This document shows, one piece after another, positions 1 through 64,000 of a stretch of DNA of 64,000 nt. The DNA is from Sulfurimonas sp. (GTDB lineage: Bacteria; Campylobacterota; Campylobacteria; Campylobacterales; Sulfurimonadaceae), in NCBI GenBank assembly GCA_028684815.1, contig JAQUFE010000005.1:1-64000 (forward strand). The letters run 5' to 3'. Made by a program: the position numbers and the translations under genes. The notes beneath the pieces are model-generated. The model saw only the letters and a program-made list of their open reading frames with translations. It searched no databases and was not told where the DNA came from. The stretch's first letter is position 1. The number at the start of each line of letters is the position of its first letter.

Positions 1-555
1 AAATTCAACAGCTTTCCAATTGCCGTTTTCATCTTTAATCATGTTCATAGCTAAACAATGAACATGAAGGTGCATATCATCATTACGACTCTCTGAGTGA
101 TCGAATCTGGTAAAAAGCATCTTCGATTCTGCTTTTTTACCTTTCATGTTATTTCTATCTTTTGTATAGCTATAATTCGCTTCGGCGAAATCTAGAGATT
201 TATCAATACTTCTATTAAAAGCAGCTCTGATTTTATTTTTCATTTCATCATCTGAAACCTCATATAAAATTGAGATATCCTTATCAGCTGCAAACGTCAA
301 ATCGCAAGCTGCTCTTTTTCTTTCGCCGCTCTCATCAAAATCTTTCGATGTCAATCTGAGCAATTGCTCACCTTCTAAATTCTGACCCATTAAAAGCTTG
401 TCAAAATCTGCTAAATTAAACTCGCCAAGTCCTAAGTCCTCTTTAAGTTTGCCATAAAATGAACCTTGTTCATATGCATTATTTATATAGTATGTGTCTT
501 GCTCAAAATAATTTCTCGCACTATCTGAGCTCGTCAATTTTGGTTGTGCCAACAT
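1..555 (-). CDS. MobF-family conjugative relaxase, N-terminal part (runs off window)
   Basis: This is the first 185 residues of a TrwC/TraI-type relaxase, which nicks oriT and carries the transferred strand in conjugation. The N-terminus has a tyrosine cluster (Y16, Y22, Y23) in the MobF catalytic position. Residues 161-171 contain the HLHVH three-histidine metal site preceded by SRNDD, as in TrwC. The reading frame is open to the left edge, so the helicase half lies outside the window. The start is the ATG at 553-555, with AAAGGAG eight bases upstream. It is the last gene here of a minus-strand conjugation run. Its identity is seen from motifs; family membership is firm. Confidence 0.88.
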   Translation of the reverse strand, partial: MLAQPKLTSSDSARNYFEQDTYYINNAYEQGSFYGKLKEDLGLGEFNLADFDKLLMGQNLEGEQLLRLTSKDFDESGERKRAACDLTFAADKDISILYEVSDDEMKNKIRAAFNRSIDKSLDFAEANYSYTKDRNNMKGKKAESKMLFTRFDHSESRNDDMHLHVHCLAMNMIKDENGNWKAVEF

Positions 556-679
556 AAAATTAACTCCTTTGTTTTGCTGTTTTGTTCCAAAAATCAAACT
601 AAAATTATTCTCAACGAGTTTGCGAATAATTCCAAACTTAAGTTTAAATTAAGTTTTCTCTATAATTCAGGCACCGAAC

Positions 680-694
680 CCACTCGTAGAGTGG
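680..694. other. Short hairpin upstream of relaxase; possible oriT element
   Basis: CCACTC and GAGTGG form a perfect 6-bp stem with a 3-base loop, placed between the iterons and the relaxase start. MobF origins of transfer usually carry such an inverted repeat beside nic, close to the relaxase gene. No nic sequence is recognised, so the oriT role is inference from position only. Confidence 0.35.
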
Positions 695-704
695 AGCCGT
701 TGCT

Positions 705-766
705 TGTAGCCGATGTGTAGCCATAATGTAACCGCTATGTAGCCGATGTGTAGCCACTATGTACCC
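705..766. repeat. Six 11-bp-phased iterons (TGTAGCC core)
   Basis: Copies of TGTAGCC begin at exactly 705, 716, 727, 738, 749 and 760. The third reads TGTAACC and the sixth TGTACCC. The strict 11-bp step puts every core on the same face of the helix, which is typical of a protein-binding array. The array lies between a small HTH gene and the relaxase. In plasmid R388 the StbA protein binds similarly phased 9+2-bp repeats beside oriT, so this could be the target of the neighbouring HTH protein. The repeat is seen directly; the binding partner is inferred. Confidence 0.8.
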
Positions 767-771
767 TTGCC

Positions 772-1143
772 CTATTCAAGGGGCTTCACGACCGCTCTTC
801 CGTGATTAATCATGTCGTTCGCGGATATCTTTTTACTTGAGAGTTTTAGCAGTTTATCAAGGGCTTCTTCTTGAGTTTTTGTCTTTATCAACTCTTTTGG
901 TTTTTGAATAGTTTGATTTGAAACTGTAGGTTTTTGAACAATTTGCTTATCTTGAACTTGTCTTTTTAACCATCTATTTAGATTACTTTTTTTTGCTTTA
1001 ATTCCAACCGTTTCTAAATATTCTAAAATTACTTTTGCAGAAAACCCACGGCTTTTAAGCTCAAGAATTTCTTCTCTGTGCTTATAAAAAACAGATTTTC
1101 CAACCTGCTTTTTATTTATGAACTTTTCAAGTTTTGGGTTCAT
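772..1143 (-). CDS. Small HTH protein of the conjugative element, StbA-like candidate
   Basis: A 123-residue basic protein. Residues about 20-62 look like a helix-turn-helix (KHREEILELKSRGFS followed by a recognition-like SNLNRWLKRQ). The C-terminal half is a Lys/Gln/Thr-rich tail. It starts three bases after the stop of the ParA-like gene, so the two are probably cotranslated. The phased iteron array begins six bases beyond its stop codon. HTH protein, ParA-like ATPase and phased repeats beside a MobF relaxase resemble the R388 stbAB/oriT module, which handles plasmid positioning and transfer. That analogy is inferred from organisation, not from recognised sequence identity. Confidence 0.6.
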   Translation of the reverse strand: MNPKLEKFINKKQVGKSVFYKHREEILELKSRGFSAKVILEYLETVGIKAKKSNLNRWLKRQVQDKQIVQKPTVSNQTIQKPKELIKTKTQEEALDKLLKLSSKKISANDMINHGRAVVKPLE

Positions 1144-1146
1144 CTT

Positions 1147-1908
1147 TTAATCCTGAAGAGTTAGACCTGCAAGGTGATACGATATTGTGGACTTCCCAAC
1201 TCCACCCTTTGAGGAGGCTACGGCTATGCAGTTTGTATCTTTAATCAACTTTTTGAATTGACTGAGCACCCCATCAAGATATTCTCTCGCAAGTTTGGAC
1301 TGATCATATTTTCGCTTTAGATTTTTAAAAACCTCTTTATCTCCACCGCTTTTTTCAAAAAACAAACTCATAGCATCTGCTTTTTCGATTCCATCTCCAA
1401 ATTGTGCAAGTTCTGAAATTGTGACACCATCCATTGCCGCAAGTTCAAAAAGAGGAGTTCGGGGAACAACAATTGTTTTTGGATTTTTAATTTTGTCACA
1501 AAAAGCTTCTGTTCCGTATTTGTCAGAACCATACCAAAACACAAACTCTTCTTTTGCTTTTTCAATGCTAGTCGCTTGATTTAAAACAAAAATTGTATTT
1601 TCGGGATCACCAATCATATTGTAAGTATCATAAGCATTTTGAAGTTGTGCCAAACTGTTTCCTATCGGTATAAGATAAATAAATGGGATTCCACTGCTTG
1701 AGATTATTTTTAATCCTGCTTTTGAGTCATCTCCTCCGCCGAGATCACAAACCAATCTGATATCATCAGCCATCATTTCAAACATCATGTCCGAAAAAGC
1801 CTCTTCGGCTCCCTCAACCTTAACACTCACACTATCCACTACTTGACTGTTATAAAACACATTACTATTGTTGTTATTGTCTATCTCTAATATTCTTACT
1901 TTTTTCAT
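1147..1908 (-). CDS. ParA/MinD-type P-loop ATPase with circularly permuted domain order
   Basis: A 253-residue protein carrying all the ParA hallmarks in rotated order. It opens with the strand that normally follows the P-loop helix (KVRILEIDNNN, residues 3-13). It continues with a Walker-B-like LVCDLGGGDDS (about 53-63) and an IFVLNQ base-recognition-like strand (about 105-110). It ends with the deviant Walker A, SSKGGVGKST, only about 16 residues before its stop. In ordinary ParA/TraL/StbB proteins the KGGVGKST motif lies within the first 20 residues. The start has AAGGAAAATGAG before ATG, and no P-loop coding sequence lies upstream. The role is probably partition or positioning of the element with the adjacent HTH protein (inference). 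Confidence 0.75.
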   Translation of the reverse strand: MKKVRILEIDNNNNSNVFYNSQVVDSVSVKVEGAEEAFSDMMFEMMADDIRLVCDLGGGDDSKAGLKIISSSGIPFIYLIPIGNSLAQLQNAYDTYNMIGDPENTIFVLNQATSIEKAKEEFVFWYGSDKYGTEAFCDKIKNPKTIVVPRTPLFELAAMDGVTISELAQFGDGIEKADAMSLFFEKSGGDKEVFKNLKRKYDQSKLAREYLDGVLSQFKKLIKDTNCIAVASSKGGVGKSTISYHLAGLTLQD

Positions 1909-1918
1909 CTCATTTTCC

Positions 1919-2449
1919 TTATTTATTTTTTTGAATCATGACTGCATAGCCATTTTTCAATTTTTTAAATTTTAAATTTTCTGGTATCACAATGTACCTT
2001 GCCTCGTTGTTTTCACCCAACTTCAAGCCCTCATCTTTGAACACCTTTATCAGTCTATCATCTGAGCTCACGGGGATGATAGGTCTATAAATATTCAAGC
2101 CGTATCCACTCAAAAAAGCGAACATAATAAGTAGAATCAGATTCACAAATTTCTGAGGTTTGGTTTTTCTATTAATTTCAATGAGCTTTTCATTAATCTC
2201 ATCTAATTCATTAAAATCCACCTTGTCTTTAATTTTGTCAATCTTGTTTCCAATTTTCAAGACTTCTCTCTCAAACTGTTCTTCTAGCCTTGTGGTATCA
2301 ATTTTCCAATTTTCCAGCTTCTTGAGCTGCTCTTTGAGCAAGCTCAAATCCTCGATATCCTTGAGTTCGCTTACCGCACCCTCAAGTTTAAGTGCTTGAA
2401 AAGTTATATCTTCAAGCACATCTTTAAGTTCTTTTACATCCATTTTCAC
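1919..2449 (-). CDS. Coiled-coil membrane protein of conjugative element
   Basis: A 176-residue protein that is not recognised by family. Residues about 1-95 are a long charged heptad-rich coiled coil (Leu/Ile/Glu/Lys). Residues about 103-120 (FVNLILLIMFAFLSGYG) form one membrane segment, and the remaining ~55 residues form a small soluble domain. It lies between the large membrane protein and the ParA-like gene, in the same direction, with AAAGGAG before the ATG. A coiled coil anchored next to a ParA-like ATPase could link DNA positioning to the membrane or coupling complex, but this is only context. Confidence 0.5.
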   Translation of the reverse strand: MKMDVKELKDVLEDITFQALKLEGAVSELKDIEDLSLLKEQLKKLENWKIDTTRLEEQFEREVLKIGNKIDKIKDKVDFNELDEINEKLIEINRKTKPQKFVNLILLIMFAFLSGYGLNIYRPIIPVSSDDRLIKVFKDEGLKLGENNEARYIVIPENLKFKKLKNGYAVMIQKNK

Positions 2450-2469
2450 TCCTTTATTTTAAATTAAAT

Positions 2470-5277
2470 CTAAACCCTAGCCGTATGAGTTTGAGTTGCT
2501 TGTTGCAAGCTTTCACCAACTGAATCAGCCACGCTATTCATTCGCTCATACACCAATTCCACAAAAAACTGAGGCATCTTCCACATAATTGAAACCGCCA
2601 AAACCAACTTCAAAACTGCAAAAGCAAACTTTGAAACTCCGTAAAATAGATACTTATATAGAAACATTTCCATCAGGGTGCCAATATTAGATAAGTCAAA
2701 TTCACTCATCTTAAACGCCCAACTCGCATTTTCAATCGTATCCATCGAGTTGAAAAAACTATTGATGAATATAAGCTCAAAAGTACTAGCCAATGACACC
2801 GCATATATGCCTAAAAACACACATATAACGATAAGAATTGTCTTAAATCCAACGACAAAAGCCTTACTCACAAAACTCGTAATTCGTTGTTCCTGATTCT
2901 TAGAAAATGCAAACATAATCCCAAAAAGCGAAGCAAAAAACACAAATAATTTTTCAATAAAAAGTAATAGAAAAAGGAAGAGGGAACCGACTACAAGCAC
3001 AATATATATCATGGATTGAAATATAGATTTAATTATAATACTCGCGATTTGCAAATCCAAAACATCTATATCTTTATCGAATTTCAGCGCGTTTCTTACT
3101 TTTCTCAAAGTGCGAATCGTCTTCACAGCCACCTTGCCCATTCCAAATGTAATTAAAGTCGAAGCATTTCCAACTTTTCGTAAACCTTCATCTATCATCT
3201 TATCTTTAATTGGATGGATAATTTTTGCCAGCTGATAGCCGCCAAACATCGCTAGATAAGGCAAATCCTCACTTATTGACTTAATAAAACCTGTCGTCAA
3301 ATCTGTAAGTGCATCTTCATCATTTTTAGCAACTGCATCATCAATCGCCTTAGATTTCTTATCCAAATCATCCGTAAGAATCCCAATATTATCTATCATC
3401 ATAGAAGTCGCTGGTAGAAATGCTATAGAGAGGTATCCCATCTTAGCGAAGCTCGCCCATTGAATCTCGCTAATCACTTTTAAGTATTCAACTTTCGATT
3501 GTTGAGTACTTTGTGATTTTTTATTGTTCAACAACTCATTCAGCTCATCCAACCTAGATTGAGCAGCTATCATTTGCTTTTTATTTTGATAGCAGCCAGA
3601 TAACGAAAGAGGTGAGAAGTTAGATTCGCGAAATTTATAAACCGAATCTTTATCGACGATTCCACTCTGACTTTGACTGTTATAGATGCTAATCCCACTT
3701 TCCATCATCGCATTCGCTTCACGCTCTGTTTTAGGGTAAAAGTTAGCTCTTAAAGTCGATATAGAAGCCGATTGGTCGAGAAACAATCCACCCTTAGATT
3801 TCCAATCATAAAAGTCATAGTTATCAGCTGTCTTGTCTAGATTTTGAGTTCGATAATGCTTTAATTTGTCAATTAGGCCTTTAGTATCGTAGTTCGAGGA
3901 ACACATCTTAATATCAATAGTTGACCTTTTCTCAAGCTCTTTGATTAATATTTTCTTTTCAGTTGCCATCGCCTTAATCTGACCTGCATCAAAAACCCCT
4001 GCACTAGCTGTTGTTCCAGATAAAAATGACCTAATTGCGATTTCTGCGAATCCATCCGCGACCCAATTGGTTTGGCTATAAAACAATTGAATCAATGCTT
4101 GAATATTCGATTGTTGAACTATCAGCTCACTCTTAACCATATCATCACTTTTAGATTCATACTGAATATTCAACTTCTCAACATCCCAAGCAAAAAACAT
4201 AATCGCAATAAAAAGCCCAGCAACGAACCTCTGTAAATCGTTTTCACGATGGTGACTGAGTTTCATGACCCTACTTGTGATAGAAGGCATTGCCCACGTT
4301 GAAAAAACTGAATACCCAATTACGATAAATCCCAGAATTGAGACTATATCAATTATCAAGTCATTCGATTTAAGCCAAAAGTCAAGTAGCATAAAGTAAG
4401 AGTCATCAGCCAACGCTGCACTTACATCTCTAATCCTAGCCTGAGTCTGAACATCCTCATAGAATCTATCAGATGAAAATCCATCTCCATTCCAAATATC
4501 AAAGAAGCTCTTAAAACTCTGAGTCAAGCCCTCTACTATGGTATCGTTTGGCAAAACAGTATAACCGCTTCTAGTTTTTAAATCCCTAGTTAAAAGCGTT
4601 TGTTCAAGATTGAAAAGCTCGACATTAAAACTAACCAATCCATCTAAAATATCCGCTAAATCAAGAAATTTGTCATCCCCATTCTTCTTATAATCAACTG
4701 TATATTTCAGTTCCTGTTGTTTCAGCTGGTCGTTAAAGCTCTCGTTCTCTTCAATCAGTTTCAGCGTTGATTCACTGTTGTCAATATTTTTAGTAGTAGA
4801 ATATTTTTCCTGACAAGCCTGATTCGTAAAGGTTTCAGTGTGCAGAACAGTCTCAGATTGGGTTGTTAAAGTCTGATATTGAGTGATAGGATTGAGCACG
4901 GAACAGCTCAATTTTCCATTTTTTAAATCAATATAATTTAATCTTGTTCTGAACCCCTGTGCAATCTTTTCAGAAACAAGAGAAGGACACACATAATCAA
5001 TAGGAGATTCACAAGACGGCATCGTGACGGTTGGCACAAAATACTTTTCTACCTCTTGCACTTTGCCAGCTCTATTGTCTTTCCAAGTTTGCTTATACGA
5101 AGCATCCGCATTTGACTCTTGAACTTCAACAAGGGTAGTCTTGTTTGCCTGCAAATCAGCTAGCTCGTTACTGTAAGTAGTTTTAGAATTATCGTTTGCA
5201 TCTGCTACAGGGTCATACGCACCTACTCCTTGAGTGAAAAACAAAACCAAACCAATGGCTAATAAATATTTTTTCAT
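2470..5277 (-). CDS. Large polytopic membrane protein, probable mating-pair formation component (TraG-N/VirB6/TrbL-like)
   Basis: A 935-residue protein with a clear signal peptide (first ~20 residues, LLAIGLVLFFTQGVGA). A Cys-containing periplasmic region of ~270 residues follows. There are membrane segments near residues 300-325 and 350-365, and several more in the last 230 residues. The middle stretch is charged and predicted soluble. This combination in a relaxase-linked operon fits a conjugation channel component such as TraG-N, VirB6 or TrbL, but no diagnostic motif was identified. It follows the next upstream gene by four bases. Function is inferred; membrane topology is read from the sequence. 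Confidence 0.5.
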   Translation of the reverse strand: MKKYLLAIGLVLFFTQGVGAYDPVADANDNSKTTYSNELADLQANKTTLVEVQESNADASYKQTWKDNRAGKVQEVEKYFVPTVTMPSCESPIDYVCPSLVSEKIAQGFRTRLNYIDLKNGKLSCSVLNPITQYQTLTTQSETVLHTETFTNQACQEKYSTTKNIDNSESTLKLIEENESFNDQLKQQELKYTVDYKKNGDDKFLDLADILDGLVSFNVELFNLEQTLLTRDLKTRSGYTVLPNDTIVEGLTQSFKSFFDIWNGDGFSSDRFYEDVQTQARIRDVSAALADDSYFMLLDFWLKSNDLIIDIVSILGFIVIGYSVFSTWAMPSITSRVMKLSHHRENDLQRFVAGLFIAIMFFAWDVEKLNIQYESKSDDMVKSELIVQQSNIQALIQLFYSQTNWVADGFAEIAIRSFLSGTTASAGVFDAGQIKAMATEKKILIKELEKRSTIDIKMCSSNYDTKGLIDKLKHYRTQNLDKTADNYDFYDWKSKGGLFLDQSASISTLRANFYPKTEREANAMMESGISIYNSQSQSGIVDKDSVYKFRESNFSPLSLSGCYQNKKQMIAAQSRLDELNELLNNKKSQSTQQSKVEYLKVISEIQWASFAKMGYLSIAFLPATSMMIDNIGILTDDLDKKSKAIDDAVAKNDEDALTDLTTGFIKSISEDLPYLAMFGGYQLAKIIHPIKDKMIDEGLRKVGNASTLITFGMGKVAVKTIRTLRKVRNALKFDKDIDVLDLQIASIIIKSIFQSMIYIVLVVGSLFLFLLLFIEKLFVFFASLFGIMFAFSKNQEQRITSFVSKAFVVGFKTILIVICVFLGIYAVSLASTFELIFINSFFNSMDTIENASWAFKMSEFDLSNIGTLMEMFLYKYLFYGVSKFAFAVLKLVLAVSIMWKMPQFFVELVYERMNSVADSVGESLQQATQTHTARV

Positions 5278-5281
5278 CTTA

Positions 5282-6352
5282 TTACCTCTCTCTTGCCGTT
5301 GCGTTTGAAATTATGCAAACTACACCACGATAGATGAAATGCCAGCGATAGACACCATTATTAAGCTGCACAAATGTAGGAATTGTAATAAACCTGCGAT
5401 CTCTAAAATCAATATTAATTTCAGAACCATCACTAGCCTTAGCAATCTCTTGATTTTCATTAACTCTAACTAGCTCATAAGCAATAGGTCGAGTTTCAAT
5501 ATACTTATCAAAATCAGTTCTAAGCAACTCAATATCACTCCCGCTAATCTTAATCCCTAAGTTCTTAGCTTGATTTAACAATCTCTCTTCCATAGCTTTC
5601 GCACTTTTTTGATTTAAAATCGCTTTCTCATTCTTATCCTCAGCCATAATCTTAGTCTCAACCAAACTTTTAATCATAACTTTCTTATAAAATTCGCCAC
5701 CACCAAGAATAAAAGTTAAAATCGCAAGCGTCCCTAAAAATCCAAAGAAATATTTTCTATACTCAATCAACAAAGCCTTATCTCTTTTCTCATCTTCAGC
5801 AGAAAAAAGCTTCACATAGCTCAAATTAACCTTATCAACTTTCTTCCAACCCTTATATTTCTGTAATAAGATATCCATCACAAGTTTTTCAAACATGAAA
5901 ATCATAAGCGAATATTGGATAGCGTAGTTAATGATTGCGTTGATTTTCAAACCCTGCAGCTCTCGAAAATAGGCAATATAGAGTATGATATAGGTGATTG
6001 AAAATATGAAAAGCCCAAGGTTTGCGAAAAACTCCGAACCCTTAATCTTAACAATAGAGTAAGCTGCATAAAAAAGACTAGCAAGAGATAGCCCTAGCAT
6101 CGAAGGGTAATACATATTCACAGAAAACAAAACATACATCGCCAACACAATAGGTAAATACTTCAAAACCCAGATTTCAGCCATAGAAGCCGTACTTAAT
6201 CCAGACTCAACCAAATCACTCTTAATGTAAGTAAAATTCTCATCCGTAGCAATCTCTTTTTTATAAAGATTAGACTTAACCTCTCTCTTTAATCCAAAAA
6301 CAGGAATATCCCACAGAATTGCGGGATAATAGTTAGTTATTATCTTCTTCAT
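5282..6352 (-). CDS. Multi-pass membrane protein of the conjugative element, unknown
   Basis: A 356-residue protein that is not recognised. It has hydrophobic segments near residues 65-80, 85-100, 108-128, 140-160 and 205-222. A soluble C-terminal domain of ~130 residues then begins with an Ala/Lys/Glu-rich helix. It is tightly packed (four bases) before the 935-residue membrane protein and six bases after the preceding gene, so it belongs to the same transfer operon. It is plausibly an inner-membrane part of the transfer apparatus. No catalytic motif is visible. Confidence 0.5.
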   Translation of the reverse strand: MKKIITNYYPAILWDIPVFGLKREVKSNLYKKEIATDENFTYIKSDLVESGLSTASMAEIWVLKYLPIVLAMYVLFSVNMYYPSMLGLSLASLFYAAYSIVKIKGSEFFANLGLFIFSITYIILYIAYFRELQGLKINAIINYAIQYSLMIFMFEKLVMDILLQKYKGWKKVDKVNLSYVKLFSAEDEKRDKALLIEYRKYFFGFLGTLAILTFILGGGEFYKKVMIKSLVETKIMAEDKNEKAILNQKSAKAMEERLLNQAKNLGIKISGSDIELLRTDFDKYIETRPIAYELVRVNENQEIAKASDGSEINIDFRDRRFITIPTFVQLNNGVYRWHFIYRGVVCIISNATARER

Positions 6353-6358
6353 AAGAGC

Positions 6359-7075
6359 CTACTTTGTGCCGTCAGGCACACACAACACTCTCTTACCATT
6401 CTTTATCACAGTATAGTCGTGATGCCAAAAGATAAAAACCTTAGAAATTAGTCCTCTGCTCACTTCCATCTCTGTTCGATAGAGTTGAAGCCAATACTTT
6501 TGATCCTCAAATTTTTTAATGATTCTTTCAACCTCTTCTTCTAATGGTTTTTTCAAACGCCCTGAGCAATAACCTAGGCTTTTCGGAATTGCAGTATTAC
6601 GAACCTCGATTTGTGCCTGTTTTAATTCTTGCATGTTTCCCTTTATGCACTTCCCATGCAACTCATTCCAACCAGCCATTAGAAGCACCATCACCACACC
6701 AATCCCAAGAAGACGGTTTTTCATCTTCTGTTGTTTGATTGTCTCTCTATTGTACTCAAGCGGAGCTTCTTTAAGTTTGCCGCTGTTTAAGAGTATATAT
6801 GTCTTATTGTCCGGTCCCGCATAGGTACAATGATCTATTTTTTTTAATTTTATTTTCTCTTCATTATTTTCCATCTCATTCTCCTTGTTATTTCTCTGAG
6901 CCTCTTGAACTTGTTTTCCAACGATATACAGTTCTTTCAACATGTCATTTCTATCGATTTTCAGCCCATTCGCATCTAAATATCGCTTAAATTCCTGTAC
7001 ACTTCCAGCTTCATTAATTTTGCGAAAATCCTGCACAGCTTTCGCGAAATTCGCCACTCTCATATGCTTTTGCAT
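6359..7075 (-). CDS. Bitopic protein, first gene of transfer operon; may be two fused products
   Basis: A 238-residue protein of unknown family. Residues 1-67 are a charged helical region. A membrane segment (LLGIGVVMVLLMAGW) lies near residues 121-136, followed by a cysteine-containing soluble domain. The start ATG is preceded by AAGGAGATTGAG. Inside the frame, Met68 (6872-6874) is preceded by an equally good AAGGAGAATGAG, the same layout as other starts in this operon. The gene may therefore yield a full-length protein and a separate 171-residue form, or be a fusion of two ancestral genes. Confidence 0.5.
   Translation of the reverse strand: MQKHMRVANFAKAVQDFRKINEAGSVQEFKRYLDANGLKIDRNDMLKELYIVGKQVQEAQRNNKENEMENNEEKIKLKKIDHCTYAGPDNKTYILLNSGKLKEAPLEYNRETIKQQKMKNRLLGIGVVMVLLMAGWNELHGKCIKGNMQELKQAQIEVRNTAIPKSLGYCSGRLKKPLEEEVERIIKKFEDQKYWLQLYRTEMEVSRGLISKVFIFWHHDYTVIKNGKRVLCVPDGTK
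6872..6886 (-). promoter_or_regulatory. In-frame internal ribosome-binding site and start codon
   Basis: AAGGAG, a 6-base spacer and ATG sit in frame at codon 68 of the surrounding gene. They reproduce almost exactly the signal at the gene's own start (AAGGAGATTGAG-ATG). The following peptide MENNEEKIKL looks like a natural N-terminus. The signal is seen; use of the internal start is inferred. Confidence 0.5.
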
Positions 7076-7221
7076 CTCAATCTCCTTATTTTTTATCTTT
7101 AATTAATTATATGCTAATACTCAATAACATATAACAACATTAATAGTCAAATTTGGACGGAGACAATCCGTGAACCCGTGTTTATTGCAGGGTTTCCGAT
7201 TTAGCGACAATGGTTTATTAT

Positions 7222-7252
7222 TAGAGGATTTTGAGTATTTAATAATCCTCTA
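7222..7252. terminator. Weak hairpin between replication gene and transfer operon
   Basis: TAGAGGATT and AATCCTCTA form a perfect 9-bp inverted repeat around a 13-base AT-rich loop, 59 bases past the stop of the DUF4373-like gene. It lacks a convincing U tract, so it may be a terminator, an operator or an origin element. The rest of 7076-7310 holds a TATAAT-like box near 7106 on the minus strand and short ACTAGAG tandem copies near 7285-7300. Confidence 0.3.
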
Positions 7253-7310
7253 TTAAGCCCCAAAACATGAGACTTAATAGAAGACTAGAGACTAGAGGCT
7301 AGAAGCACCT

Positions 7311-8063
7311 CTAACTAGCTAGAATAATGTCTCTGTTCTCATATAGATACTTCCATATCTCGAATGCCGTTTTTTTAGGTAAAAATCTCAAATTCTGAGA
7401 ATTCATAATTAGACCGTCTAGATTGAGAATTAGAGGAACATTGTCTAACCCGTAGCCATTAACATAGAACTCTTCGCTTGTGTGGATTTCTTTGAATCTT
7501 TTTCTAAATTCTTCAAACCCCTCTCTCTTCTCTTCTTCTAGTTCTAGAGAGATAGTTTTATTTATTTCTTTATTTATTGATTTATTAATTGATTTATTAT
7601 ATGGTACTGGGGTAGTACCAGCCCCCACATAGCCCCCTTGAATTGAGTCTAGTTGACTCAACTTACTATCAAGCTCAAGGATTTGTTCTTTTTGCTTGAT
7701 TTGACGTTTTTTTGAGGCTATTTCGCCCCCTATTTTTCCGTTTCTGACAGACTCATAATAAGGCTCAAGTTGCTGGATAATGAAAGGTGAACATACCTTC
7801 TGTTTTAGTTCATTTTCGTAAATTCTGAATAAGTCATAACTGATTACTATGTCTTCTAGAATTTTAAGACTAACGTCGAAACTGCGGCTCAAAAAGCTCA
7901 AATCCGCAAAATAGAACTCATGCTCAGGTTGGGATACTGCATAATCTATTAGCATGGTTGCTGCGCCCACGCCACTAGCACCTGGAAAATCAGTACGAAT
8001 TTGCATAAAAGTTCTTGTATTAGTGAATCCAATTGGAAATGGTAGATATTTTGGGATTGCCAT
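7311..8063 (-). CDS. DUF4373-like replication-initiation protein of mobile element
   Basis: A 250-residue protein. Residues about 15-115 resemble the winged-helix N-terminal domain of DUF4373/DnaD-like replisome organisers of phages and plasmids, ending in the typical NGKIGGEIASKKRQ basic turn. A low-complexity Asn/Lys/Ser/Ile linker (about 155-172, from a TTTATT-type nucleotide repeat) follows, as is common in this family. A charged C-terminal domain comes next. It probably helps initiate replication of the excised element. It stands apart from the transfer operon, with its own upstream inverted repeat. The family call is by recognition, moderate. Confidence 0.55.
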   Translation of the reverse strand: MAIPKYLPFPIGFTNTRTFMQIRTDFPGASGVGAATMLIDYAVSQPEHEFYFADLSFLSRSFDVSLKILEDIVISYDLFRIYENELKQKVCSPFIIQQLEPYYESVRNGKIGGEIASKKRQIKQKEQILELDSKLSQLDSIQGGYVGAGTTPVPYNKSINKSINKEINKTISLELEEEKREGFEEFRKRFKEIHTSEEFYVNGYGLDNVPLILNLDGLIMNSQNLRFLPKKTAFEIWKYLYENRDIILAS

Positions 8064-8104
8064 TTTATTATTCCTTATCTATTTTTCTAAACAAGGTTTG
8101 AGGT

Positions 8105-8130
8105 TTGTGAAGCTATAATTGCAGTCACAA
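8105..8130. promoter_or_regulatory. TTGTGA/TCACAA inverted repeat, candidate operator
   Basis: TTGTGA (8105-8110) and TCACAA (8125-8130) are perfect inverted half-sites 14 bp apart, enclosing an AT-rich TATAAT-containing core. They lie about 42-67 bp upstream of the DUF4373-like gene, so they could bind a dimeric regulator of that gene. The spacing is wider than the CRP-type TGTGA-N6-TCACA site, so the regulator is unknown. Confidence 0.35.
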
Positions 8131-8224
8131 GCCTTTATCTTATTCAGTTAATGGTTTTGTATTAATTAGTTAGATTTCTTCTTTATCTGCCCCGCCAAGA
8201 ACGATTTTTGAAGATTTCTAACGA

Positions 8225-8434
8225 CTATTCTGCTATTGCTACTTTTTTACTATTTGCCCATTCCACCAACTCACTTACTTGATAATAGACTCTCCCATAT
8301 ATTTTTATAAATGGTATTTGTCTTTTTTGTCTTAGTTGTGCAAGTGTGCTCTCTTCAGTTGGTGGTAGAATTTCAACATTATCAATTATCAAACCTTGGC
8401 TCAATTCTTTGTTATTTATTTTTTTATCTATCAT
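8225..8434 (-). CDS. AlpA/excisionase-like winged-helix protein
   Basis: A 69-residue protein. Residues about 26-65 match the MerR-like DNA-binding fold of AlpA/excisionase proteins: an N-terminal helix, a LRQKRQIPFIKIYGRVYY wing and a C-terminal ELVEWANSKK helix. Such proteins direct excision or activate integrase in integrated elements, which fits the location near the tRNA-proximal end. Its start overlaps the end of the preceding RHH gene by 11 bases. Its first 11 residues (MIDKKINNKEL) are identical to those of the 107-residue protein at 8663-8986. Confidence 0.7.
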   Translation of the reverse strand: MIDKKINNKELSQGLIIDNVEILPPTEESTLAQLRQKRQIPFIKIYGRVYYQVSELVEWANSKKVAIAE

Positions 8435-8621
8435 CTTGTCCTCCTATTTTTGTAATTAATTCTTCTCTAATTTTTTTATTTTTTGTCAAAGTCAGCATTA
8501 CACTTTTAGTAAATTGACCAATTGTAAAACCCTCTTCTTCTGCTATTTCTTCAAGCTCATCAACTTGAGTTTGAGTTGCAAAAAAACTTATTTGAGAATG
8601 TTCCTCATCATTTTTTTGCAA
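8424..8621 (-). CDS. Small ribbon-helix-helix-like regulator
   Basis: A 65-residue acidic/basic protein. A short strand (QISFFATQTQVDELEEIAE) leads into EEGFTIGQFTKSVMLTLTKN, consistent with a ribbon-helix-helix DNA-binding fold of the CopG/Arc/accessory-relaxosome type. It overlaps the AlpA-like gene by 11 bases, implying translational coupling. The likely role is control of element genes or of transfer. Fold assignment is from pattern only. Confidence 0.5.
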   Translation of the reverse strand: MQKNDEEHSQISFFATQTQVDELEEIAEEEGFTIGQFTKSVMLTLTKNKKIREELITKIGGQDDR

Positions 8622-8662
8622 AATTTGAAACTCTTTAAAAATTGCTTGAAAATCACGATTCT

Positions 8663-8986
8663 CTAATGTTCACTTGCAACTTCGCTGAACACTGTGTAAT
8701 TTCCAATATGATAACCATTTATATCGTACGCTTGATAGGCGATTCCACCGCCTTGATGTGTAATTCTGCAACCATCTTTAAGCCCCTCAAATTTAGCAAT
8801 AGCGATTGCTATATGTTCTTCATCTGTCCAACCTTCGTAATTTGGCTCAAAATTATCACATGCATATTTGAAATATTTTTCATGAAATATTTTTGATAAT
8901 TCATCTTTTGATAATTCCTCAATAACTACAACTTCCCCGTTCACTATGTATTCTAACTCTTTGTTATTTATTTTTTTATCTATCAT
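8663..8986 (-). CDS. Unknown 107-residue element protein
   Basis: This protein is not recognised. It opens with MIDKKINNKEL, identical to the AlpA-like protein, then has an acidic helical region (EELSKDELSKIFHEKYFKY) and a Gly/Tyr-rich end. It is the first gene on the minus strand of the intergenic region that also drives the divergent regulator at 9140. It is therefore probably under the palindromic operators there. No function is proposed. Confidence 0.5.
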   Translation of the reverse strand: MIDKKINNKELEYIVNGEVVVIEELSKDELSKIFHEKYFKYACDNFEPNYEGWTDEEHIAIAIAKFEGLKDGCRITHQGGGIAYQAYDINGYHIGNYTVFSEVASEH

Positions 8987-9004
8987 TTTATTTCCTTCAC
9001 TATT

Positions 9005-9120
9005 AACTATTAATAGTTTATTTAATTATATCAGCATTATACTACTAATAGTTACTATTGTCAAGAAAACAGCTAACTATTTGATTAATTAGTATTATTT
9101 TAGATAAAATACTACTAATT
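9005..9120. promoter_or_regulatory. Divergent control region with palindromic operators
   Basis: A perfect 14-bp palindrome, AACTATTAATAGTT, occupies 9005-9018. A related half-site cluster (ACTACTAATAGTTAC) lies at 9041-9055. A near-perfect inverted repeat of two 16-bp arms (9087-9102 and 9105-9120, 15 of 16 paired) overlaps the AT-rich -10 area of the 9140 gene. The shared ACTACTAAT/AGTTA words point to one regulator binding all three sites, most simply the divergently encoded 9140 product. The repeats are seen; the binder is inferred. Confidence 0.55.
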
Positions 9121-9139
9121 ATTATTTATAAGGACGATT

Positions 9140-9715
9140 ATGAAAATTGAATTATTAATGTCTCGACTCTTTGGTTTTTCTCCACAAACATATTTTAATT
9201 GGAAAAAAGATGAAAATAAAAGACCTATAATTAAGTTATTAAGCATGTATACCAATAAAATAGAACTTGAAGAGTTCTTGGAAACTGGAAAAATAGATAA
9301 GTTTGAAAAATTAAATTTATCAGATAACTACATTAATGGTTTGTTTCAAAGATGGTTAAAGCCATATGATAGTTTAGTTTTTGAAAAAATTCTATATTTT
9401 TATTTTGATGAGTTTGCAGTTAATTTTATGAAGTTTGATGAAGAAGGTGAATTGACAGATGATAGCATTTGTTATAAATATAATAATTACAATTACGGCG
9501 GAGTACAGCCAATCGAATTATTTATATCTTTTGTTTTAGATTATCAATATAATGATGATATTAATAATATTATACTTGAATATGCAGAAGATGATTTTAT
9601 AAACATGAAAAACTACAGAACAAAACTCTTATATGCTGTATCTAATGAAATTACATTTGAAGAATTTAATTTTATACTAGAGTACAAATATAAACTTGAT
9701 ATGAAACATTACTAA
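9140..9715 (+). CDS. Probable element regulator with N-terminal HTH
   Basis: A 191-residue, strongly AT-rich gene and the only plus-strand gene of the element. Residues about 6-35 (MSRLFGFSPQTYFNWKKDENKRP) look like an XRE/CI-type helix-turn-helix. The rest is acidic and Tyr/Phe-rich with no recognised domain. It is transcribed away from the excision/regulator genes, across a control region full of palindromes, which is the usual layout for an autoregulated repressor of a mobile element. RBS AAGGA lies seven bases before ATG. The stop codon touches the AAGTGGGGTAA repeats at the element end. Confidence 0.5.
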   Translation: MKIELLMSRLFGFSPQTYFNWKKDENKRPIIKLLSMYTNKIELEEFLETGKIDKFEKLNLSDNYINGLFQRWLKPYDSLVFEKILYFYFDEFAVNFMKFDEEGELTDDSICYKYNNYNYGGVQPIELFISFVLDYQYNDDINNIILEYAEDDFINMKNYRTKLLYAVSNEITFEEFNFILEYKYKLDMKHY

Positions 9716-9737
9716 AGTGGGGTAAAAAGTGGGGTAA
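9715..9737 (+). repeat. Direct repeat AAGTGGGGTAA x2, candidate integrase arm sites
   Basis: AAGTGGGGTAA occurs at 9715-9725 and 9727-9737, a 12-bp period, about 70 bp from the tRNA 3' end. Paired short direct repeats at this distance from a tRNA-borne attachment site are typical of tyrosine-integrase arm sites. No integrase gene is in the window; it would lie beyond the left edge. The attachment role is inferred. Confidence 0.45.
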
Positions 9738-9807
9738 GCTATTTTAGGCTTATTCTGTTTTGTGTTAATAAAGTGTTTGAAAGTGCCTAGTTTAGGCGGT
9801 GTGTAGG

Positions 9808-9884
9808 TGGTGGGTCCTATGTGACTCGAACACATGACCACTCCGTTATGAGCGGAGGGCTCTAACCAACTGAGCTAAAGACCC
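9808..9884 (-). tRNA. tRNA with CAU anticodon (elongator Met or Ile2)
   Basis: The minus strand gives a complete cloverleaf. The acceptor arm is GGGTCTT/AGGACCC with one G-T pair. The D arm is TAGCTCAGTTGGTTAGAGC. The anticodon stem CTCCG/CGGAG holds loop CTCATAA, and the T loop is TTCGAGT. CCA is encoded at 9808-9810. The CAU anticodon fits elongator methionine or the TilS-modified isoleucine tRNA; this cannot be decided by eye. The 3' end faces the conjugative element, so the gene is the likely integration target. A minus-strand TATAAT lies at 9918-9923. Confidence 0.93.
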
Positions 9885-9917
9885 ACCTGTAGTACAAAGC
9901 TTTACTTTGTAGGGCGA

Positions 9918-9923
9918 AATTAT
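9918..9923 (-). promoter_or_regulatory. -10 box of the tRNA gene
   Basis: TATAAT on the minus strand lies 34 bases before the first tRNA base, which fits a transcript starting about 27 bases upstream of the mature 5' end. No good -35 is visible, as is usual in Campylobacterota. Confidence 0.5.
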
Positions 9924-10108
9924 AGTCAATTTATCCTTATATTATTCTTTTACTCTGTTTTATCTTTTATTTTAATCTCTACTGCATCTAGAAGTGGTAG
10001 ATATATAGGGTTTAGCGCCGTTGTTTATGTTATGAAAAAATTAACAGAAATGGTAGTACTTGGGAGTCTCTAGCCTATTTTATGCAAAAAAAAGTAGTGT
10101 TAGCAGTT

Positions 10109-10387
10109 TTAAAAAAGTGTATCCAATATCTGATTTTTATATCTGATGGACTCAACTGAAGCGTTGATAAGTTTGTTTTCTTCTATAAGCGTGTCATACT
10201 CGCCTTTTAGTTTTGAGATATCTCTACTTTTGAAGTATATGCGTTGTTGTATGTAGATTTTAGGAAAGAGTGCTAAAGATATAAAACTCATAATCAAAAG
10301 CATAAAAACAAGGTACTTAAAATCAAGTCTCTTCTTTTCATTTAAAAGCTCATCAATTTCGCTTAATAGTTCATCTCTATCTTTCAT
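10109..10387 (-). CDS. ftsL: FtsL-like cell-division protein
   Basis: A 92-residue bitopic protein with a cytoplasmic N-terminus of ~25 residues and a membrane segment (YLVFMLLIMSFISLALFP) near residues 25-42. A periplasmic leucine-heptad coiled coil (ISKLKGEYDTLIEENKL) follows. Its start overlaps the end of rsmH by 11 bases, the position of ftsL in dcw clusters. FtsL bridges FtsQ/FtsB and FtsW-FtsI at the septum. Sequence conservation in this family is poor, so the call rests on topology and the rsmH neighbour. Confidence 0.7.
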   Translation of the reverse strand: MKDRDELLSEIDELLNEKKRLDFKYLVFMLLIMSFISLALFPKIYIQQRIYFKSRDISKLKGEYDTLIEENKLINASVESIRYKNQILDTLF

Positions 10388-11300
10388 AGTGAAAAACTCT
10401 CATCTTAGCACTTCTGCTTCTAGGATTTGTTTTTAGCTCATCTTCACATGCCGTTATGGGTTTTTTAGTGAGTGCTTTACCTAAAGAGTTATCTCTTGAG
10501 CAAGTGCATCTAAAGGCATCATCTGGACAGATACAGTTTTTCGACCACTTTGAGTATGTTTGTTTTACTATTCTGTCTTCAAGTGAGTGAAAAGATATGA
10601 TGGCGATGATGGCATCATCAAAGTTTGCGTCTTCTATACTTTTTAAAAGTGATTTTAACTCACCTAGCTCATCATTTACCTCTATGCGAATAGCCTGCAT
10701 CAAAAGTGTAGCTGGGTGGATTTTTTTGCCATGAGGAAGGAGGTGTTTGGTTGCATCGCTTAGCTCTTTTGCAGATAAAAAAGGTCTAGATGCGACTATA
10801 GCAGAAACAAGTTTTTTATAATTTCTAAGCTCGCCATACTCTAATAAAATCCTCTCTAACTCCTCTTTTGAGTACTCATTTACAACCTCTTTAGCACTAA
10901 GTGGTGCGCTCTTGTCCATTCTCATATCTAAAGTATCGCTCTCATATGAGAAGCCTCTATCTTTTTGGTCAAGTTGTAAAGAAGAAACGCCAATATCGGC
11001 TAAGATTCCTCTGATATTTTTAGCGCCATATTCTGAAATTATCTCATCTATCATGCTTGAGAAACGACCTTTTTTTATGACTACTCTATCTGCATATTTT
11101 TCTAGTTTTTTAGTTGAGAAGTCTATAGCAGTTTGGTCTTGGTCTATGGCTATGAGTTTTATATTTGGATTTGCTTCTAAAAGCATGGAGGAGTGTCCGC
11201 CATATCCCATAGTGCAGTCGATGATAATCCCCTCTTTTATATCTTTAAACGAGTCGATTACCTCTTTGTATAGTACGGGAATATGTGGGATATCTTGCAA
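10377..11300 (-). CDS. rsmH: 16S rRNA (cytosine1402-N4)-methyltransferase RsmH
   Basis: 307 residues, normal family length. The SAM-binding motif CTMGYGGHSS lies near residues 29-38 and the acidic IDQDQTAI near 52-59. The family signatures ADIGVSSLQLD, GFSYESDTLDMRMD and the C-terminal PRSRSAKMRVFHYER are all present. The enzyme methylates C1402 of 16S rRNA in the P site. The best start is TTG at 11298-11300, with AAAGG about eight bases upstream, giving MQDIPHIPVLYKEV. It is transcribed with ftsL. Confidence 0.95.
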   Translation of the reverse strand: MQDIPHIPVLYKEVIDSFKDIKEGIIIDCTMGYGGHSSMLLEANPNIKLIAIDQDQTAIDFSTKKLEKYADRVVIKKGRFSSMIDEIISEYGAKNIRGILADIGVSSLQLDQKDRGFSYESDTLDMRMDKSAPLSAKEVVNEYSKEELERILLEYGELRNYKKLVSAIVASRPFLSAKELSDATKHLLPHGKKIHPATLLMQAIRIEVNDELGELKSLLKSIEDANFDDAIIAIISFHSLEDRIVKQTYSKWSKNCICPDDAFRCTCSRDNSLGKALTKKPITACEDELKTNPRSRSAKMRVFHYER

Positions 11301-11326
11301 AAAAAGCCTTTAGTAAAATTAAAGCA

Positions 11327-11332
11327 ATTATA
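11327..11332 (-). promoter_or_regulatory. -10 box for rsmH-ftsL
   Basis: TATAAT on the minus strand lies 27 bases before the TTG start of rsmH, inside an AT-rich run with periodic T tracts, as is typical of Campylobacterota sigma-70 promoters. Confidence 0.5.
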
Positions 11333-11398
11333 CTTAAAATTTGTAAATTTTAATTTCATTAAGAAATCTACTTCAATAAAAAAGGTTTTAAATGATTT

Positions 11399-11701
11399 TT
11401 AAGCCCCTAAAGCCTTTTTAACATTTTCATCAGCCATTGTAATATTCCACGCTGGTTCCCAAACGACTTCTACATCAACACTTTTTATATTTGCCATCTT
11501 CTCAACTGACTCTTTTACCCATTGAACTATCATTTGGTGCATAGGACAGGCTTTTGTTGAGAGAGTCATAGTAACCTTAACATTACCCTCATCATCGCTT
11601 GAAGCATCGTAAATAAGCCCCATCTCCACAAGATTAAATCCAACTTCTGGATCTATAACAGTTGATATCGCTAAAAATAACTCTTCTTTTGAATACATCA
11701 T
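11399..11701 (-). CDS. MIP18-family (DUF59) Fe-S cluster assembly factor
   Basis: A 100-residue single-domain protein. The N-terminus has AISTVIDPEVGFNLVEMGLIYD, the hallmark of the SufT/PaaD/MIP18 group. A cysteine in STKACPMHQM (about residue 51) and the late WEPAWNITMA motif are also typical. Proteins of this family help mature iron-sulphur proteins. The gene stands alone between rsmH and a repeat-filled gap, with its own start region. Family is secure; the exact client proteins are unknown. Confidence 0.85.
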   Translation of the reverse strand: MMYSKEELFLAISTVIDPEVGFNLVEMGLIYDASSDDEGNVKVTMTLSTKACPMHQMIVQWVKESVEKMANIKSVDVEVVWEPAWNITMADENVKKALGA

Positions 11702-11897
11702 AATTTTTTATTCCTTAATTTTATTTCATAAAATGAAGGAAACCCTTCATCTGTTTTATCACGCCAAAGGAACAAGTCCCTTTGGCTACGCTAACGCTTG
11801 GTTTTCTCACAGAGAGTCTTACGACAGCTTCGGCAGAAAGCCCTCGGCACTAGTGCCTCTTCTATCGTTGCTCAGCTCGGAACCACAAACATGTTTT

Positions 11898-12169
11898 CTG
11901 ACTCCCACGCTCTGCGTGGGAGTCTATATATATAACACCCAAGAATATATATGAATTCCTACGCGGAGCATTGGAACTAGAAAACTTCCAAAAAACACAT
12001 CTACTTTTCGCAAGCGAAGTTTTAACCTCGTTTCTGGCTCCCACGCTCTGCGTGGGAGTCTATATATATAACACCCAAGAATATATATGAATTCCTACGC
12101 GGAGCGTTGGAACTAGAAAACTTACAAAAAGCACATCTACTTTTCACAAGCGAGATTTTAACCTCGCGT
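11898..12169. repeat. Tandem 136-bp repeat with two hairpins per unit
   Basis: Two near-identical units (11898-12033 and 12034-12169) make up most of the gap. Each has a GGCTCCCACGC/GCGTGGGAGTC-type hairpin, a TATATA-rich middle, a second TTCC-ACGC-GGA-GCGT-GGAA-type hairpin and a CTTTTCGCAAGCGAAG tail. The same hairpin pair recurs at 16723-17211, so this is an interspersed palindromic family. The array stops two bases before the stop codon of the next gene. The 11733-11897 part holds shorter CCTTTGG/TTCGGC palindromic fragments and no gene. Confidence 0.85.
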
Positions 12170-12171
12170 CA

Positions 12172-13407
12172 CTATCTATAATTAATCATAAAAAGTACGT
12201 TTCTAAAAAGTGCTAATGCACCTACAACTAAAAATGATGCGCCTGCTTTTATCATTGTGTCGTTTTGCATAAGTATTGCAAGTGCTATGATACTCACGCC
12301 TATAGCGCCAAAAATGAACTGTGCGTGTGAGCTTTTCTTTGGTACCATGTCTGCGAGCATTGGAACTTTTTGTTTTCCTACTAATGGCGAAAATCTCTCA
12401 AACCAGACAAGAAATGGAATGATTTTATACATATGTCCAACTATCACAAAGCCAAAAAAGCCAAAAAACATCAGCCAACCACTAGCTAGTAGTAGAGGTT
12501 CATAAGCTAAAAAGAGAGAAAGTACTCCCAAAACTAGGGCAACTAACATTGAGATATATCCATAAAAAAGTGACATTACATAGATATCTATCTCTTTTCT
12601 AGCCCTTGTTTTAAAGATGCTGTATGTCATATAAAAGTAGATAATCATAGATGCTACCGCAAATATATAAGCAATATACTCTATAAAAAGATACTCAACA
12701 AATGAAGATATCACAACCAAAACTACAGATAGACTCATTGTCGCTATGGATATCTCAAGCGGTCTCATAGAAAAGCCATGAGACAAGCCAAACATCGGAA
12801 GTAAAACTACTGAGAGCCCCATTAAAGTCACTATAATATAGCCACCTATAACTAAATATACATGACTACGAAGTAGTGAGATGATATCAACTTCGATAAC
12901 CCCAGCATATCCAAGCGCCATAACTAGCCCAAAGATGATGCCAAAAAACAAAAAAGTATTTGAGATGAGAACACTACTTATAACTAGACTAAACTTTTTT
13001 ACTTTCTTTATAGTTGAAAATATCTCCATAACAAATATCATCATAGAGATTAGAACTACAGTCCCACCATAGGGTAAAAGGGCTGGATATTCTAAAAATC
13101 CAACTGCCATCAAAAGAGTGCCGATGCCAAGAAGCGGCCAGATTGCATAAAAAAGTTCAACTGCCGAGTGCCCAACTTCAAGTACAACAGGAACTAACTG
13201 TGCCATAGCTCCAAATATAACCATCATCACAAAACCTAGCAAAAATAGATGCACTAGACTCAAGACTTTTGTATCTTGTACAAAAAGATTGTCAGCTGTA
13301 AAAGAGAAGATATATATAGATGCTAAGAGATAGAAGACACCTCCGAGTATAAAAAACGGAGAGATTAGTTTAAAAGGAGGTGCAAAATCTTGTGAGATGG
13401 AAAACAT
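12172..13407 (-). CDS. Multi-pass haem-copper oxidase/NnrS-like membrane protein
   Basis: 411 residues, with about 12 hydrophobic segments covering nearly the whole length. Conserved-looking histidines sit in membrane contexts: H53 in SLVHLFLLGF, H79 in EVGHSA, one in LRSHVYLVIGG, one in GLSHGFSMRP and one in VGHMYKIIPF. The pattern H-LFLLGF-x8-GAMAQLVPV is that of short CcoN/NorB/NnrS-like proteins of the haem-copper oxidase fold. The neighbouring DUF2249/TusA-like gene is a frequent companion of such proteins in respiratory nitrogen-oxide or sulphur metabolism. Substrate and cofactor are not determined. Confidence 0.55.
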   Translation of the reverse strand: MFSISQDFAPPFKLISPFFILGGVFYLLASIYIFSFTADNLFVQDTKVLSLVHLFLLGFVMMVIFGAMAQLVPVVLEVGHSAVELFYAIWPLLGIGTLLMAVGFLEYPALLPYGGTVVLISMMIFVMEIFSTIKKVKKFSLVISSVLISNTFLFFGIIFGLVMALGYAGVIEVDIISLLRSHVYLVIGGYIIVTLMGLSVVLLPMFGLSHGFSMRPLEISIATMSLSVVLVVISSFVEYLFIEYIAYIFAVASMIIYFYMTYSIFKTRARKEIDIYVMSLFYGYISMLVALVLGVLSLFLAYEPLLLASGWLMFFGFFGFVIVGHMYKIIPFLVWFERFSPLVGKQKVPMLADMVPKKSSHAQFIFGAIGVSIIALAILMQNDTMIKAGASFLVVGALALFRNVLFMINYR

Positions 13408-13411
13408 TATC

Positions 13412-13753
13412 TTAGTGACAAGCTGTCTGCGTTAGATCAGAGTCAACTCCTGCATCTACACTTGTAAATGTAACTTTAACTAAGCCACCCTCTACATCTT
13501 CAACACAATGAGCTATGTCAGATTCAAGCTTACCAAAGAGTCCGCCTGGTGCTTTGTGATTTATCATCACAAGAACATTTTTGTTGTTTTTGATAAGTCT
13601 TAATCCACTCATCGCATTTACCATAGGGTCTGGTGGCCCACACTTAGATGTGTCAAAGTAGTAAGTACTTATGCCATCTTTTACTAATTCAAAAAAGTCA
13701 ACAGTAGCACCCGCTACTTCAATCTTCTTCGCTTCGTTTGGTATTAATGTCAT
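13412..13753 (-). CDS. TusA/DUF2249-like small protein
   Basis: A 113-residue protein. The central CGPPDPMVNAMSGLRLI segment (about residues 38-54) matches the Cys-Pro helix start of SirA/TusA-fold proteins, which carry sulphur on that cysteine or, in DUF2249, sit near haem-copper and NO-related proteins. The C-terminus ends in two further Cys-containing segments (HCVEDVE and TACH). It lies four bases upstream of the multi-pass membrane protein and is probably cotranscribed. Whether it carries sulphur or a redox signal is unknown. Confidence 0.55.
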   Translation of the reverse strand: MTLIPNEAKKIEVAGATVDFFELVKDGISTYYFDTSKCGPPDPMVNAMSGLRLIKNNKNVLVMINHKAPGGLFGKLESDIAHCVEDVEGGLVKVTFTSVDAGVDSDLTQTACH

Positions 13754-13838
13754 ATCAATCCTTTATTTAATAATTTAAGTTTATTGTAATAAAGATTTAT
13801 GCATATGACGTTGATATGTATCAACTTGCGCTATATAT

Positions 13839-15071
13839 CTACCTTGTTTGTCCACTTCCGTAGATTTTAAACTTATAAGTTGTAAGTCCTTCGATTCCCA
13901 TAGGCCCACGAGCATGAAGTTTGTTTGTACTGATGCCAACTTCAGCACCAAAACCAAAAGATCCACCATCTGTAAAACGAGTAGATGCATTTACATAAAC
14001 AACTGCTGAATCAATAGCATTTAAAAACTTCTCTGCTGTTGTAATATTTTCACTGATGATAGATTCTGAGTGACCTGAACCAAATCTGATGATATGCTCT
14101 ATCGCTCCATCAACACCATCAACTACTTTTATATTTAAGATGTTTGCTAGGTACTCAGTATCAAAATCTTCCTCAGTAGCCTCTTTAACATCGATAATAG
14201 CTCTAGTTCTTGAGCAACCCTTTAACTCTGTATGAGCTTTATCAAACTCTGCTTTTATCTTTGGTAGTGCCATCTCTGCAATTTTCTCATCAACTAAAAG
14301 CGTCTCTAGTGCATTACAAACACCTGGTCTTTGAGTCTTTGCATTTATCGCTATTGCGATTGCATTGTCAAGCTTTGCATCTTTGTCTATATATGTATGA
14401 CACTGCCCTTTATCGTGCTTTACAACACTTACAGTTGCATTTTCACTCACATACTTGATAAGCCCTGCTCCACCACGAGGGATGATAAGATCTACATATT
14501 TATCCATCTTTATAAGTTTAGCAACGCCCTCTCTTGAGGAATCTTCTAAGAGCGAAACAAGAGCTGTTGGAAGGTCATTTTTTGCCAGCACACTTTGAAG
14601 AGCTTTTGCTATGGCTTTGTTTGAGTGCTCGGCTTCTTTTCCGCCTTTTAGCACGCAAACATTTGAGCTTTTAAAGCAAAGTGCTGCAGTATCACTTGTT
14701 ACATTTGGACGAGACTCATAGATGATGCCAATCACACCGATGGGGATAGTTACCTTCTCAATCTTTAAGCCCTCTTCCGTAATCCAACCATCAAGCACAC
14801 GACCAACTGGCTCTTTTAGTGCTGCTATCTCTTCTATAGCTACAGCCATAGCTTCAACTCTACTATCATCAAGTAAAAGTCTGTCTTTAAGCGCAGTTGA
14901 GAGATTGTTTTTTTCTGCATCTACCATGTCAAGTGCATTAGCTTTTACTATCTCTTTTGTTTGAGCTCTAAGCTCGTTTGCCATTTCTCGAAGTATTGAG
15001 TTTTTTTTGCTACCGCTGATTGTAGATAAAACCCTACTACCATCTTTTGCTTTTTTTAAAAAATTTTCCAT
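13839..15071 (-). CDS. proA: Gamma-glutamyl phosphate reductase
   Basis: 410 residues, full length. It shows the aldehyde-dehydrogenase-like fold of ProA: the SRPNVTSDTAALCFKS cofactor region, the HTYIDKDAKLDNAI segment and the catalytic cysteine in RPGVCNALETLLVDE. The C-terminal GFGAEVGISTNKLHARGPMG signature is clear. ProA reduces gamma-glutamyl phosphate to glutamate semialdehyde, the second step to proline. It follows proB by 17 bases, forming a proBA operon divergent from proC. Confidence 0.96.
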   Translation of the reverse strand: MENFLKKAKDGSRVLSTISGSKKNSILREMANELRAQTKEIVKANALDMVDAEKNNLSTALKDRLLLDDSRVEAMAVAIEEIAALKEPVGRVLDGWITEEGLKIEKVTIPIGVIGIIYESRPNVTSDTAALCFKSSNVCVLKGGKEAEHSNKAIAKALQSVLAKNDLPTALVSLLEDSSREGVAKLIKMDKYVDLIIPRGGAGLIKYVSENATVSVVKHDKGQCHTYIDKDAKLDNAIAIAINAKTQRPGVCNALETLLVDEKIAEMALPKIKAEFDKAHTELKGCSRTRAIIDVKEATEEDFDTEYLANILNIKVVDGVDGAIEHIIRFGSGHSESIISENITTAEKFLNAIDSAVVYVNASTRFTDGGSFGFGAEVGISTNKLHARGPMGIEGLTTYKFKIYGSGQTR

Positions 15072-15088
15072 TTCTTAATCCTTTGAGT

Positions 15089-15883
15089 TTATTTTTTTAC
15101 TTTTATCTCTCTTTTTGTCTCTGCTTTTGGAGTAAAAAGTGTACCTAATGTATGATTATCATGCAGCAAAAACTGCTCTGCTGAAGTGAGGTCAAAACCA
15201 TTTGTTAAAAACATTTTTCTCCCATTTTTTAGCATAAAATCTGCAGCTTTTAGTTTTGTCACTATTCCACCTGTTGCAAAAGGGTCATTTGGACTTGCTT
15301 CCTCACTTAGAGAACCCTCTGGCAACTCATTTAACACCTTATATATTTTAGCATCACTATTTTCTTGTGGATTTTTGTCAAAATAACCATCTATATCACT
15401 CAAAATAACTAGCATATCAGCTTTTACCGCGTGTGCAACATTTGCTGAGAGTTGGTCGTTATCTCCAAAGAGTTGTTCAGGAGTTGATGTTATGTCATTT
15501 TCATTTATGATTGGTAATATATTATGTGATAGATGTGCATCTATAATATCTTGAAACATTTTTGTTCTTTTTCTTGAATCGAAATCATCTTCAGTTAGAA
15601 GTATTTGAGCTGTATCAATGTTGTAAATATCAAACTTTTTCTTGTAACTCGCCATAAGTATTGGCTGGCCAGCAGATGCTATGGCCTTTTTGCCAATCTG
15701 CTTCTTCGTATCTAGTTTCAATGCTGAGTATCCAGCCGCAACCGCACCCGAAGTTACCAGTAAAACATCATACTTTGCTCTTAGCTTTGCTATGAGTGTT
15801 ACAAGATTCAATATTCTTTCTTTTGCTATCTCGTTGTTGTGCGTAAGTACCGCACTTCCTACTTTTAATACTAACCTGTTCAT
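15089..15883 (-). CDS. proB: Glutamate 5-kinase, short form without PUA domain
   Basis: 264 residues containing only the amino-acid-kinase domain. Seen are VLKVGSAVLTHN at the start, TSGAVAAGY near residue 45, NENDITSTPEQLFGDNDQLSA and the ATP-site FATGGIVTKLKAA. E. coli ProB is ~367 residues because of a C-terminal PUA domain; its absence is normal in many Campylobacterota. The enzyme makes gamma-glutamyl phosphate for ProA. A 75-bp gap separates it from divergent proC and must hold both promoters. Confidence 0.95.
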   Translation of the reverse strand: MNRLVLKVGSAVLTHNNEIAKERILNLVTLIAKLRAKYDVLLVTSGAVAAGYSALKLDTKKQIGKKAIASAGQPILMASYKKKFDIYNIDTAQILLTEDDFDSRKRTKMFQDIIDAHLSHNILPIINENDITSTPEQLFGDNDQLSANVAHAVKADMLVILSDIDGYFDKNPQENSDAKIYKVLNELPEGSLSEEASPNDPFATGGIVTKLKAADFMLKNGRKMFLTNGFDLTSAEQFLLHDNHTLGTLFTPKAETKREIKVKK

Positions 15884-15958
15884 TTATCGCCTTTTTAAAC
15901 CATGCTTTTTGCATAATTTATGTATGTTATACTAGCATAAAAACTTTAAGGGACTATT

Positions 15959-16717
15959 ATGAAAACAATCACATTCATTGGTAACGGAAATATGGCACTG
16001 AGCATCGCAAAAGGTTTAAAGGATGACTATAACCTCGAAGTTGTGGGAAGAGATGTTAAAAAACTTCAAGATTTTGAGATAGAAGTAGGAGTGAGCGTAA
16101 ACAAGCATCTCTTAGATGGTTTTAACATGGATGGCAAAACAGTTTTACTCTGCGTTAAACCTGCAAATATAGATGAAATCTCTAAAAAACTAAAAGGAAA
16201 AGCAAGAGTTATCTACTCAGTTTTAGCCGGAACTAGCATCGAGAGAATAAAATCATCTCTGAACTCTGGAGCAGTTGTAAGAACGATGCCAAACCTAGCT
16301 GCAAGTGTAAGAAAGTCTATGACAACACTAACGGGAGATATAGAGTTTAAAGAAGAAGCTGAAGAGATTTTAGGCTCTATTGGTACAACTCTATGGCTAT
16401 CAAGCCAAAAAGAGCTTGACATCGCTACGGGTCTTGCTGGAAGCGGCCCTGCATATCTAGCTCTAATTGCAGAAGCTCTAGCTGATGGCGCTGTAAAACA
16501 AGGCCTAAGAAGAGAAGATGCTATGATTGTTATGAGAGGCCTTTTTGGCGGATTTGGGGAATTGATACAAGATATCCATCCAGCCCTACTTAAAGATGGA
16601 GTAATGAGCCCTGGTGGAACAACAGCCGCTGGTTATGGAGCACTAGAAGATGGAAATGTTAGAAGTGCTTGTATGGATGCTATTGCTAAAGCTTACAAAA
16701 AAGCAAAAGAGTTATAA
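15959..16717 (+). CDS. proC: Pyrroline-5-carboxylate reductase
   Basis: 252 residues. The NADPH-binding Rossmann start FIGNGNMALSIAKGL is at the N-terminus. The dimer/catalytic segment GLAGSGPAYLALIAEAL lies near residue 160 and the family signature MSPGGTTAAGYGALE near residue 222. ProC performs the last step of proline synthesis, and with the divergent proBA all three enzymes are encoded together. ATG follows AAGGGACTATT. The palindromic repeat cluster begins six bases after its stop. Confidence 0.95.
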   Translation: MKTITFIGNGNMALSIAKGLKDDYNLEVVGRDVKKLQDFEIEVGVSVNKHLLDGFNMDGKTVLLCVKPANIDEISKKLKGKARVIYSVLAGTSIERIKSSLNSGAVVRTMPNLAASVRKSMTTLTGDIEFKEEAEEILGSIGTTLWLSSQKELDIATGLAGSGPAYLALIAEALADGAVKQGLRREDAMIVMRGLFGGFGELIQDIHPALLKDGVMSPGGTTAAGYGALEDGNVRSACMDAIAKAYKKAKEL

Positions 16718-16722
16718 CCTCT

Positions 16723-17271
16723 CTGGCTCCCAAGCTCTGCGTGGGAGTCTATATATATGCGACACGCAAGAAGATATATGAGTTACAACGCAGAGCGTTG
16801 GAACTAGTTCAAAATACACTAACCTCGACTACAAAAACTTCAATATCTCTTTTTCTATATCTTATTTTTCTCTCTCTGGCTCCCATGCTCTGCGTGGGAG
16901 TCTATATATGCAACACGCAAGAAGATATATGAGTTCCAACGCGGAGCGTTGGAACTAGTTCAGCTCAATCAGCCTCACTTACAAAAACTTCAATATCTCT
17001 TTTTCTATATCTTCTTTTTCTCTGGCTCCCATGCTCTGCGTGGGAGTCTATATATGCAACACGCAAGAAGATATATGACTTCCAACGCAGAGCGTTGGAA
17101 CTAGTTCGAAATGGGACTTCTCTCTGGCTCCCATGCTCTGCGTGGGAGTCTATATATATGCAACACGCAAGAAGATATATGACTTCCAACGCGGAGCGTT
17201 GGAACTAGTTCAGCTCAATCAGCCTCACTTACAAAAACTTCAATATCTCTTTTTCTATATCTTCTTTTTCT
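16723..17271. repeat. Four palindromic repeat copies interleaved with duplicated thrC 3' tails
   Basis: Repeat copies lie at 16723-16810, 16876-16961, 17022-17107 and 17124-17211. Each holds a GGCTCCC-A/T-GC...GCGTGGGAGTC hairpin, ACACGCAAGAAGATATATGA, a TTCCAACGC/GCGTTGGAA hairpin and CTAGTTC. After copies 1, 2 and 4 comes the same ~43-bp stretch that is the true 3' end of thrC including its stop (16829-16871, 16979-17021, 17229-17271). The 16934-17021 and 17184-17271 stretches are identical over 88 bp. The family also occurs at 11898-12169. No gene is present in the gap. Confidence 0.9.
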
Positions 17272-18698
17272 ATGATAGTGTCGTGGATTATCTCTTTACT
17301 AAAGAGTTCATTTATCATATCTGGGATTTTCACGTTTGCAGTTTTTGAGATGCTCTTTAGAGCTACAATATCTTTTGCATCGACCTCGCCTGTTAGTGCA
17401 TTTGCTATAACTGGAGAGAACTTTGTCCACTCTGCAGTTGAGTAGATGATGCTTGGGATATTTTTTGTTGCACAACTCTCATGTGCTTTAAAACAAGTTG
17501 CAGTGTGTGGATCCATTAAATAACCCTCATCAAAACTCTTTTTAATATACTCTCTGCCCTCTTCATCACTACAAAAATCAGCTACAAAAATCTCTTGAAC
17601 TTTAGAGAGTTCATCTGCCGTTAGTGTGTAGATTTTCTTCTCATCTAAGTCACTCATTAGCTCTCTTGTTCTATCGGCTCCAAAGAGGTCATAGAGAACT
17701 CTCTCAACATTTGAAGACTTTAGTATATCCATAGCAGGCGAAGTTGTGAGGATTAGCTCTTGGTCACGCATATCATAGATGCCCGTTTTTATAAGACGAG
17801 TTAGGATATTGTTTTCATTTGATGAGATGATTAGTTTTTCAACTGGTAAGCCCATCAGTCTTGCATAGTAAGCTCCTAAAACATTTCCAAAGTTTCCACT
17901 TGGAACATTTAGATAGACCTTGTCACCTACTTCTATAACATCCTGTCTTACAAGCTCTAAGTAGTTATGGATGTGATAGATGATTTGAAAGATGATTCGT
18001 CCAAAGTTTACAGAGTTTGCAGCTGAGAGAGATATGTCTTTAGCCTTTAGTGCCTCATCAAAACTCTTAGATGCTAAAAGGTTTTTTAGAGCACTCTGTG
18101 CATCATCGAAGTTTCCTTTTATGCCAATAACTTTAAGGTTAGGTGCATCTTCAGTTACCATCTGAAGCCTTTGAACATCAGAAGTTCCATTTGCAGGATA
18201 CATACAAGCGACTCTTATGTTTTTTTTGTTCTTAAAAGTCTCTAGGGCTGCTGGCCCAGTATCTCCGCTTGTAGCAGCTAGGATAAGATAGTTTTCGTCT
18301 CTTTTTTGTGCAACGCTAGAGAGGATGCTACCAAAAGGCTGAAGTGCCATATCTTTAAATGCACGAGTTGGACCGTGGTAAAGCTCGCTTACATAGAGGT
18401 TTTCTCTTAGCTTTACAACTGGAACTGGATTAGATGCATCGTCAAACTTATCATAAAGGCTAAGTGCTTCATCGATAACATCCTGTTCTATATCTATCTC
18501 AAATCTGCTTAACAAATCAGATGCAAGAGTTTTATATGAAGAATTTAGATGTTTTTGTAAAAATTCTAGGCCCAGTTCTGGCAAACTCTCTGGAACATAT
18601 AAACCACCATAAGAGGCGATAGGACTTAGTATTGCTTGGGAAAATGTTACGCTTGATGCTCTGCTTCCATCACATCCACGAGTTTCTTTAAAGTTCAT
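17229..18698 (-). CDS. thrC: Threonine synthase
   Basis: 489 residues, full length for the ThrC type with an N-terminal extension. The PLP lysine is in the LYHGPTRAFKDMALQPFG motif near residue 117. AATSGDTGPAALE (phosphate binding) and PSGNFGNVLGAYYA follow. It converts O-phosphohomoserine, made by ThrB (61078-61959 in this window), to threonine. It is the last gene of a minus-strand run from rluD. Its last 14 codons (DIEKEILKFL end) are copied twice downstream within the repeat cluster. Confidence 0.96.
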   Translation of the reverse strand: MNFKETRGCDGSRASSVTFSQAILSPIASYGGLYVPESLPELGLEFLQKHLNSSYKTLASDLLSRFEIDIEQDVIDEALSLYDKFDDASNPVPVVKLRENLYVSELYHGPTRAFKDMALQPFGSILSSVAQKRDENYLILAATSGDTGPAALETFKNKKNIRVACMYPANGTSDVQRLQMVTEDAPNLKVIGIKGNFDDAQSALKNLLASKSFDEALKAKDISLSAANSVNFGRIIFQIIYHIHNYLELVRQDVIEVGDKVYLNVPSGNFGNVLGAYYARLMGLPVEKLIISSNENNILTRLIKTGIYDMRDQELILTTSPAMDILKSSNVERVLYDLFGADRTRELMSDLDEKKIYTLTADELSKVQEIFVADFCSDEEGREYIKKSFDEGYLMDPHTATCFKAHESCATKNIPSIIYSTAEWTKFSPVIANALTGEVDAKDIVALKSISKTANVKIPDMINELFSKEIIHDTIIEKEDIEKEILKFL

Positions 18699-18734
18699 AT
18701 TTTTCTCTACTTAAAATTATTTTTGAAATTATAT

Positions 18735-19955
18735 CTAAAAAAGATTTTCTGGGTCTATATGGTAAGACTTTTGAGTCACCTCAAAAATGAGTTCATCATC
18801 AACTCGCCCTATTGTGTAACCTTTTTTTATCTTCATACCTTTTTTTATATTTGGCGATATTTGAGAAAGATTTGCATAGATTGTATGAAGCTCATTGTCA
18901 TGCTCAATAATAACAATATTTTTAAGTACCGCAGTTTTATCAGCATAGATAATCCTACCATTAAAAACAGTTTTGACTTTTTCATTGTTCACTTTTGGTT
19001 TAAGAGAAATGGACTCGTTAAATACTTTGATGCCGTAGATTGGGTCTGTATAAGTTCCATATTTTTTCGTTATTGTGTATGGATTAAAGGGAGCTATAGT
19101 TTTAGAGCCTACATATTTTTTGGTCTTAACAGCTTGGTAGCTACTCCCGTGTTTTTTAACATTTGGAAGATTATCATCTGAAACCATACTCTTAGAGTTA
19201 AAAGCTTTTCTTCTTTGTTCTTCCTCTTTTGCCCTGTTTATTTCATCTATTTTTATGATATTTAATTTCGCAAGTGTCTCTTTGAGTTGATCTTGCTTTT
19301 TAAGAATATCTTTTAACTCTTTTTTATATGAATTTTTAGCAATTTCAAGCTCTTTTAAATCTTTTATATTCTTTTTATTCGTCGCTATGAGATCTTTTCT
19401 TTTTGCATCAATGCTTGCTATCTCAACTTCAAGAGAGTTAGCATGCTCATTTAGAGTATCTATATTTTTTGAGTTATCATAAAACTCAGCATTTAATTTT
19501 TTTATCTTCTGTTTAGACTCTTCTAGCATCACAGTTAAGACTTCAAATTCTATGAGTGACTTCTCACTAGCATCCATCTCCTCTTCTAAGATTACAGAGA
19601 GTGAAACACTTTGTGCTATGGTAAAAACTAGCTCTTCTTCTAGTTTTTCTTGAGTAGATTTTAGGTTTGTTTGCACACCCCTTAGCTCTTCTAGTTGCTT
19701 TGTACTTGACTCATAAGTAGCTTCTTTGTTTGATAGTTCTTCTTTTAAATTTGTAATGTGTTTTTCTTGAACTTCTATCTCTTTTTTTTGCTTGAGTATT
19801 GCTTTTGCAGTATCGTCCATCTTCTCATTTAGATTTGAGTAGCTTTTAGAAAATGTACTTAGTTTAGAGCTGGTTTTTTTGATATCAGAATCTACACTTG
19901 TTTTTGCAAAAACCATGCTAGATGCTAAGATAATCACCAAAAATAAATGTGTCAT
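18735..19955 (-). CDS. EnvC-like murein hydrolase activator (coiled coil plus degenerate LytM)
   Basis: 406 residues with an N-terminal signal segment (first ~17 residues) and a very long Lys/Glu/Leu-rich coiled coil to about residue 250. The C-terminal LytM/M23-like domain lacks the zinc set: the usual HxHFG is replaced by ELIFEVT and the HTIYANL site keeps only part of the pattern. A coiled coil plus dead LytM domain next to ftsEX is the EnvC/FtsEX arrangement, where FtsEX controls amidase activation at the septum. It overlaps ftsX by four bases. Confidence 0.85.
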   Translation of the reverse strand: MTHLFLVIILASSMVFAKTSVDSDIKKTSSKLSTFSKSYSNLNEKMDDTAKAILKQKKEIEVQEKHITNLKEELSNKEATYESSTKQLEELRGVQTNLKSTQEKLEEELVFTIAQSVSLSVILEEEMDASEKSLIEFEVLTVMLEESKQKIKKLNAEFYDNSKNIDTLNEHANSLEVEIASIDAKRKDLIATNKKNIKDLKELEIAKNSYKKELKDILKKQDQLKETLAKLNIIKIDEINRAKEEEQRRKAFNSKSMVSDDNLPNVKKHGSSYQAVKTKKYVGSKTIAPFNPYTITKKYGTYTDPIYGIKVFNESISLKPKVNNEKVKTVFNGRIIYADKTAVLKNIVIIEHDNELHTIYANLSQISPNIKKGMKIKKGYTIGRVDDELIFEVTQKSYHIDPENLF

Positions 19956-20761
19956 ACCTCTTCTTTATGCCCTATAACTATCATGAGTGCCAAAATTATA
20001 GAGAGCGTAATTGAAGCACTAAAAAGGGTGGCAGCATCATTTACAACATCAAAAATAGTTATATTGATACTAAGATTTTCAAACTGCTCTATTATTAGAG
20101 GTTCTGATGATATGTAAACAAAGAGACCAAAAGTAATAACCCCAGCGATGATTGCATCTACAATGGCAAGTCTAAACAAAACAGCTGAGCGAAGCCAGAT
20201 AGGCGCTCCAAAGAGTGCCATTATGCTCATTCTCTCGTTATGTTTAAACTGCCAGATGCGAAGCTCTTTAAAGATAAGAAGTGTAGTTACCACAAAAACA
20301 ACGATGGCAAAAACAAAAACAACTGTCTTAAATAGCACTAAGAGTTTATATGTAGTATCATGGTTATGAGAAAAGTCCTCAATTTTGGTTATTGATTTTA
20401 TCTTCAAGAGATTCTCTCTTAATTTTTTTATCTGTTTTGGGCTTGGATATTCTGTTAGAGTAAGCTTATAAAATTTTGGAAGAGTTAGTTTTAAAAGTTC
20501 TTTATTTTTCTCAGTTATGCCACTATTTAATCTTTCAATCACATTGTCTGCTGAGAGTTCTGTAACACCCTTTATAAGATCATTTACATCTATTATCTCT
20601 TTGTCTTGTAGTTTTTTTTGACTTATAATGATGATAGAGTAGTTATTTGCTAAGTTTTCTTTATAAGCATCCATAGTTCTATCCACAATTGTAAAAATCT
20701 GTATGGAGAAGAGGATGCTTACAAGCGCAATAACTAGGGAGAAATGATTTTTAAAGGACTT
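19952..20761 (-). CDS. ftsX: FtsX-like division permease
   Basis: 270 residues from the ATG at 20759-20761 ([14 protein letters not shown]), preceded by GGGAG. A 14-codon longer start at 20803 is possible but would overlap ftsE by 53 bases. One membrane segment lies near the N-terminus, then a periplasmic domain of ~110 residues, and three membrane segments follow (VVFVFAIVVFVVTTLLIF, AIVDAIIAGVITFGLFVY, LSIILALMIVIG). FtsX pairs with FtsE and transmits ATP hydrolysis to the periplasmic EnvC-type activator encoded next. Confidence 0.88.
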   Translation of the reverse strand, partial: KSFKNHFSLVIALVSILFSIQIFTIVDRTMDAYKENLANNYSIIIISQKKLQDKEIIDVNDLIKGVTELSADNVIERLNSGITEKNKELLKLTLPKFYKLTLTEYPSPKQIKKLRENLLKIKSITKIEDFSHNHDTTYKLLVLFKTVVFVFAIVVFVVTTLLIFKELRIWQFKHNERMSIMALFGAPIWLRSAVLFRLAIVDAIIAGVITFGLFVYISSEPLIIEQFENLSINITIFDVVNDAATLFSASITLSIILALMIVIGHKEEV

Positions 20762-21422
20762 CATGTATGCTCCCATACTCAATATTGTAGTGCTTATAAT
20801 CAACGTTTAAATTTCTTGGAATATTATGAGTTACAACTATAACAGTAGTGTTTAACTGCTCATTGGCACCCTCTAAAAGGTTCCAAATAAGCTGAGATGA
20901 ATAGTCATCTAAATTACCAGTTGGCTCATCCGCTAAAATGAGTATGGGATTGTGTGCCAAAGCTCTAGCCATCGCAACTCTTTGCTGTTCTCCACCGCTT
21001 AGTTCTAGTGGATATTTACCTGCTTGATGCTTGAGTCTAACATGCTTTAAGAGTGAGTCAACTTGGTTTTGAGTTACACCTTTTTCATAACCGTTAATGA
21101 TTAGAGGAAGCATTATATTTTTCTCAATTGTCCACTCTTTAACAAGCTTATAATCTTGAAAAACTATACCAATATGTCTTCTTAGAAAGTTTAGTTTAGA
21201 AGTTGTTACACCACGAAGCTCTACTCCACCAACTATCAAACTCCCTTGTTTAGCCTTTAGTGAGCCATAAAGAGATTTAAGCAGAGTTGATTTTCCACTT
21301 CCACTCGCTCCAGTTATAAATATAAAACTACCAGAGTCGATAGAGAAGTTTGCCTTGTTTATAATCGTCTCATTATTTGAGTATGAAAGAGATAAATCTT
21401 GCGCCAATATTACCTTATCCAT
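20751..21422 (-). CDS. ftsE: FtsE-like ABC ATPase
   Basis: 224 residues from the ATG at 21420-21422, which overlaps the trmB stop. Walker [10 protein letters not shown] lies near residue 36, the ABC signature [15 protein letters not shown] near 136 and Walker [14 protein letters not shown] near 157, followed by the switch histidine (VVTH). Strong similarity to the LolD/FtsE/MacB group together with adjacent ftsX and an envC-like gene makes FtsE the right member. It couples ATP hydrolysis to septal peptidoglycan splitting. Confidence 0.93.
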
Positions 21423-22587
21423 GAAAAACCTCATCTAAATATCTGTGTGCTAAAAGGTTACTCTTGGAGCTTAGTGGAAGGGATGGATAGTAAGATGCCA
21501 CTCTGTCTTTTATGGTTATATAGAGATGTTCTGGTCTATCAAAACTCCCCAACGAGAGCCTAAACATAACACCACTTTCAAGCTTATATACCCTCTCAAA
21601 ATGTATAAATCCACCATCAAATTTTTTTGTAACTCCATGAAGTGCAAAGAGTTCATCAAGAGAGGTGTTTACCATTTTAAAGTCAAACGTTCCCTCTATC
21701 ACAAGTGCATCTGACTCCTCTTCATTTATCATAGTTACATCGTAGATATTTTTTTGCATCTTCTTCCATCTATCTTCATACTTGGAGCTGATGGCAATAT
21801 CTCTGTTTTTATTTATATGAAGTATGGTTTTATAAAAGTTTATAAAAGTCTCATAAGAGTACGCATAGTATTTTTCGCTATCTGTACGAAGTTCAAGCCT
21901 TCCATCAACTCTTAAAACTCTCCTAGCTTCTTCTATAAAAGAGGTAGAGATCACTCTTCTGTGTGGCTTTTTATCCCATGGAACTGGAAAGTGCACAAAG
22001 ATTTTCTCAACTATGTTAGATGGAACCAACTCCAAAAAAAGTCTCGCATCATAATCAAGCACAAGCAAGTTATCAATACTTTGGATGCTGACTTGCTTTA
22101 AAACCTGCTCTATAGAAGGTCTATGAATCTCGATGCCGATAAATAAAACATCTCTATTTTCTTTAGCCTGATGCAATAGATGCCTACCAGAGCCAAATCC
22201 AACCTCTATACTTATACGTTTGTCATCTAAAAAACCATCAGTAAAAAAACTAATACCTCTTAGTGCATTTGAAGTTTGGAGATGGATGTTTTTTTGTTTT
22301 TGTACAACATTTGAAGATATTATTTCTAGCTTTGCAAGATCTGCGTAAGCTAAAAGTGCTCTATGCACATTGTGGATAGATGCTGGCCTTGTAAGCTTAT
22401 CTGTTTTTAAAAGACTTTTAGATTCTTCTTCTTTTCTTAGCAAAAAAAAGTCATCGCCCTCTACACTTACCGAGATAAGAGTCTCATCTTTGTGCACAAT
22501 ATTTTTTGCAGCAAAATTGAAAGAGACTCCATCATGATTTGTTCCAAACTCTATCTCTTTAAACTCTCGTATATGAAGGTGTGGCAT
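21415..22587 (-). CDS. trmB: tRNA (guanine-N7)-methyltransferase, extended Campylobacterota form
   Basis: 390 residues. The methyltransferase core (about 120-290) has [11 protein letters not shown] (SAM motif), [31 protein letters not shown] and [13 protein letters not shown], all diagnostic of TrmB, which makes m7G46. Typical TrmB is 210-240 residues. Here about 115 extra N-terminal and 80 extra C-terminal residues flank the core, the long form known from Campylobacter/Helicobacter relatives. It is cotranscribed with ftsE (overlapping stop and start). Confidence 0.92.
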
Positions 22588-22597
22588 CAGTTCTCAT

Positions 22598-23962
22598 TTA
22601 GTTAAAATCTTGAGTAGGCAGTATTACTTCTACTTCTTTACTAACAGGTTTAGAAAGTTTAGAAGGCTTATCCTGTATAATCTCTTCTTTTTTAGAATTG
22701 TCTTTTACGCTAACTGGCGTTTTAACTTGAACTTCTATACTAGGATTTGACTTTAAACCATAAGCATCTATAGCGTAAATTTTGTAGTAGTAAGTGATAT
22801 TTGGTCCTATCTCAGGATCACTAAATCTTGTACCTTTTATATCTACAAATTCCTCCTCTTTAGCATCAAACCAGCCAGTTTTAGATTTTTTTACTACACT
22901 ATATTTAACGACTCTACTATCTTTATTTTTCCAGTTAATCTCTATCTTATCACCCACTAATTTAGCTTCTAGTAGAGATGGAGTTTGTGGTTTCATCAGA
23001 GTTATCCCTTGAATAGAGATCTTGTTATGGATACTCTCAAGCCCATTTTTCTCAACCACACTCACACGATAAAAGTACTCCTTTGCATCTTCTTCTATTA
23101 TATCTGTAAATGTATTGTTATAAAGTTTTGCGATTAGTTCATAACTACCAGTTGAACTTGATGAGCGATAGAGGTTATATCTAGCAAAATCTTTTGCATC
23201 AGATTTTTCCCAGTTTATCTCTATTTTTCTTGGCAAATCAGTAGTAGCTACGATGTACTTAACAGGGTTTGGAAGTGGCTTTGTCACAACTTGAACAATC
23301 TCACTAGGAGTTGATGTAATGTTGTCAAATGTCACTACTTTTACACGGTACTTATAAACATAATCATCTTTTAGCCCAGTATCTATATACTCAGCATTAA
23401 GCCTTCCATCTACTGTAGCTATCCTTTTCCAACTCTCTTCTATTAAGGTTTTTCTCTCAATAATGTAAGATTTAACCTTTTGATTTGCATGTGGTCGCCA
23501 TATTATCTTTGCAGTTCTTGGCATATTTTCTATACTTTTTATCCAAACAACTGATTGCAAAACTGGAAGTGAGTTTACAATCTTCATCTCACTCATTTGA
23601 GACTCTGCATCTTTAGAAAATGTTCTAAAACTATATGCATAGCTCGTATTTGGTGTAATACTATTGTCTAAAAAGTGAGTCGTAAAACGATTATCAAGAG
23701 TCTTATAGTGACGAAGTTCACTTCCCTCTAAGTTATTTTTTTGCTTATAAATATAGATGCCTTTTACTCTCTCATCAGTAATTGCACTCCACTCAAAGGC
23801 TATTGAGTTCATATCCTCAACTACACCATTTTGAGTAAGTTTAACTATAGGTAGTGTTTTATCTATTTTTGTATCATCGCCAGTCTTTGGTGAGATAGCA
23901 CCACAACCGCTAAATAGTAGTAGAGAAACTGTGCAAAATAGTGCTAGTATCCGTAACTTCAT
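22598..23962 (-). CDS. Lipoprotein with tandem fibronectin type III domains
   Basis: 454 residues from the ATG at 23960-23962; the 460-residue form with a weaker start is less likely. The lipobox LLLFSGC gives a lipid-anchored mature protein. Four fibronectin-III-like repeats follow, each with a conserved Trp (FEWSAI, IIWRPH, INWEKS, INWKNK) and a Y-x-Y/YKYRV strand. A Lys/Ser/Pro-rich tail ends the protein. It overlaps the rluD-like stop by 53 bases. It is likely an envelope scaffold or adhesion protein; binding partner unknown. Confidence 0.8.
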   Translation of the reverse strand: MKLRILALFCTVSLLLFSGCGAISPKTGDDTKIDKTLPIVKLTQNGVVEDMNSIAFEWSAITDERVKGIYIYKQKNNLEGSELRHYKTLDNRFTTHFLDNSITPNTSYAYSFRTFSKDAESQMSEMKIVNSLPVLQSVVWIKSIENMPRTAKIIWRPHANQKVKSYIIERKTLIEESWKRIATVDGRLNAEYIDTGLKDDYVYKYRVKVVTFDNITSTPSEIVQVVTKPLPNPVKYIVATTDLPRKIEINWEKSDAKDFARYNLYRSSSSTGSYELIAKLYNNTFTDIIEEDAKEYFYRVSVVEKNGLESIHNKISIQGITLMKPQTPSLLEAKLVGDKIEINWKNKDSRVVKYSVVKKSKTGWFDAKEEEFVDIKGTRFSDPEIGPNITYYYKIYAIDAYGLKSNPSIEVQVKTPVSVKDNSKKEEIIQDKPSKLSKPVSKEVEVILPTQDFN

Positions 23963-24887
23963 TAATCTGCTCCATATCAAATTTTTTATCTATAAACTCT
24001 TTTGTTACACTATCAAGAGGTGCGCTAAAGAAGAGTTTTTCTTTACTCTTTGGATGAATAAAGTATATCATATAAGCGTGAAGCAAAATACGTTCCGATT
24101 TCTCCATTTTTGGACTCTGAGCATAGATGTGGTCGCCTAAAATATGGCGGTTCAAACTCTCTAAATGTACCCTTATCTGATGCGTTCTACCAGTAAATAA
24201 CTTACATGCAACTAGCTGTAGTGTTTCATCGTTAGACTGTGCTAAAACTTTAAACATTGTCTTTGCATTTTTTGATTTTGCACCATTGCTACAAGTCATC
24301 TTAAGTCTATTGTGATGACTTCGCCCAATACTTAACTCTATAGTAGTTAAATCATCTTTTAAAGGTGGATTTACAACTGCGAGGTAGTATCTTCCCATAG
24401 TCTTGTCTTGAAGTTGAAGAGATAAAAACTCATGCGCCTCATTGTTTTTTGCTACAACCATAGCACCGCTTGTGCCTTTGTCTAGTCTATGCACTATGCC
24501 GTGTCTCTCTTGTCCGCTTAAAGTAGAGAGTCTTATGCCTTTATGTTTTAGCCAGTCCACTAAAGTAGGCTCTTTTACACTTGGAGCTGGATGAACTGTA
24601 ACTCCGCTTGGTTTATTTATAACTAAGATATCATCATCTTCATAAAGTATCTCAACATCGAAGTCAATCTTTTGTGGTTCAGTATGTTTTGCTTGGACAA
24701 ATTCTATCAAAACACTCTGCCCCTCTTTTAACTTTAGTCCAGCTTTTGTAGTAGCTTTATCATCTACTTTTACAAATCCGCTCTTTATTAAAGCCGCTAT
24801 CTGCGAGCGAGTATCCTCTAGTTGAGATGCGAGGAATGCATCTAGTCTTTGTGCTTCATTACAAACAAAGCTCTTTTTTTCGCTCAT
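23910..24887 (-). CDS. RluA/RluD-family 23S rRNA pseudouridine synthase
   Basis: 325 residues. An N-terminal S4 RNA-binding domain (RLDAFLASQLEDTRSQIAAL, about 13-32) precedes the catalytic domain. That domain has the RLDKGTSGAMVVAKN motif, whose Asp is the nucleophile (near residue 140), and the later GRTHQIRVHL. RluD modifies helix 69 of 23S rRNA. RluA-family paralogues are hard to separate by eye, so the specificity is left open. It heads the minus-strand run ending at thrC and is divergent from rodA. Confidence 0.9.
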   Translation of the reverse strand: MSEKKSFVCNEAQRLDAFLASQLEDTRSQIAALIKSGFVKVDDKATTKAGLKLKEGQSVLIEFVQAKHTEPQKIDFDVEILYEDDDILVINKPSGVTVHPAPSVKEPTLVDWLKHKGIRLSTLSGQERHGIVHRLDKGTSGAMVVAKNNEAHEFLSLQLQDKTMGRYYLAVVNPPLKDDLTTIELSIGRSHHNRLKMTCSNGAKSKNAKTMFKVLAQSNDETLQLVACKLFTGRTHQIRVHLESLNRHILGDHIYAQSPKMEKSERILLHAYMIYFIHPKSKEKLFFSAPLDSVTKEFIDKKFDMEQINEVTDTSTILHSFSTTI

Positions 24888-24980
24888 TTTATGCCTTTGT
24901 GGATAAACTTAGTACCTTGAGAAAAAAGCTCTTTAGCTCTTTTGTGATACAATTTATAAAAAATTTTTGGAGTTACAAAC

Positions 24981-26093
24981 TTGTGGAGATTTGATAAGCG
25001 TATTTTAGCACAATTTGATTTTTTTTCTATTATCCTAATCATACCACTTGTAATAACCTCAAACTGGCTTATTGGCGAAGTTGTCCCAGCTCTTGCACAA
25101 AAACAAAGTGCTTATGTCGGAGTAGCAGTCATCGCCTTTGTATTTGTTTTTTTACTTCCCATCAGAAGAATGAGCTGGTTTATACCTCTAATCTACTGGG
25201 CTAATATTGGGCTACTTTTTGCAGTTGAGTTTTTTGGTCATGCAAGACTTGGTGCAAAGAGATGGATAAACATCCCTTTTATAGATGCAACCATACAACC
25301 ATCAGAGTTTGTAAAACCAGCTCTCATACTTATGCTAGCTTACATCATTCACAAAAATCCTCCTCCTGCAGATGGCTACAGATTAAAAGATTTTTTAAAA
25401 ATAAGTTTTTACATTTTACTACCCTTTACACTTATAGTAAAAGAGCCAGACTTAGGGACTGCACTTGTTTTACTGCTTCTTGGATATGGTGTCCTTTTTT
25501 ACATTGGAGTATATTGGAAGATTTTAGTAGCAATCTTCGCTACCATCTTACTAGTCTCACCTCTTGTTTATAAGTTTGCACTTCATGATTATCAAAAAAC
25601 AAGAATCACAGATTTTTTAAGTGAAAAGCCATCATACCATGTTCAACAATCCATCATAGCCATAGGTTCAGGAGGCATGACAGGAAAGTCAAAGGAAGAT
25701 GCTACGCAGACTCAGATGAGATTTCTTCCCATCTCTACAAGTGACTTTATCTTTGCGTTTCTTGTTGAGAGAAGTGGTTTTTTAGGAGCTTTAGCCATTA
25801 TCCTTATCTATGTTGTACTTATCCTGCATCTTATGAGCCTTAGCATCTACAACACAGACTACTTCATAAAAGTAGTTAGTGTCTCCATAGCATTTATGAT
25901 ATTTATATATATGGGAGTAAACATATCCATGACCATAGGTTTCGCCCCTGTTGTTGGAGTTCCTCTGCCGATGTTTAGCTATGGAGGAAGCAGTTTTATA
26001 AACTTCATAATACTCTTTGCCATCATGCAAAACCTCATCACTTTTAGGTATAAAGATATGTACGATGCAAGGGGAACTAAGAGCTTTTTATAA
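24981..26093 (+). CDS. rodA: SEDS glycosyltransferase RodA
   Basis: 370 residues with about ten membrane segments. The SEDS signatures are present: GAKRWINIPFIDATIQPSEF near residue 92, VKEPDLGTALVLL near 155, and GVPLPMFSYGGSSF near 325. RodA polymerises glycan strands for elongation with its partner PBP2. The start is TTG at 24981, with TTGGAG nine bases upstream; the first residues MWRFDKRILAQFDFFS are typical for RodA. The 93-bp gap to the divergent rluD-like gene carries the promoters. Confidence 0.95.
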   Translation: MWRFDKRILAQFDFFSIILIIPLVITSNWLIGEVVPALAQKQSAYVGVAVIAFVFVFLLPIRRMSWFIPLIYWANIGLLFAVEFFGHARLGAKRWINIPFIDATIQPSEFVKPALILMLAYIIHKNPPPADGYRLKDFLKISFYILLPFTLIVKEPDLGTALVLLLLGYGVLFYIGVYWKILVAIFATILLVSPLVYKFALHDYQKTRITDFLSEKPSYHVQQSIIAIGSGGMTGKSKEDATQTQMRFLPISTSDFIFAFLVERSGFLGALAIILIYVVLILHLMSLSIYNTDYFIKVVSVSIAFMIFIYMGVNISMTIGFAPVVGVPLPMFSYGGSSFINFIILFAIMQNLITFRYKDMYDARGTKSFL

Positions 26094-26195
26094 GAAGAAA
26101 TATTTTAAATATTTTATAACTGCTTGCCAATTGGGAAAAGTTCCAGTCGCAAAATCTATATGCTCTCCTTTAAACTCACTTGCCCCATTTTTTAA
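26088..26195 (-). pseudogene. Remnant of an unidentified gene 3' end after the sirtuin
   Basis: Directly after the sirtuin stop, the same frame stays open and reads KNGASEFKGEHIDFATG then TFPNWQAVIKYLKYFFL before a stop. This has natural codon use and looks like the tail of a folded protein, possibly an alpha/beta-hydrolase. No start exists for it. It may be the remains of a gene lost by deletion, or of a longer ancestral reading frame. It overlaps the last codons of rodA on the other strand. Confidence 0.35.
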
Positions 26196-26198
26196 TTT

Positions 26199-26915
26199 TT
26201 ATGCTCTATCTTCCAAAAATATTTCAATATCACTAGCTATCTCATCTATCGCCTCAGTTGCTTTTTTATAGAGTACTTGTGTATAAAGCTCATCATTTAT
26301 AGCAAAACTTGGCTCAAGGTTGTTTAGTATAGTTTTATCTACATAAGAGCTAAGAATATCAACAGAGATAACATTTCCACTTGTACCTATAATGACTAAA
26401 AGTTCGCAGTCGTTTATCTCATGGTTTAACTTGGCATACATAGGAGCAGCTTCGCCAAACATCACAATAAAAGGTCGGATTTTCTCACTACCGCAAGTTG
26501 GACATTTACCGTTATAACTATCTTGTGTGTTCTTATAACCTATATCATAAACCAGCCCACACTTCTCACACTCGACTTTTGTCAAATATCCATGTAGATG
26601 CACTACATCTTCATGCACAATACCCGCCTTTTCAAAAAGGTCATCCACATTTTGAGTGATGATGGCTATTTCATCTTTGTATTTAGCCTTTAACTCTGCT
26701 ATGACTCTATGTGCTTTGTTTGGCTCTTTATCTGCTAAATCCAATCTTCTTTTATCATAAAATTCTACCGTCATAGCTCTGTTAGTCTCTAAGCATCCAG
26801 CCGTACAAATATCCTTAATATCATAGTGTTCCCAAAGTCCATCACTATCTCTAAAAGTACTAATCCCAGACTCAGCGCTTATCCCAGCACCACTCAAAAT
26901 CACTACCTTTGCCAT
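26199..26915 (-). CDS. cobB: Sir2-family NAD-dependent protein deacylase
   Basis: 238 residues. The NAD site GAGISAESGISTFRDSDGLWEHY is at the N-terminus. TQNVDDLFEKAG and the catalytic VVHLHGYL follow. Zinc ligands are CEKCG and CPTCG, then IRPFIVMFGEAAP. The FYDKRRLDL segment keeps the Tyr and Arg that class III sirtuins use to bind succinyl/malonyl lysine, so it may be a desuccinylase as well as a deacetylase. It lies alone, convergent with rodA and next to a repeat element. Confidence 0.93.
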   Translation of the reverse strand: MAKVVILSGAGISAESGISTFRDSDGLWEHYDIKDICTAGCLETNRAMTVEFYDKRRLDLADKEPNKAHRVIAELKAKYKDEIAIITQNVDDLFEKAGIVHEDVVHLHGYLTKVECEKCGLVYDIGYKNTQDSYNGKCPTCGSEKIRPFIVMFGEAAPMYAKLNHEINDCELLVIIGTSGNVISVDILSSYVDKTILNNLEPSFAINDELYTQVLYKKATEAIDEIASDIEIFLEDRA

Positions 26916-26935
26916 GTTTTTTTTCCTTTTACAAA

Positions 26936-27142
26936 TTGAATACTCTGAACAATTATTAAGTTGGATCCTGAATCAAGTTCAGGATGACAGCTTGTTTGTT
27001 CAGGATGCGCGTTCCATCATTCCGTTATTAAGTTGGGCACTGAATCAAGTTCAGAATGACAGCTTATTTGTTCAGGATGCGCGCGTTCCGTCATTCCGTG
27101 CTTGACACGGAATCTAGTTTATAGATTCATCAGATAGTTCAA
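26936..27142 (+). repeat. MITE-like element, copy A (left flank of CRISPR-Cas island)
   Basis: A 207-bp non-coding element bounded by TTGAA and TTCAA. Its ends form imperfect ~42-bp terminal inverted repeats (shared words CTGA, AAT, TAT, AA, GAT and TCAAG). Inside are CCTGAATCAAG/TTCAGG and ATTCCGTG/CACGGAAT palindromes, with repeats of GATGCGCG-TTCC. The inverted orientation of the same element lies at 39501-39691, and a third copy at 48159-48341. No transposase is present, so it is non-autonomous if mobile. Confidence 0.8.
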
Positions 27143-27162
27143 TTATTTTGCTCAAGCTGTTT

Positions 27163-27277
27163 TTTTTTTAACATAGTACTTATTCTATGGGTAGATTTCC
27201 ATACTTTTTACACATAGTAAATAAAGTATGTGTAAATTTTTCGATATACAATTCAAGCTATGTTAAAAAAAGTAAAA
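27163..27277. repeat. Small palindromic element beside the Fic pseudogene
   Basis: TTTTTTAACATAG near 27167-27179 is answered by CTATGTTAAAAAA near 27258-27270, with an inner TTTACACATA/TATGTGTAAA pair. The ~110-bp unit can fold on itself almost end to end. It carries no reading frame and occurs once in the window. Confidence 0.5.
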
Positions 27278-27296
27278 TATTTTAACATAGTTTAGT

Positions 27297-27842
27297 TTAT
27301 CTGTTAAATTTATTACCTTTTCTTAACATATCAAATAATTCAATATTTACAAAAAACTTACTATTTTTAATTTGTATATTTTGTAATACAACTATATTTT
27401 CAAGTTCACTAGATATTTAGATGCTGTTTGCCTGCTGAGTTTTAACCTATCAACTAAAAACGCTATCTTCGTATATGGATGCATAAAAAGTATCTCTACT
27501 AAATTTTTACTATAAATTTTTTTAGTAAAAGTTTATTTTTAACCACTAACTCAAAACCACTTAGTAAAGCTTCTTTATAGTTTTGCACCTCTTTTGCATC
27601 ATTGCTTACGCTCTAGATATTAAGGTTTGCTCTGTAAAGCTCATCGTGCGTTGTGATGATATTTTCTATCTCACTACTATCTTTTGCCTTTTGAAGCATT
27701 AAAGAATTTATAAGTATTGTACTATTTGGGATGATGCGAGCTACACCATTTAAGTTTGCTAAAGCTCTATTTGCAGATATCGCTTTTTTAAGACTTTTTT
27801 GGTTTCAGGATTTTGCAATAATGGTAGGTCTTGTAAACTCAT
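27297..27842 (-). pseudogene. Broken Fic-family gene (N- and C-terminal parts only)
   Basis: The minus strand from the ATG at 27840-27842 reads MSLQDLPLLQNPETKKVLKK, then NRALANLNGVARIIPNSTIL and DSSEIENIITTHDEL. This is the Fic N-terminal domain that precedes the catalytic part. An in-frame stop follows (LNI then TAG). Further on come FMHPYTKIAFLVDRLKLSRQ and, in another frame, SKFFVNIELFDML, the C-terminal winged-helix of the same family. The central ~190 residues with the HPFxxGN AMPylation motif are missing. The intact type is ~370 residues. It lies at the old end of the CRISPR array. Confidence 0.8.
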
Positions 27843-27901
27843 ATAGAGACCTCCTTTTGTAGTCCAAAATACGCATCTCTAAGCTTATAGTTCCTAAAAA
27901 A

Positions 27902-30900
27902 TTCCTAAGCTACCTATTCGGCAGTTTACCTCTTATAACAATCTCTCGACCAGAACGAACATTTCTAAGCTACCTATTCGGCAGTTTACATTCGGCAGTT
28001 TACATGATGAAAGAAGAGAGAGCCTTAAATTAAAATTTCTAAGCTACCTATTCGGCAGTTTACACTCAATCATCTTTAGAACTAAACTCGCTACATTTCT
28101 AAGCTACCTATTCGGCAGTTTACCTTCTCCTAGAAAATCTACAGCTCCGTTTGTCTTTCTAAGCTACCTATTCGGCAGTTTACAGATTTAACCGCAACTA
28201 TAATGAGAAGTTTTTTTTCTAAGCTACCTATTCGGCAGTTTACGGATGATGATATGGTGGATGAAGAGGATGACGTTTCTAAGCTACCTATTCGGCAGTT
28301 TACGGAGTCATAAAGCACAAAGATGACCCATGGTGTTTCTAAGCTACCTATTCGGCAGTTTACAAAGCCTTTACCGTAGCTAAAGTCACTCGTATGTTTC
28401 TAAGCTACCTATTCGGCAGTTTACTACTTTAAGGAAGTAGTCCTTCTCAGCGGAGTTTTCTAAGCTACCTATTCGGCAGTTTACGCAATGACATAAACAC
28501 TACACTCAAAGAGTTTTTTCTAAGCTACCTATTCGGCAGTTTACTAATACTTTCAGAGTCACAAAAGACTCTAAAATTTCTAAGCTACCTATTCGGCAGT
28601 TTACAAGCTGATGTTTCTTATATCCCCGTCATGAATTTTCTAAGCTACCTATTCGGCAGTTTACGAACAGATGATAAGGGTAGTCCAATTTCATGGTTTC
28701 TAAGCTACCTATTCGGCAGTTTACTTCCACCAGTTCCAGTTTCATCACCAGAAATTTTTCTAAGCTACCTATTCGGCAGTTTACATGTATGTGTAAATTC
28801 TGACGGAACTGGAGATTTTCTAAGCTACCTATTCGGCAGTTTACATGGTGACGGAACTGGAGATGGTGACGGAACTTTTCTAAGCTACCTATTCGGCAGT
28901 TTACTTCCACCAGTTCCAGTTTCATCACCAGAAATTTTTCTAAGCTACCTATTCGGCAGTTTACTTCCACCAGTTCCAGTTTCATCACCAGAAATTTTTC
29001 TAAGCTACCTATTCGGCAGTTTACAACTTTTATAAATAAGAGTAGAACTAGTGACTTTTCTAAGCTACCTATTCGGCAGTTTACTAAACGCTACTAAGTG
29101 TAGAAATAGGTTTGGTTTTCTAAGCTACCTATTCGGCAGTTTACTTCCACCAGTTCCAGTTTCATCACCAGAAATTTTTCTAAGCTACCTATTCGGCAGT
29201 TTACAGTATGATTTTGAGTAATTAAAATAATTTCATTTTCTAAGCTACCTATTCGGCAGTTTACTAGTTCTGTTTTAGTTGGTTTAGCTGTGTTTTTTTC
29301 TAAGCTACCTATTCGGCAGTTTACCAGATTATCCTACGGATGAGTGCCCAATAGATTTTCTAAGCTACCTATTCGGCAGTTTACATCTCCAGTTCCACCG
29401 TCACCAGTTCCACCATTTTCTAAGCTACCTATTCGGCAGTTTACTTAAAAGTAAATTTCTCATAAGTCTCGTTTTCTTTCTAAGCTACCTATTCGGCAGT
29501 TTACAAAAGGGTGTAGCCCTCATGATTTCTTTGTGATTTCTAAGCTACCTATTCGGCAGTTTACGTTTAGGGATGAATATCATAGCGTGTAAATGCTTTC
29601 TAAGCTACCTATTCGGCAGTTTACATGGTGATGGTGACGGAACTGGAGACGGTGATTTTCTAAGCTACCTATTCGGCAGTTTACTAAAAAGAACTAAAAA
29701 AGAAGTTAATGATTATTTTCTAAGCTACCTATTCGGCAGTTTACACAACAAGCTTTAAATCTAACGAAACGTAATCTTTCTAAGCTACCTATTCGGCAGT
29801 TTACAAGTATCTGGAATTGGTACGATGAAAGAAATTTTTCTAAGCTACCTATTCGGCAGTTTACTTTTGAAAGATACAGAATATTTATTTCATCTTTTTC
29901 TAAGCTACCTATTCGGCAGTTTACGGTACTAAGGGGTGTTAAAAAAGCGACCTTGTTTTCTAAGCTACCTATTCGGCAGTTTACATCATCATATATAATC
30001 TTTGAAGTTTTAAACTTTTCTAAGCTACCTATTCGGCAGTTTACAGAGTAAAAATCTTCATTTGTAGCCTTATTTTTTTCTAAGCTACCTATTCGGCAGT
30101 TTACAACTGGAGATGGTAACGGAACTGGCGGAACTGTTTCTAAGCTACCTATTCGGCAGTTTACTACTTGTGAGTCTGGTTTTACTTATAATGTTTGTTT
30201 CTAAGCTACCTATTCGGCAGTTTACTAACTATGTTCGTTAAACAAATTGTCCCAAAATTTCTAAGCTACCTATTCGGCAGTTTACTTCCACCAGTTCCAG
30301 TTTCATCACCAGAAATTTTTCTAAGCTACCTATTCGGCAGTTTACTAGCGTGAAGATGAGGAACGCCACTTTTATGATTTCTAAGCTACCTATTCGGCAG
30401 TTTACCTATAAATCCGAATATCAGGTAATCGATACAATTTCTAAGCTACCTATTCGGCAGTTTACAATTAAGCGAAACTTCTTCAAATTAAACAAGATTT
30501 CTAAGCTACCTATTCGGCAGTTTACTTTTTATGTTTCTCTTTTTATCTTCTGCAAGATTTCTAAGCTACCTATTCGGCAGTTTACTTATTGTATAATACA
30601 CTTATACTTGTTTATAATTTCTAAGCTACCTATTCGGCAGTTTACTATTTAGAAGCTCTTATAAAAGAGTCAGGCGATTTCTAAGCTACCTATTCGGCAG
30701 TTTACAAAGGCTATTTAGCTCTCGTTTGTAAGTCGATTTTCTAAGCTACCTATTCGGCAGTTTACAATTTAACCGCTGCACAAAAAGAACAAATAATTTT
30801 CTAAGCTACCTATTCGGCAGTTTACACGCTATTACTGTCGGTACTGCTGTACTTACTTTTCTAAGCTACCTATTCGGCAGTTTACATACTGATTATCAAG

Positions 30901-31065
30901 AGATATTTGGCGGAGCTTTTCTAAGCTACCTATTCGGCAGTTTACATAAATAAGTAATTATTTCTAATTCTAAAGTCTTTCTAAGCTACCTATTCGGCAG
31001 TTTACTGGCACTATCTATACACCAAAGCCAGTCAACTTTTCTAAGCTACCTATTCGGCAGTTTAC
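27902..31065 (-). CRISPR. Type I-F CRISPR array, 53 repeats and 52 spacers
   Basis: A 28-bp repeat recurs with a 60-bp period; on the minus strand it begins GTAAACTGCC and ends GTAGCTTAGAAA. Spacers are 32 nt, except 33-nt spacers at 28364-28396 and 30165-30197 and one of 46 nt at 27990-28035 that includes a 14-bp partial repeat. The repeat stem is CTGCC/GGTAG with one G-U pair, as for Cas6f. Transcription is from the csy4 side (31065) towards 27902. The terminal repeat (27902-27929) has a T-to-C change. One spacer is present five times, and ten spacers derive from one Gly/Asp/Thr-repeat sequence. Confidence 0.98.
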
Positions 31066-31204
31066 AGCAAAATAATATCTCAAGAACATTACTATATCGA
31101 GTGTTTGAGATATATTTACTTAAATGACCTTTATTTTTCACACCTTCTCTAAAGTACTTGTTTTTGGGCTTTTAAAAGATGTGAAAAAAATTAGGTATTT
31201 TTTA
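31066..31204 (-). promoter_or_regulatory. CRISPR leader with two inverted repeats
   Basis: 139 bp between the csy4 stop and the first (newest) repeat. ATATCTCAA (31075-31083) pairs with TTGAGATAT (31105-31113), ten bases from the first repeat. TTTTTCACA (31134-31142) pairs with TGTGAAAAA (31180-31188). The former could be an adaptation-complex or host-factor site, or a terminator of the csy operon; the latter may hold the array promoter. AT-rich, no gene. Confidence 0.65.
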
Positions 31205-31792
31205 CTAAAAACATGGAACAGTTGAAGTTTTACTTAAACCATAAGTTGAAAAGAGACCTTCTTTTGGCTCTTTACTTATCTCTTTTACTATGAAAATCTT
31301 CATTTTGTTTTGGCTTGATAAACTATCTATATTGACATATGGAAGCTTATTATCAGTTTTTTTCTTTTCCTCGTCAAACTCTTCATAGTTTTTCAAGGCC
31401 TCCTCAAAACTAATACCTTTCCTTTTAGCTTGTCTTCGTGCTAAGCGTTCACTATTATATTTAAACTGCTTCCGACTAAAGGTTGCATAGTTTTTTACAT
31501 CGTTTGGAACTTCTTTTATCTCATCTATTTTTACATAGTCTAAAAGATTTTTAAGTATCTCTTCTACCCTCAAAAGCTCTAAATCCTCTTTTGCATATGA
31601 AAACAAACGAAGAGTATCCCCCAATGGAAAAAGTTCTTTATAGTGAGGAAATGCAAAGCCCACTCTGCATAACCCTTCACTGTTTTTTTGCTCAACCAAT
31701 GCTAGATGCATCTGTGCATAAACCTTTTGCCAGATAAATCCGAGCGATATTTCAGTATCGCCCAGTAGTTTTATATCTATATAATACTTCAT
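31205..31792 (-). CDS. cas6f: Cas6f (Csy4) crRNA endoribonuclease
   Basis: 195 residues, the usual size. The candidate catalytic histidine is in VYAQMHLALVE (His29/30 region, as in Pseudomonas Csy4). An arginine-rich helix (SERLARRQAKRKGIS, about 112-126) is the element that grips the repeat hairpin. The C-terminal GLFSTYGLSKTSTVPCF matches the Gly/aromatic end of the family. It cuts the repeat after the stem and stays bound to the crRNA 3' end. It is the last gene of the csy operon, facing the array leader. Confidence 0.95.
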   Translation of the reverse strand: MKYYIDIKLLGDTEISLGFIWQKVYAQMHLALVEQKNSEGLCRVGFAFPHYKELFPLGDTLRLFSYAKEDLELLRVEEILKNLLDYVKIDEIKEVPNDVKNYATFSRKQFKYNSERLARRQAKRKGISFEEALKNYEEFDEEKKKTDNKLPYVNIDSLSSQNKMKIFIVKEISKEPKEGLFSTYGLSKTSTVPCF

Positions 31793-31797
31793 ATCAG

Positions 31798-32811
31798 CTA
31801 CTTTGAGCTCTCGCCAAAAACACCGCCACGAACTAATACAGCCATAACATAGTGTTCTTCATCTCTACTATCAAGTTTTGTACCTGTAGCAAACTTATCA
31901 AAGAGAGTAAAAAAGTCTTGCTTCTCTTTTGGTGTTCTAAAAGCACGACCTAGATTAGTAACAGCTCCGTATGGCTCTATCGCTATAGGTCTATTTTCAG
32001 TAGCATATTCACTGTACCAAGTATCTATGCTTCTTAGGGCATTTCCTAGTTTTTGAGAGTGCATTGATGCTACCTCCTCTACAGTATAAAGAATTTTACT
32101 TTTTTTACTTTGACCTTTATCTAGCACCAGCTCTTCACTAGGATATACCTCTTGAGCTTTTCCAACTTGCGCATAACAAGTAATGTCAAGCATCAAAAAC
32201 TCATCTTCACTAGAGAGTGCGTTAGCTATTTTTTCGCCTAAAGATATTGCATCTTTATTTGTACTTTCCATAGTGCGAACACCAAACTCTTTTGCATCAA
32301 ATGTCCATATTTCATTGCTCTTTAAATCTTTAACTTGAACTTCTATCTGCTCCGCTCCGACACGATTTCGCCATAAAAAACGGGCATTTGCTAAGTTTAG
32401 GGCGTATCTGCGACCTAGTTCATTAAACTTTTCTTGCTCAATATATCCACCAACTGCTTCCTTATAACTCTCTAAAAAAGTAGCATCATTACAAGCTGAT
32501 GGCTCTTTTATACCACCTAACACTTTAAGAGTAAAGTGAAGCTTTAGCGTATCTTGCTCCTCTGCCAATGCACAACTATCTACTGTTTGAAGATTTGCTT
32601 TTTCAACTTCAGCATTGAGCTTTAAAGGGTCATTTTTCACCGCGTCTTTAAGACGATTACTTATCGTTCCTCTTACAGACTTCTCAACCAACTTTAAAGG
32701 AGTAGCTCTATCTTTGTTATCCCAAGTTGTTCCATACATATAGCCATCAGATGGTACCAATTTTTTCTCAAACGCTAAAACAGATGCGATTGCATTTTTT
32801 ACTTTTGCCAT
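31798..32811 (-). CDS. csy3: Cas7f (Csy3) backbone subunit
   Basis: 337 residues, as expected for the subunit that coats the spacer in six copies in the Csy complex. Characteristic stretches are GYMYGTTWDNKDRATPLKL near the start, NLANARFLWRNRVGAEQIEV in the middle and PYGAVTNLGRAFRTPKEKQD near the end. It is encoded five bases before csy4 and 15 bases after csy2, so it belongs to the same transcript. Confidence 0.96.
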   Translation of the reverse strand: MAKVKNAIASVLAFEKKLVPSDGYMYGTTWDNKDRATPLKLVEKSVRGTISNRLKDAVKNDPLKLNAEVEKANLQTVDSCALAEEQDTLKLHFTLKVLGGIKEPSACNDATFLESYKEAVGGYIEQEKFNELGRRYALNLANARFLWRNRVGAEQIEVQVKDLKSNEIWTFDAKEFGVRTMESTNKDAISLGEKIANALSSEDEFLMLDITCYAQVGKAQEVYPSEELVLDKGQSKKSKILYTVEEVASMHSQKLGNALRSIDTWYSEYATENRPIAIEPYGAVTNLGRAFRTPKEKQDFFTLFDKFATGTKLDSRDEEHYVMAVLVRGGVFGESSK

Positions 32812-32826
32812 TTAATTTTCCTTTTG

Positions 32827-33705
32827 TTATTTATTTTGTTCACATAGATAAAGAGAGTTCTCTTCATCATAACTATAACGCCACAATATCTCATCTATAG
32901 ATGTTATTTTGTATGGCATCTTAAACTCTCCAAGAGTCACAACACTCTCTGCAAAACGGTGTGGAGTCTCTGCATCTCGCTGATTTTTAGCTTTACCTAT
33001 AGGCGAAATGCCTTGAAATCCTACAGCTATTGGAACTATCCAGCCTGAGACCTTTCGCTCACTCTTCCAAACTACTTTTTCATCTTCTTTTGTGCAATTA
33101 TGATGCAATGAAAGATAATCTAAAATCGCTTCAACTGCATCTGCTCCGCTTCCCATAGCCTCTAGCATCAAATCTTTTCTCTCTAGAAGAGCATAGCTAG
33201 GCATAAGTTTTTTTCTAAAACGAATCAACTCATCTTCTTCTTCATCATTGAGCCTAGACAGTGTAGGTTTTTTACATGACAAAATATCTCCACCAGCCAT
33301 CTTCATACGACCTAGCAAATGATGCTCTACTCTCTCTATAAATCTCTCTTCATCTATCTTCTCTAATCCCTCTAGCTCTACAACCAAACTCACATCAAGG
33401 TGTATCCGAGCTTCTTCTATAAATGAAGGTCGATTACCATCTTTATCCAGAGGATTACCAGTTCCCACAATAGAGTGAACATAGTCTCCAACACCTTTAA
33501 AAGTTTGCAAATCTGCCTTATGACTTAGCACTCCAGTCGCTTTAAACCGCAACGATTCAAAACCATCACTATTTAACTTTCTCTGCAGAGCATGTGTTGC
33601 ACCTAGCCATGCAGTCATAGCAGGAAAACCTATAGTAAAAGGACTTGAGAGTGCATTTGCATTGTGTACCTTTATGTGTGGTAATAACAGTAATTGCCTT
33701 GTCAT
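32827..33705 (-). CDS. csy2: Cas5f (Csy2) subunit
   Basis: 292 residues. Typical Csy2 features are LLLPHIKVHNANALSSPFTI at the N-terminus, GFPAMTAWLGATHALQRKL and a late VPIAVGFQGISP segment. Csy2 pairs with Csy1 to hold the 8-nt crRNA 5' handle (CUUAGAAA here). Its ATG overlaps the csy1 stop (ATGA), indicating coupled translation of the Csy1-Csy2 heterodimer. Confidence 0.95.
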   Translation of the reverse strand: MTRQLLLLPHIKVHNANALSSPFTIGFPAMTAWLGATHALQRKLNSDGFESLRFKATGVLSHKADLQTFKGVGDYVHSIVGTGNPLDKDGNRPSFIEEARIHLDVSLVVELEGLEKIDEERFIERVEHHLLGRMKMAGGDILSCKKPTLSRLNDEEEDELIRFRKKLMPSYALLERKDLMLEAMGSGADAVEAILDYLSLHHNCTKEDEKVVWKSERKVSGWIVPIAVGFQGISPIGKAKNQRDAETPHRFAESVVTLGEFKMPYKITSIDEILWRYSYDEENSLYLCEQNK

Positions 33706-34949
33706 TGAAGCTCCTCCCTATGTTCATGTACAACTTTTGCTATATCTTTTTTCTCATCAGCCCCAAATTTTTTATTGATTCGTTTTTCATAGCTTTTAAT
33801 GATCCAGTCAGTTATATCATTTTCTAGTTTATCAAGCCATACATCATCATTCTCTCGCTCTTCTTCATACTCATGAGATAGCCATATCTTTTGATGAGAC
33901 TTTAGTTTTGAATTTTTCTCATAATATTGTTCTGATGAGACTAAGCGAAGAGACCACATTTTTTCAATGACTTTATCCATTAACTGCCCATATCTACGGA
34001 TGCGAGCATCTCTAATATCAACATTATTATAATCTGTACTAGCAATGCGATGAAGTACATCAAAAATTTCTGAAACTTCCCAAGCTCTTATAGATTCTTC
34101 AAAGAAATTACTTTTAGGAAAGTATATCTCTCGCTTTTTTAGTACTGGTGGCATGGAGCGAAGCAGATAAGCTTTTCCTCCATTCTTAGAGTTCAATACA
34201 GAGATATTTTGGGGTTTTGTTCCACCAAAGCCAATAGTTGTTAAACCATAGATTTCACTGTATCCACTCTCAGAATATTCACCTTTTTTTCTTTTGTCTC
34301 GTTTTTCTTTGACCTCATCGCCAAAACGCATAGTGTCAATACGCTTTTTAAGATGGTACATAATCCCAGAATTACTTAAAATAGAGAGCTGTTCATAGTC
34401 ATCTTTTACAGGAAAATAAACCTGCTTAATCTTCTCACTTGTAACTAAATCATTTGATGAGCTTATCATCTTTAAAAAACCATCTCTTAAACTTTCATAT
34501 CTATGATTTTCGACAGTTAAAAGTGATTTTGCAAGCTGACTCTCTAGCTCTATATGTTTTATAAGTATTTGACCATCACTCATTTCAAGATTTAAAAATT
34601 TATGAACATCTAAAGCTGCTGCATTTCCTAAGGCATCGCTCTCTACTTCAACATTTCCACTTCTAAGTAGCCCATCATTTTGCCTCTTTGCATCTGCAAT
34701 AATAGGTGTTACATAGCCATTTTTGTTTTTTCTTGAACTTGGATGAGAAAAAGTACAAGGATGTGTTGATATAGAGATCTGCCCTGCTCTTTTTGCAGCA
34801 TCAGGAAGCCACTTTTTGAGTGACAATAACTCTTCACACTCGGCTTTAAGTCTTAACACTTCTTCATCAGACATAGAACTTGTCTGATTTTTTTTCATCC
34901 AAATCTCTTTCCTTTCGTCAAAAAATGTGGATATTGCTTGTTCTATCAC
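33702..34949 (-). CDS. csy1: Cas8f (Csy1) large subunit
   Basis: 415 residues, normal for Csy1. The N-terminal IEQAISTFFDERKEIWMKK, the THPCTFSHPSSR stretch and the GFGGTKPQNISVLNSKNGGK motif (about residue 235) are family hallmarks. Csy1 recognises the PAM. The start is GTG at 34947-34949, with a strong AGGAGG seven bases upstream. Its 223-bp upstream region holds the diverged repeats, mini-spacer and matching target described separately, so its expression may be set by the Csy complex itself. Confidence 0.95.
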   Translation of the reverse strand: MIEQAISTFFDERKEIWMKKNQTSSMSDEEVLRLKAECEELLSLKKWLPDAAKRAGQISISTHPCTFSHPSSRKNKNGYVTPIIADAKRQNDGLLRSGNVEVESDALGNAAALDVHKFLNLEMSDGQILIKHIELESQLAKSLLTVENHRYESLRDGFLKMISSSNDLVTSEKIKQVYFPVKDDYEQLSILSNSGIMYHLKKRIDTMRFGDEVKEKRDKRKKGEYSESGYSEIYGLTTIGFGGTKPQNISVLNSKNGGKAYLLRSMPPVLKKREIYFPKSNFFEESIRAWEVSEIFDVLHRIASTDYNNVDIRDARIRRYGQLMDKVIEKMWSLRLVSSEQYYEKNSKLKSHQKIWLSHEYEEERENDDVWLDKLENDITDWIIKSYEKRINKKFGADEKKDIAKVVHEHREELQ

Positions 34950-35037
34950 AATATTTCCTCCTTCGAGTGAATTAAAATTACTTATTCAGTATTTTTTCAC
35001 TTAAAATCATAACAATATAAACTTAAGTTACTCTTAC

Positions 35038-35059
35038 AATCATATTATATTTATTCAGG
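35038..35059 (-). promoter_or_regulatory. Self-target of the mini-crRNA, with CC PAM, over a csy1 -10 box
   Basis: On the minus strand CC (35059-35058) is followed by TGAATAAATATAATATGATT (35057-35038). This equals the mini-spacer at positions 1-18 apart from positions 6 and 12, the sixth-base positions that do not pair in class 1 crRNA-DNA hybrids. CC is the type I-F PAM. TATAAT (35049-35044) inside the site is the best -10 candidate for csy1. The match is seen; regulation is inferred. Confidence 0.8.
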
Positions 35060-35066
35060 CATAATA

Positions 35067-35142
35067 GTTTTTTGCTGCCTATTCGGCAGTTTAATTTCAT
35101 ATAATATTAATTCATTTCTAAGCTACCTATTCGGCAGTAAAA
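35067..35142 (-). CRISPR. Mini-CRISPR: two diverged repeats around a 20-nt spacer (CreR-like)
   Basis: The first repeat in transcription (35142-35115) matches the array repeat at 25 of 28 bases. It keeps both the CTGCCGAATAGGTAG hairpin and the full CTTAGAAA 5' handle. The 20-nt spacer (35114-35095) reads TGAATTAATATTATATGAAA. The second repeat (35094-35067) matches at 22 of 28. It has a perfect CTGCC/GGCAG stem but a destroyed handle, so only one crRNA could be made, about 48 nt instead of 60. It lies just after the cas2-3 stop and before csy1, on the operon strand. Confidence 0.85.
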
Positions 35143-35172
35143 TATTATGTTTCGGATTGTATCTTATTTTTC

Positions 35173-38100
35173 TTATACTCTTACCAACCCAAACTGGTCA
35201 CTATACTCAAACTCATCACCTTGTTTATAGATTACAAAATTCAACTCTCCATATCTGAGTGATACTTCCTCTTTTGTTTGATTATTTTTTGAGGCATACT
35301 CTTCTACTAGTTCATCATAATCTCGATGTAACCATAATCTACTTATATCTATGTTATCCTCATCTGCTCTACTTATCTTCAGCATCTCTTCTCTATTTAC
35401 AGGATATCCTGATTCGTAAGTCATGAGTTTGCCATACTCATCTAACTCTGAAAAGAAGTAGTTGTCTTCTTTTTCGTTATAGACTAAAAAAATATTTGTA
35501 TTTTTTAAACTCTCCCTAAAAGGATGTAAGTAAAGAGGATGTGCTGTTAAAAACCAACTCTCATTTAAGTAGCCCTCAAAAGTATCAGCCCCTTTTTTAT
35601 CAAAAGAGGTTAAATCTTTTTGTGTCATGCAGTGTTCTAAATCAATTAAAGAATTTTTAGCATCTAGCTTTTGAGGTTTTTTGATTCTTGCTTGTGCATC
35701 TAGCCTGTTAGCAATTTTATCTGTATCTATAAGCTTTGAAATACTATGAGTGTTTAGAGTGATATTTTCCTCATACCCAGGTCTATTAAAATATCTCTTC
35801 CCTTCTTCATCACTACCCTTAAAAGCTTTATAGTTATACTGCATCAAGCCAATATTTGGTGCTACTATCTCACCTACTCTATGTCTTCGTACACGCCCTG
35901 CAAGTTGGATGATAGAGCGATAAGAAGATGGTTCTATAATTGCCCAGTCAAAATCATGATCTCGCCCTACTTCTTCCACAGGTGTTGCAACCAAAACAAA
36001 TATAACATCTTGTGTTTTACTTGCATCTATATGTGATCGGATTATTTTATCTTTAAACGCTTCTGGCTCTTTACCCTTACTCTCTTTTCTCTTCAATACA
36101 GCATCGAGATGCTTTTCTTGTTCATGTCGCAAAAGCAACACTTGACTTGAGTGATAAGCCATAACCTTTAGCTCTACATCATCATTATCAACCATCGCTA
36201 AGTATCTGCTCAAAGCTACACAAGGTGGAGTATTAGCTACACGAACAACCCCAAAAGAGATGCGTTTAGCACTTTTTTTATCTATAGTGTGATGCTCTTG
36301 ATGTTTTTGTATAATCGCATCTTTTATCTTAGAGAAGTAAACATCTGTTTTTGTTTCATCTTCACTCTCTTGCATCTCTTCATGGCACTCGACTATCTCA
36401 ACTTTTCTTTTTACAGGCTCTTTTTCTAGGTTTTGTATTCGCTTATCTATAAAATTGTTATGACTCTCTTCATACATTTCTAGTGCTTTTTTACTTTCAA
36501 AACTATCTATCTCTTTTACATCTGTTTTAAACTCATCTATCCATGCACACACTATTTTATTTTTCGATTCATGACTCTTTACATAGAGTTGCCAGCCTTT
36601 TTTATAGGCGTTGAAATAACCTTTCGCTAAATCAGGAGGAATTGTAGCCGATGAAATCATCACACCACGCCCTAGCATCCCAGCTAAGTGAACCAATCTA
36701 CCTATAGCGATAAGGTCAGAACCACTAAAGTCATCTATCTCATCTATAACTAAGTCAGAAGAGAGCATCCGCAAACTAGGCAATATATATCGTCCACCTT
36801 TTTTAGTGGTCACTGCACCCATGAGGTGGTCTATTGTGCAGACTAACACAGGTGCATAAAGAAAGTTTCTATCTCGCTCTTTTTTTAAAACAGTTTTTAA
36901 TGCATCATCTGGAATATCAAACTCATAGATAACTTCTTCATCAAGCAGACTCTCTAATGATTCAGAACCAAAATCACTTTTTTGTTCATCTTCTTTTTTT
37001 TGGTTTTCATGAAGTTCCATAATTGCTTTTGAACCTATCAAAACTGCCAAATCTTCTTTACTTAACTCTATCCTCTCTCTATACTCATCTCCAGTTTGTA
37101 AAGTCAAAGTTCTAAGCCCCAAAGCTAAAACATATCGCAAAGAGTCTCCATCTTTGGAGATGGCTTGCATCACCTTAGCATTTGCAAAAGTTTTTCCACA
37201 ACCTGTACTTGCCATATTTACAGCAAAAAAACCTCGTTTTTTAGACTCTTGGCTCATCACTTCTCTTATCTTTTTAACCGCTTTATCTTGCCAAATAAAC
37301 TCTTTGGGGCTTGCTCTTTTTAAGACTTTGTTGTTTTCAACGAAAGGAGATTGAGATTCAAACATAGGAAGATAGTGAACAATTTGCATAGCACTTTTAT
37401 ATACACCACATAAGTGATCATCTAGTTTTTGATTTAGCTCTTTAGTTTTGGGATGTGTGTTTGCAAAAAGGCCTTTGGTGTCTTCTCTAAGGGAGGTTTT
37501 ATCTTGCGATGAGTAGTTATGGTCACCTAGCATCAAACAGAGGCGACAATGATGTAAAACGGCTCTATAACTGCCATCTTTAATAGCTTCATCCAAGAGA
37601 GATTGTTGTGCTAAGAGTTTCGTTGCCCAGCGTTTGACAAGAGTTAGCCATTTAGATGAGTTACTCAAAAGTCCATGAGGAAATATAAAACATTGTTCTA
37701 AGCGTTTTTGATACTCTTTTTCATCCCTTTTATTTTCATATCCCCAAGATTTTTTAATATACTGAAGTGTATCCTCTATAGAAAAAGAAGCAACCCCATT
37801 CCATCCATCATCAACTATATTTTTTTTAGCAGTAGCTACACTTGGTAGTTTATGATGAGAGACTATCAACCACATTATAAGCTGTGCAAAAGAAGGAAGA
37901 TTTTGCAATACTCTTTCATCTACATCTTTAGCACTATCCATCAGTAAAGTCTCATCTATAATACCATCACTCAAACGATGCAACCAGTCCTCTTTATTTT
38001 GTGAAATAAAAATATTTAGCAAGATGCAACTTATCCACTCATGACGAATCGGGTCAGCTTTGATTTTGCTGTTTGGTTTTAACTTCTCTTGAAAAAGCTT

Positions 38101-38487
38101 TGTAGATTTTCCCCAATCATGAAACAAAGCAGAGAGTGCAGTTAGTGCTTTGATGAGGGGTATGTATTTCCATTCGCTCTCTTTATAGTTATCTAAGATA
38201 GTTTTAGCAGTCCAATGAACAGGAACAACTCCCTCCTCGTTAAATCTATCCATATTGCCAACCACCCACAAAAAGTCACTTCTACTACGACTTCGTATCC
38301 AGTGGCAACTTACAGCTGTACTTTTTGAAGCAGTTTTTCTAAGTAGTTTAAAAACAGCTCCTAAACCCTCCCTAGTAATAATTGTCCGCCATGTATTGTC
38401 TCCGATGCGATTGGCAAAACTATCTAAAATTCTTCTTGTTTTTTTAAGAGCATTTTTTTCACACTGTGAGACAAAAATAACCATCAT
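35173..38487 (-). CDS. cas2-3: Cas2-Cas3 fusion of type I-F
   Basis: 1104 residues. The first ~95 residues are the Cas2-like domain (MVIFVSQCEKNALKKTRRIL). The HD nuclease follows with LSALFHDWGKSTKLFQ near residue 135. The helicase has STGCGKT (Walker A, about 425), a DEID-type Walker B (LVIDEIDDF, about 580), an SATIPP motif III and a motif VI-like QLAGRVRRHRVGE. The fusion links adaptation (with Cas1) to target degradation. It overlaps cas1 by four bases. Gene content (cas1, no tniQ) marks a canonical I-F1 system rather than a transposon-borne one. Confidence 0.97.
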   Translation of the reverse strand: MMVIFVSQCEKNALKKTRRILDSFANRIGDNTWRTIITREGLGAVFKLLRKTASKSTAVSCHWIRSRSRSDFLWVVGNMDRFNEEGVVPVHWTAKTILDNYKESEWKYIPLIKALTALSALFHDWGKSTKLFQEKLKPNSKIKADPIRHEWISCILLNIFISQNKEDWLHRLSDGIIDETLLMDSAKDVDERVLQNLPSFAQLIMWLIVSHHKLPSVATAKKNIVDDGWNGVASFSIEDTLQYIKKSWGYENKRDEKEYQKRLEQCFIFPHGLLSNSSKWLTLVKRWATKLLAQQSLLDEAIKDGSYRAVLHHCRLCLMLGDHNYSSQDKTSLREDTKGLFANTHPKTKELNQKLDDHLCGVYKSAMQIVHYLPMFESQSPFVENNKVLKRASPKEFIWQDKAVKKIREVMSQESKKRGFFAVNMASTGCGKTFANAKVMQAISKDGDSLRYVLALGLRTLTLQTGDEYRERIELSKEDLAVLIGSKAIMELHENQKKEDEQKSDFGSESLESLLDEEVIYEFDIPDDALKTVLKKERDRNFLYAPVLVCTIDHLMGAVTTKKGGRYILPSLRMLSSDLVIDEIDDFSGSDLIAIGRLVHLAGMLGRGVMISSATIPPDLAKGYFNAYKKGWQLYVKSHESKNKIVCAWIDEFKTDVKEIDSFESKKALEMYEESHNNFIDKRIQNLEKEPVKRKVEIVECHEEMQESEDETKTDVYFSKIKDAIIQKHQEHHTIDKKSAKRISFGVVRVANTPPCVALSRYLAMVDNDDVELKVMAYHSSQVLLLRHEQEKHLDAVLKRKESKGKEPEAFKDKIIRSHIDASKTQDVIFVLVATPVEEVGRDHDFDWAIIEPSSYRSIIQLAGRVRRHRVGEIVAPNIGLMQYNYKAFKGSDEEGKRYFNRPGYEENITLNTHSISKLIDTDKIANRLDAQARIKKPQKLDAKNSLIDLEHCMTQKDLTSFDKKGADTFEGYLNESWFLTAHPLYLHPFRESLKNTNIFLVYNEKEDNYFFSELDEYGKLMTYESGYPVNREEMLKISRADEDNIDISRLWLHRDYDELVEEYASKNNQTKEEVSLRYGELNFVIYKQGDEFEYSDQFGLVRV

Positions 38488-39443
38488 AATATTTTATCTT
38501 TGAGTGAATAATAAGCAGATGCTTCTTTAACTTGCGTAAACATAAAGTCTAAAGCTTTATGCTCTACAAAATTTTGTAAACATTGTGAGCGAAACTCTTT
38601 TTCACTCATCTTCTCTTTAGCACAGATGAATGCCCATGGTAAAACAAGAGCATCTTTTATAAGATCAGCCACATCAAAGACTAAGGCACCTCTTCTAGTT
38701 TTACCATGCATCACTGCAAAACCGTGAGGAATTCCTAAAACCCAAAGAGTTGTCGCTCCTAGTCCATACGCTAAATAATTTCCATGATTTAAAAAATCAT
38801 TGGCTAAGTCAGCACTTTTATGTTCTCTTGTAAAACCAGATTGATTTGTTTTTTGTGCTGCATATTTGTAGAGTTTTTTTGTAAAATCTGCTTCAAGTTG
38901 TAGAAGTTTTCCAACATTATAAGCATTTGGGATATTTGTTAAAATAGTAGAAAATAGGCTCTCTAATTCAGGGTCTCCAACATCAAAACCCTCTAACCTC
39001 AACTCACGATCTTTAGACCAGACTTTTTGTATAAATGCGATTCTTGCTATCTGAAATCTTTTAGCAGTCTCGAGTCGCTTTGCATCATCAAACCAAAACT
39101 GCATCCAGCCTTGTACATATTCTGTCGGTCTATATTCATTTTGAGGAGTAAACCACTCTATCTCATTTGCCATGAGTAGAGGTGTCGCCCCACTTCCAGA
39201 AAATCCCACAAGAACACCAGCCTGTGCTAGCATTCTCATAGCAGCTTGAGTTATAGAAGTTCCAGTTCCAAGAAGTAAGCAAGTAGTATTTGCTATGGGG
39301 ATATTCCAGTATTGGTACTCTTTTTTAACCTCGCTAAGATAGAGGACTCTTCCATCTTTTTGCATTACACGGCAATACTCAAGATAGTATATATTTGCTC
39401 TTTTTGAGTGCAAAATAGCTTTTAAGTCTGTTAAATTTTCCAA
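38484..39443 (-). CDS. cas1: Cas1 integrase of type I-F
   Basis: 319 residues. The N-terminal ILHSKRANIYYLEYCRVMQ and the beta-rich domain are typical of Cas1f. The helical catalytic domain has the metal ligands in the regions of RLEGFDVGDPELE, YLAYGLGATTLW (a family His/Gly turn) and GALVFDVADLIKDALVLPWA. With Cas2-3 it inserts new spacers at the leader. It is the first gene of the cas run, with TAGGAG before ATG and an AT-rich promoter region up to the flanking repeat at 39501. Confidence 0.96.
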   Translation of the reverse strand: MENLTDLKAILHSKRANIYYLEYCRVMQKDGRVLYLSEVKKEYQYWNIPIANTTCLLLGTGTSITQAAMRMLAQAGVLVGFSGSGATPLLMANEIEWFTPQNEYRPTEYVQGWMQFWFDDAKRLETAKRFQIARIAFIQKVWSKDRELRLEGFDVGDPELESLFSTILTNIPNAYNVGKLLQLEADFTKKLYKYAAQKTNQSGFTREHKSADLANDFLNHGNYLAYGLGATTLWVLGIPHGFAVMHGKTRRGALVFDVADLIKDALVLPWAFICAKEKMSEKEFRSQCLQNFVEHKALDFMFTQVKEASAYYSLKDKIL

Positions 39444-39500
39444 TTTTAACTCCTAATATATAAGCAACATTTCTACTTTAAGCATCTGTATAATATATAA

Positions 39501-39691
39501 TTGAACGCTCTCATTAATCTATAAACTAGATTCCGTATCAAGCACGGAATGACGGACATGCGCCATCATAAACTTGACGAAACGAGCGTCATCCTGAACT
39601 TGACGAAACGAGTGTCATCATGAACTTGACGGACATGCGTCATCCTGAACTTGATTCAGGATCCAACTTAATAATTATTCAGAGCATTCAG
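39501..39691 (-). repeat. MITE-like element, copy B (right flank of CRISPR-Cas island)
   Basis: A 191-bp element that is the reverse-complement counterpart of 26936-27142: TTGAA-CGCTCTCATTAATC at one end and a reverse-complement CTGAA-TGCTCTGAATAATT at the other. It has the same ATTCCGTATCAAGCACGGAA and CCTGAACTTGATTCAGG palindromes. Its interior carries extra ACTTGACGAAACGAG units. It sits 57 bases upstream of cas1 and 14 bases past the mnmA stop. Confidence 0.8.
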
Positions 39692-39705
39692 TTAAAAATC
39701 TACTT

Positions 39706-40731
39706 CTATACCCCACAAATCCACCCACCGCCTATGAGTTTATCATCATCATAAAAAACAGCGGCTTGGCCTATGGCTACTCCAAAGACGCTCTCTTTTA
39801 AGGTTATAGCTGCTTTGTTATTTTCTATCTTTACATGGCATCTGACCGCTTTTGTTCTGTATCTTAGCTTTACGCTTGTATCAAACTCATCTTTGTCATT
39901 AAACATATTTAGGTTATCTATGACCAAACTACTACAAGCTAGATCCTCTTTTTTACCAACGGTTATCTGGTTTTTAGTGGCATCTATGCTTAATACATAG
40001 TGAGGTTCATGTGCGCCTCTCACACTGAAGCCTTTTCTTTTTCCTATGGTGTAGTGCATATATCCCTTATGCTCGCCGACCACATTCCCATCTCCATCTA
40101 TTACCTCTCCGAGCTGATCTACCTCAACATAATCTTTAAGCAGGTCTGTATAGGTAGTCTCAACAAAACAAATCTCACTTGATTCGCCTTGAGATGCAAA
40201 AGATTCTAAGCCTTTGATGGAAGCTGCAAACTCTTTTATATCGCTTTTTTTACGTTCACCTAGAGGAAAAATTAGCCTTGGCAAAATCTCTTTTTTTACA
40301 TAAAATAGAAAGTAGCTTTGATCTTTTGTGTCATCATCTGCTTGATAAAAGTACTCTCCATCAGTTTTAATGTAGTGTCCTGTTGCTAGATAGTCAGCGC
40401 CAATGCTATCAGCAAACTTTATCATCTCGCCAAACTTTAGGTTTCTGTTACATAAAGCACAAGGATTTGGAGTTTCGCCTTTGGCATAAGTATCTATAAA
40501 TGGTTGAAAAACTTTTTCATTAAAAGTCTCTTGCAAATCTAGAACATGGAGTTTCATCCCAACAAAAGCAGCTGCTTTTTTTGCACGTTCAAGGTGGATT
40601 TCATGATAGTTTGGCTTTGAGTGAAGCTTCATATAAAGTCCTTCAACTTCATAGCCTTCTTGTTTTAACAAGAGTGCTGAGACAGTGGAATCAACTCCTC
40701 CGCTCATGCCTACTAATACTTTTTTTTTCAT
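39706..40731 (-). CDS. mnmA: tRNA-specific 2-thiouridylase
   Basis: 341 residues. The PP-loop GMSGGVDSTVSA is at residues 8-19. Catalytic cysteines are in NPCALCNR (near 90) and SSEICFVE (near 187). The C-terminal beta-barrel ends with AVFYDDDKLIGGGWI. MnmA adds sulphur at C2 of the wobble uridine of Lys, Glu and Gln tRNAs. It is directly downstream of the LOG-family gene (no gap), so it is probably cotranscribed with the flagellar run. Confidence 0.96.
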   Translation of the reverse strand: MKKKVLVGMSGGVDSTVSALLLKQEGYEVEGLYMKLHSKPNYHEIHLERAKKAAAFVGMKLHVLDLQETFNEKVFQPFIDTYAKGETPNPCALCNRNLKFGEMIKFADSIGADYLATGHYIKTDGEYFYQADDDTKDQSYFLFYVKKEILPRLIFPLGERKKSDIKEFAASIKGLESFASQGESSEICFVETTYTDLLKDYVEVDQLGEVIDGDGNVVGEHKGYMHYTIGKRKGFSVRGAHEPHYVLSIDATKNQITVGKKEDLACSSLVIDNLNMFNDKDEFDTSVKLRYRTKAVRCHVKIENNKAAITLKESVFGVAIGQAAVFYDDDKLIGGGWICGV

Positions 40732-41499
40732 TTACTTATCTTGTTTTATTTTTTTCTCTGTACAAAACTCATGAAGAGATTTGTAATAAGTAGAGTCTTC
40801 AAGCCCAACATTTTTGAGCATTTCCATCTGCTTAAAAAGTGATTGTTCTATCTCTTTTACAACAACTTTTAAGTCATCTGTAAGAGTAATAATATCTATA
40901 TCACCTTTATCAATCATCCCACTACCAACGAGCTTATCTTCTATAAACTTCATAAGCGGTTGAAAAAAATCAACTCCAACCACAAAGACTCTAACACCCG
41001 TTATTTTTTTAGTTTGTATAAGAGTTAGTGCTTCAAAAAGCTCATCAAGGGTTCCATAACCACCTGGGAAAATCACATAAGCCATAGAGTACTTTACAAG
41101 CATAACTTTTCTTGAGAAAAAGTAGTCAAACCTCAACTCTGTAGTGGTATATGGATTTGCAATTTGCTCAAATGGTAGATCGATATTAAGGCCTATTGAC
41201 TCAACATTTTTATGTTTAAAAGCACCTCTATTGGCAGCTTCCATAATGCCTCCTCCACCACCTGTCATGATGTTAAAACCTCTTGAACCGAGCATTGATG
41301 CTACTTTTTGTGCTTTCTTATAAGAGGTTGCATTTTGTTTTGTTCTTGCACTACCAAAGATAGTTACAGTTGGACCTAGTTCACCTAAGTCATCATAACC
41401 CTTTACAAAGTCAGCTAGTATTCTAAAAGCACTCCAAGCATCAGCTGATTTTATATCTTTTAAATATTTTTTTGTTATTTCATTTTTTTTGGATCTCAA
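40732..41499 (-). CDS. LOG-family Rossmann protein (TIGR00730 type)
   Basis: 255 residues. It contains the LOG hallmarks TGGGGGIMEAANRGAF (about 77-92) and FPGGYGTLDELFEALTLIQT (about 140-159). This family includes cytokinin-type nucleoside 5'-monophosphate phosphoribohydrolases and nucleotide pyrophosphatases such as PpnN. Its bacterial substrate here is not known. It lies two bases after fliY on the same strand and directly before mnmA. Confidence 0.85.
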   Translation of the reverse strand: MRSKKNEITKKYLKDIKSADAWSAFRILADFVKGYDDLGELGPTVTIFGSARTKQNATSYKKAQKVASMLGSRGFNIMTGGGGGIMEAANRGAFKHKNVESIGLNIDLPFEQIANPYTTTELRFDYFFSRKVMLVKYSMAYVIFPGGYGTLDELFEALTLIQTKKITGVRVFVVGVDFFQPLMKFIEDKLVGSGMIDKGDIDIITLTDDLKVVVKEIEQSLFKQMEMLKNVGLEDSTYYKSLHEFCTEKKIKQDK

Positions 41500-41500
41500 T

Positions 41501-42367
41501 TTACGCCTTTAACTTGTTTAATCTATCTCTTTTTGAGCCTATTGTTTTTATCTGAACACCAAAGTTTCCATCTATAATCACAACTTCGCCTTGAGCTATT
41601 ACATGATTATCAACTAAGATATCAAGTGGGTCATTTGCTAGTTGATTAAGCTCTATAACTGAACCGATATCCATATTTAAAACATCTTTAAGTAGCATCT
41701 TTTTCTTTCCAATTCTTACACGAACAGGAAGTTTAACATCCATGATAAGAGAGATATTATTCATCTCATCAGAGTTAAGCTTTACTCCAGAAGAGTTGCA
41801 ATTTTGCAAAGAATTTTCTTCAAATTGGCTTGAGCTTTCTTGCGGCTTATCTTTTTTACCATCAAGAGAGTTACGAAGTTTCTCATCTATGATAAACATA
41901 AATAGAGAATTCAAATCACCTATATTGAACTTATAAACATACATTTTGCTGTAATCTTCTAGGCTAATCTCACTATTATCTGAGACGAACTCTATATCAT
42001 CTACCTTAAAAGAGAGTATTGGTATCTCTTTTTGTGCCGAAAGACTATTTGCAATGGCACCAAATATATTTGAAACTATCTCTTTTGAAGCGTCTAAATC
42101 ATCTTCACTCACATCTTCTCTATCACTTGCATCTTCACCCATCATCATATCAGAAAGTGATGCAGCTAAGTTTGGAGTAAGTGCTACCATTGCTTTAGCA
42201 GCTACATCACCGCTAACACTTAGTTTTACTAGGACTATAGGAGGAATTATACTTGAGATAATGCTTAAATCCTGCTGCTCTTTTATCTCTAAAGTTGGTG
42301 CTTGACCAATTAAAGCTTCTACTGTTCCAACAGTCTCATCTTCAAATAGTTTCATAAAATTAGTCAT
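41501..42367 (-). CDS. fliY: Flagellar motor switch protein FliY
   Basis: 288 residues. A CheC/FliM-like middle region (VLVKLSVSGDVAAKAMVALTP, AKEIVSNIFGAIANSLS) is followed by a Ser/Asn-rich linker. A C-terminal FliN/SpoA domain lies at about residues 205-285 (LIMDVKLPVRVRIGKKKM, LDILVDNHVIAQGEVV). Part of the C-ring with FliM and FliG; in Campylobacterota FliY coexists with FliN. It overlaps fliM by eight bases. Confidence 0.92.
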   Translation of the reverse strand: MTNFMKLFEDETVGTVEALIGQAPTLEIKEQQDLSIISSIIPPIVLVKLSVSGDVAAKAMVALTPNLAASLSDMMMGEDASDREDVSEDDLDASKEIVSNIFGAIANSLSAQKEIPILSFKVDDIEFVSDNSEISLEDYSKMYVYKFNIGDLNSLFMFIIDEKLRNSLDGKKDKPQESSSQFEENSLQNCNSSGVKLNSDEMNNISLIMDVKLPVRVRIGKKKMLLKDVLNMDIGSVIELNQLANDPLDILVDNHVIAQGEVVIIDGNFGVQIKTIGSKRDRLNKLKA

Positions 42368-43463
42368 CTATTCTTTCCTCTTTTGTTTTTTCTTCACCAT
42401 GCACTATATCTCTAACTCCAGAGATTTTCTCATGTCTTAAGTTTTCAAAGTTTTCTAGTGCGCGTTTGACCGCATCTTTTTCTGTATCTATCATCTGCGT
42501 AACTTGGATAGATTTTCTAAATCTTCGAAGCCCTATCTCTCCTCTAAATCTATCTTTTCCATCAATACTCACAGTTACAACATCATCAGCTGGACTTGAG
42601 AGCCTTACAACATCTCCAACTTGAAGATCTAAAACATCTCTCATAGTCAGCTCTGCATCTCCTAGGTTTGCCTCTACATTTACTTTAGCACCACCGAGAA
42701 GGACTTGAAGTTCGGTGTTTCTACTCTTTTTAGAACTTGTCTCATTTAGCATCAAGTCCCTACTTGCTAACTTTGGCAAAACGGGTTCAAGCGCAATAAC
42801 TGGATAACAGATGTTCATCATCCCAGAAGAGTGACCAATAATTATCTCCATAACTACCATCACAACTATCTCATTTTGAGCAACAATTTGGACAACATTT
42901 GGGCTAGACTCTTTAGATTCAATGGCAGGAAAAACCTCCATAACAGGTCCCCATGCCTCTTTTAGAGTACTCATCATTACACGCAAGATCGTCTCAAAAA
43001 GACTTAACTCTATATCTGAGAACTCTCTATTTGCATCAAAAGGTTCGCCCTTTCCGCCCAAAAGTCGGTCAAGCATCGGAAAAGCGATAGATGGGTTTAT
43101 CTCAATAATACCGCTTCCCTCTAGCGGCTTTATTGAAAAAACATTAAAACTCGTTGGACTCGGCAGTGACATCAAAAACTCACCATAAGTCATCTGATCA
43201 ACCGAGTGAAGTTGTATCTCAACAATAGAGCGCATGATGGAAGAGATCTGAGATGCTAATGAGCGAGCCATCTTATCGTGAACACCGCGAAATGCACGAA
43301 GTTGTTCTTTTGAGACTCTGTTTGGTCTCTTAAAGTCGTAGAGCGTTACTTGTTGATTGTGTGTAAAGGAGCTGCTGCTCGTGTCATCTAAGACATCATC
43401 ACCCTCATCATCAACGACATCTAGTAGCGCATCTATCTCTTCTTGTGAAAGTATATCTGCCAT
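42360..43463 (-). CDS. fliM: Flagellar motor switch protein FliM
   Basis: 367 residues. The N-terminal ILSQEEIDALLDVV is the CheY-P docking peptide. LYDFKRPNRVSKEQLRAFRGVHD opens the middle domain, and PMLDRLLGGKG is a family landmark. The C-terminal SpoA domain (ELQVLLGGAKVNVEANLGDAE) binds FliY/FliN. The tail beyond residue ~330 is charged. It sits one base after fliA and overlaps fliY, so the switch genes are translated together. Confidence 0.95.
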   Translation of the reverse strand: MADILSQEEIDALLDVVDDEGDDVLDDTSSSSFTHNQQVTLYDFKRPNRVSKEQLRAFRGVHDKMARSLASQISSIMRSIVEIQLHSVDQMTYGEFLMSLPSPTSFNVFSIKPLEGSGIIEINPSIAFPMLDRLLGGKGEPFDANREFSDIELSLFETILRVMMSTLKEAWGPVMEVFPAIESKESSPNVVQIVAQNEIVVMVVMEIIIGHSSGMMNICYPVIALEPVLPKLASRDLMLNETSSKKSRNTELQVLLGGAKVNVEANLGDAELTMRDVLDLQVGDVVRLSSPADDVVTVSIDGKDRFRGEIGLRRFRKSIQVTQMIDTEKDAVKRALENFENLRHEKISGVRDIVHGEEKTKEERIDD

Positions 43464-43464
43464 T

Positions 43465-44148
43465 TTATGCCCCTACACTCTCTCTGATTTTATGAATGAC
43501 TGATTTATGAATCTGAGATATTCTAGACTCTGTAATATTTAAAATCTCGCTTATCTCTTTTAAAGTAAGCTCTTCAAAGTAGTAGAGCTGTATTATCATC
43601 TGTTCTCGTTCATTATAGTCTGCTAGAACACTCTTTATCGTCTCTATTAGTTCTTCTTTTTCTATAAGAGCTAGGGCAGCTCCCTCATCTCCAACATTTA
43701 GTTGGTCGTGCAGAGGCATAACTGTATATATAGTAGATGCTATCCTCGCTTCATGAACCTTCTCTACTGTCTCACCTAATAACTCTGATAACTCCTCATC
43801 AGTCGGCTCATCTTCATTTGTTAACCTATGCTCTTCTATAGCGTAGTCTATCGCTTTAACTAGTTTTCTACTAGCACGAGACAAGATATCTAAACTTCTT
43901 AAGTAGTCAAGCATAGAGCCGTAAACTCTCTTTTTTGCATATCCCCAAAAAGAGTCATTTAAGCTCTCATCATATCTTCTTGCTAATTTTATAAGCTCTT
44001 CAGTTCCTATAGCTGAGAGATCCATATAGTCTATAGAACTCGGCAATCTCTCTTTGAGTCTAAATGCCATAGCCTTTACGGCAGGCAGGTACTGAAGTGC
44101 AAGTTCATCTTTTTTATGTTTGATATCTTGTGTATAGGCGGAGATCAT
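43465..44148 (-). CDS. fliA: Flagellar sigma factor sigma-28
   Basis: 227 residues. Region 2 (YDESLNDSFWGYAKKRVYGSMLDYLR), region 3 (RLTNEDEPTDEELSELLGET) and region 4 with its HTH (LTLKEISEILNITESRISQIHKSVIHKIRE) are all present, the pattern of FliA. It directs late flagellar genes. It overlaps the upstream 114-residue membrane-protein gene by four bases and is followed by fliM after one base. Confidence 0.95.
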   Translation of the reverse strand: MISAYTQDIKHKKDELALQYLPAVKAMAFRLKERLPSSIDYMDLSAIGTEELIKLARRYDESLNDSFWGYAKKRVYGSMLDYLRSLDILSRASRKLVKAIDYAIEEHRLTNEDEPTDEELSELLGETVEKVHEARIASTIYTVMPLHDQLNVGDEGAALALIEKEELIETIKSVLADYNEREQMIIQLYYFEELTLKEISEILNITESRISQIHKSVIHKIRESVGA

Positions 44149-44489
44149 GGCTTTTGTCCTGATGAATCTTGTAAATTTATCTTCATAGCTGCATCTGTAA
44201 TCTTATATACAGAATCTATAAGCTTTTCTCTTTTGTTTATCTCATTTACAAAAAGGTCTAACTGTTTTTCATGCGTCTCTTTAGGAAAAAAGTAGGATTT
44301 TGCAGTGAGAGTCTTAAAATACATAGCTATTATAACATGAGAAAAAAGATAGAAAAATATTGTGATAAAAAATGTGTATAAAAGAAGCCCTTCGGCATCA
44401 AAAGATTTCAAAATTCCAAAGATAATTCCTATAAAAAATCCTTGAACTGTAAAAAAGTATACAAAATTTTCACCTAACATCTGTAACAC
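44145..44489 (-). CDS. Small membrane protein conserved between flhG and fliA
   Basis: 114 residues with two hydrophobic segments (FFTVQGFFIGIIFGILK and LLLYTFFITIFFYLFSHVIIAMYF) and a charged C-terminal tail. A short membrane protein occupies this position between flhG and fliA in Campylobacter relatives as well, from known gene order. No domain is recognised. It overlaps the fliA start. A role in flagellar assembly or placement is suggested only by position. Confidence 0.65.
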   Translation of the reverse strand: MLQMLGENFVYFFTVQGFFIGIIFGILKSFDAEGLLLYTFFITIFFYLFSHVIIAMYFKTLTAKSYFFPKETHEKQLDLFVNEINKREKLIDSVYKITDAAMKINLQDSSGQKP

Positions 44490-44503
44490 CCCAAAAAAAA
44501 AGA

Positions 44504-45379
44504 CTAAAAATGTTGTATTAAGCGTTTAAATAAGCCACTCAACCCACTTTCATTAGGACTAACCAGCATATTGCGTTCCAGTCTTGCAGCTATTTTACTC
44601 GCGATTGCTGTTATATCGATGTGTGGTTGTGAGTTTGGATAGACAGCGCTAAATAGCTCTCTTTTTTTGATAGATGAGCTTACTTTTATGTCACTATTTA
44701 TCTTTCCTAAATATTGCAAATCTAAGTTTCCACCGATATTAGCCTTTGCAACTTTTTTGATTTTCTCAAATACGCCCTCAGCTTCTTTTTCACCTTTGAC
44801 TTGATTCATTATCAAAGAGATATCATTTCTCAAAAGTGCTATTGTTTTGATAGTTGCATAAGCATCTGTAATAGCCGCTGGGTCTGGAACGGTTACAACT
44901 ATAACATCATCAGCAGCGTTTATAAACATCTTTATATGATCGCCAATCCCAGCTCCCGTATCTATTATCAAAACATCAAGTTTATCAAGGACTTGTGCCT
45001 CTTGCATAAATCTTTCAAAGAGCGCTGCATCTGAGTATTTTAGTATCTCATCACCACTCTCTCCTGGGATAAGTATCAAGTTTCTTGTTATTGGTATAAG
45101 AATATCACTAACAGTTGCTTCACCTTTTAGCACATGTAAGATATTTTTTTTAATCTTTACATTAAACATTACATCAAGATTTGCTAAACCAATATCTGCA
45201 TCAAAGATGCCAACATTCAATCCACTTTGGGATAAAACATAAGCTAAGTTAGAGCTTATCGTACTCTTACCAACTCCACCTTTGCCACTCGTTATAGCTA
45301 TAAATCTTGTCTTTTTAGATTTTTTAGCTGAGTTTGTAGCCACTAACTCTTGTAGCTTTTGAGCTTGATTGCCCATCAT
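44504..45379 (-). CDS. flhG: MinD-like flagellar number regulator FlhG
   Basis: 291 residues. A short N-terminal helix (NQAQKLQELV) resembles the DQAxxLR motif that stimulates FlhF GTPase. The deviant Walker A SGKGGVGKSTISSNLAYVLS lies near 33-52, FDADIGLANLD near 62 and Walker B VLIIDTGAGIG near 138. FlhG limits the number of flagella and works with FlhF at the pole. Its start overlaps the flhF stop. Contrast with the permuted ParA at 1147, whose P-loop is at the far end. Confidence 0.95.
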   Translation of the reverse strand: MMGNQAQKLQELVATNSAKKSKKTRFIAITSGKGGVGKSTISSNLAYVLSQSGLNVGIFDADIGLANLDVMFNVKIKKNILHVLKGEATVSDILIPITRNLILIPGESGDEILKYSDAALFERFMQEAQVLDKLDVLIIDTGAGIGDHIKMFINAADDVIVVTVPDPAAITDAYATIKTIALLRNDISLIMNQVKGEKEAEGVFEKIKKVAKANIGGNLDLQYLGKINSDIKVSSSIKKRELFSAVYPNSQPHIDITAIASKIAARLERNMLVSPNESGLSGLFKRLIQHF

Positions 45380-46653
45380 GCTTTACTCCTATTAAAACCA
45401 TTTAAAAGACACTCGACTAAGAAGTCACTACTAGCACAAACTAAGTCTTCTGGAACTTCTTGTCCGACTGAGAAGTAGCTGATGGGACTCTTTGTCTCAT
45501 AAGCAAGCGAGAAAATATTGCCAAATCCTCTAGTCTCATCAAGCTTTGTAAACATTACAGTATCTATATTTAAGCTAGCAAAATTTTCATAAGTAGCTTT
45601 GAGATCTTCATACTTGATGGAGCTTGGCATTACAAGAACCACATCTACACTATATTCTGTATCATTAGCTTCAAGGCACTCATATATCTTGGAGATTTTT
45701 CCCTTATCATAGGGGCTAGAACCCATTGTATCTATAAGAATATAATCGCAATAGCGTAGAGAGTTTAAAGCGCTTGAGAACTCTGGAGGATCAACTACCG
45801 TCTCAATGCCTAGTTTCATCATTCTAGCGTACTGCATCAACTGCTCGACCGCACCTATGCGGTAAGTATCTAAAACAACTAACCCTACTTTATACCTTTT
45901 TTGCATCAAGTAAGAGTACCTTGCTGCTAGTTTTGCTATAGAAGTTGTTTTTCCAACTCCAGTTGGGCCGACTAGCATTATGACTTTTTTTGTTCCAACA
46001 ATTGGAAGAGATTCTCGTCTAATTGGTATCATTTTTCTAAGGAGTGTTTGAAAGTATCTCTTTACCGTAGATGAATTTTCTCTCATCTTTGATGGCATAT
46101 GTTCTAGTGTCATCTGCATAATAGCATCTAGATGCGCTCTATCCATTCCACTTTGAGATGCTAGTCTATATATCTCGGCAAATTCTGGAGGGATTTGGCT
46201 TTGCAAAACTGGTGCTTTTTCATCCCAAAACATATTTTGGATAAGTTTTACTTTGTCACCTAATTTATTTATCTCATTTTTTATCTCTTTTAACTCTTTT
46301 GGTTCATAAGAGGCTGGTTGTGACATCTTTTGAGGCGAGTATTCATAGAGAGGATCTCGCACATTTGCGATCTCAGATATTTGAGCTGCTGCGCTTGAGA
46401 TATCATAAAGAACATCTTGACTCTCCTCTTTTATAGATCTTTGCTGATTTAGAGGTTTTGTTGGCTTTTTAGGATAAGTTGGATGTATATCATCTTCTTC
46501 AATACCTATCACAATCTCATAAAGAGCATCTCTACCTAGTGCTTTTTTCTTGATCTCCCTAGTCTCTATGAGCATCCCATCGTTTCCAACTTCTAGCTTT
46601 GCTTTTTTCAGAGCTTCTGCTGGCGTACGACCTGTAAATGTAAGTATTTTCAT
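45376..46653 (-). CDS. flhF: Flagellar SRP-type GTPase FlhF
   Basis: 425 residues from the ATG at 46651-46653, which overlaps the folK stop as ATGA; a longer upstream start is less plausible. The B domain (MKILTFTGRTPAEALKKAK) is N-terminal. The SRP-like NG domain has MLVGPTGVGKTTSIAKLA (G1, about 229), VLDTYRIGAVEQL (G2), ILIDTMGSSPYD (G3) and MFTKLDETRGFG (G4). FlhF sets the polar site of flagellum assembly. Confidence 0.95.
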   Translation of the reverse strand: MKILTFTGRTPAEALKKAKLEVGNDGMLIETREIKKKALGRDALYEIVIGIEEDDIHPTYPKKPTKPLNQQRSIKEESQDVLYDISSAAAQISEIANVRDPLYEYSPQKMSQPASYEPKELKEIKNEINKLGDKVKLIQNMFWDEKAPVLQSQIPPEFAEIYRLASQSGMDRAHLDAIMQMTLEHMPSKMRENSSTVKRYFQTLLRKMIPIRRESLPIVGTKKVIMLVGPTGVGKTTSIAKLAARYSYLMQKRYKVGLVVLDTYRIGAVEQLMQYARMMKLGIETVVDPPEFSSALNSLRYCDYILIDTMGSSPYDKGKISKIYECLEANDTEYSVDVVLVMPSSIKYEDLKATYENFASLNIDTVMFTKLDETRGFGNIFSLAYETKSPISYFSVGQEVPEDLVCASSDFLVECLLNGFNRSKA

Positions 46654-47138
46654 TTTTTTATGCCCATCAGTGGAATTGTAACACTCTCTCTCTTGGACCA
46701 ACTCTCGTGAGGAATGGTAAGTCTTGGAGTTTTCATAACTCTATTGTCAAAAAAGATAATATCCAAATCTAATGTCCTTGGAGCATTTGCAAAACTTCGT
46801 TTGCGTGCAAATTTTTTCTCTACTCTATGTAAGTAATCTAAAAAAACCAGAGGTTGCATACTTACTTTTAGTACAATGATTGAGTTTAAAAAATCATCTT
46901 GATTCATATAACCAAAAGGAGGATTTTTCAAAATCAATGAAGTTTTTAGGAGTTCTACTCTTTTGTCTCTTTTAAAAAACATATAAAGGTGTTCAAAGCG
47001 ACGCTTTACATCTCCAACATTTCCGCCAATTCCTATGGTCACTCTATATCTGTGAGAAGATTTCTCTCTTAGTTTTGTAGGAAAACGTAAGCCTCTAAAA
47101 GTGCTTAGACTCTCATTTAGCTTACGCTTTATATACAT
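46650..47138 (-). CDS. folK: 2-amino-4-hydroxy-6-hydroxymethyldihydropteridine pyrophosphokinase
   Basis: 162 residues. After a ~30-residue basic extension come TIGIGGNVGDVKRRFEHL, NPPFGYMNQDDFLNSIIVL and RTLDLDIIFFDNRVM, the HPPK signature with its Asp pair for Mg-ATP. The ending PHESWSKRESVTIPL replaces the usual PH-x-R. It serves folate synthesis. It sits between aroQ and flhF, the order known from Campylobacter. Confidence 0.92.
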   Translation of the reverse strand: MYIKRKLNESLSTFRGLRFPTKLREKSSHRYRVTIGIGGNVGDVKRRFEHLYMFFKRDKRVELLKTSLILKNPPFGYMNQDDFLNSIIVLKVSMQPLVFLDYLHRVEKKFARKRSFANAPRTLDLDIIFFDNRVMKTPRLTIPHESWSKRESVTIPLMGIKK

Positions 47139-47140
47139 TT

Positions 47141-47629
47141 TTACTCAGCTGATTGTGCGACTTGTTGTTGCTTTTGCATCTCATGAGCTGCTTTTATCTC
47201 GTTCATGATTTGTAACATTCCAACCATTGCTAAGTGGTATCCAAAAGGACCAAAACCCACAACAGATGAAGTACAAACTGGAGCTATCATATTCTCTTTT
47301 CTAAACTCTTCACGACGGTGAATATTGCTGATATGAACTTCAATAGTTGGAAGATTTACCGCGGAGATAGCATCTCTAATTGCGATAGAAGTATGAGTAT
47401 ATGCAGCTGCATTAATGATGATACCATCTGCATCTCCATAACACTCTTGAACTTTATCTACTATTTCGCCCTCTAAATTGCTTTGAAAAAACTCAATCTC
47501 CATGCCATTTTGATTTGCAAACTCTTTCATTTGTGCATGAATCTGCTCTAACTTCATTGGACCATAGATTTGTTGTTCTCTAATACCTAGCATATTTAAG
47601 TTTGGACCTTGTATAACTACTAATTTCAT
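47141..47629 (-). CDS. aroQ: Type II 3-dehydroquinate dehydratase
   Basis: 162 residues. [20 protein letters not shown] opens the protein, with the catalytic Tyr in QIYG. Then come [34 protein letters not shown] and [16 protein letters not shown], which carries the catalytic His and Arg. It is the third step of the shikimate pathway. A Gln/Ala-rich tail of ~15 residues is extra. It is two bases from folK. Confidence 0.96.
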
Positions 47630-47702
47630 TTTCTACCTTTTTGTAAATCTAAAATTTCAAGAGCTTATTTTAACGAAACTATTATTAAAAAGAGTTGCAC
47701 CA

Positions 47703-48038
47703 CTAATAGCGCTGTTTTTTTAATATTAGATTTTCACAATCTATAATCATTTCATACAAATCCATCTCTCTTCCAGAGATATTACAAACATCCCTGCCCT
47801 TAGCATCTATAAAAATATATGCTTCAGACTCATGGAACTCTCCTTTCATATGTTCTGAAAAGATAACATATTCTGCTTCTTCAAGCTTAGGAAATTCTAA
47901 AGATAGTTTTTTAAATTTTTCACTACTCTTTAGAAGTTTTTTTATAGATAAAATATCTCTTTGCAAGCTATTTTTTAGAACATCTGAGAGTTCATGAAAC
48001 TCTTCTTCCAAGTTTTCAAACTTTACAAATTCCTTCAT
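47703..48038 (-). CDS. Unknown 111-residue soluble protein
   Basis: Not recognised. The N-terminal ~60 residues are amphipathic Glu/Leu/Lys-rich helices. The rest reads as short strands with YIFIDAKGRDVCNISGRE, a small alpha/beta pattern with one cysteine. ATG is preceded by AAAAAAGGAG. It stands alone, 73 bp upstream of aroQ on the same strand, next to the repeat element at 48159. Confidence 0.55.
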   Translation of the reverse strand: MKEFVKFENLEEEFHELSDVLKNSLQRDILSIKKLLKSSEKFKKLSLEFPKLEEAEYVIFSEHMKGEFHESEAYIFIDAKGRDVCNISGREMDLYEMIIDCENLILKKQRY

Positions 48039-48158
48039 GGAAATCTCCTTTTTTACAGTTTTAAAATTAATTTAGATTATATCACATCCTAAACTTTGCA
48101 TCTTAGCGCTTTTAAGTTTTTATGAATAGTTTTTATCGTAGTATCTTGGTAATAAGAG

Positions 48159-48341
48159 CTGAACTCTCTGATTAATCTATAAACTAGATTCCGTGTCAAG
48201 CACGGAATGACGGGACACGCGTCATCAAACTAGATTCCGTGTCAAGCACGGAATGACTGAACGCGCGTCATCCTGAATAAACAAACCGTCATCCTGAACT
48301 TGATTCAGGATCTAGCTTAATAATTGTTCAGAGGACTCAAC
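48159..48341 (-). repeat. MITE-like element, copy C
   Basis: A 183-bp element in the same orientation as copy B. CTGAACTCTCTGATTAATCT is at one end and a reverse-complement GAGTCCTCTGAACAATTATT at the other. Inside are two ATTCCGTGTCAAGCACGGAA palindromes and one CCTGAACTTGATTCAGG palindrome. It lies between the unknown gene at 47703 and mqo, where Campylobacter relatives have aroQ next to the deaminase gene. Confidence 0.8.
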
Positions 48342-48369
48342 TAATAATTCAACCCCTTAAAGAGAGATT

Positions 48370-49740
48370 ATGACACAAAATCATTACAATGTTATTGTAG
48401 TAGGAGGCGGTATTTCTGGGTCCGCTTTATTTTACGAACTTGGTCGCTATACAGATATCAAAAACATCTGCTTACTTGAAAAATATGGCTCGCTCTCATC
48501 ACTAAACTCTAACGGCTCTGCAAACTCGCAAACTATCCACTGCGGAGATATTGAGACAAACTACACCTTAGAAAAAGCCAAAAAAGTCAAAAGAACTGCC
48601 AAAATGGTTGAGAAATACTGCCTTGCTAATGCCTATGAAAATAAGGTGATATTTTCTCATCAAAAGATGGCTCTAGGCGTGGGTTATGAAGAGGTCACCT
48701 ACATCAAAAACCGCTACAAAGAGTTCAAGTCTTTGTATCCTTACCTTGAATTTTATACAAAAGAAGATTTAGCCATAATTGAGCCTGCTGTTATTTTTGA
48801 CGAAAATGGTAAAGAGAGACCAGAAGATATAGTTGCCATGGGTGCTAGGGGCGAATACACAACAGTTGACTTTAAAGCTTTGAGCGACTCTTTTATAGAC
48901 AACACTCTAAAGATAAAAGACAAGGTAACTGATATCTTTTTTAACAACGAAGTAAAAGAGATCCAAAAAATCGGAAGCACTTACCATATACAAACCACAA
49001 TGAGTCAGTTTACAGCAGACTTTGTAGTTGTAGATGCTGGAGCACATTCACTCTTTTTAGCTCACAAAATGGGGCATGGACTAGATTTTGGTTGTCTTCC
49101 AATGGCTGGAAGTTTTTACATTGCAAACCGCAAAATTTTAAATGGCAAAGTCTATATGGTACAAAATCCAAAACTCCCTTTTGCTGCCCTCCACGGCGAT
49201 CCCGATATCTTAGTAAGTGGCTTTACACGGTTTGGTCCAACTGCCTTAATGCTACCAAAACTAGAGAGATTTAAGCCTGGGACTTATCTTGATTTTTTCA
49301 AAACTCTAAGACTTGATGTCAATGTTTTGAAAATCTTTTATGACCTGCTAAAAGACTCAGATATAAGAAACTATGTGTTGAAAAATTTTATGTTTGAAGT
49401 TCCATTTATTAACAAAAAGCTTTTTATTGAAGATGCAAAGAAGATAGTCCCATCACTTAGCGTTGATGATATCTCTTATGCTAAGGGATTTGGCGGTGTA
49501 AGACCTCAGATTTTAGATAAAAAGAACCAGAAACTCCTTCTTGGTGAAGCTTCTATAAACACTGGCGAAGGGATAATTTTCAATATGACCCCCTCCCCTG
49601 GGGCAACATCATGCTTAGGAAATGCACTCCGTGATGTGGAGCATATTTGTGAATATTTGGGTTATGAGTTTAACAAAAAGCTCTTCTATGATGAGTTAGT
49701 AGAAGATGATATTGCAAAAGGAGATGAAGATGCAAAGTAA
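48370..49740 (+). CDS. mqo: Malate:quinone oxidoreductase-type FAD enzyme
   Basis: 456 residues. The dinucleotide fold VIVVGGGISGSALFYELGR is at the N-terminus. The family motif SNGSANSQTIHCGDIETNYT lies near residue 50, and FVVVDAGAHSLFLAHKMGHG in the middle. The C-terminal FGGVRPQI and MTPSPGATSCLGNA close the FAD site. Mqo oxidises malate to oxaloacetate and feeds electrons to (mena)quinone at the membrane. It overlaps the next gene by 11 bases. The repeat element ends ~30 bases upstream. Confidence 0.88.
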   Translation: MTQNHYNVIVVGGGISGSALFYELGRYTDIKNICLLEKYGSLSSLNSNGSANSQTIHCGDIETNYTLEKAKKVKRTAKMVEKYCLANAYENKVIFSHQKMALGVGYEEVTYIKNRYKEFKSLYPYLEFYTKEDLAIIEPAVIFDENGKERPEDIVAMGARGEYTTVDFKALSDSFIDNTLKIKDKVTDIFFNNEVKEIQKIGSTYHIQTTMSQFTADFVVVDAGAHSLFLAHKMGHGLDFGCLPMAGSFYIANRKILNGKVYMVQNPKLPFAALHGDPDILVSGFTRFGPTALMLPKLERFKPGTYLDFFKTLRLDVNVLKIFYDLLKDSDIRNYVLKNFMFEVPFINKKLFIEDAKKIVPSLSVDDISYAKGFGGVRPQILDKKNQKLLLGEASINTGEGIIFNMTPSPGATSCLGNALRDVEHICEYLGYEFNKKLFYDELVEDDIAKGDEDAK

Positions 49741-50848
49741 AAAGAGGCTTCTATATATTACAGACCAACAAGAGTACTCTGAACATGGCACAGTTGGGCC
49801 ACTTTTTAAAGGTTATTTAAAAGAGTATTTAGATGTAAATATTGTCTATTTTACAAAATTTAAAAATAGTTTTCAAGAAAAAGAGAGTGATTTTGTAGTC
49901 CCAATACAGTACAAAAAAGAGATAAGTTGCTATCTTGATTCTAAGGGAGTTGACCTCTCTTCTTATGACTATATTTTTGTCCGCAACAAGCCTGATATCC
50001 TAAAAAATATCTTAGAAAATAGGCAAAAATATGGTTACAAAGTTGGCTACAGACTCTCTTTTCCTAAAAAAGAGGAGTATTATGAGGCACAAAAAGCAAA
50101 AAATAGTGCCACATTTATAGATAGTGTAAAAAATTATTTCACAGCTCAAAGCAAGAAAAATCTCTTAGCACAGTGTGATATATTTTTGCCAACATCTAAA
50201 GATATGGAAGATACTTTTTATGCAGATAGTGGGGTTCTTAGTTTTCCACTTCCAGTAGGCCTTGACCCAGCTAAAATAAAACCGTATAAAAGTTCATCTG
50301 GTGATAAAAGGCATTTTATATATGTTGGAACTCTAGATGCCCTAAGAGATTTTCAAAAGGTTTTAGTAGCTTTTAGTAAACTTGAGTCAAAAAATTGGCA
50401 TCTAAGCATATCTACACCTGACTCAGAGTTTGCTAGAGCGGTGATAGCCAAATACCCTACTATTAATGACAAAATCAGTATTTTAAAAGCTGAAACTTTA
50501 GATGAACTTAGAGAGCAGATAGATGCTTGTGATGTCGGAATAGCTCTACTTCCAAACATCCCAATCTACTCAACTTCCATTCCTGCTAAGAGTATGGATT
50601 ACTACACTTGTGCAATCCCTACACTTCTGACTGATAACCCGAAAAATCGCACACTCTTTAGTGATGAAGATGCCCTGTTTTGTGAATTTAAAAGTGATGA
50701 AATTGCTAAAAAATTAGGCTCTATTATAGAGATGAGCCAAGAAGATATTGCAAAGATGGGACACGCTGGACAAGAAAAATTACTCCACCACAAACGAAAT
50801 TACAAGATAATGGCAAAAGAGCTCTATGAAAAACTAGAGTCACTTTAA
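49730..50848 (+). CDS. Family 4-like glycosyltransferase
   Basis: 372 residues from the ATG at 49730, with AAAGGAG six bases upstream inside the mqo end; a start eight codons earlier lacks this signal. The GT-B C-terminal half has FIYVGTLDALRDFQKVL, the central CDVGIALLPN and the sugar-nucleotide-site-like STSIPAKSMDYYTCAIPTLLTD. The N-terminal half binds an unknown acceptor. No polysaccharide cluster surrounds it, so the product cannot be named. It is translationally coupled to mqo. Confidence 0.75.
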   Translation: MQSKKRLLYITDQQEYSEHGTVGPLFKGYLKEYLDVNIVYFTKFKNSFQEKESDFVVPIQYKKEISCYLDSKGVDLSSYDYIFVRNKPDILKNILENRQKYGYKVGYRLSFPKKEEYYEAQKAKNSATFIDSVKNYFTAQSKKNLLAQCDIFLPTSKDMEDTFYADSGVLSFPLPVGLDPAKIKPYKSSSGDKRHFIYVGTLDALRDFQKVLVAFSKLESKNWHLSISTPDSEFARAVIAKYPTINDKISILKAETLDELREQIDACDVGIALLPNIPIYSTSIPAKSMDYYTCAIPTLLTDNPKNRTLFSDEDALFCEFKSDEIAKKLGSIIEMSQEDIAKMGHAGQEKLLHHKRNYKIMAKELYEKLESL

Positions 50849-50905
50849 TAAGCTTTTTAAAGCTTATTAAATATAATCAGCCTAACTTTAAAACTAAGAT
50901 AAAAA

Positions 50906-52123
50906 ATGCAAATAATCTCACCAAATTATATTTTAACGCCAGATAATCTACTTAAAAATCAAGCGATTGCCTTTGATAAAATCATTCATAAAATAGCACC
51001 ACTTAGTGAACTAAAAAAACTATACCCAGATGCAGAAGTAATAGAGCTTCAAGAAAACTCACTTATCATGCCAGGACTCATAAACTCTCACGTTCATATA
51101 GAGTTTAGTGCAAATAAAACCACTCTAAGTTATGGCGACTTTATGAACTGGCTCTATAGCGTTATAGAGAACCGAGAAGAGCTTGTTGGTGGATGTGATA
51201 GCGTTTGTATGAGCAAGGCGATTGAGTCTATGCTTGAGTCTGGCATCACAACATTTGGGGCCATTAGCTCACATGGAATGGATCTTGAAGCTTGTGCATC
51301 TTCACCTCAAAATGTTGTATATTTTAATGAGCTAATTGGCTCTCAAGCTACCATGGCAGATGCTCTCTTTGCGGACTTCCTCTCAAGGTTAGATGCATCT
51401 AAAGATATAAAAAGAGAAGGATTTTACCCAGCTGTAGCTATTCATTCTCCATATTCAGTTCACCCTGTTCTTATAAAAAAAGCTCTTGAAATTGTAAAGA
51501 GAGAAGATTTAAAACTAACCGCCCATTTTATGGAGAGTGAGCATGAGAGAGCTTGGCTTGATGATAGTAGTGGAGAGTTTAAAGATTTTTTCAACAAACT
51601 ACTAAAACAAAATGTAAATGTTAGTGATTCAACACAGTTTTTAGAGCATTTCAACACTCATAGCACACTTCTAACTCATGCTGTTAAGGCAAATGAGGCT
51701 GAGTTAAGTAGCATTGCATCTAGCGCTCATACCATTATTCACTGCCCAATTTCTAACAGACTTTTAGGTAATGGTGCTCTTAACTTAGAAGCACTTGAAG
51801 CTAAAGGGATAAACTGGGTTTGTGCAACTGATGGACTTAGTTCAAACTATAAGCTTGACCTGTTTGAAGAGATGAAAGTAGCCCTCTTTATGCATCACAA
51901 GATGCCGCTTTTAGAGCTTGCGAAAAAACTCATACTCAGTGTTACAAAAAATGCAGCAAAGGCACTAAACTTAAATACTGGCAAGATAAAAGAGGGTAAA
52001 GCTGCTGATATGTTGGTGTTAGACTTAAACAAAGAACCAAATGAAGAGTTAGCAATTCATTTAATCTTACATAGATATAATATCTCCAAAATTTACATAA
52101 ATGGTAAAGCAATAAAAGGTTAA
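50906..52123 (+). CDS. Amidohydrolase, probable aminodeoxyfutalosine deaminase
   Basis: 405 residues of the ATZ/TRZ-like amidohydrolase fold. The HVHIEF metal motif lies near residue 63, with ISSHGMDLE, AIHSPYSVHP, AHFMESEHE and CATDGLSSNYKLD carrying the other metal and substrate ligands. In Campylobacterota the protein beside sppA and near aroQ is the 6-amino-6-deoxyfutalosine deaminase of the futalosine menaquinone route. The substrate assignment is from that context. It ends two bases before sppA. Confidence 0.75.
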   Translation: MQIISPNYILTPDNLLKNQAIAFDKIIHKIAPLSELKKLYPDAEVIELQENSLIMPGLINSHVHIEFSANKTTLSYGDFMNWLYSVIENREELVGGCDSVCMSKAIESMLESGITTFGAISSHGMDLEACASSPQNVVYFNELIGSQATMADALFADFLSRLDASKDIKREGFYPAVAIHSPYSVHPVLIKKALEIVKREDLKLTAHFMESEHERAWLDDSSGEFKDFFNKLLKQNVNVSDSTQFLEHFNTHSTLLTHAVKANEAELSSIASSAHTIIHCPISNRLLGNGALNLEALEAKGINWVCATDGLSSNYKLDLFEEMKVALFMHHKMPLLELAKKLILSVTKNAAKALNLNTGKIKEGKAADMLVLDLNKEPNEELAIHLILHRYNISKIYINGKAIKG

Positions 52124-52125
52124 TA

Positions 52126-52995
52126 ATGCAATTTTTAAAAAAGATATTTTCTCCAATAGGTGCGACTTTAAAGTTTATTCAAGAACATTTCAAAGCTATG
52201 ATTTTTGTGCTAATTTTATTTTTGATTTTTGCACCATCTAGTGAAGAAGACTTAACTCCAAATAACTTACAACAGATTAACCTAAGTGGTCCTATCATGG
52301 AAGTATCAGAAGTTCTAGCTGAGATTGAAAAAGCAGAGTCAAACAACAATATAAAAGGAGTTTTACTTGTTGTTGACTCTCCTGGTGGAGCTGTCTCTCC
52401 CTCTATCGAGATAGCTTATGCCATAAAAAGACTAAAAGAGAAAAAACCCGTAATCGTTTATGCGAGTGGAACACTAGCTAGTGGAAGCTACTATGCTAGC
52501 ATCTGGGCAGATGAAATCATTGCAAACCCTGGTTCTATGGTTGGTAGCATCGGTGTTATTATGCAAGGAGCAAACTTTAGTGAACTTATGGATAAAGTTG
52601 GCATCAAGTCTCAAAGTGTTCAAGCTGGAAAGTACAAGCAAGTCGGAACTCCAAATAGAGAGTGGGAAGCTTATGAAGTAAATGAGCTAAACAAAGTCAT
52701 TCAAGGCACTTACGATATGTTTACAGAGGATGTGGCAGAGGCAAGAGGTTTAGATATCAATAAAAGAGATATCTTTGCAAACGCACATATCTTTACAGCA
52801 TCTCAAGCAAAAGAAGTTGGTTTAATTGACTCACTTGGAGTTAGTTATGACGCAAAGATAAGACTTGTAAAACTAAGTGGTGTAGCAAATCCTATCTGGA
52901 ACAAAGAAGATAAGTTTGATAAGTTTATGAAAAAGCTAACAGCATCTACTGCAGTTACTCTTCACACTTACTTTCCGTCTATAGTTTTGAAATAA
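52126..52995 (+). CDS. sppA: Signal peptide peptidase SppA, short form
   Basis: 289 residues. A single membrane segment lies near residues 23-36. The crotonase-like S49 fold has VVDSPGGAVSPSIEIAYAIK, the nucleophile serine in YASGTLASGSYYAS (about 120) and the nearby GKYKQVGTPNREW with the candidate lysine. It digests leftover signal peptides in the membrane. The short form assembles as an oligomer. It directly follows the deaminase gene. Confidence 0.92.
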   Translation: MQFLKKIFSPIGATLKFIQEHFKAMIFVLILFLIFAPSSEEDLTPNNLQQINLSGPIMEVSEVLAEIEKAESNNNIKGVLLVVDSPGGAVSPSIEIAYAIKRLKEKKPVIVYASGTLASGSYYASIWADEIIANPGSMVGSIGVIMQGANFSELMDKVGIKSQSVQAGKYKQVGTPNREWEAYEVNELNKVIQGTYDMFTEDVAEARGLDINKRDIFANAHIFTASQAKEVGLIDSLGVSYDAKIRLVKLSGVANPIWNKEDKFDKFMKKLTASTAVTLHTYFPSIVLK

Positions 52996-53774
52996 AGGTA
53001 AAATTTTCAAGCCATATCTACGAGGTTAGAAACCTCGCTTCCAAAGAGATGTGTAACTTTGAAGTTGCCATGGCTTTAGGAAGCGAGGCTTTAGCCTCGC
53101 CTATTTTGAGACTCTCTTTACTTTTTGCTCGCAAAAAGTAAACAAAAACTCTTGCAACGGCTTCGAGCCTCACTAAGTGAGGTTTCCAAAACATAGCAAA
53201 CAAATCCCTAAAAATCCAAAACTCACTTCGTTCAAACAGTTGGATTTTCTTTACGGTATCTATTTACTATCTTTTGGCTCTGCAGATGTTGCAACTGACG
53301 CAGGAGCTTTTAAGTCCTTGTACTGTTTATAAAGAAGTTGAATTTTATGAGAGTTTAAAGTTTAAAGACCAGATGGAACCGCAAACTTATTCATGGCTTT
53401 ATATTTTAAAGAAACTATAGCTCCGAATAAGTCCAGTATTGAGTTATTTATAAGATTTTGAGAGTTGGATAGTCTTTATGTCACTTTGGATTTTAGCTTT
53501 TTTGACCAAGTGGAGTCGTTAAGAAAATGCAACTGTTTGAGCAAAGCGAGTTTTGCATTTTTAGACGCAATGACCGAAAAAAAGCGTTAAGAAATCCAAC
53601 TCGTGACATGATTTTTGCTTACTTTTTTTAAAAAAGTAAGATAGTAAAGTTTTCATTAAAATTACTAAAATTTACAGCTTCTTTTTTAAGTGAAGCCTTC
53701 TTACTTTTTGCGAACAAAAAGTAAGATATTCAAACTATTTTAAAAATCTCAAATTTATTCTAGAATTAAAAACT
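52996..53774. repeat. Gene-free stretch with recurrent hairpins
   Basis: No credible gene in ~780 bp. Present are an ACGAGGTTAGAAACCTCGC hairpin (53018-53036), a GCGAGGCTTTAGCCTCGC hairpin (about 53082-53099) and three versions of one motif. The three are TTTACTTTTTGC-TCGCAAAAAGTAAA (about 53117-53141), GCTTACTTTTTTAAAAAAGTAAG (about 53611-53633) and CTTACTTTTTG-CGAA-CAAAAAGTAAG (about 53699-53725). TTCGTTCAAACAGTTGGAT and similar fragments may be debris of older repeats. The last hairpins could also terminate sppA and fmdE-side transcripts. Confidence 0.6.
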
Positions 53775-54374
53775 CTAAACCTCCACAACCTCTATAACAC
53801 TACTACTATTTTCAAAAATCCTCTTTACTCTATCTTGCCAAAGTTCACCAAACTCTTTTATCTCCATAGGTTCAGCTTGTCCGCTCATCATCTTTTGCAT
53901 AAGTCCTTGCATCTTAGCATCTGGTGCAATAGAAGATGGGTCGTAGTAAACATCTACACATTTACCACTATCTACTCTTGTAAAGCGAGCTGATGAGTCT
54001 ATCTTAGAGTTAAAATCCATTAAAGAGTGTCTTGCAAATTTGCCAGCTAGACCTTTAAAACCACTTACATCTGTGGCACCCGTGATTTGTGAGACAACAT
54101 TACTTATAACACCACTTACACCATCTTCAAGAGCCTCTTTAAACTCTACTTTTATCTCTCCACGAACTGCTAACTCATCTTTGTATAGAGCTTTTAATGC
54201 CTCTTTTGTTACAAGATATGCACCTGCAACTGTAGGGCAACTATGTCCTGCTGACTTTACAACGTCAAGATAGCAAAACTCATATTCGCCTTTATCAAAA
54301 GCGCCTAGAACTGCTGAGAGTTGGTCTTTTACTTTTATAGTCTCGATGCTATTAAAAAAATCTGGATACTTCAT
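53775..54374 (-). CDS. FmdE-domain protein
   Basis: 199 residues. The GHSCPTVAGAYLVTKEALKAL segment (about 43-63) is the core FmdE motif with its Cys. It is named after subunit E of formylmethanofuran dehydrogenase but is widespread as a metal/redox-linked domain. Later GVISNVVSQITGATDVSGFKG and the acidic C-terminus are also typical. Its biochemical role in bacteria is not established. It overlaps xseA by four bases, ending the long minus-strand run. Confidence 0.7.
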   Translation of the reverse strand: MKYPDFFNSIETIKVKDQLSAVLGAFDKGEYEFCYLDVVKSAGHSCPTVAGAYLVTKEALKALYKDELAVRGEIKVEFKEALEDGVSGVISNVVSQITGATDVSGFKGLAGKFARHSLMDFNSKIDSSARFTRVDSGKCVDVYYDPSSIAPDAKMQGLMQKMMSGQAEPMEIKEFGELWQDRVKRIFENSSSVIEVVEV

Positions 54375-55558
54375 ATAATCTTTTCCTTTTTTATAACTTT
54401 GGCACTTATGCTTATCTCGTGAGTCTGTGCTAAAAACTCATCTCCAATCTCAAGCTCATCTATATCTATAGGCTTGGATTTGAAAGATATCTGTGCAAAG
54501 CCTTTTTTATTTTTGTATTTTGGATGATTTGATTCTAGCATCTTTTGAAGATTTTGAACTTGACTTTGAGCAACACTTACTTTGTGGTTTATTGCACTTG
54601 TAAATGACTCTCTTAACATCTTAACCTCTTCTACCTTTTGAAGCAGTTTTTTATCTACTGAGTGTGCACTATAGAGCTTGCCTAGATGCAAAAGTTCTTG
54701 TTTTAAGCTTTGTATCTTTTGCATTATAAACTGAGTGTGTTGCAAAGAGAGAGAGTCTAGTGTTTGATAAAGCTCATTTGTATCTGGCAGAGTTATCTCC
54801 ATAGCAGCACTAGGAGTTGGAGCTCTTAGATCACTAACAAAGTCACTTATTACCCAGTCAATCTCATGCCCAACTGCTGAGACTATAGGTGTAGATGCCC
54901 CGAAGATAGCATCTGCTACTATCTCCTCATTAAAAGCCCACAAATCTTCAATACTTCCACCACCACGACCAACAATGATAAAATCATACGCCTTGGTATC
55001 AGCTATACTTAGGGCATTTGCAATCGATAATGCCGCACTCTCGCCTTGAACTAAAACATCATAAATATCTATCTCTAGGACTCTATATCTTGTGTTTGCA
55101 ACCCTTAGCATATCTTGCAAGGCTGCACCCGTTGCTGATGTTATAAAGGCTATTCTTTTAGGAAATCTTGGAAGTTGTTTTTTTACACTTGGCTCAAAAT
55201 AGCCCTTAGATGCTAACTTTTGCTTTAACTGCTCATAAGCAAGTGCTAATGCCCCTTGACCTGATGGCTCAATGTTAAAACAGTTTAACTGATATGCTCC
55301 ACGAGGTTTATAAAGAGTCAAAGCTGCATTTATGATAACTTTCATTCCCTCTTCAAGGCGAAATTTTAGCTTTGAGGCATTTCCTTTAAACATCACAGCG
55401 CTAATGATAGAGTCTTTGTCTTTGATACTAAAATAGATATGCCCAGAGTTGTGATGCGTGATGCGTGAGAGCTCTCCTTCAACTATGACATGGCTAAAAC
55501 TAGTCTCTAAAAGAGTCTTGATCTGCTCATTTAAGTTTGAGACTGAGAGTATCTTCAT
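54371..55558 (-). CDS. xseA: Exodeoxyribonuclease VII large subunit
   Basis: 395 residues from the ATG at 55556-55558 (MKILSVSNLNEQIK), the usual start; a longer frame would overlap ubiE. It has an N-terminal OB domain (VIVEGELSRITHHNSGHIYF) and the catalytic KRIAFITSATGAALQDML and VGRGGGSIEDLWAFNEE. A coiled-coil region binds the small subunit XseB, which is not encoded here. It degrades single-stranded DNA. Confidence 0.95.
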   Translation of the reverse strand: MKILSVSNLNEQIKTLLETSFSHVIVEGELSRITHHNSGHIYFSIKDKDSIISAVMFKGNASKLKFRLEEGMKVIINAALTLYKPRGAYQLNCFNIEPSGQGALALAYEQLKQKLASKGYFEPSVKKQLPRFPKRIAFITSATGAALQDMLRVANTRYRVLEIDIYDVLVQGESAALSIANALSIADTKAYDFIIVGRGGGSIEDLWAFNEEIVADAIFGASTPIVSAVGHEIDWVISDFVSDLRAPTPSAAMEITLPDTNELYQTLDSLSLQHTQFIMQKIQSLKQELLHLGKLYSAHSVDKKLLQKVEEVKMLRESFTSAINHKVSVAQSQVQNLQKMLESNHPKYKNKKGFAQISFKSKPIDIDELEIGDEFLAQTHEISISAKVIKKEKII

Positions 55559-55562
55559 CACT

Positions 55563-56297
55563 TTAAGCTTTAATCTTTCTCGCAATGATTAGTGTTGAGA
55601 TATCCATAGAAAAACTCTTTGTATAAAGTATCTCAAATCCAGCATCTATTAGTTCATTTTGCATATTTTCTACTGTAGAAAAGTCCCCTATTGAGTTTGG
55701 TAAGTATTCATAAGCCTCTAAATTTTTAGAGATAAATCCGCCTACTTTTGGTAGGATTTTATTCATATAAAAGTCTCTTATTTTCCCTAATAATGATGGG
55801 TTTTCATTTTTCATAAACTCTAAAATTATCACAAGCCCATCATCTTTTAAAACTCTGTTAAACTCAACAAGAGCCTCTTTTCTTTGTACAACATTTCTAA
55901 TACCATAAGTGATGCTCAAAAAGTCAGAACTAGCATCTTGGAGTGGAATCTCTGTAGCTTTTGAGATGTGATAGTTGAACTTTGGAAACTTTTTTCTTGC
56001 AACATCAACCATCCCACGAGATGGATCAACCCCAACAATCTCGCCAACTGCAATACCTGCAACTTCAGAACGGCTCTTCCAAAAGTTCATCATATCACCA
56101 GTTCCACAAGCTACATCGACTATTCTATCTATGGAGTCTTTTGCATAAAACTCATAAGCCAAATCACAAGCCTTACGTCTCCAGCTCTTGTCTACGCCCA
56201 TACTCATAACACGATTTGCTGTGTCATATGTTGGTGCGATATTATCAAACATCGAGACTATTTTTTCTTGTTTTTCTTGTTTTTGTTCATTTTGCAT
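55563..56297 (-). CDS. ubiE: Demethylmenaquinone methyltransferase
   Basis: 244 residues. The SAM motif VDVACGTGDMMNFW lies near residue 60. FDNIAPTYDTANRVMSMG is the N-terminal UbiE signature, and SITYGIRNVVQRKEALVEF the second family signature. It methylates demethylmenaquinone, so together with the futalosine-route deaminase (50906) and Mqo it ties into menaquinone-based respiration. It is one base from ribD. Confidence 0.95.
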   Translation of the reverse strand: MQNEQKQEKQEKIVSMFDNIAPTYDTANRVMSMGVDKSWRRKACDLAYEFYAKDSIDRIVDVACGTGDMMNFWKSRSEVAGIAVGEIVGVDPSRGMVDVARKKFPKFNYHISKATEIPLQDASSDFLSITYGIRNVVQRKEALVEFNRVLKDDGLVIILEFMKNENPSLLGKIRDFYMNKILPKVGGFISKNLEAYEYLPNSIGDFSTVENMQNELIDAGFEILYTKSFSMDISTLIIARKIKA

Positions 56298-56298
56298 A

Positions 56299-57309
56299 TT
56301 AAATTTCCCTTTTCATCCACAGCATTATATCTTTGTCTTCTTGGTTTGTATATAAAATCTCAAAGCTTGCATCTGCATCTGTAAATCCACTTTTACCACC
56401 CATAGTAGGCGATAAAAAACATAGATGCAGATCAACTATATCTTTAGTAAGCTCAAACATATTATAACTACCCTCTATCATAATATTTTTATAGTTTTTA
56501 ATTTTATCAAAACTATCTTCTATATATACATCTCTTGATGGCACGCTAAATAGTGGTATGTTTTTATCAAATTCAACACCTCTTGAGAGTATCAAAACAT
56601 CAGGTGCCTTTCCATCTACAAGTCTTGCATCTAGAGTTGGTCTATCCTCTCTTACAGTGTTGCCACCGATGATAAGCAGGTCGCAAACATCTCTCATAGC
56701 ATGAACTTTTCGCCTTGAGCTTTGTGAGCTAATAGTACCAGCATCTGTAGTTGCATTTAGTCTTTGCGCCCATTTAAAAAAGATAAATTGATCTTCATTA
56801 AATCTCTTAAATGGCAGGATTAAATCCTCTGCTTCTCTTTGTAGAGACGTGTATTTCACATCTACTCCACTCTCCCTCATCATAGAAGCTCCATCAGATG
56901 CAATAATATTTGCATCTCTTACACCCACAAAGACTTGTCTGATGCCAAGAGAGCAGATTAGTGAGGCACAAGATGGAGTTTTACCCACATGTGAACATGG
57001 TTCAAGAGTAGTGTATAGTGAGATATTTTTAAAGCAGTTATTGTGATTAACTAATAGATAGTTGTGAATCTCACTAGACTCTACAAGTTCTAAGATTTTA
57101 GAGTCGTTTGTAAGTTTAAAGTAAGCAGATTGCAGAGCTAAAACTTCTGCATGAGGCATTCCAGCTCTCTTATGAGCCTCTATAGCTAGAAGCTCTTGGT
57201 TTGCTCCAACAGCTACGCAACCAACAGCTGGGTTTGGATAGGTTAAGCCTTGATATTTCCAAGCCTCTTTTATGGCTAGAGAGATAAAAAAATCATCATC
57301 TATTAGCAC
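56299..57309 (-). CDS. ribD: Bifunctional riboflavin deaminase/reductase
   Basis: 336 residues. The N-terminal deaminase has TYPNPAVGCVAV, the zinc HAEVLAL and LEPCSHVGKTPSC. The C-terminal reductase domain has KWAQRLNATTDAGTISSQ, LLIIGGNTVREDRPTLDARL and a weak ending. The deaminase holds an unusual ~25-residue insert after HAE (LTNDSKILELVESSEIHNYL). It catalyses two early steps in riboflavin synthesis. Confidence 0.93.
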   Translation of the reverse strand: MLIDDDFFISLAIKEAWKYQGLTYPNPAVGCVAVGANQELLAIEAHKRAGMPHAEVLALQSAYFKLTNDSKILELVESSEIHNYLLVNHNNCFKNISLYTTLEPCSHVGKTPSCASLICSLGIRQVFVGVRDANIIASDGASMMRESGVDVKYTSLQREAEDLILPFKRFNEDQFIFFKWAQRLNATTDAGTISSQSSRRKVHAMRDVCDLLIIGGNTVREDRPTLDARLVDGKAPDVLILSRGVEFDKNIPLFSVPSRDVYIEDSFDKIKNYKNIMIEGSYNMFELTKDIVDLHLCFLSPTMGGKSGFTDADASFEILYTNQEDKDIMLWMKREI

Positions 57310-57325
57310 AATACTATCCTAATGA

Positions 57326-57772
57326 CTACCACTCGAAGTAGGTTCTAGCTTTTTTTATATCGTTAAATTCAAACTCTCTTAATTCATCATCAACAACAAC
57401 AAATAGTTTTGAGCCCTCTACCTTTTGTAAAAGTCCTTTGATTTTATCTTTTTGCATTCCAAAAGAGATATTTTCACCAACTGACTTTTTAAAGTGATCT
57501 ATTGTAATGAGTTTTCTCTCAATACCAGGGCTTCCAACTTCAAGCCTATACTCGCCTGAAACAGGAGGTGTGACATCAAGAAGCGGAGAGATAAGATGCG
57601 TAAGTTCTACACATTCATCAAGGCTAACTCCAGCTCTTTTACCATCTACTATTGTCTTAGAGATAACACTAATACGGTAGATTGTCTCATCATTTTCACT
57701 AACTACTGCACTGTCGTAGAGTTCTAGGTTTAGCGAAGAGACTAAGGATTCTATATCACTATGTAGGCTCAT
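57326..57772 (-). CDS. rimP: Ribosome maturation factor RimP
   Basis: 148 residues. Typical RimP segments include SGEYRLEVGSPGIERKLI (about 78-95), ISVISKTIVDGKRAGVSLDECVE and the C-terminal SH3-like domain. It aids 30S assembly. It overlaps rbfA by four bases, in the rimP-rbfA-infB arrangement common in bacteria but here in the order infB-rbfA-rimP. Confidence 0.92.
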   Translation of the reverse strand: MSLHSDIESLVSSLNLELYDSAVVSENDETIYRISVISKTIVDGKRAGVSLDECVELTHLISPLLDVTPPVSGEYRLEVGSPGIERKLITIDHFKKSVGENISFGMQKDKIKGLLQKVEGSKLFVVVDDELREFEFNDIKKARTYFEW

Positions 57773-58125
57773 GACTCTTCCTTTGCTATTTTTTTAAACA
57801 ACTCTTCTATACTTTGAGATTTCTCAAATTGTGTATCAAACTCAAATGTTAGTTTAGGGCATCTATACCAACCTTGATCTTTTAAACAAAAGTCCTCTAC
57901 TATTGGTCTAGCCTTATTTAGTTGCTTTAAATATGCCATTTTTTCGCTCTCAGTGTACTCATTTGGATTTATATAAACCTTAGCATCACTTCTTCCACGA
58001 GAGCATTTTACTTCTAAGATTTCTAAATCATGAAGTCTTTTATCGTTTAACTCTCCTAAAGCTTCTGGAATCAATTGCAGTAAGATTGATTCCATTCTTT
58101 TTAGTTTTATCTCAGCTTCATTCAT
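57769..58125 (-). CDS. rbfA: Ribosome-binding factor A
   Basis: 118 residues. A KH-type fold is suggested by LKRMESILLQLIPEAL, the LEILEVKCSRGRSDAKVYI strand region and CPKLTFEFDTQFEKS. RbfA binds immature 30S near the 5' end of 16S rRNA. It lies between infB (28 bases) and rimP (overlap). Confidence 0.9.
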   Translation of the reverse strand: MNEAEIKLKRMESILLQLIPEALGELNDKRLHDLEILEVKCSRGRSDAKVYINPNEYTESEKMAYLKQLNKARPIVEDFCLKDQGWYRCPKLTFEFDTQFEKSQSIEELFKKIAKEES

Positions 58126-58153
58126 AAACTAAATTTATCCTTTTTTTAAAGCT

Positions 58154-60799
58154 CTATAGTGAAACTTTTTGTTCTATCTTTTTAAATGTTTCTATAGTAT
58201 CGCCTACAATTACATCATCATATCCACTAATAACTACACCACACTCATAGCCATTACCAACTTCTTCAACATCATCTTTAAAGCGTTTTAGTGAAGTTAA
58301 TTCACCCTCATAAATAACAACACCATCACGGATAACACGAACCATTCCACCACGAACAAGTTTACCATCTACGACAACACATCCAGCAACCATTCCCTTA
58401 GGTATCTTAAATGTGTCTCTAACTTCTGCTTGACCAGTGTTTTCTTCCGTAAATTTCGGAGCCATCATACCAGTTAACATAAGAGTTATATCATCTAAAA
58501 GTTTATAAATAATAGAGTAAGTTCTAATATCTACATTTTTCTGCTTAGCAAGTGCTTTTACACTTCCTGTAGGACGAACATTAAAACCTAAAAGTACACA
58601 ATTTTCAGAGTTTGAAACTAATTCAACATCATTTTCAGTAACTCCACCAACACCACTTGAAATAATATTAATTTTTACTTCATCATTTCTTAGTTCACTT
58701 AGTGAATTTTTAAGTGCTTCAAGACTTCCATGAACATCTGTTTTCAATACAACTTTGAGTGATTTTAATTTACCCTCAGCAATCATAGAAGTCATATCTT
58801 CTAGAGTTGATTTTGTAGAGTGTGAAAGCTCTTTATGTCTATCATATTCATGACGTTTTTGAGCATACTCTCTAGCTTCTTTTTCATTCTCCATAGCCAT
58901 CATAACTTCGCCAGAAGGAGGAACTTCATTAAGCCCTACAACAACAGCTGTATGACTCGGTAGCAGAGATTTTATCTGTTTATTATTCTCATCTATTAGA
59001 GCTTTTACACGACCATAAGAGCTTCCGCAAACAACATAGTCTCCAATTTTTAAAGTGCCATTTTGAACGATTACAGTAGCCACTGGCCCACGACCTTTTT
59101 CTAGTGAGGACTCAACCACTGTAGCTTTAGCCATAGCTTTTTTATTTGCACGAAGTTCCAGAACTTCAGCAGTTATAAGGATATTTTCAAGTAGGTCTTC
59201 TATTCCTAATCCGCTCTTTGCAGATACTGGAATAAACTCTATATCTCCACCCCAATCAACTGGGCTAATACCATGTTCTGCCATTTGACCCTTCACCATA
59301 TCTGGTTGAGCTGTCTCTTTATCCATCTTATTTAGTGCTACGATAATTGGAGCGCCTGACTCTTTTGCTATCTTTATAACTTCTAGGGTTTGAGGTTTAA
59401 CACCATCATCAGCAGCTACAACGATTACAATAATATCTGTTACATCTGTACCACGTTGACGCATATGTGAAAATGCAGCGTGACCTGGAGTATCTAAAAA
59501 CGTTATAGCTTCACCGTTTTGTTCTACTGTATAAGCCCCGATATGTTGTGTAATTCCACCAGCTTCACCCTCAGATACTTTAGCTTTACGAATAGCATCA
59601 AGAAGTGAAGTTTTACCATGGTCAACGTGCCCCATAATAGTAATAACAGGAGGTCTTTTTGTAGCATCTGGATCTTTCTCTATATCTTGTGCTAAATCCT
59701 CTTCATAGTTAAATGCATCTTTTGGATCAACTATTGTTACTTCTACATCAAACTCTTCACTTAAAATCTCAATCTCATCATGCCCTAAAAAGTCATTCTT
59801 TGTCATCATAAGACCAAGGTCAAAAAGAACTTTTATAACTTCTGACATTGGACGTTTTAGAGCTTCTGCAAACTCATAAACACGAATATCTTCAGGAATC
59901 TCTACGTGAGTTACTATCTCTTCTTCTTGATTAGGTTTTATATATTTTTTTCTTTTATCACGAGAGACTCTTCTACCACGAGGTGCTTGTTTTTTGTTAG
60001 CATTTCTTCCAGCTGGTTTTGGGACACGAGGTTTTCTTGGCTCTTCAGCAGGAAGAGGTGCTCTCTCTGTTGAGTTTAAGTCAAGTAGAGTTACTTGGTC
60101 ATCCATATCCATAGATACATCACTCATAGAACCACCAAAGATATCTATTTTTGTTCCAGTATCTTTTTTTCTTGTAGGCGAAGTACTCTGTCTTGATTTT
60201 TTCTTCTGGGCCAACTCTTCTAAAACTTCAGCGCTTACCTTTCCATAAGATGAAACAGACGATACTGATGCTTCTTTTTTAGGAGCCTCATAAACCTCTT
60301 CTTGCTTTGGTTTTCTCTTTTTAACAATCTTTAGTCCAGTTTTTTTAATCTGACGAACTGCTATTGGTTCAACTACTTTAATAGAACTAGTATTTTTTTC
60401 TGATTTTAATTGTGCTTTATCTTTTTCGCTCTCTTCTTTGGAAGTCTCAGCTTTTTGGGAATCCACTTCATTATCTTCACTCTTAGGGACTTCTGCTTTA
60501 ACTACTTCTTTAGCCTCTTGTGCTGAAGTCTCAATATCTTGTGATTTTTCTTCTACTACAGGAACTTCTTTTTGTTTTGGAGTATCACTTTTTGCTTTTG
60601 AAGGTTCTTTTTCTTTTGGAGTCTCTTGAATTGGTTCGCCATTCATAATAAAATTAGCTAATCCCTCAGCTTGTTCCATAGTAACAACGCTTTGTGCTGA
60701 TTTTACTTCAAGACCCATTTTTTTTGCTTTTTCTAAAACATCTTTAGAAGCGATGCCAAGTTCCTTGGCAATTTCGTGTACTCTAACTTTTTCTATCAT
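58154..60799 (-). CDS. infB: Translation initiation factor IF-2
   Basis: 881 residues. A small N-terminal IF2-N domain ([20 protein letters not shown]) is followed by ~250 residues of Glu/Lys/Ser-rich linker and a second IF2-N ([19 protein letters not shown], about 310). The GTPase has [14 protein letters not shown] (G1, about 392), [12 protein letters not shown] (G3), NKMDKE (G4) and VSAKSG (G5). Domains II-IV follow. IF-2 places initiator tRNA on the ribosome. It overlaps ylxR by 17 bases. Confidence 0.97.
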
Positions 60800-61046
60800 C
60801 AGTGATGATCTCCTTTAGTTTGTTTATCAATCTATCTCTATCTGGACTTTTACATTGGCGCATAAGTGCTTTAGTCGTTTTTTTTTCAGACAAGATACAT
60901 TCATTGCATAAATAAAAACTTCTTCCACAACCCTTAAATCTCTCTAGTGACCCATCTATGCATTGAAGTCTCAGCAGTTCGCTTTGTGCTTCCTTAGCTC
61001 TACAAGAAACACACATTCGAAGAGGTTGATGAAATTTTTTCGCCAT
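60783..61046 (-). CDS. YlxR-family (DUF448) RNA-binding protein
   Basis: 87 residues. [18 protein letters not shown] at the N-terminus, [11 protein letters not shown] in the middle and a basic tail match YlxR, which is normally next to infB or nusA. Four cysteines (two CxxC pairs) suggest metal binding. Its stop lies inside infB. The family is linked to translation and, in some bacteria, RNase P; role here unknown. Confidence 0.85.
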
Positions 61047-61077
61047 TATATCTAAATCTTGCTTGAATTAACAGAGA

Positions 61078-61959
61078 TTATCTCTCTATTATCAATCCAT
61101 CATTATCAAAATCCAAAATTTTTACATTAAAATCTGGAAATTTTTGACTTATTTTATTTGCAATCATTGCAGCATCGTCATCATAAGCCATTGAAAAGAA
61201 TGTTGATCCACTCCCTGAGAGCGTACTCATCAAGGCCCCACTTTCATAGGCTGTTTTTTGAACAGCAAAGAGTTCTGGCAATATTTTCATTCTAGCCTTT
61301 TGATGGAATCTATCTTGAGTGGCAAGTTTTAACATCTCCCAATCTTCATTAAAAAAAGCTCCAACAGTTAGCGCTGTATGAGATAGGTTAAATATCGCAT
61401 TTTCTTTTGAATAAGATTTTGGTAAAAGCGTTCTAGCCTTTGCCGTGTTAATAGGTTTATTTGGAATAGTCACTATCGCCTTAATATAGACTGGAAGATG
61501 CTTTTTTTGCGAAAAAACCTTGTTCTTCTCCACAGCAGCCACATTAAATCCACCCATAACAGCAGGAGTGATATTATCAGGATGAGCCTCATAAAAAAGT
61601 GCGTGATTTAAAATTCTTCTTTTTGACACTCTAATGCCAGCTGCCTCATGTGCACTCGCAATTGCACTAACTATAACAGCAGATGAGCTTCCAAGTCCTC
61701 TAGACATTGGTATCTGATTGTAAAAAGTAAATTTAAAATTCTGTTTTTTTTGAGTTAATCTGTTGTAATGGTCATTAAATATGCTCACAAAAAGATTGTT
61801 GCCTTTTAATCTAGGGTTGTTTTCACCCTCGCCTTTTATACTAACGCTAAAAAATTTTGATGGATGAAACTCCACTTTGTTTCTTAGATCAACTGCCAAA
61901 CCTAAAGAGTCAAATCCTGGTCCTAAGTTAGCACTTGTTCCTGGTACGCTTATTATCAA
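61078..61959 (-). CDS. thrB: Homoserine kinase
   Basis: 293 residues of the GHMP fold. [21 protein letters not shown] is the substrate motif and [20 protein letters not shown] the ATP loop. [15 protein letters not shown] is motif 3. It phosphorylates homoserine for ThrC (17229-18698), so the two threonine genes are split across the window. It is nine bases from tsaB. Confidence 0.95.
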
Positions 61960-61967
61960 TTATTTTC

Positions 61968-62426
61968 CTATCCGACAGCACCGATGCCATAAATCGGTGT
62001 AACTGTTGTGCTAAACTCTTTATAATCAAGCACATCTGGGAGCCAAAACTCCATCATCGGTGCTGTTTCTAATTTTTGAGTCGTAATTTGTGATGAAATT
62101 TTAACGAAACATAGCTTTCCAATCGCTTTTATAGGTGCATTTTTATTAAAATAAAATGCATCTGTAGCAAAAAGTGGAATATTTTTCAAAATACTAAGTG
62201 ATTTTAGAAAAATATATGCTACTTTTATAGCCATAAAACTACCAGGTCCATTTGCATAGAAGAGTTTTTTCACATGAAATCTTTTAAAAATATCTTGATA
62301 TATCTTTGGTAAAACTTCTGAACTCTTTTCATGGCTCTCTATAGTCTCTATAAGCTTTGCATCTTCATAGATGCCAATTTGTATAGGGCTAGATAGAGCT
62401 ACTAAAACGACATCTACCTCTCTCAA
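61968..62426 (-). CDS. TsaB-like threonylcarbamoyladenosine factor, short form
   Basis: 152 residues. VALSSPIQIGIYEDAKLIE at the start and KLFYANGPGSFMAIKVAYIF near residue 58 match the ASKHA-fold N-terminal half of TsaB. Full TsaB is ~230 residues; the C-terminal half is reduced here, as in Campylobacterota relatives. TsaB scaffolds TsaD in t6A37 tRNA modification. It overlaps lpxC by four bases. Confidence 0.75.
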   Translation of the reverse strand: MREVDVVLVALSSPIQIGIYEDAKLIETIESHEKSSEVLPKIYQDIFKRFHVKKLFYANGPGSFMAIKVAYIFLKSLSILKNIPLFATDAFYFNKNAPIKAIGKLCFVKISSQITTQKLETAPMMEFWLPDVLDYKEFSTTVTPIYGIGAVG

Positions 62427-63307
62427 GCATACGCCTTCTCAAGTTCAGCCGTTTTTTCTCCAACTAACTCTATAACTTCATAATTTTCTGCAGAACTTAG
62501 AAGCTCTACAGTCAACTTATGGTTTAAGTCATGACTTCCAGCCATAGCTTCATAATTTCCTACAAAATTCATCCCAATCAGAGACATATCTCCAATAGCA
62601 TCAAGAATCTTATGTCTTACAAATTCATCAGGAAATCTCAAACCCTCTGGATTTAAAATCTTTTTGTCATCCAACACTATTGCATTCTCAAGTGTTCCGC
62701 CAAGAGCCAAGCCTTTTGAACGCAAATATTGAACTTCATGCAAAAAGCCAAAAGTTCTAGCTCTTGATATCTCTTTTTTATAGCTCTCTTTGTTAAGTTC
62801 TAAGACATACTCTTGTTTGTTGATAACTGGATGAGAAAATCTAATAGTAAAGTCATATTTTAGATCAGGAGAGGGAGATAGCTTTACATATTTTTCACCA
62901 TCTTGGACTATTACTTCTTTTTTTATTCGCATCACTTTTTTTGGCTTGTCTAACTCTTGTATGCCCGCTTCATCTAAGAGCATACAAAAACTAGCACTAC
63001 TCCCATCCATAACAGGAATCTCATCTGCATCTACTATAACTTTTAAATTATCAATTCCATAAGCATAAACAGCTGAGAGCATGTGCTCTATTGTAGAGAT
63101 TACCACGCCATCTTTACCGATAACTGTGGCCATTTTAGTATCTACAACATTCTGCGGAATAAGGGGTATGGCTACATCGACATCACTTCTATAAAAGATA
63201 ATCCCACTATTTGATTCTAATGGCTCTAATCTTAAGCGAACAGGTGTCCCTTTGTGCAATCCAATTCCAACTAATTCAACGGGTTTTTTTATAGTAGTTT
63301 GGTACAT
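62423..63307 (-). CDS. lpxC: UDP-3-O-acyl-GlcNAc deacetylase
   Basis: 294 residues. The zinc site residues are in STIEHMLSAVYAYGI (about residue 78) and FVRHKILDAIGDMSLIG (His and Asp). The catalytic His is in AGSHDLNHKLTVEL. IPVMDGSSASF is also diagnostic. It is the committed step of lipid A synthesis. ATG is one base after the stop of the repeat-built 109-codon frame, and no other RBS is evident than GGAGACAAAT from the repeat unit, so lpxC translation may depend on it. Confidence 0.96.
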   Translation of the reverse strand: MYQTTIKKPVELVGIGLHKGTPVRLRLEPLESNSGIIFYRSDVDVAIPLIPQNVVDTKMATVIGKDGVVISTIEHMLSAVYAYGIDNLKVIVDADEIPVMDGSSASFCMLLDEAGIQELDKPKKVMRIKKEVIVQDGEKYVKLSPSPDLKYDFTIRFSHPVINKQEYVLELNKESYKKEISRARTFGFLHEVQYLRSKGLALGGTLENAIVLDDKKILNPEGLRFPDEFVRHKILDAIGDMSLIGMNFVGNYEAMAGSHDLNHKLTVELLSSAENYEVIELVGEKTAELEKAYA

Positions 63308-63308
63308 A

Positions 63309-63638
63309 TTATTTGTCTCCTTTTCTCTGAACGAGTCCAGAGAAAATTCCTCTCACTGAAGCTACGCCTATCGGCGAGAGTGTTATTTTTCTGTCTCCTT
63401 GAATCTGAACGAGTCCAGATTCAATTCCTCTCACTAAAGCTACGCTTATCGGCGAGAATTTACTATATCTATCTCCTTGAATCTGAACAAGTCCAGAGAA
63501 AATTCCTCTCACTGAAGCTACGCCTATCGGCGAGAGTGTTATTTTTCTGTCTCCTTGAATCTGAACGAGTCCAGATTCAATTCCTCTCACTAAAGCTACG
63601 CTTATCGGCGAGACATTTAAGATGAGTGATTTTGTCAT
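63309..63638 (-). CDS. Short frame built of four 78-bp tandem repeats before lpxC
   Basis: 109 codons, almost all repeat. Four 26-residue units alternate between two types (SPISVALVRGIESGLVQIQG and SPIGVASVRGIFSGLVQIQG). At DNA level the units start at 63327, 63405, 63483 and 63561 (78 bp each; a 156-bp higher-order repeat). Each holds a 9-bp hairpin with an 8-base loop, whose arms differ between types yet stay complementary in units 1, 2 and 4. A second CGCC-TATC-GGCG stem is present in type A. The opposite strand is also open. It may be a structured repeat rather than a protein; the first codons MTKSLILN with GGGATTAAA upstream leave translation possible. Confidence 0.4.
   Translation of the reverse strand: MTKSLILNVSPISVALVRGIESGLVQIQGDRKITLSPIGVASVRGIFSGLVQIQGDRYSKFSPISVALVRGIESGLVQIQGDRKITLSPIGVASVRGIFSGLVQRKGDK
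63327..63620 (-). repeat. 78-bp tandem repeat array with covarying hairpins
   Basis: Type A arms are TTTTCTCTG/CAGAGAAAA and type B arms TTGAATCTG/CAGATTCAA, with loop AACGAGTC. Unit 3 (63483) mixes a B left arm with an A right arm, as expected from unequal recombination, and cannot pair fully. GGAGA occurs after each hairpin on the minus strand. Confidence 0.85.
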
Positions 63639-63664
63639 TTTAATCCCTTTAGTAAAAAGCTACT

Positions 63665-64000
63665 TTAGCTCTTATCTATAGCACTTTTTGCTGTTTTTAT
63701 TACATCTTGTATATTTAACTTCATCCACTCTCTGTCCATCCATTCAGCAGGGCGAACTTCTATACCTTGAACTAGAACGCCAAAATGGAGATGATCTCCC
63801 ATAGCGTAACCTGTTTTACCTGTATTTGCTATATTTTGTTTTACTTCTGTCCTATCTCCAGCACTTACTTTTACACTAGAACAGTGTCCATAAAGTGTGT
63901 AAAGTCCTAAACCATGAGAAATAATTGGCATTTGTCCATAGATGCCATTATGATCAGCAAAAACAACATCTCCGCCATTTTGCGGTCTTATCTCTGCGTG
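63665..64000 (-). CDS. M23-family peptidase, C-terminal part (runs off window)
   Basis: The frame is open from the right edge to 63665; the visible 111 residues are the end of an M23/LytM domain. DVVFADHNGIYGQMPIISHG precedes the zinc residues in LYTLYGHCSS and HLHFGVLVQG, all intact. A methionine at 63931 is internal and not the start. A ~30-residue tail follows the domain. Such enzymes cut peptidoglycan cross-bridges. It is the first gene here of the run towards lpxC. Confidence 0.85.
   Translation of the reverse strand, partial: HAEIRPQNGGDVVFADHNGIYGQMPIISHGLGLYTLYGHCSSVKVSAGDRTEVKQNIANTGKTGYAMGDHLHFGVLVQGIEVRPAEWMDREWMKLNIQDVIKTAKSAIDKS

Follow-up and report, generated by a model that had tools for sequence, protein, structure and literature searches.

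A probable CreR-type self-directed mini-crRNA inside the operon of a Campylobacterota type I-F1 CRISPR-Cas system

A mini-CRISPR between cas2-3 and csy1

The 64,000-nt stretch of DNA analysed here (the window) comes from a Sulfurimonas sp. genome of 2.27 Mb in 101 contigs (G000) and carries, on the minus strand, a complete type I-F1 operon in the order cas1, cas2-3, gap, csy1, csy2, csy3, cas6f and array. Membership in type I-F1 was supported by Cas1f, Cas3f, Csy1, Csy2, Csy3 and Csy4, each of which scored above its NCBIfam cut-off, and by the presence of I-F repeats. Upstream of the gap lies cas2-3 (cas3f, 35173..38487), and downstream of it csy1 (cas8f, 33702..34949), with a GTG start and an AGGAGG ribosome site, opens the putatively regulated effector operon, the remainder of which is formed by csy2, csy3 and cas6f (csy4) at 31205..33705. 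The main CRISPR array of 53 repeats (27901..31061) would be the source of competing crRNAs. Within this array the spacer TTCCACCAGTTCCAGTTTCATCACCAGAAAT is present several times (28696-29205), which suggests array duplications, and at 27960-28064 the spacing is 74 nt compared to the usual 60 nt and includes a further, partial repeat end, ATTCGGCAGTTTACA. Short repeats also flank the CRISPR-cas region on both sides (39550-39654 and 26953-27083, with 26-nt and 72-nt spacing).

The cas2-3/csy1 gap is 223 nt long, in a region of 24% GC, and contains in order a -10-like box, a first pseudo-repeat (PsiR1), a 20-nt spacer, a second pseudo-repeat (PsiR2), CC, a target of the spacer, a second candidate promoter, a small hairpin and the csy1 ribosome site, all read here on the minus strand. 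Compared with the main-array repeat GTAAACTGCCGAATAGGTAGCTTAGAAA, PsiR1 (TTTTACTGCCGAATAGGTAGCTTAGAAA, 35115..35142) has kept the Cas6f hairpin and an intact 5′ handle CTTAGAAA, the spacer is TGAATTAATATTATATGAAA (35095..35114), and PsiR2 (TTAAACTGCCGAATAGGCAGCAAAAAAC, 35067..35094) has a perfect CUGCC/GGCAG stem-loop for Cas6f and a degenerated handle. The initial annotation of this DNA had described exactly this anatomy, with two diverged I-F repeats around a 20-nt spacer, the leading one with hairpin and exact handle and the second with a perfect stem and no handle, and it is correct to the base. A search of the whole genome found copies of the repeat core outside the main array only in PsiR1 and PsiR2. 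The Rfam CRISPR-DR4 model matched both once the threshold was relaxed (E 2e-5 and 0.24, which miss the curated cut-off), and at the gathering threshold Rfam gave no match anywhere in the window. As expected of a CreR, these degenerate repeats around one spacer adjoin the cas genes of an intact system.

Csy4/Cas6f cleaves at the 3′ base of the repeat stem. Because this cleavage site is known and the Csy4 gene is present, a mature crRNA of 48 nt is predicted (35075..35122), consisting of an 8-nt handle, the 20-nt spacer and a 20-nt 3′ hairpin, with the 5′ sequence CUUAGAAAUGAAUUAAUAUUAUAUGAAA... When the double-repeat precursor was folded by itself, its two hairpins paired with each other, which has little bearing on Cas6f-bound RNA.

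The target of this guide, TGAATAAATATAATATGATT (35038..35057), lies 37 nt downstream of the spacer in the csy1 promoter region, next to a CC PAM (35058..35059). Spacer and target mismatch at exactly positions 6, 12, 19 and 20, so that the match proposed earlier for positions 1-18 except 6 and 12, with a CC PAM, is upheld. Such partial complementarity beside the correct PAM in the promoter region of the system's own cas operon is again a feature of CreR, with the reservation that the csy1 start is unmapped. A chance likeness of AT-rich DNA had been named as the main alternative and has some grounds in the low GC content of the region and in the finding that, when the PAM is ignored, 2/2000 shuffles of the region equal the real match. 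However, none of 5000 dinucleotide shuffles of the region gave an equally good CC-flanked site, and a pattern of CC and the spacer core, with any base permitted at positions 6 and 12, has a single occurrence in the 2.27 Mb genome (spacer excluded, up to two mismatches allowed); hence, chance no longer deserves that place.

Spacer and target in related loci

Searches with csy1 in the Campylobacterota yielded 21 loci, and class-level genome sampling found no additional csy loci. The same arrangement of a spacer and a downstream CC-flanked match is found at 10 of the 21, including the window, in two families; an eleventh locus (G140) is interrupted by a contig end. The spacers are mostly unlike between loci, often with only 3-8 of 17 positions in common, but each matches its own target (145/150 scored positions), with much lower values for cross-pairs. 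Random spacer-target pairings were as good as the real set in 1/200,000 cases, and 0/5000 shuffles equalled the real match at each of the 10 loci. Congeners give the same picture by paired changes: positions 3 and 8 distinguish the spacer of G000 from that of G147, and the identical two changes separate their targets, and G510 and G661 show paired spacer and target changes at positions 4 and 14. It had been set beforehand that independent drift of spacer and target in relatives would count against the proposal; they co-vary instead, the CC is fixed, and the handle is exact in seven of the ten loci and deviates by a single base in the remaining three. This joint change of guide and target is what makes it very probable that the system throttles itself.

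In eight loci (including G094, G067, G314 and G682) the element is absent, and in all eight csy1 directly follows cas2-3. In the csy1 tree, carriers repeatedly stand beside non-carriers (G000/G094, G388/G314, G510/G067, and G698 next to G705 and G682). Since the element-free loci have csy1 abutting cas2-3, gain or loss of the guide goes along with that of a separate csy1 promoter region.

The guide itself may be transcribed from a promoter of its own. In the window, a putative -10 box, TACAAT (35156..35161), lies 13 nt ahead of PsiR1, although there are no TSS data, and a -10-like box read by eye precedes the first repeat by 6-14 nt in all ten Campylobacterota loci, at exactly 13 nt in G000, G147, G001, G227 and G661 and at 6-14 nt in the other five. 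This suggests that CreR probably has its own promoter and, given the near-constant distance of the boxes in all ten loci, that it need not depend on operon read-through; read-through from cas2-3 as the sole source of CreR is unneeded given these boxes.

At one of the loci, G001 (L006), a decayed second copy of the spacer, ATACAAACGGAATCAACAGA, lies directly after PsiR2 without a PAM and is a trace of a duplicated repeat-spacer unit.

Mismatch pattern and guide length across type I-F

When about 85,000 species genomes were scanned for pairs of I-F repeats 12-29 nt apart, at least 117 stretches were obtained, which are counts and not frequencies; a few records overlap with the Campylobacterota set (L055 is G227 and L067 is G433). 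Each spacer of 17 nt or more was then compared with the sequence within 500 nt of it, and its best match was taken whether or not a PAM was present. Among the matches listed, 84/118 spacers reached at least 13/17, compared to 4/118 shuffled spacers, and CC preceded 83 of the 84 targets found in this PAM-blind way. With CC-flanked targets at 83 further loci among the matches listed, and with none of 5000 shuffles succeeding at each of ten loci of different sequence, the chance explanation is refuted, and we regard it as practically ruled out.

Among the same listed matches, there was not a single mismatch at positions 1-5 and 7 in the 84 targets, and position 6 was mismatched in 58, position 12 in 53 and position 18 in 58 of them. 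Type I effectors flip bases 6, 12 and 18 out of the guide-target duplex, and the frequent mismatches therefore sit where they cost nothing. The initial annotation had assumed that positions 6 and 12 are free as flipped-out bases, which this pattern bears out and extends to position 18. The same pattern decides against a decaying array fragment, in which the likeness of spacer and target would be left over from a duplication and be without function. All three pseudo-repeats, including the one in the csy1 leader described below, are indeed degenerate, and the target and third repeat look like a copied spacer-repeat unit. A relic would nevertheless drift evenly, which is incompatible with positions that never mismatch and others that mostly do among the matches listed, with the fixed CC, and with spacers and targets that change together. 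We therefore rejected a relic on the positional constraint, and consider it very improbable.

The lengths of the natural guides are also constrained, as they cluster at 20 and 26 nt (66/83 within 1 nt, p 2e-6, among the matches listed), with a smaller group at 14 nt. In the Aggregatibacter I-F1 system, guide length follows 6N-4, where N is the number of Cas7f subunits, guides of at least 14 nt form complexes and bind CC-flanked DNA, and an R-loop of 26 bp or less does not trigger Cas2/3 (PMC7296934). The natural clustering at 20 and 26 nt is at the 6N-4 lengths of whole Csy3 (Cas7f) subunits, as if the guides were counted in Csy3 subunits. What the elements described here have in common with the shortened-guide Csy complexes of that study is 6N-4 guides, fewer Cas7f subunits, CC-flanked targets and no triggering of Cas2/3, but the guides used there were artificial truncations, whereas here natural guides cluster at the same lengths (PMC7296934). 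The natural guides remain below the length needed for cutting, and the earlier idea that a short match allows binding without degradation by Cas3 is borne out by the guide lengths together with the published data.

In most of the scanned loci among the matches listed, the mini-CRISPR lies in the cas2-3/csy1 gap in the opposite orientation to that in the window; the sense orientation is the Campylobacterota form and is also found in L066 and L081 (Desulfobacterota). In Proteobacteria and others (L010-L126) gap mini-CRISPRs are widespread, mostly antisense and with a CC target about 40-180 nt before the spacer, and it is undecided whether they are CreR or CreTA. The class extends to the I-F loci of E. 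coli (L021, L082, L143-L148), with the same indecision between CreR and CreTA outside the Campylobacterota: an I-F cas3f-csy1 gap with such an element was matched in 237/5426 complete E. coli genomes, and in the alleles a change at spacer position 5 is mirrored in the target (TAGAT/TAGAT, TAGAG/TAGAG), whereas position 6 is free to vary. In some of the E. coli carriers, csy1 or cas3f is broken.

The csy1 promoter region and its proposed repression

The initial annotation had placed the target over a TATAAT upstream of csy1. This motif does lie within the target (35049-35044), but that it is the real -10 box is unproven, and a rival candidate, the extended -10 TGTTATGAT (35006..35014), inferred as an alternative csy1 promoter from sequence comparison, sits 23 nt farther downstream and has the equivalent TGCTATCAT in G147, G140 and G433. 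The csy1 start thus remains uncertain between these two -10 candidates, and csy1 is the only gene ahead of either of them in the window. A sigma-70 pattern scan of the window was of no help in finding a csy1 promoter (1 site compared to 2.5 expected). A -10 box at TGTTATGAT would place the target just upstream of the -35 region and off the core promoter, which weakens the case for repression, as does the fact that relatives differ in where the target lies with respect to the promoter. A -10 box at this site would also put the target at about the usual place for the binding of an activator, so that the guide complex might activate csy1 or, instead of repressing it, tune spacer acquisition from its own locus. 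However, in G001, G227, G510 and G661 a near-consensus promoter, read by eye, ends about 6-8 nt ahead of the target (in G001, TTGACA-16-TATAAT ends 7 nt before it), and a bound complex would therefore cover the start site, where it should block and not activate; in G388 and G279 the target covers a -35-like box, TTGACT and TTGACA, respectively (by eye). An activating or acquisition-tuning role is hence very unlikely.

The reading that we favour, with considerable confidence on comparative grounds, is that the element encodes a CreR-type self-directed mini-crRNA which represses csy1-csy2-csy3-cas6f of the type I-F1 system. CreR has been reported experimentally for types I-B, I-E and V-A (Liu et al. 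2023, Cell Host Microbe, cited here through PMC13131331, PMC12737573 and PMC12948488). As far as these accounts describe it, CreR shares with the element in the window a mini-CRISPR, partial complementarity to a cas promoter and, as would be expected here, effector-dependent autorepression; unlike it, the window element belongs to type I-F, lies within the operon between cas2-3 and csy1 and has a 20-nt guide, and its target, which is followed by a third repeat hairpin, has no more than the effector half of the cas operon downstream of it. A literature search found no account of an I-F CreR, of the intra-operon place, of the length clustering or of the leader hairpin, although I-F cases in the supplement of Liu et al. 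are not excluded. The mechanism class is known.

According to this proposal, CreR would be transcribed from its small promoter after cas2-3 and cut by Cas6f to the guide of about 48 nt, which would be loaded into a short Csy complex, with 20 nt corresponding to four Csy3 subunits by the published rule. The short complex would then bind the CC-flanked, imperfect 20-bp site in the csy1 promoter region and block transcription of csy1-csy2-csy3-cas6f, and as the R-loop would be too short to license Cas2/3, the chromosome would remain uncut. Abundant crRNAs from the array, or an anti-CRISPR that disables Csy, would leave less CreR complex and derepress the csy operon; if this is true, an anti-CRISPR or a crowded array turns effector production on. 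The anatomy, the match, the co-evolution, the fixed PAM, the free positions 6, 12 and 18 and the tie between the element and a separate promoter region for csy1 can be read directly from the genomes, but expression, processing, repression and the sensing of crRNA load or anti-CRISPRs are inferred without RNA or reporter data, and in the single I-F1 system examined so far, shorter guides had a weaker effect (PMC7296934). The CreR logic first suggested for this Campylobacterota I-F1 system, with a mini-spacer inside the operon, is therefore supported by the co-variation and the fixed CC, with repression itself inferred, and comparative sequence alone makes a very strong case for CreR in type I-F.

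The nearest published counterpart in this gap is the I-F CreTA of Acinetobacter, in which a 20-nt guide with mismatches at 6, 11 and 18 has been shown experimentally to repress its target promoter (PMC10097628). It shares with the window the cas3-csy1 gap, two pseudo-repeats, a 20-nt guide and a CC PAM (PMC10097628), so that a guide with a CC-flanked partial target in this gap also fits CreTA; the mismatches in the window are at 6, 12, 19 and 20. Accordingly, the guide could act as an antitoxin RNA (CreA), with a toxic small RNA (CreT) in the csy1 leader under the repressed promoter, and the cell would then be addicted to the effector. In Acinetobacter, however, the repressed promoter is that of a divergent toxin RNA, which contains a mini-ORF of 33 bp (PMC10097628), whereas the promoter region targeted here faces csy1, and a search of both strands between target and csy1 in the ten loci gave no mini-ORF of at least five codons with a ribosome site. 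Moreover, a pattern scan of this interval in the window gave no terminator on the strand of csy1, and the leader of 48-116 nt runs directly into the csy1 ribosome site. The absence of a creT-like mini-ORF, which also agrees with the lack of an associated toxin in CreR, disfavours CreTA; small toxic RNAs are poorly conserved and readily missed, and a toxin RNA without an ORF cannot be excluded, so that we consider CreTA unlikely and not refuted.

The csy1 leader contains a hairpin of its own, the third degenerate repeat PsiR3 (UACU-GAAUA-AGUA, 34974..34993), which is found in 11/11 loci with a repeat-like 5-nt loop, 4-5 stem pairs and compensatory changes. Its pairs are kept in 50/55 cases, compared to 25 in shuffles, and its covariation score is 0.41, compared to 0.18 for the best slid control. 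Its likeness to a repeat is not significant at every locus (p from <0.0005 to 0.46), but in G510 and G388 it is almost intact as a repeat, and in G227, G510 and G661 it lies immediately after the target, for which reason target and hairpin resemble a copied spacer-repeat unit. It is conceivable, if doubtful, that the effector operon is under dual control, by CreR-Csy at the promoter and by Cas6f/Csy at the leader hairpin, and that the promoter region originated as a CRISPR unit, in which case the target would be a spacer copy captured along with the repeat downstream of it.

A different organisation of the cas2-3/csy1 gap was observed in two of the 21 Campylobacterota loci, G267 (L135) and G690 (L142), where the mini-crRNA has its CC target directly before its own first repeat and is followed by a gene of 135-137 aa before csy1. 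The product has a PBECR3 nuclease domain (Barnase/EndoU/ColicinE5/RelE-like), with E values of 7e-7 and 5e-5 that fall just under the Pfam cut-off, and this element is a candidate for a protein-toxin (CrePA-like) module in type I-F.
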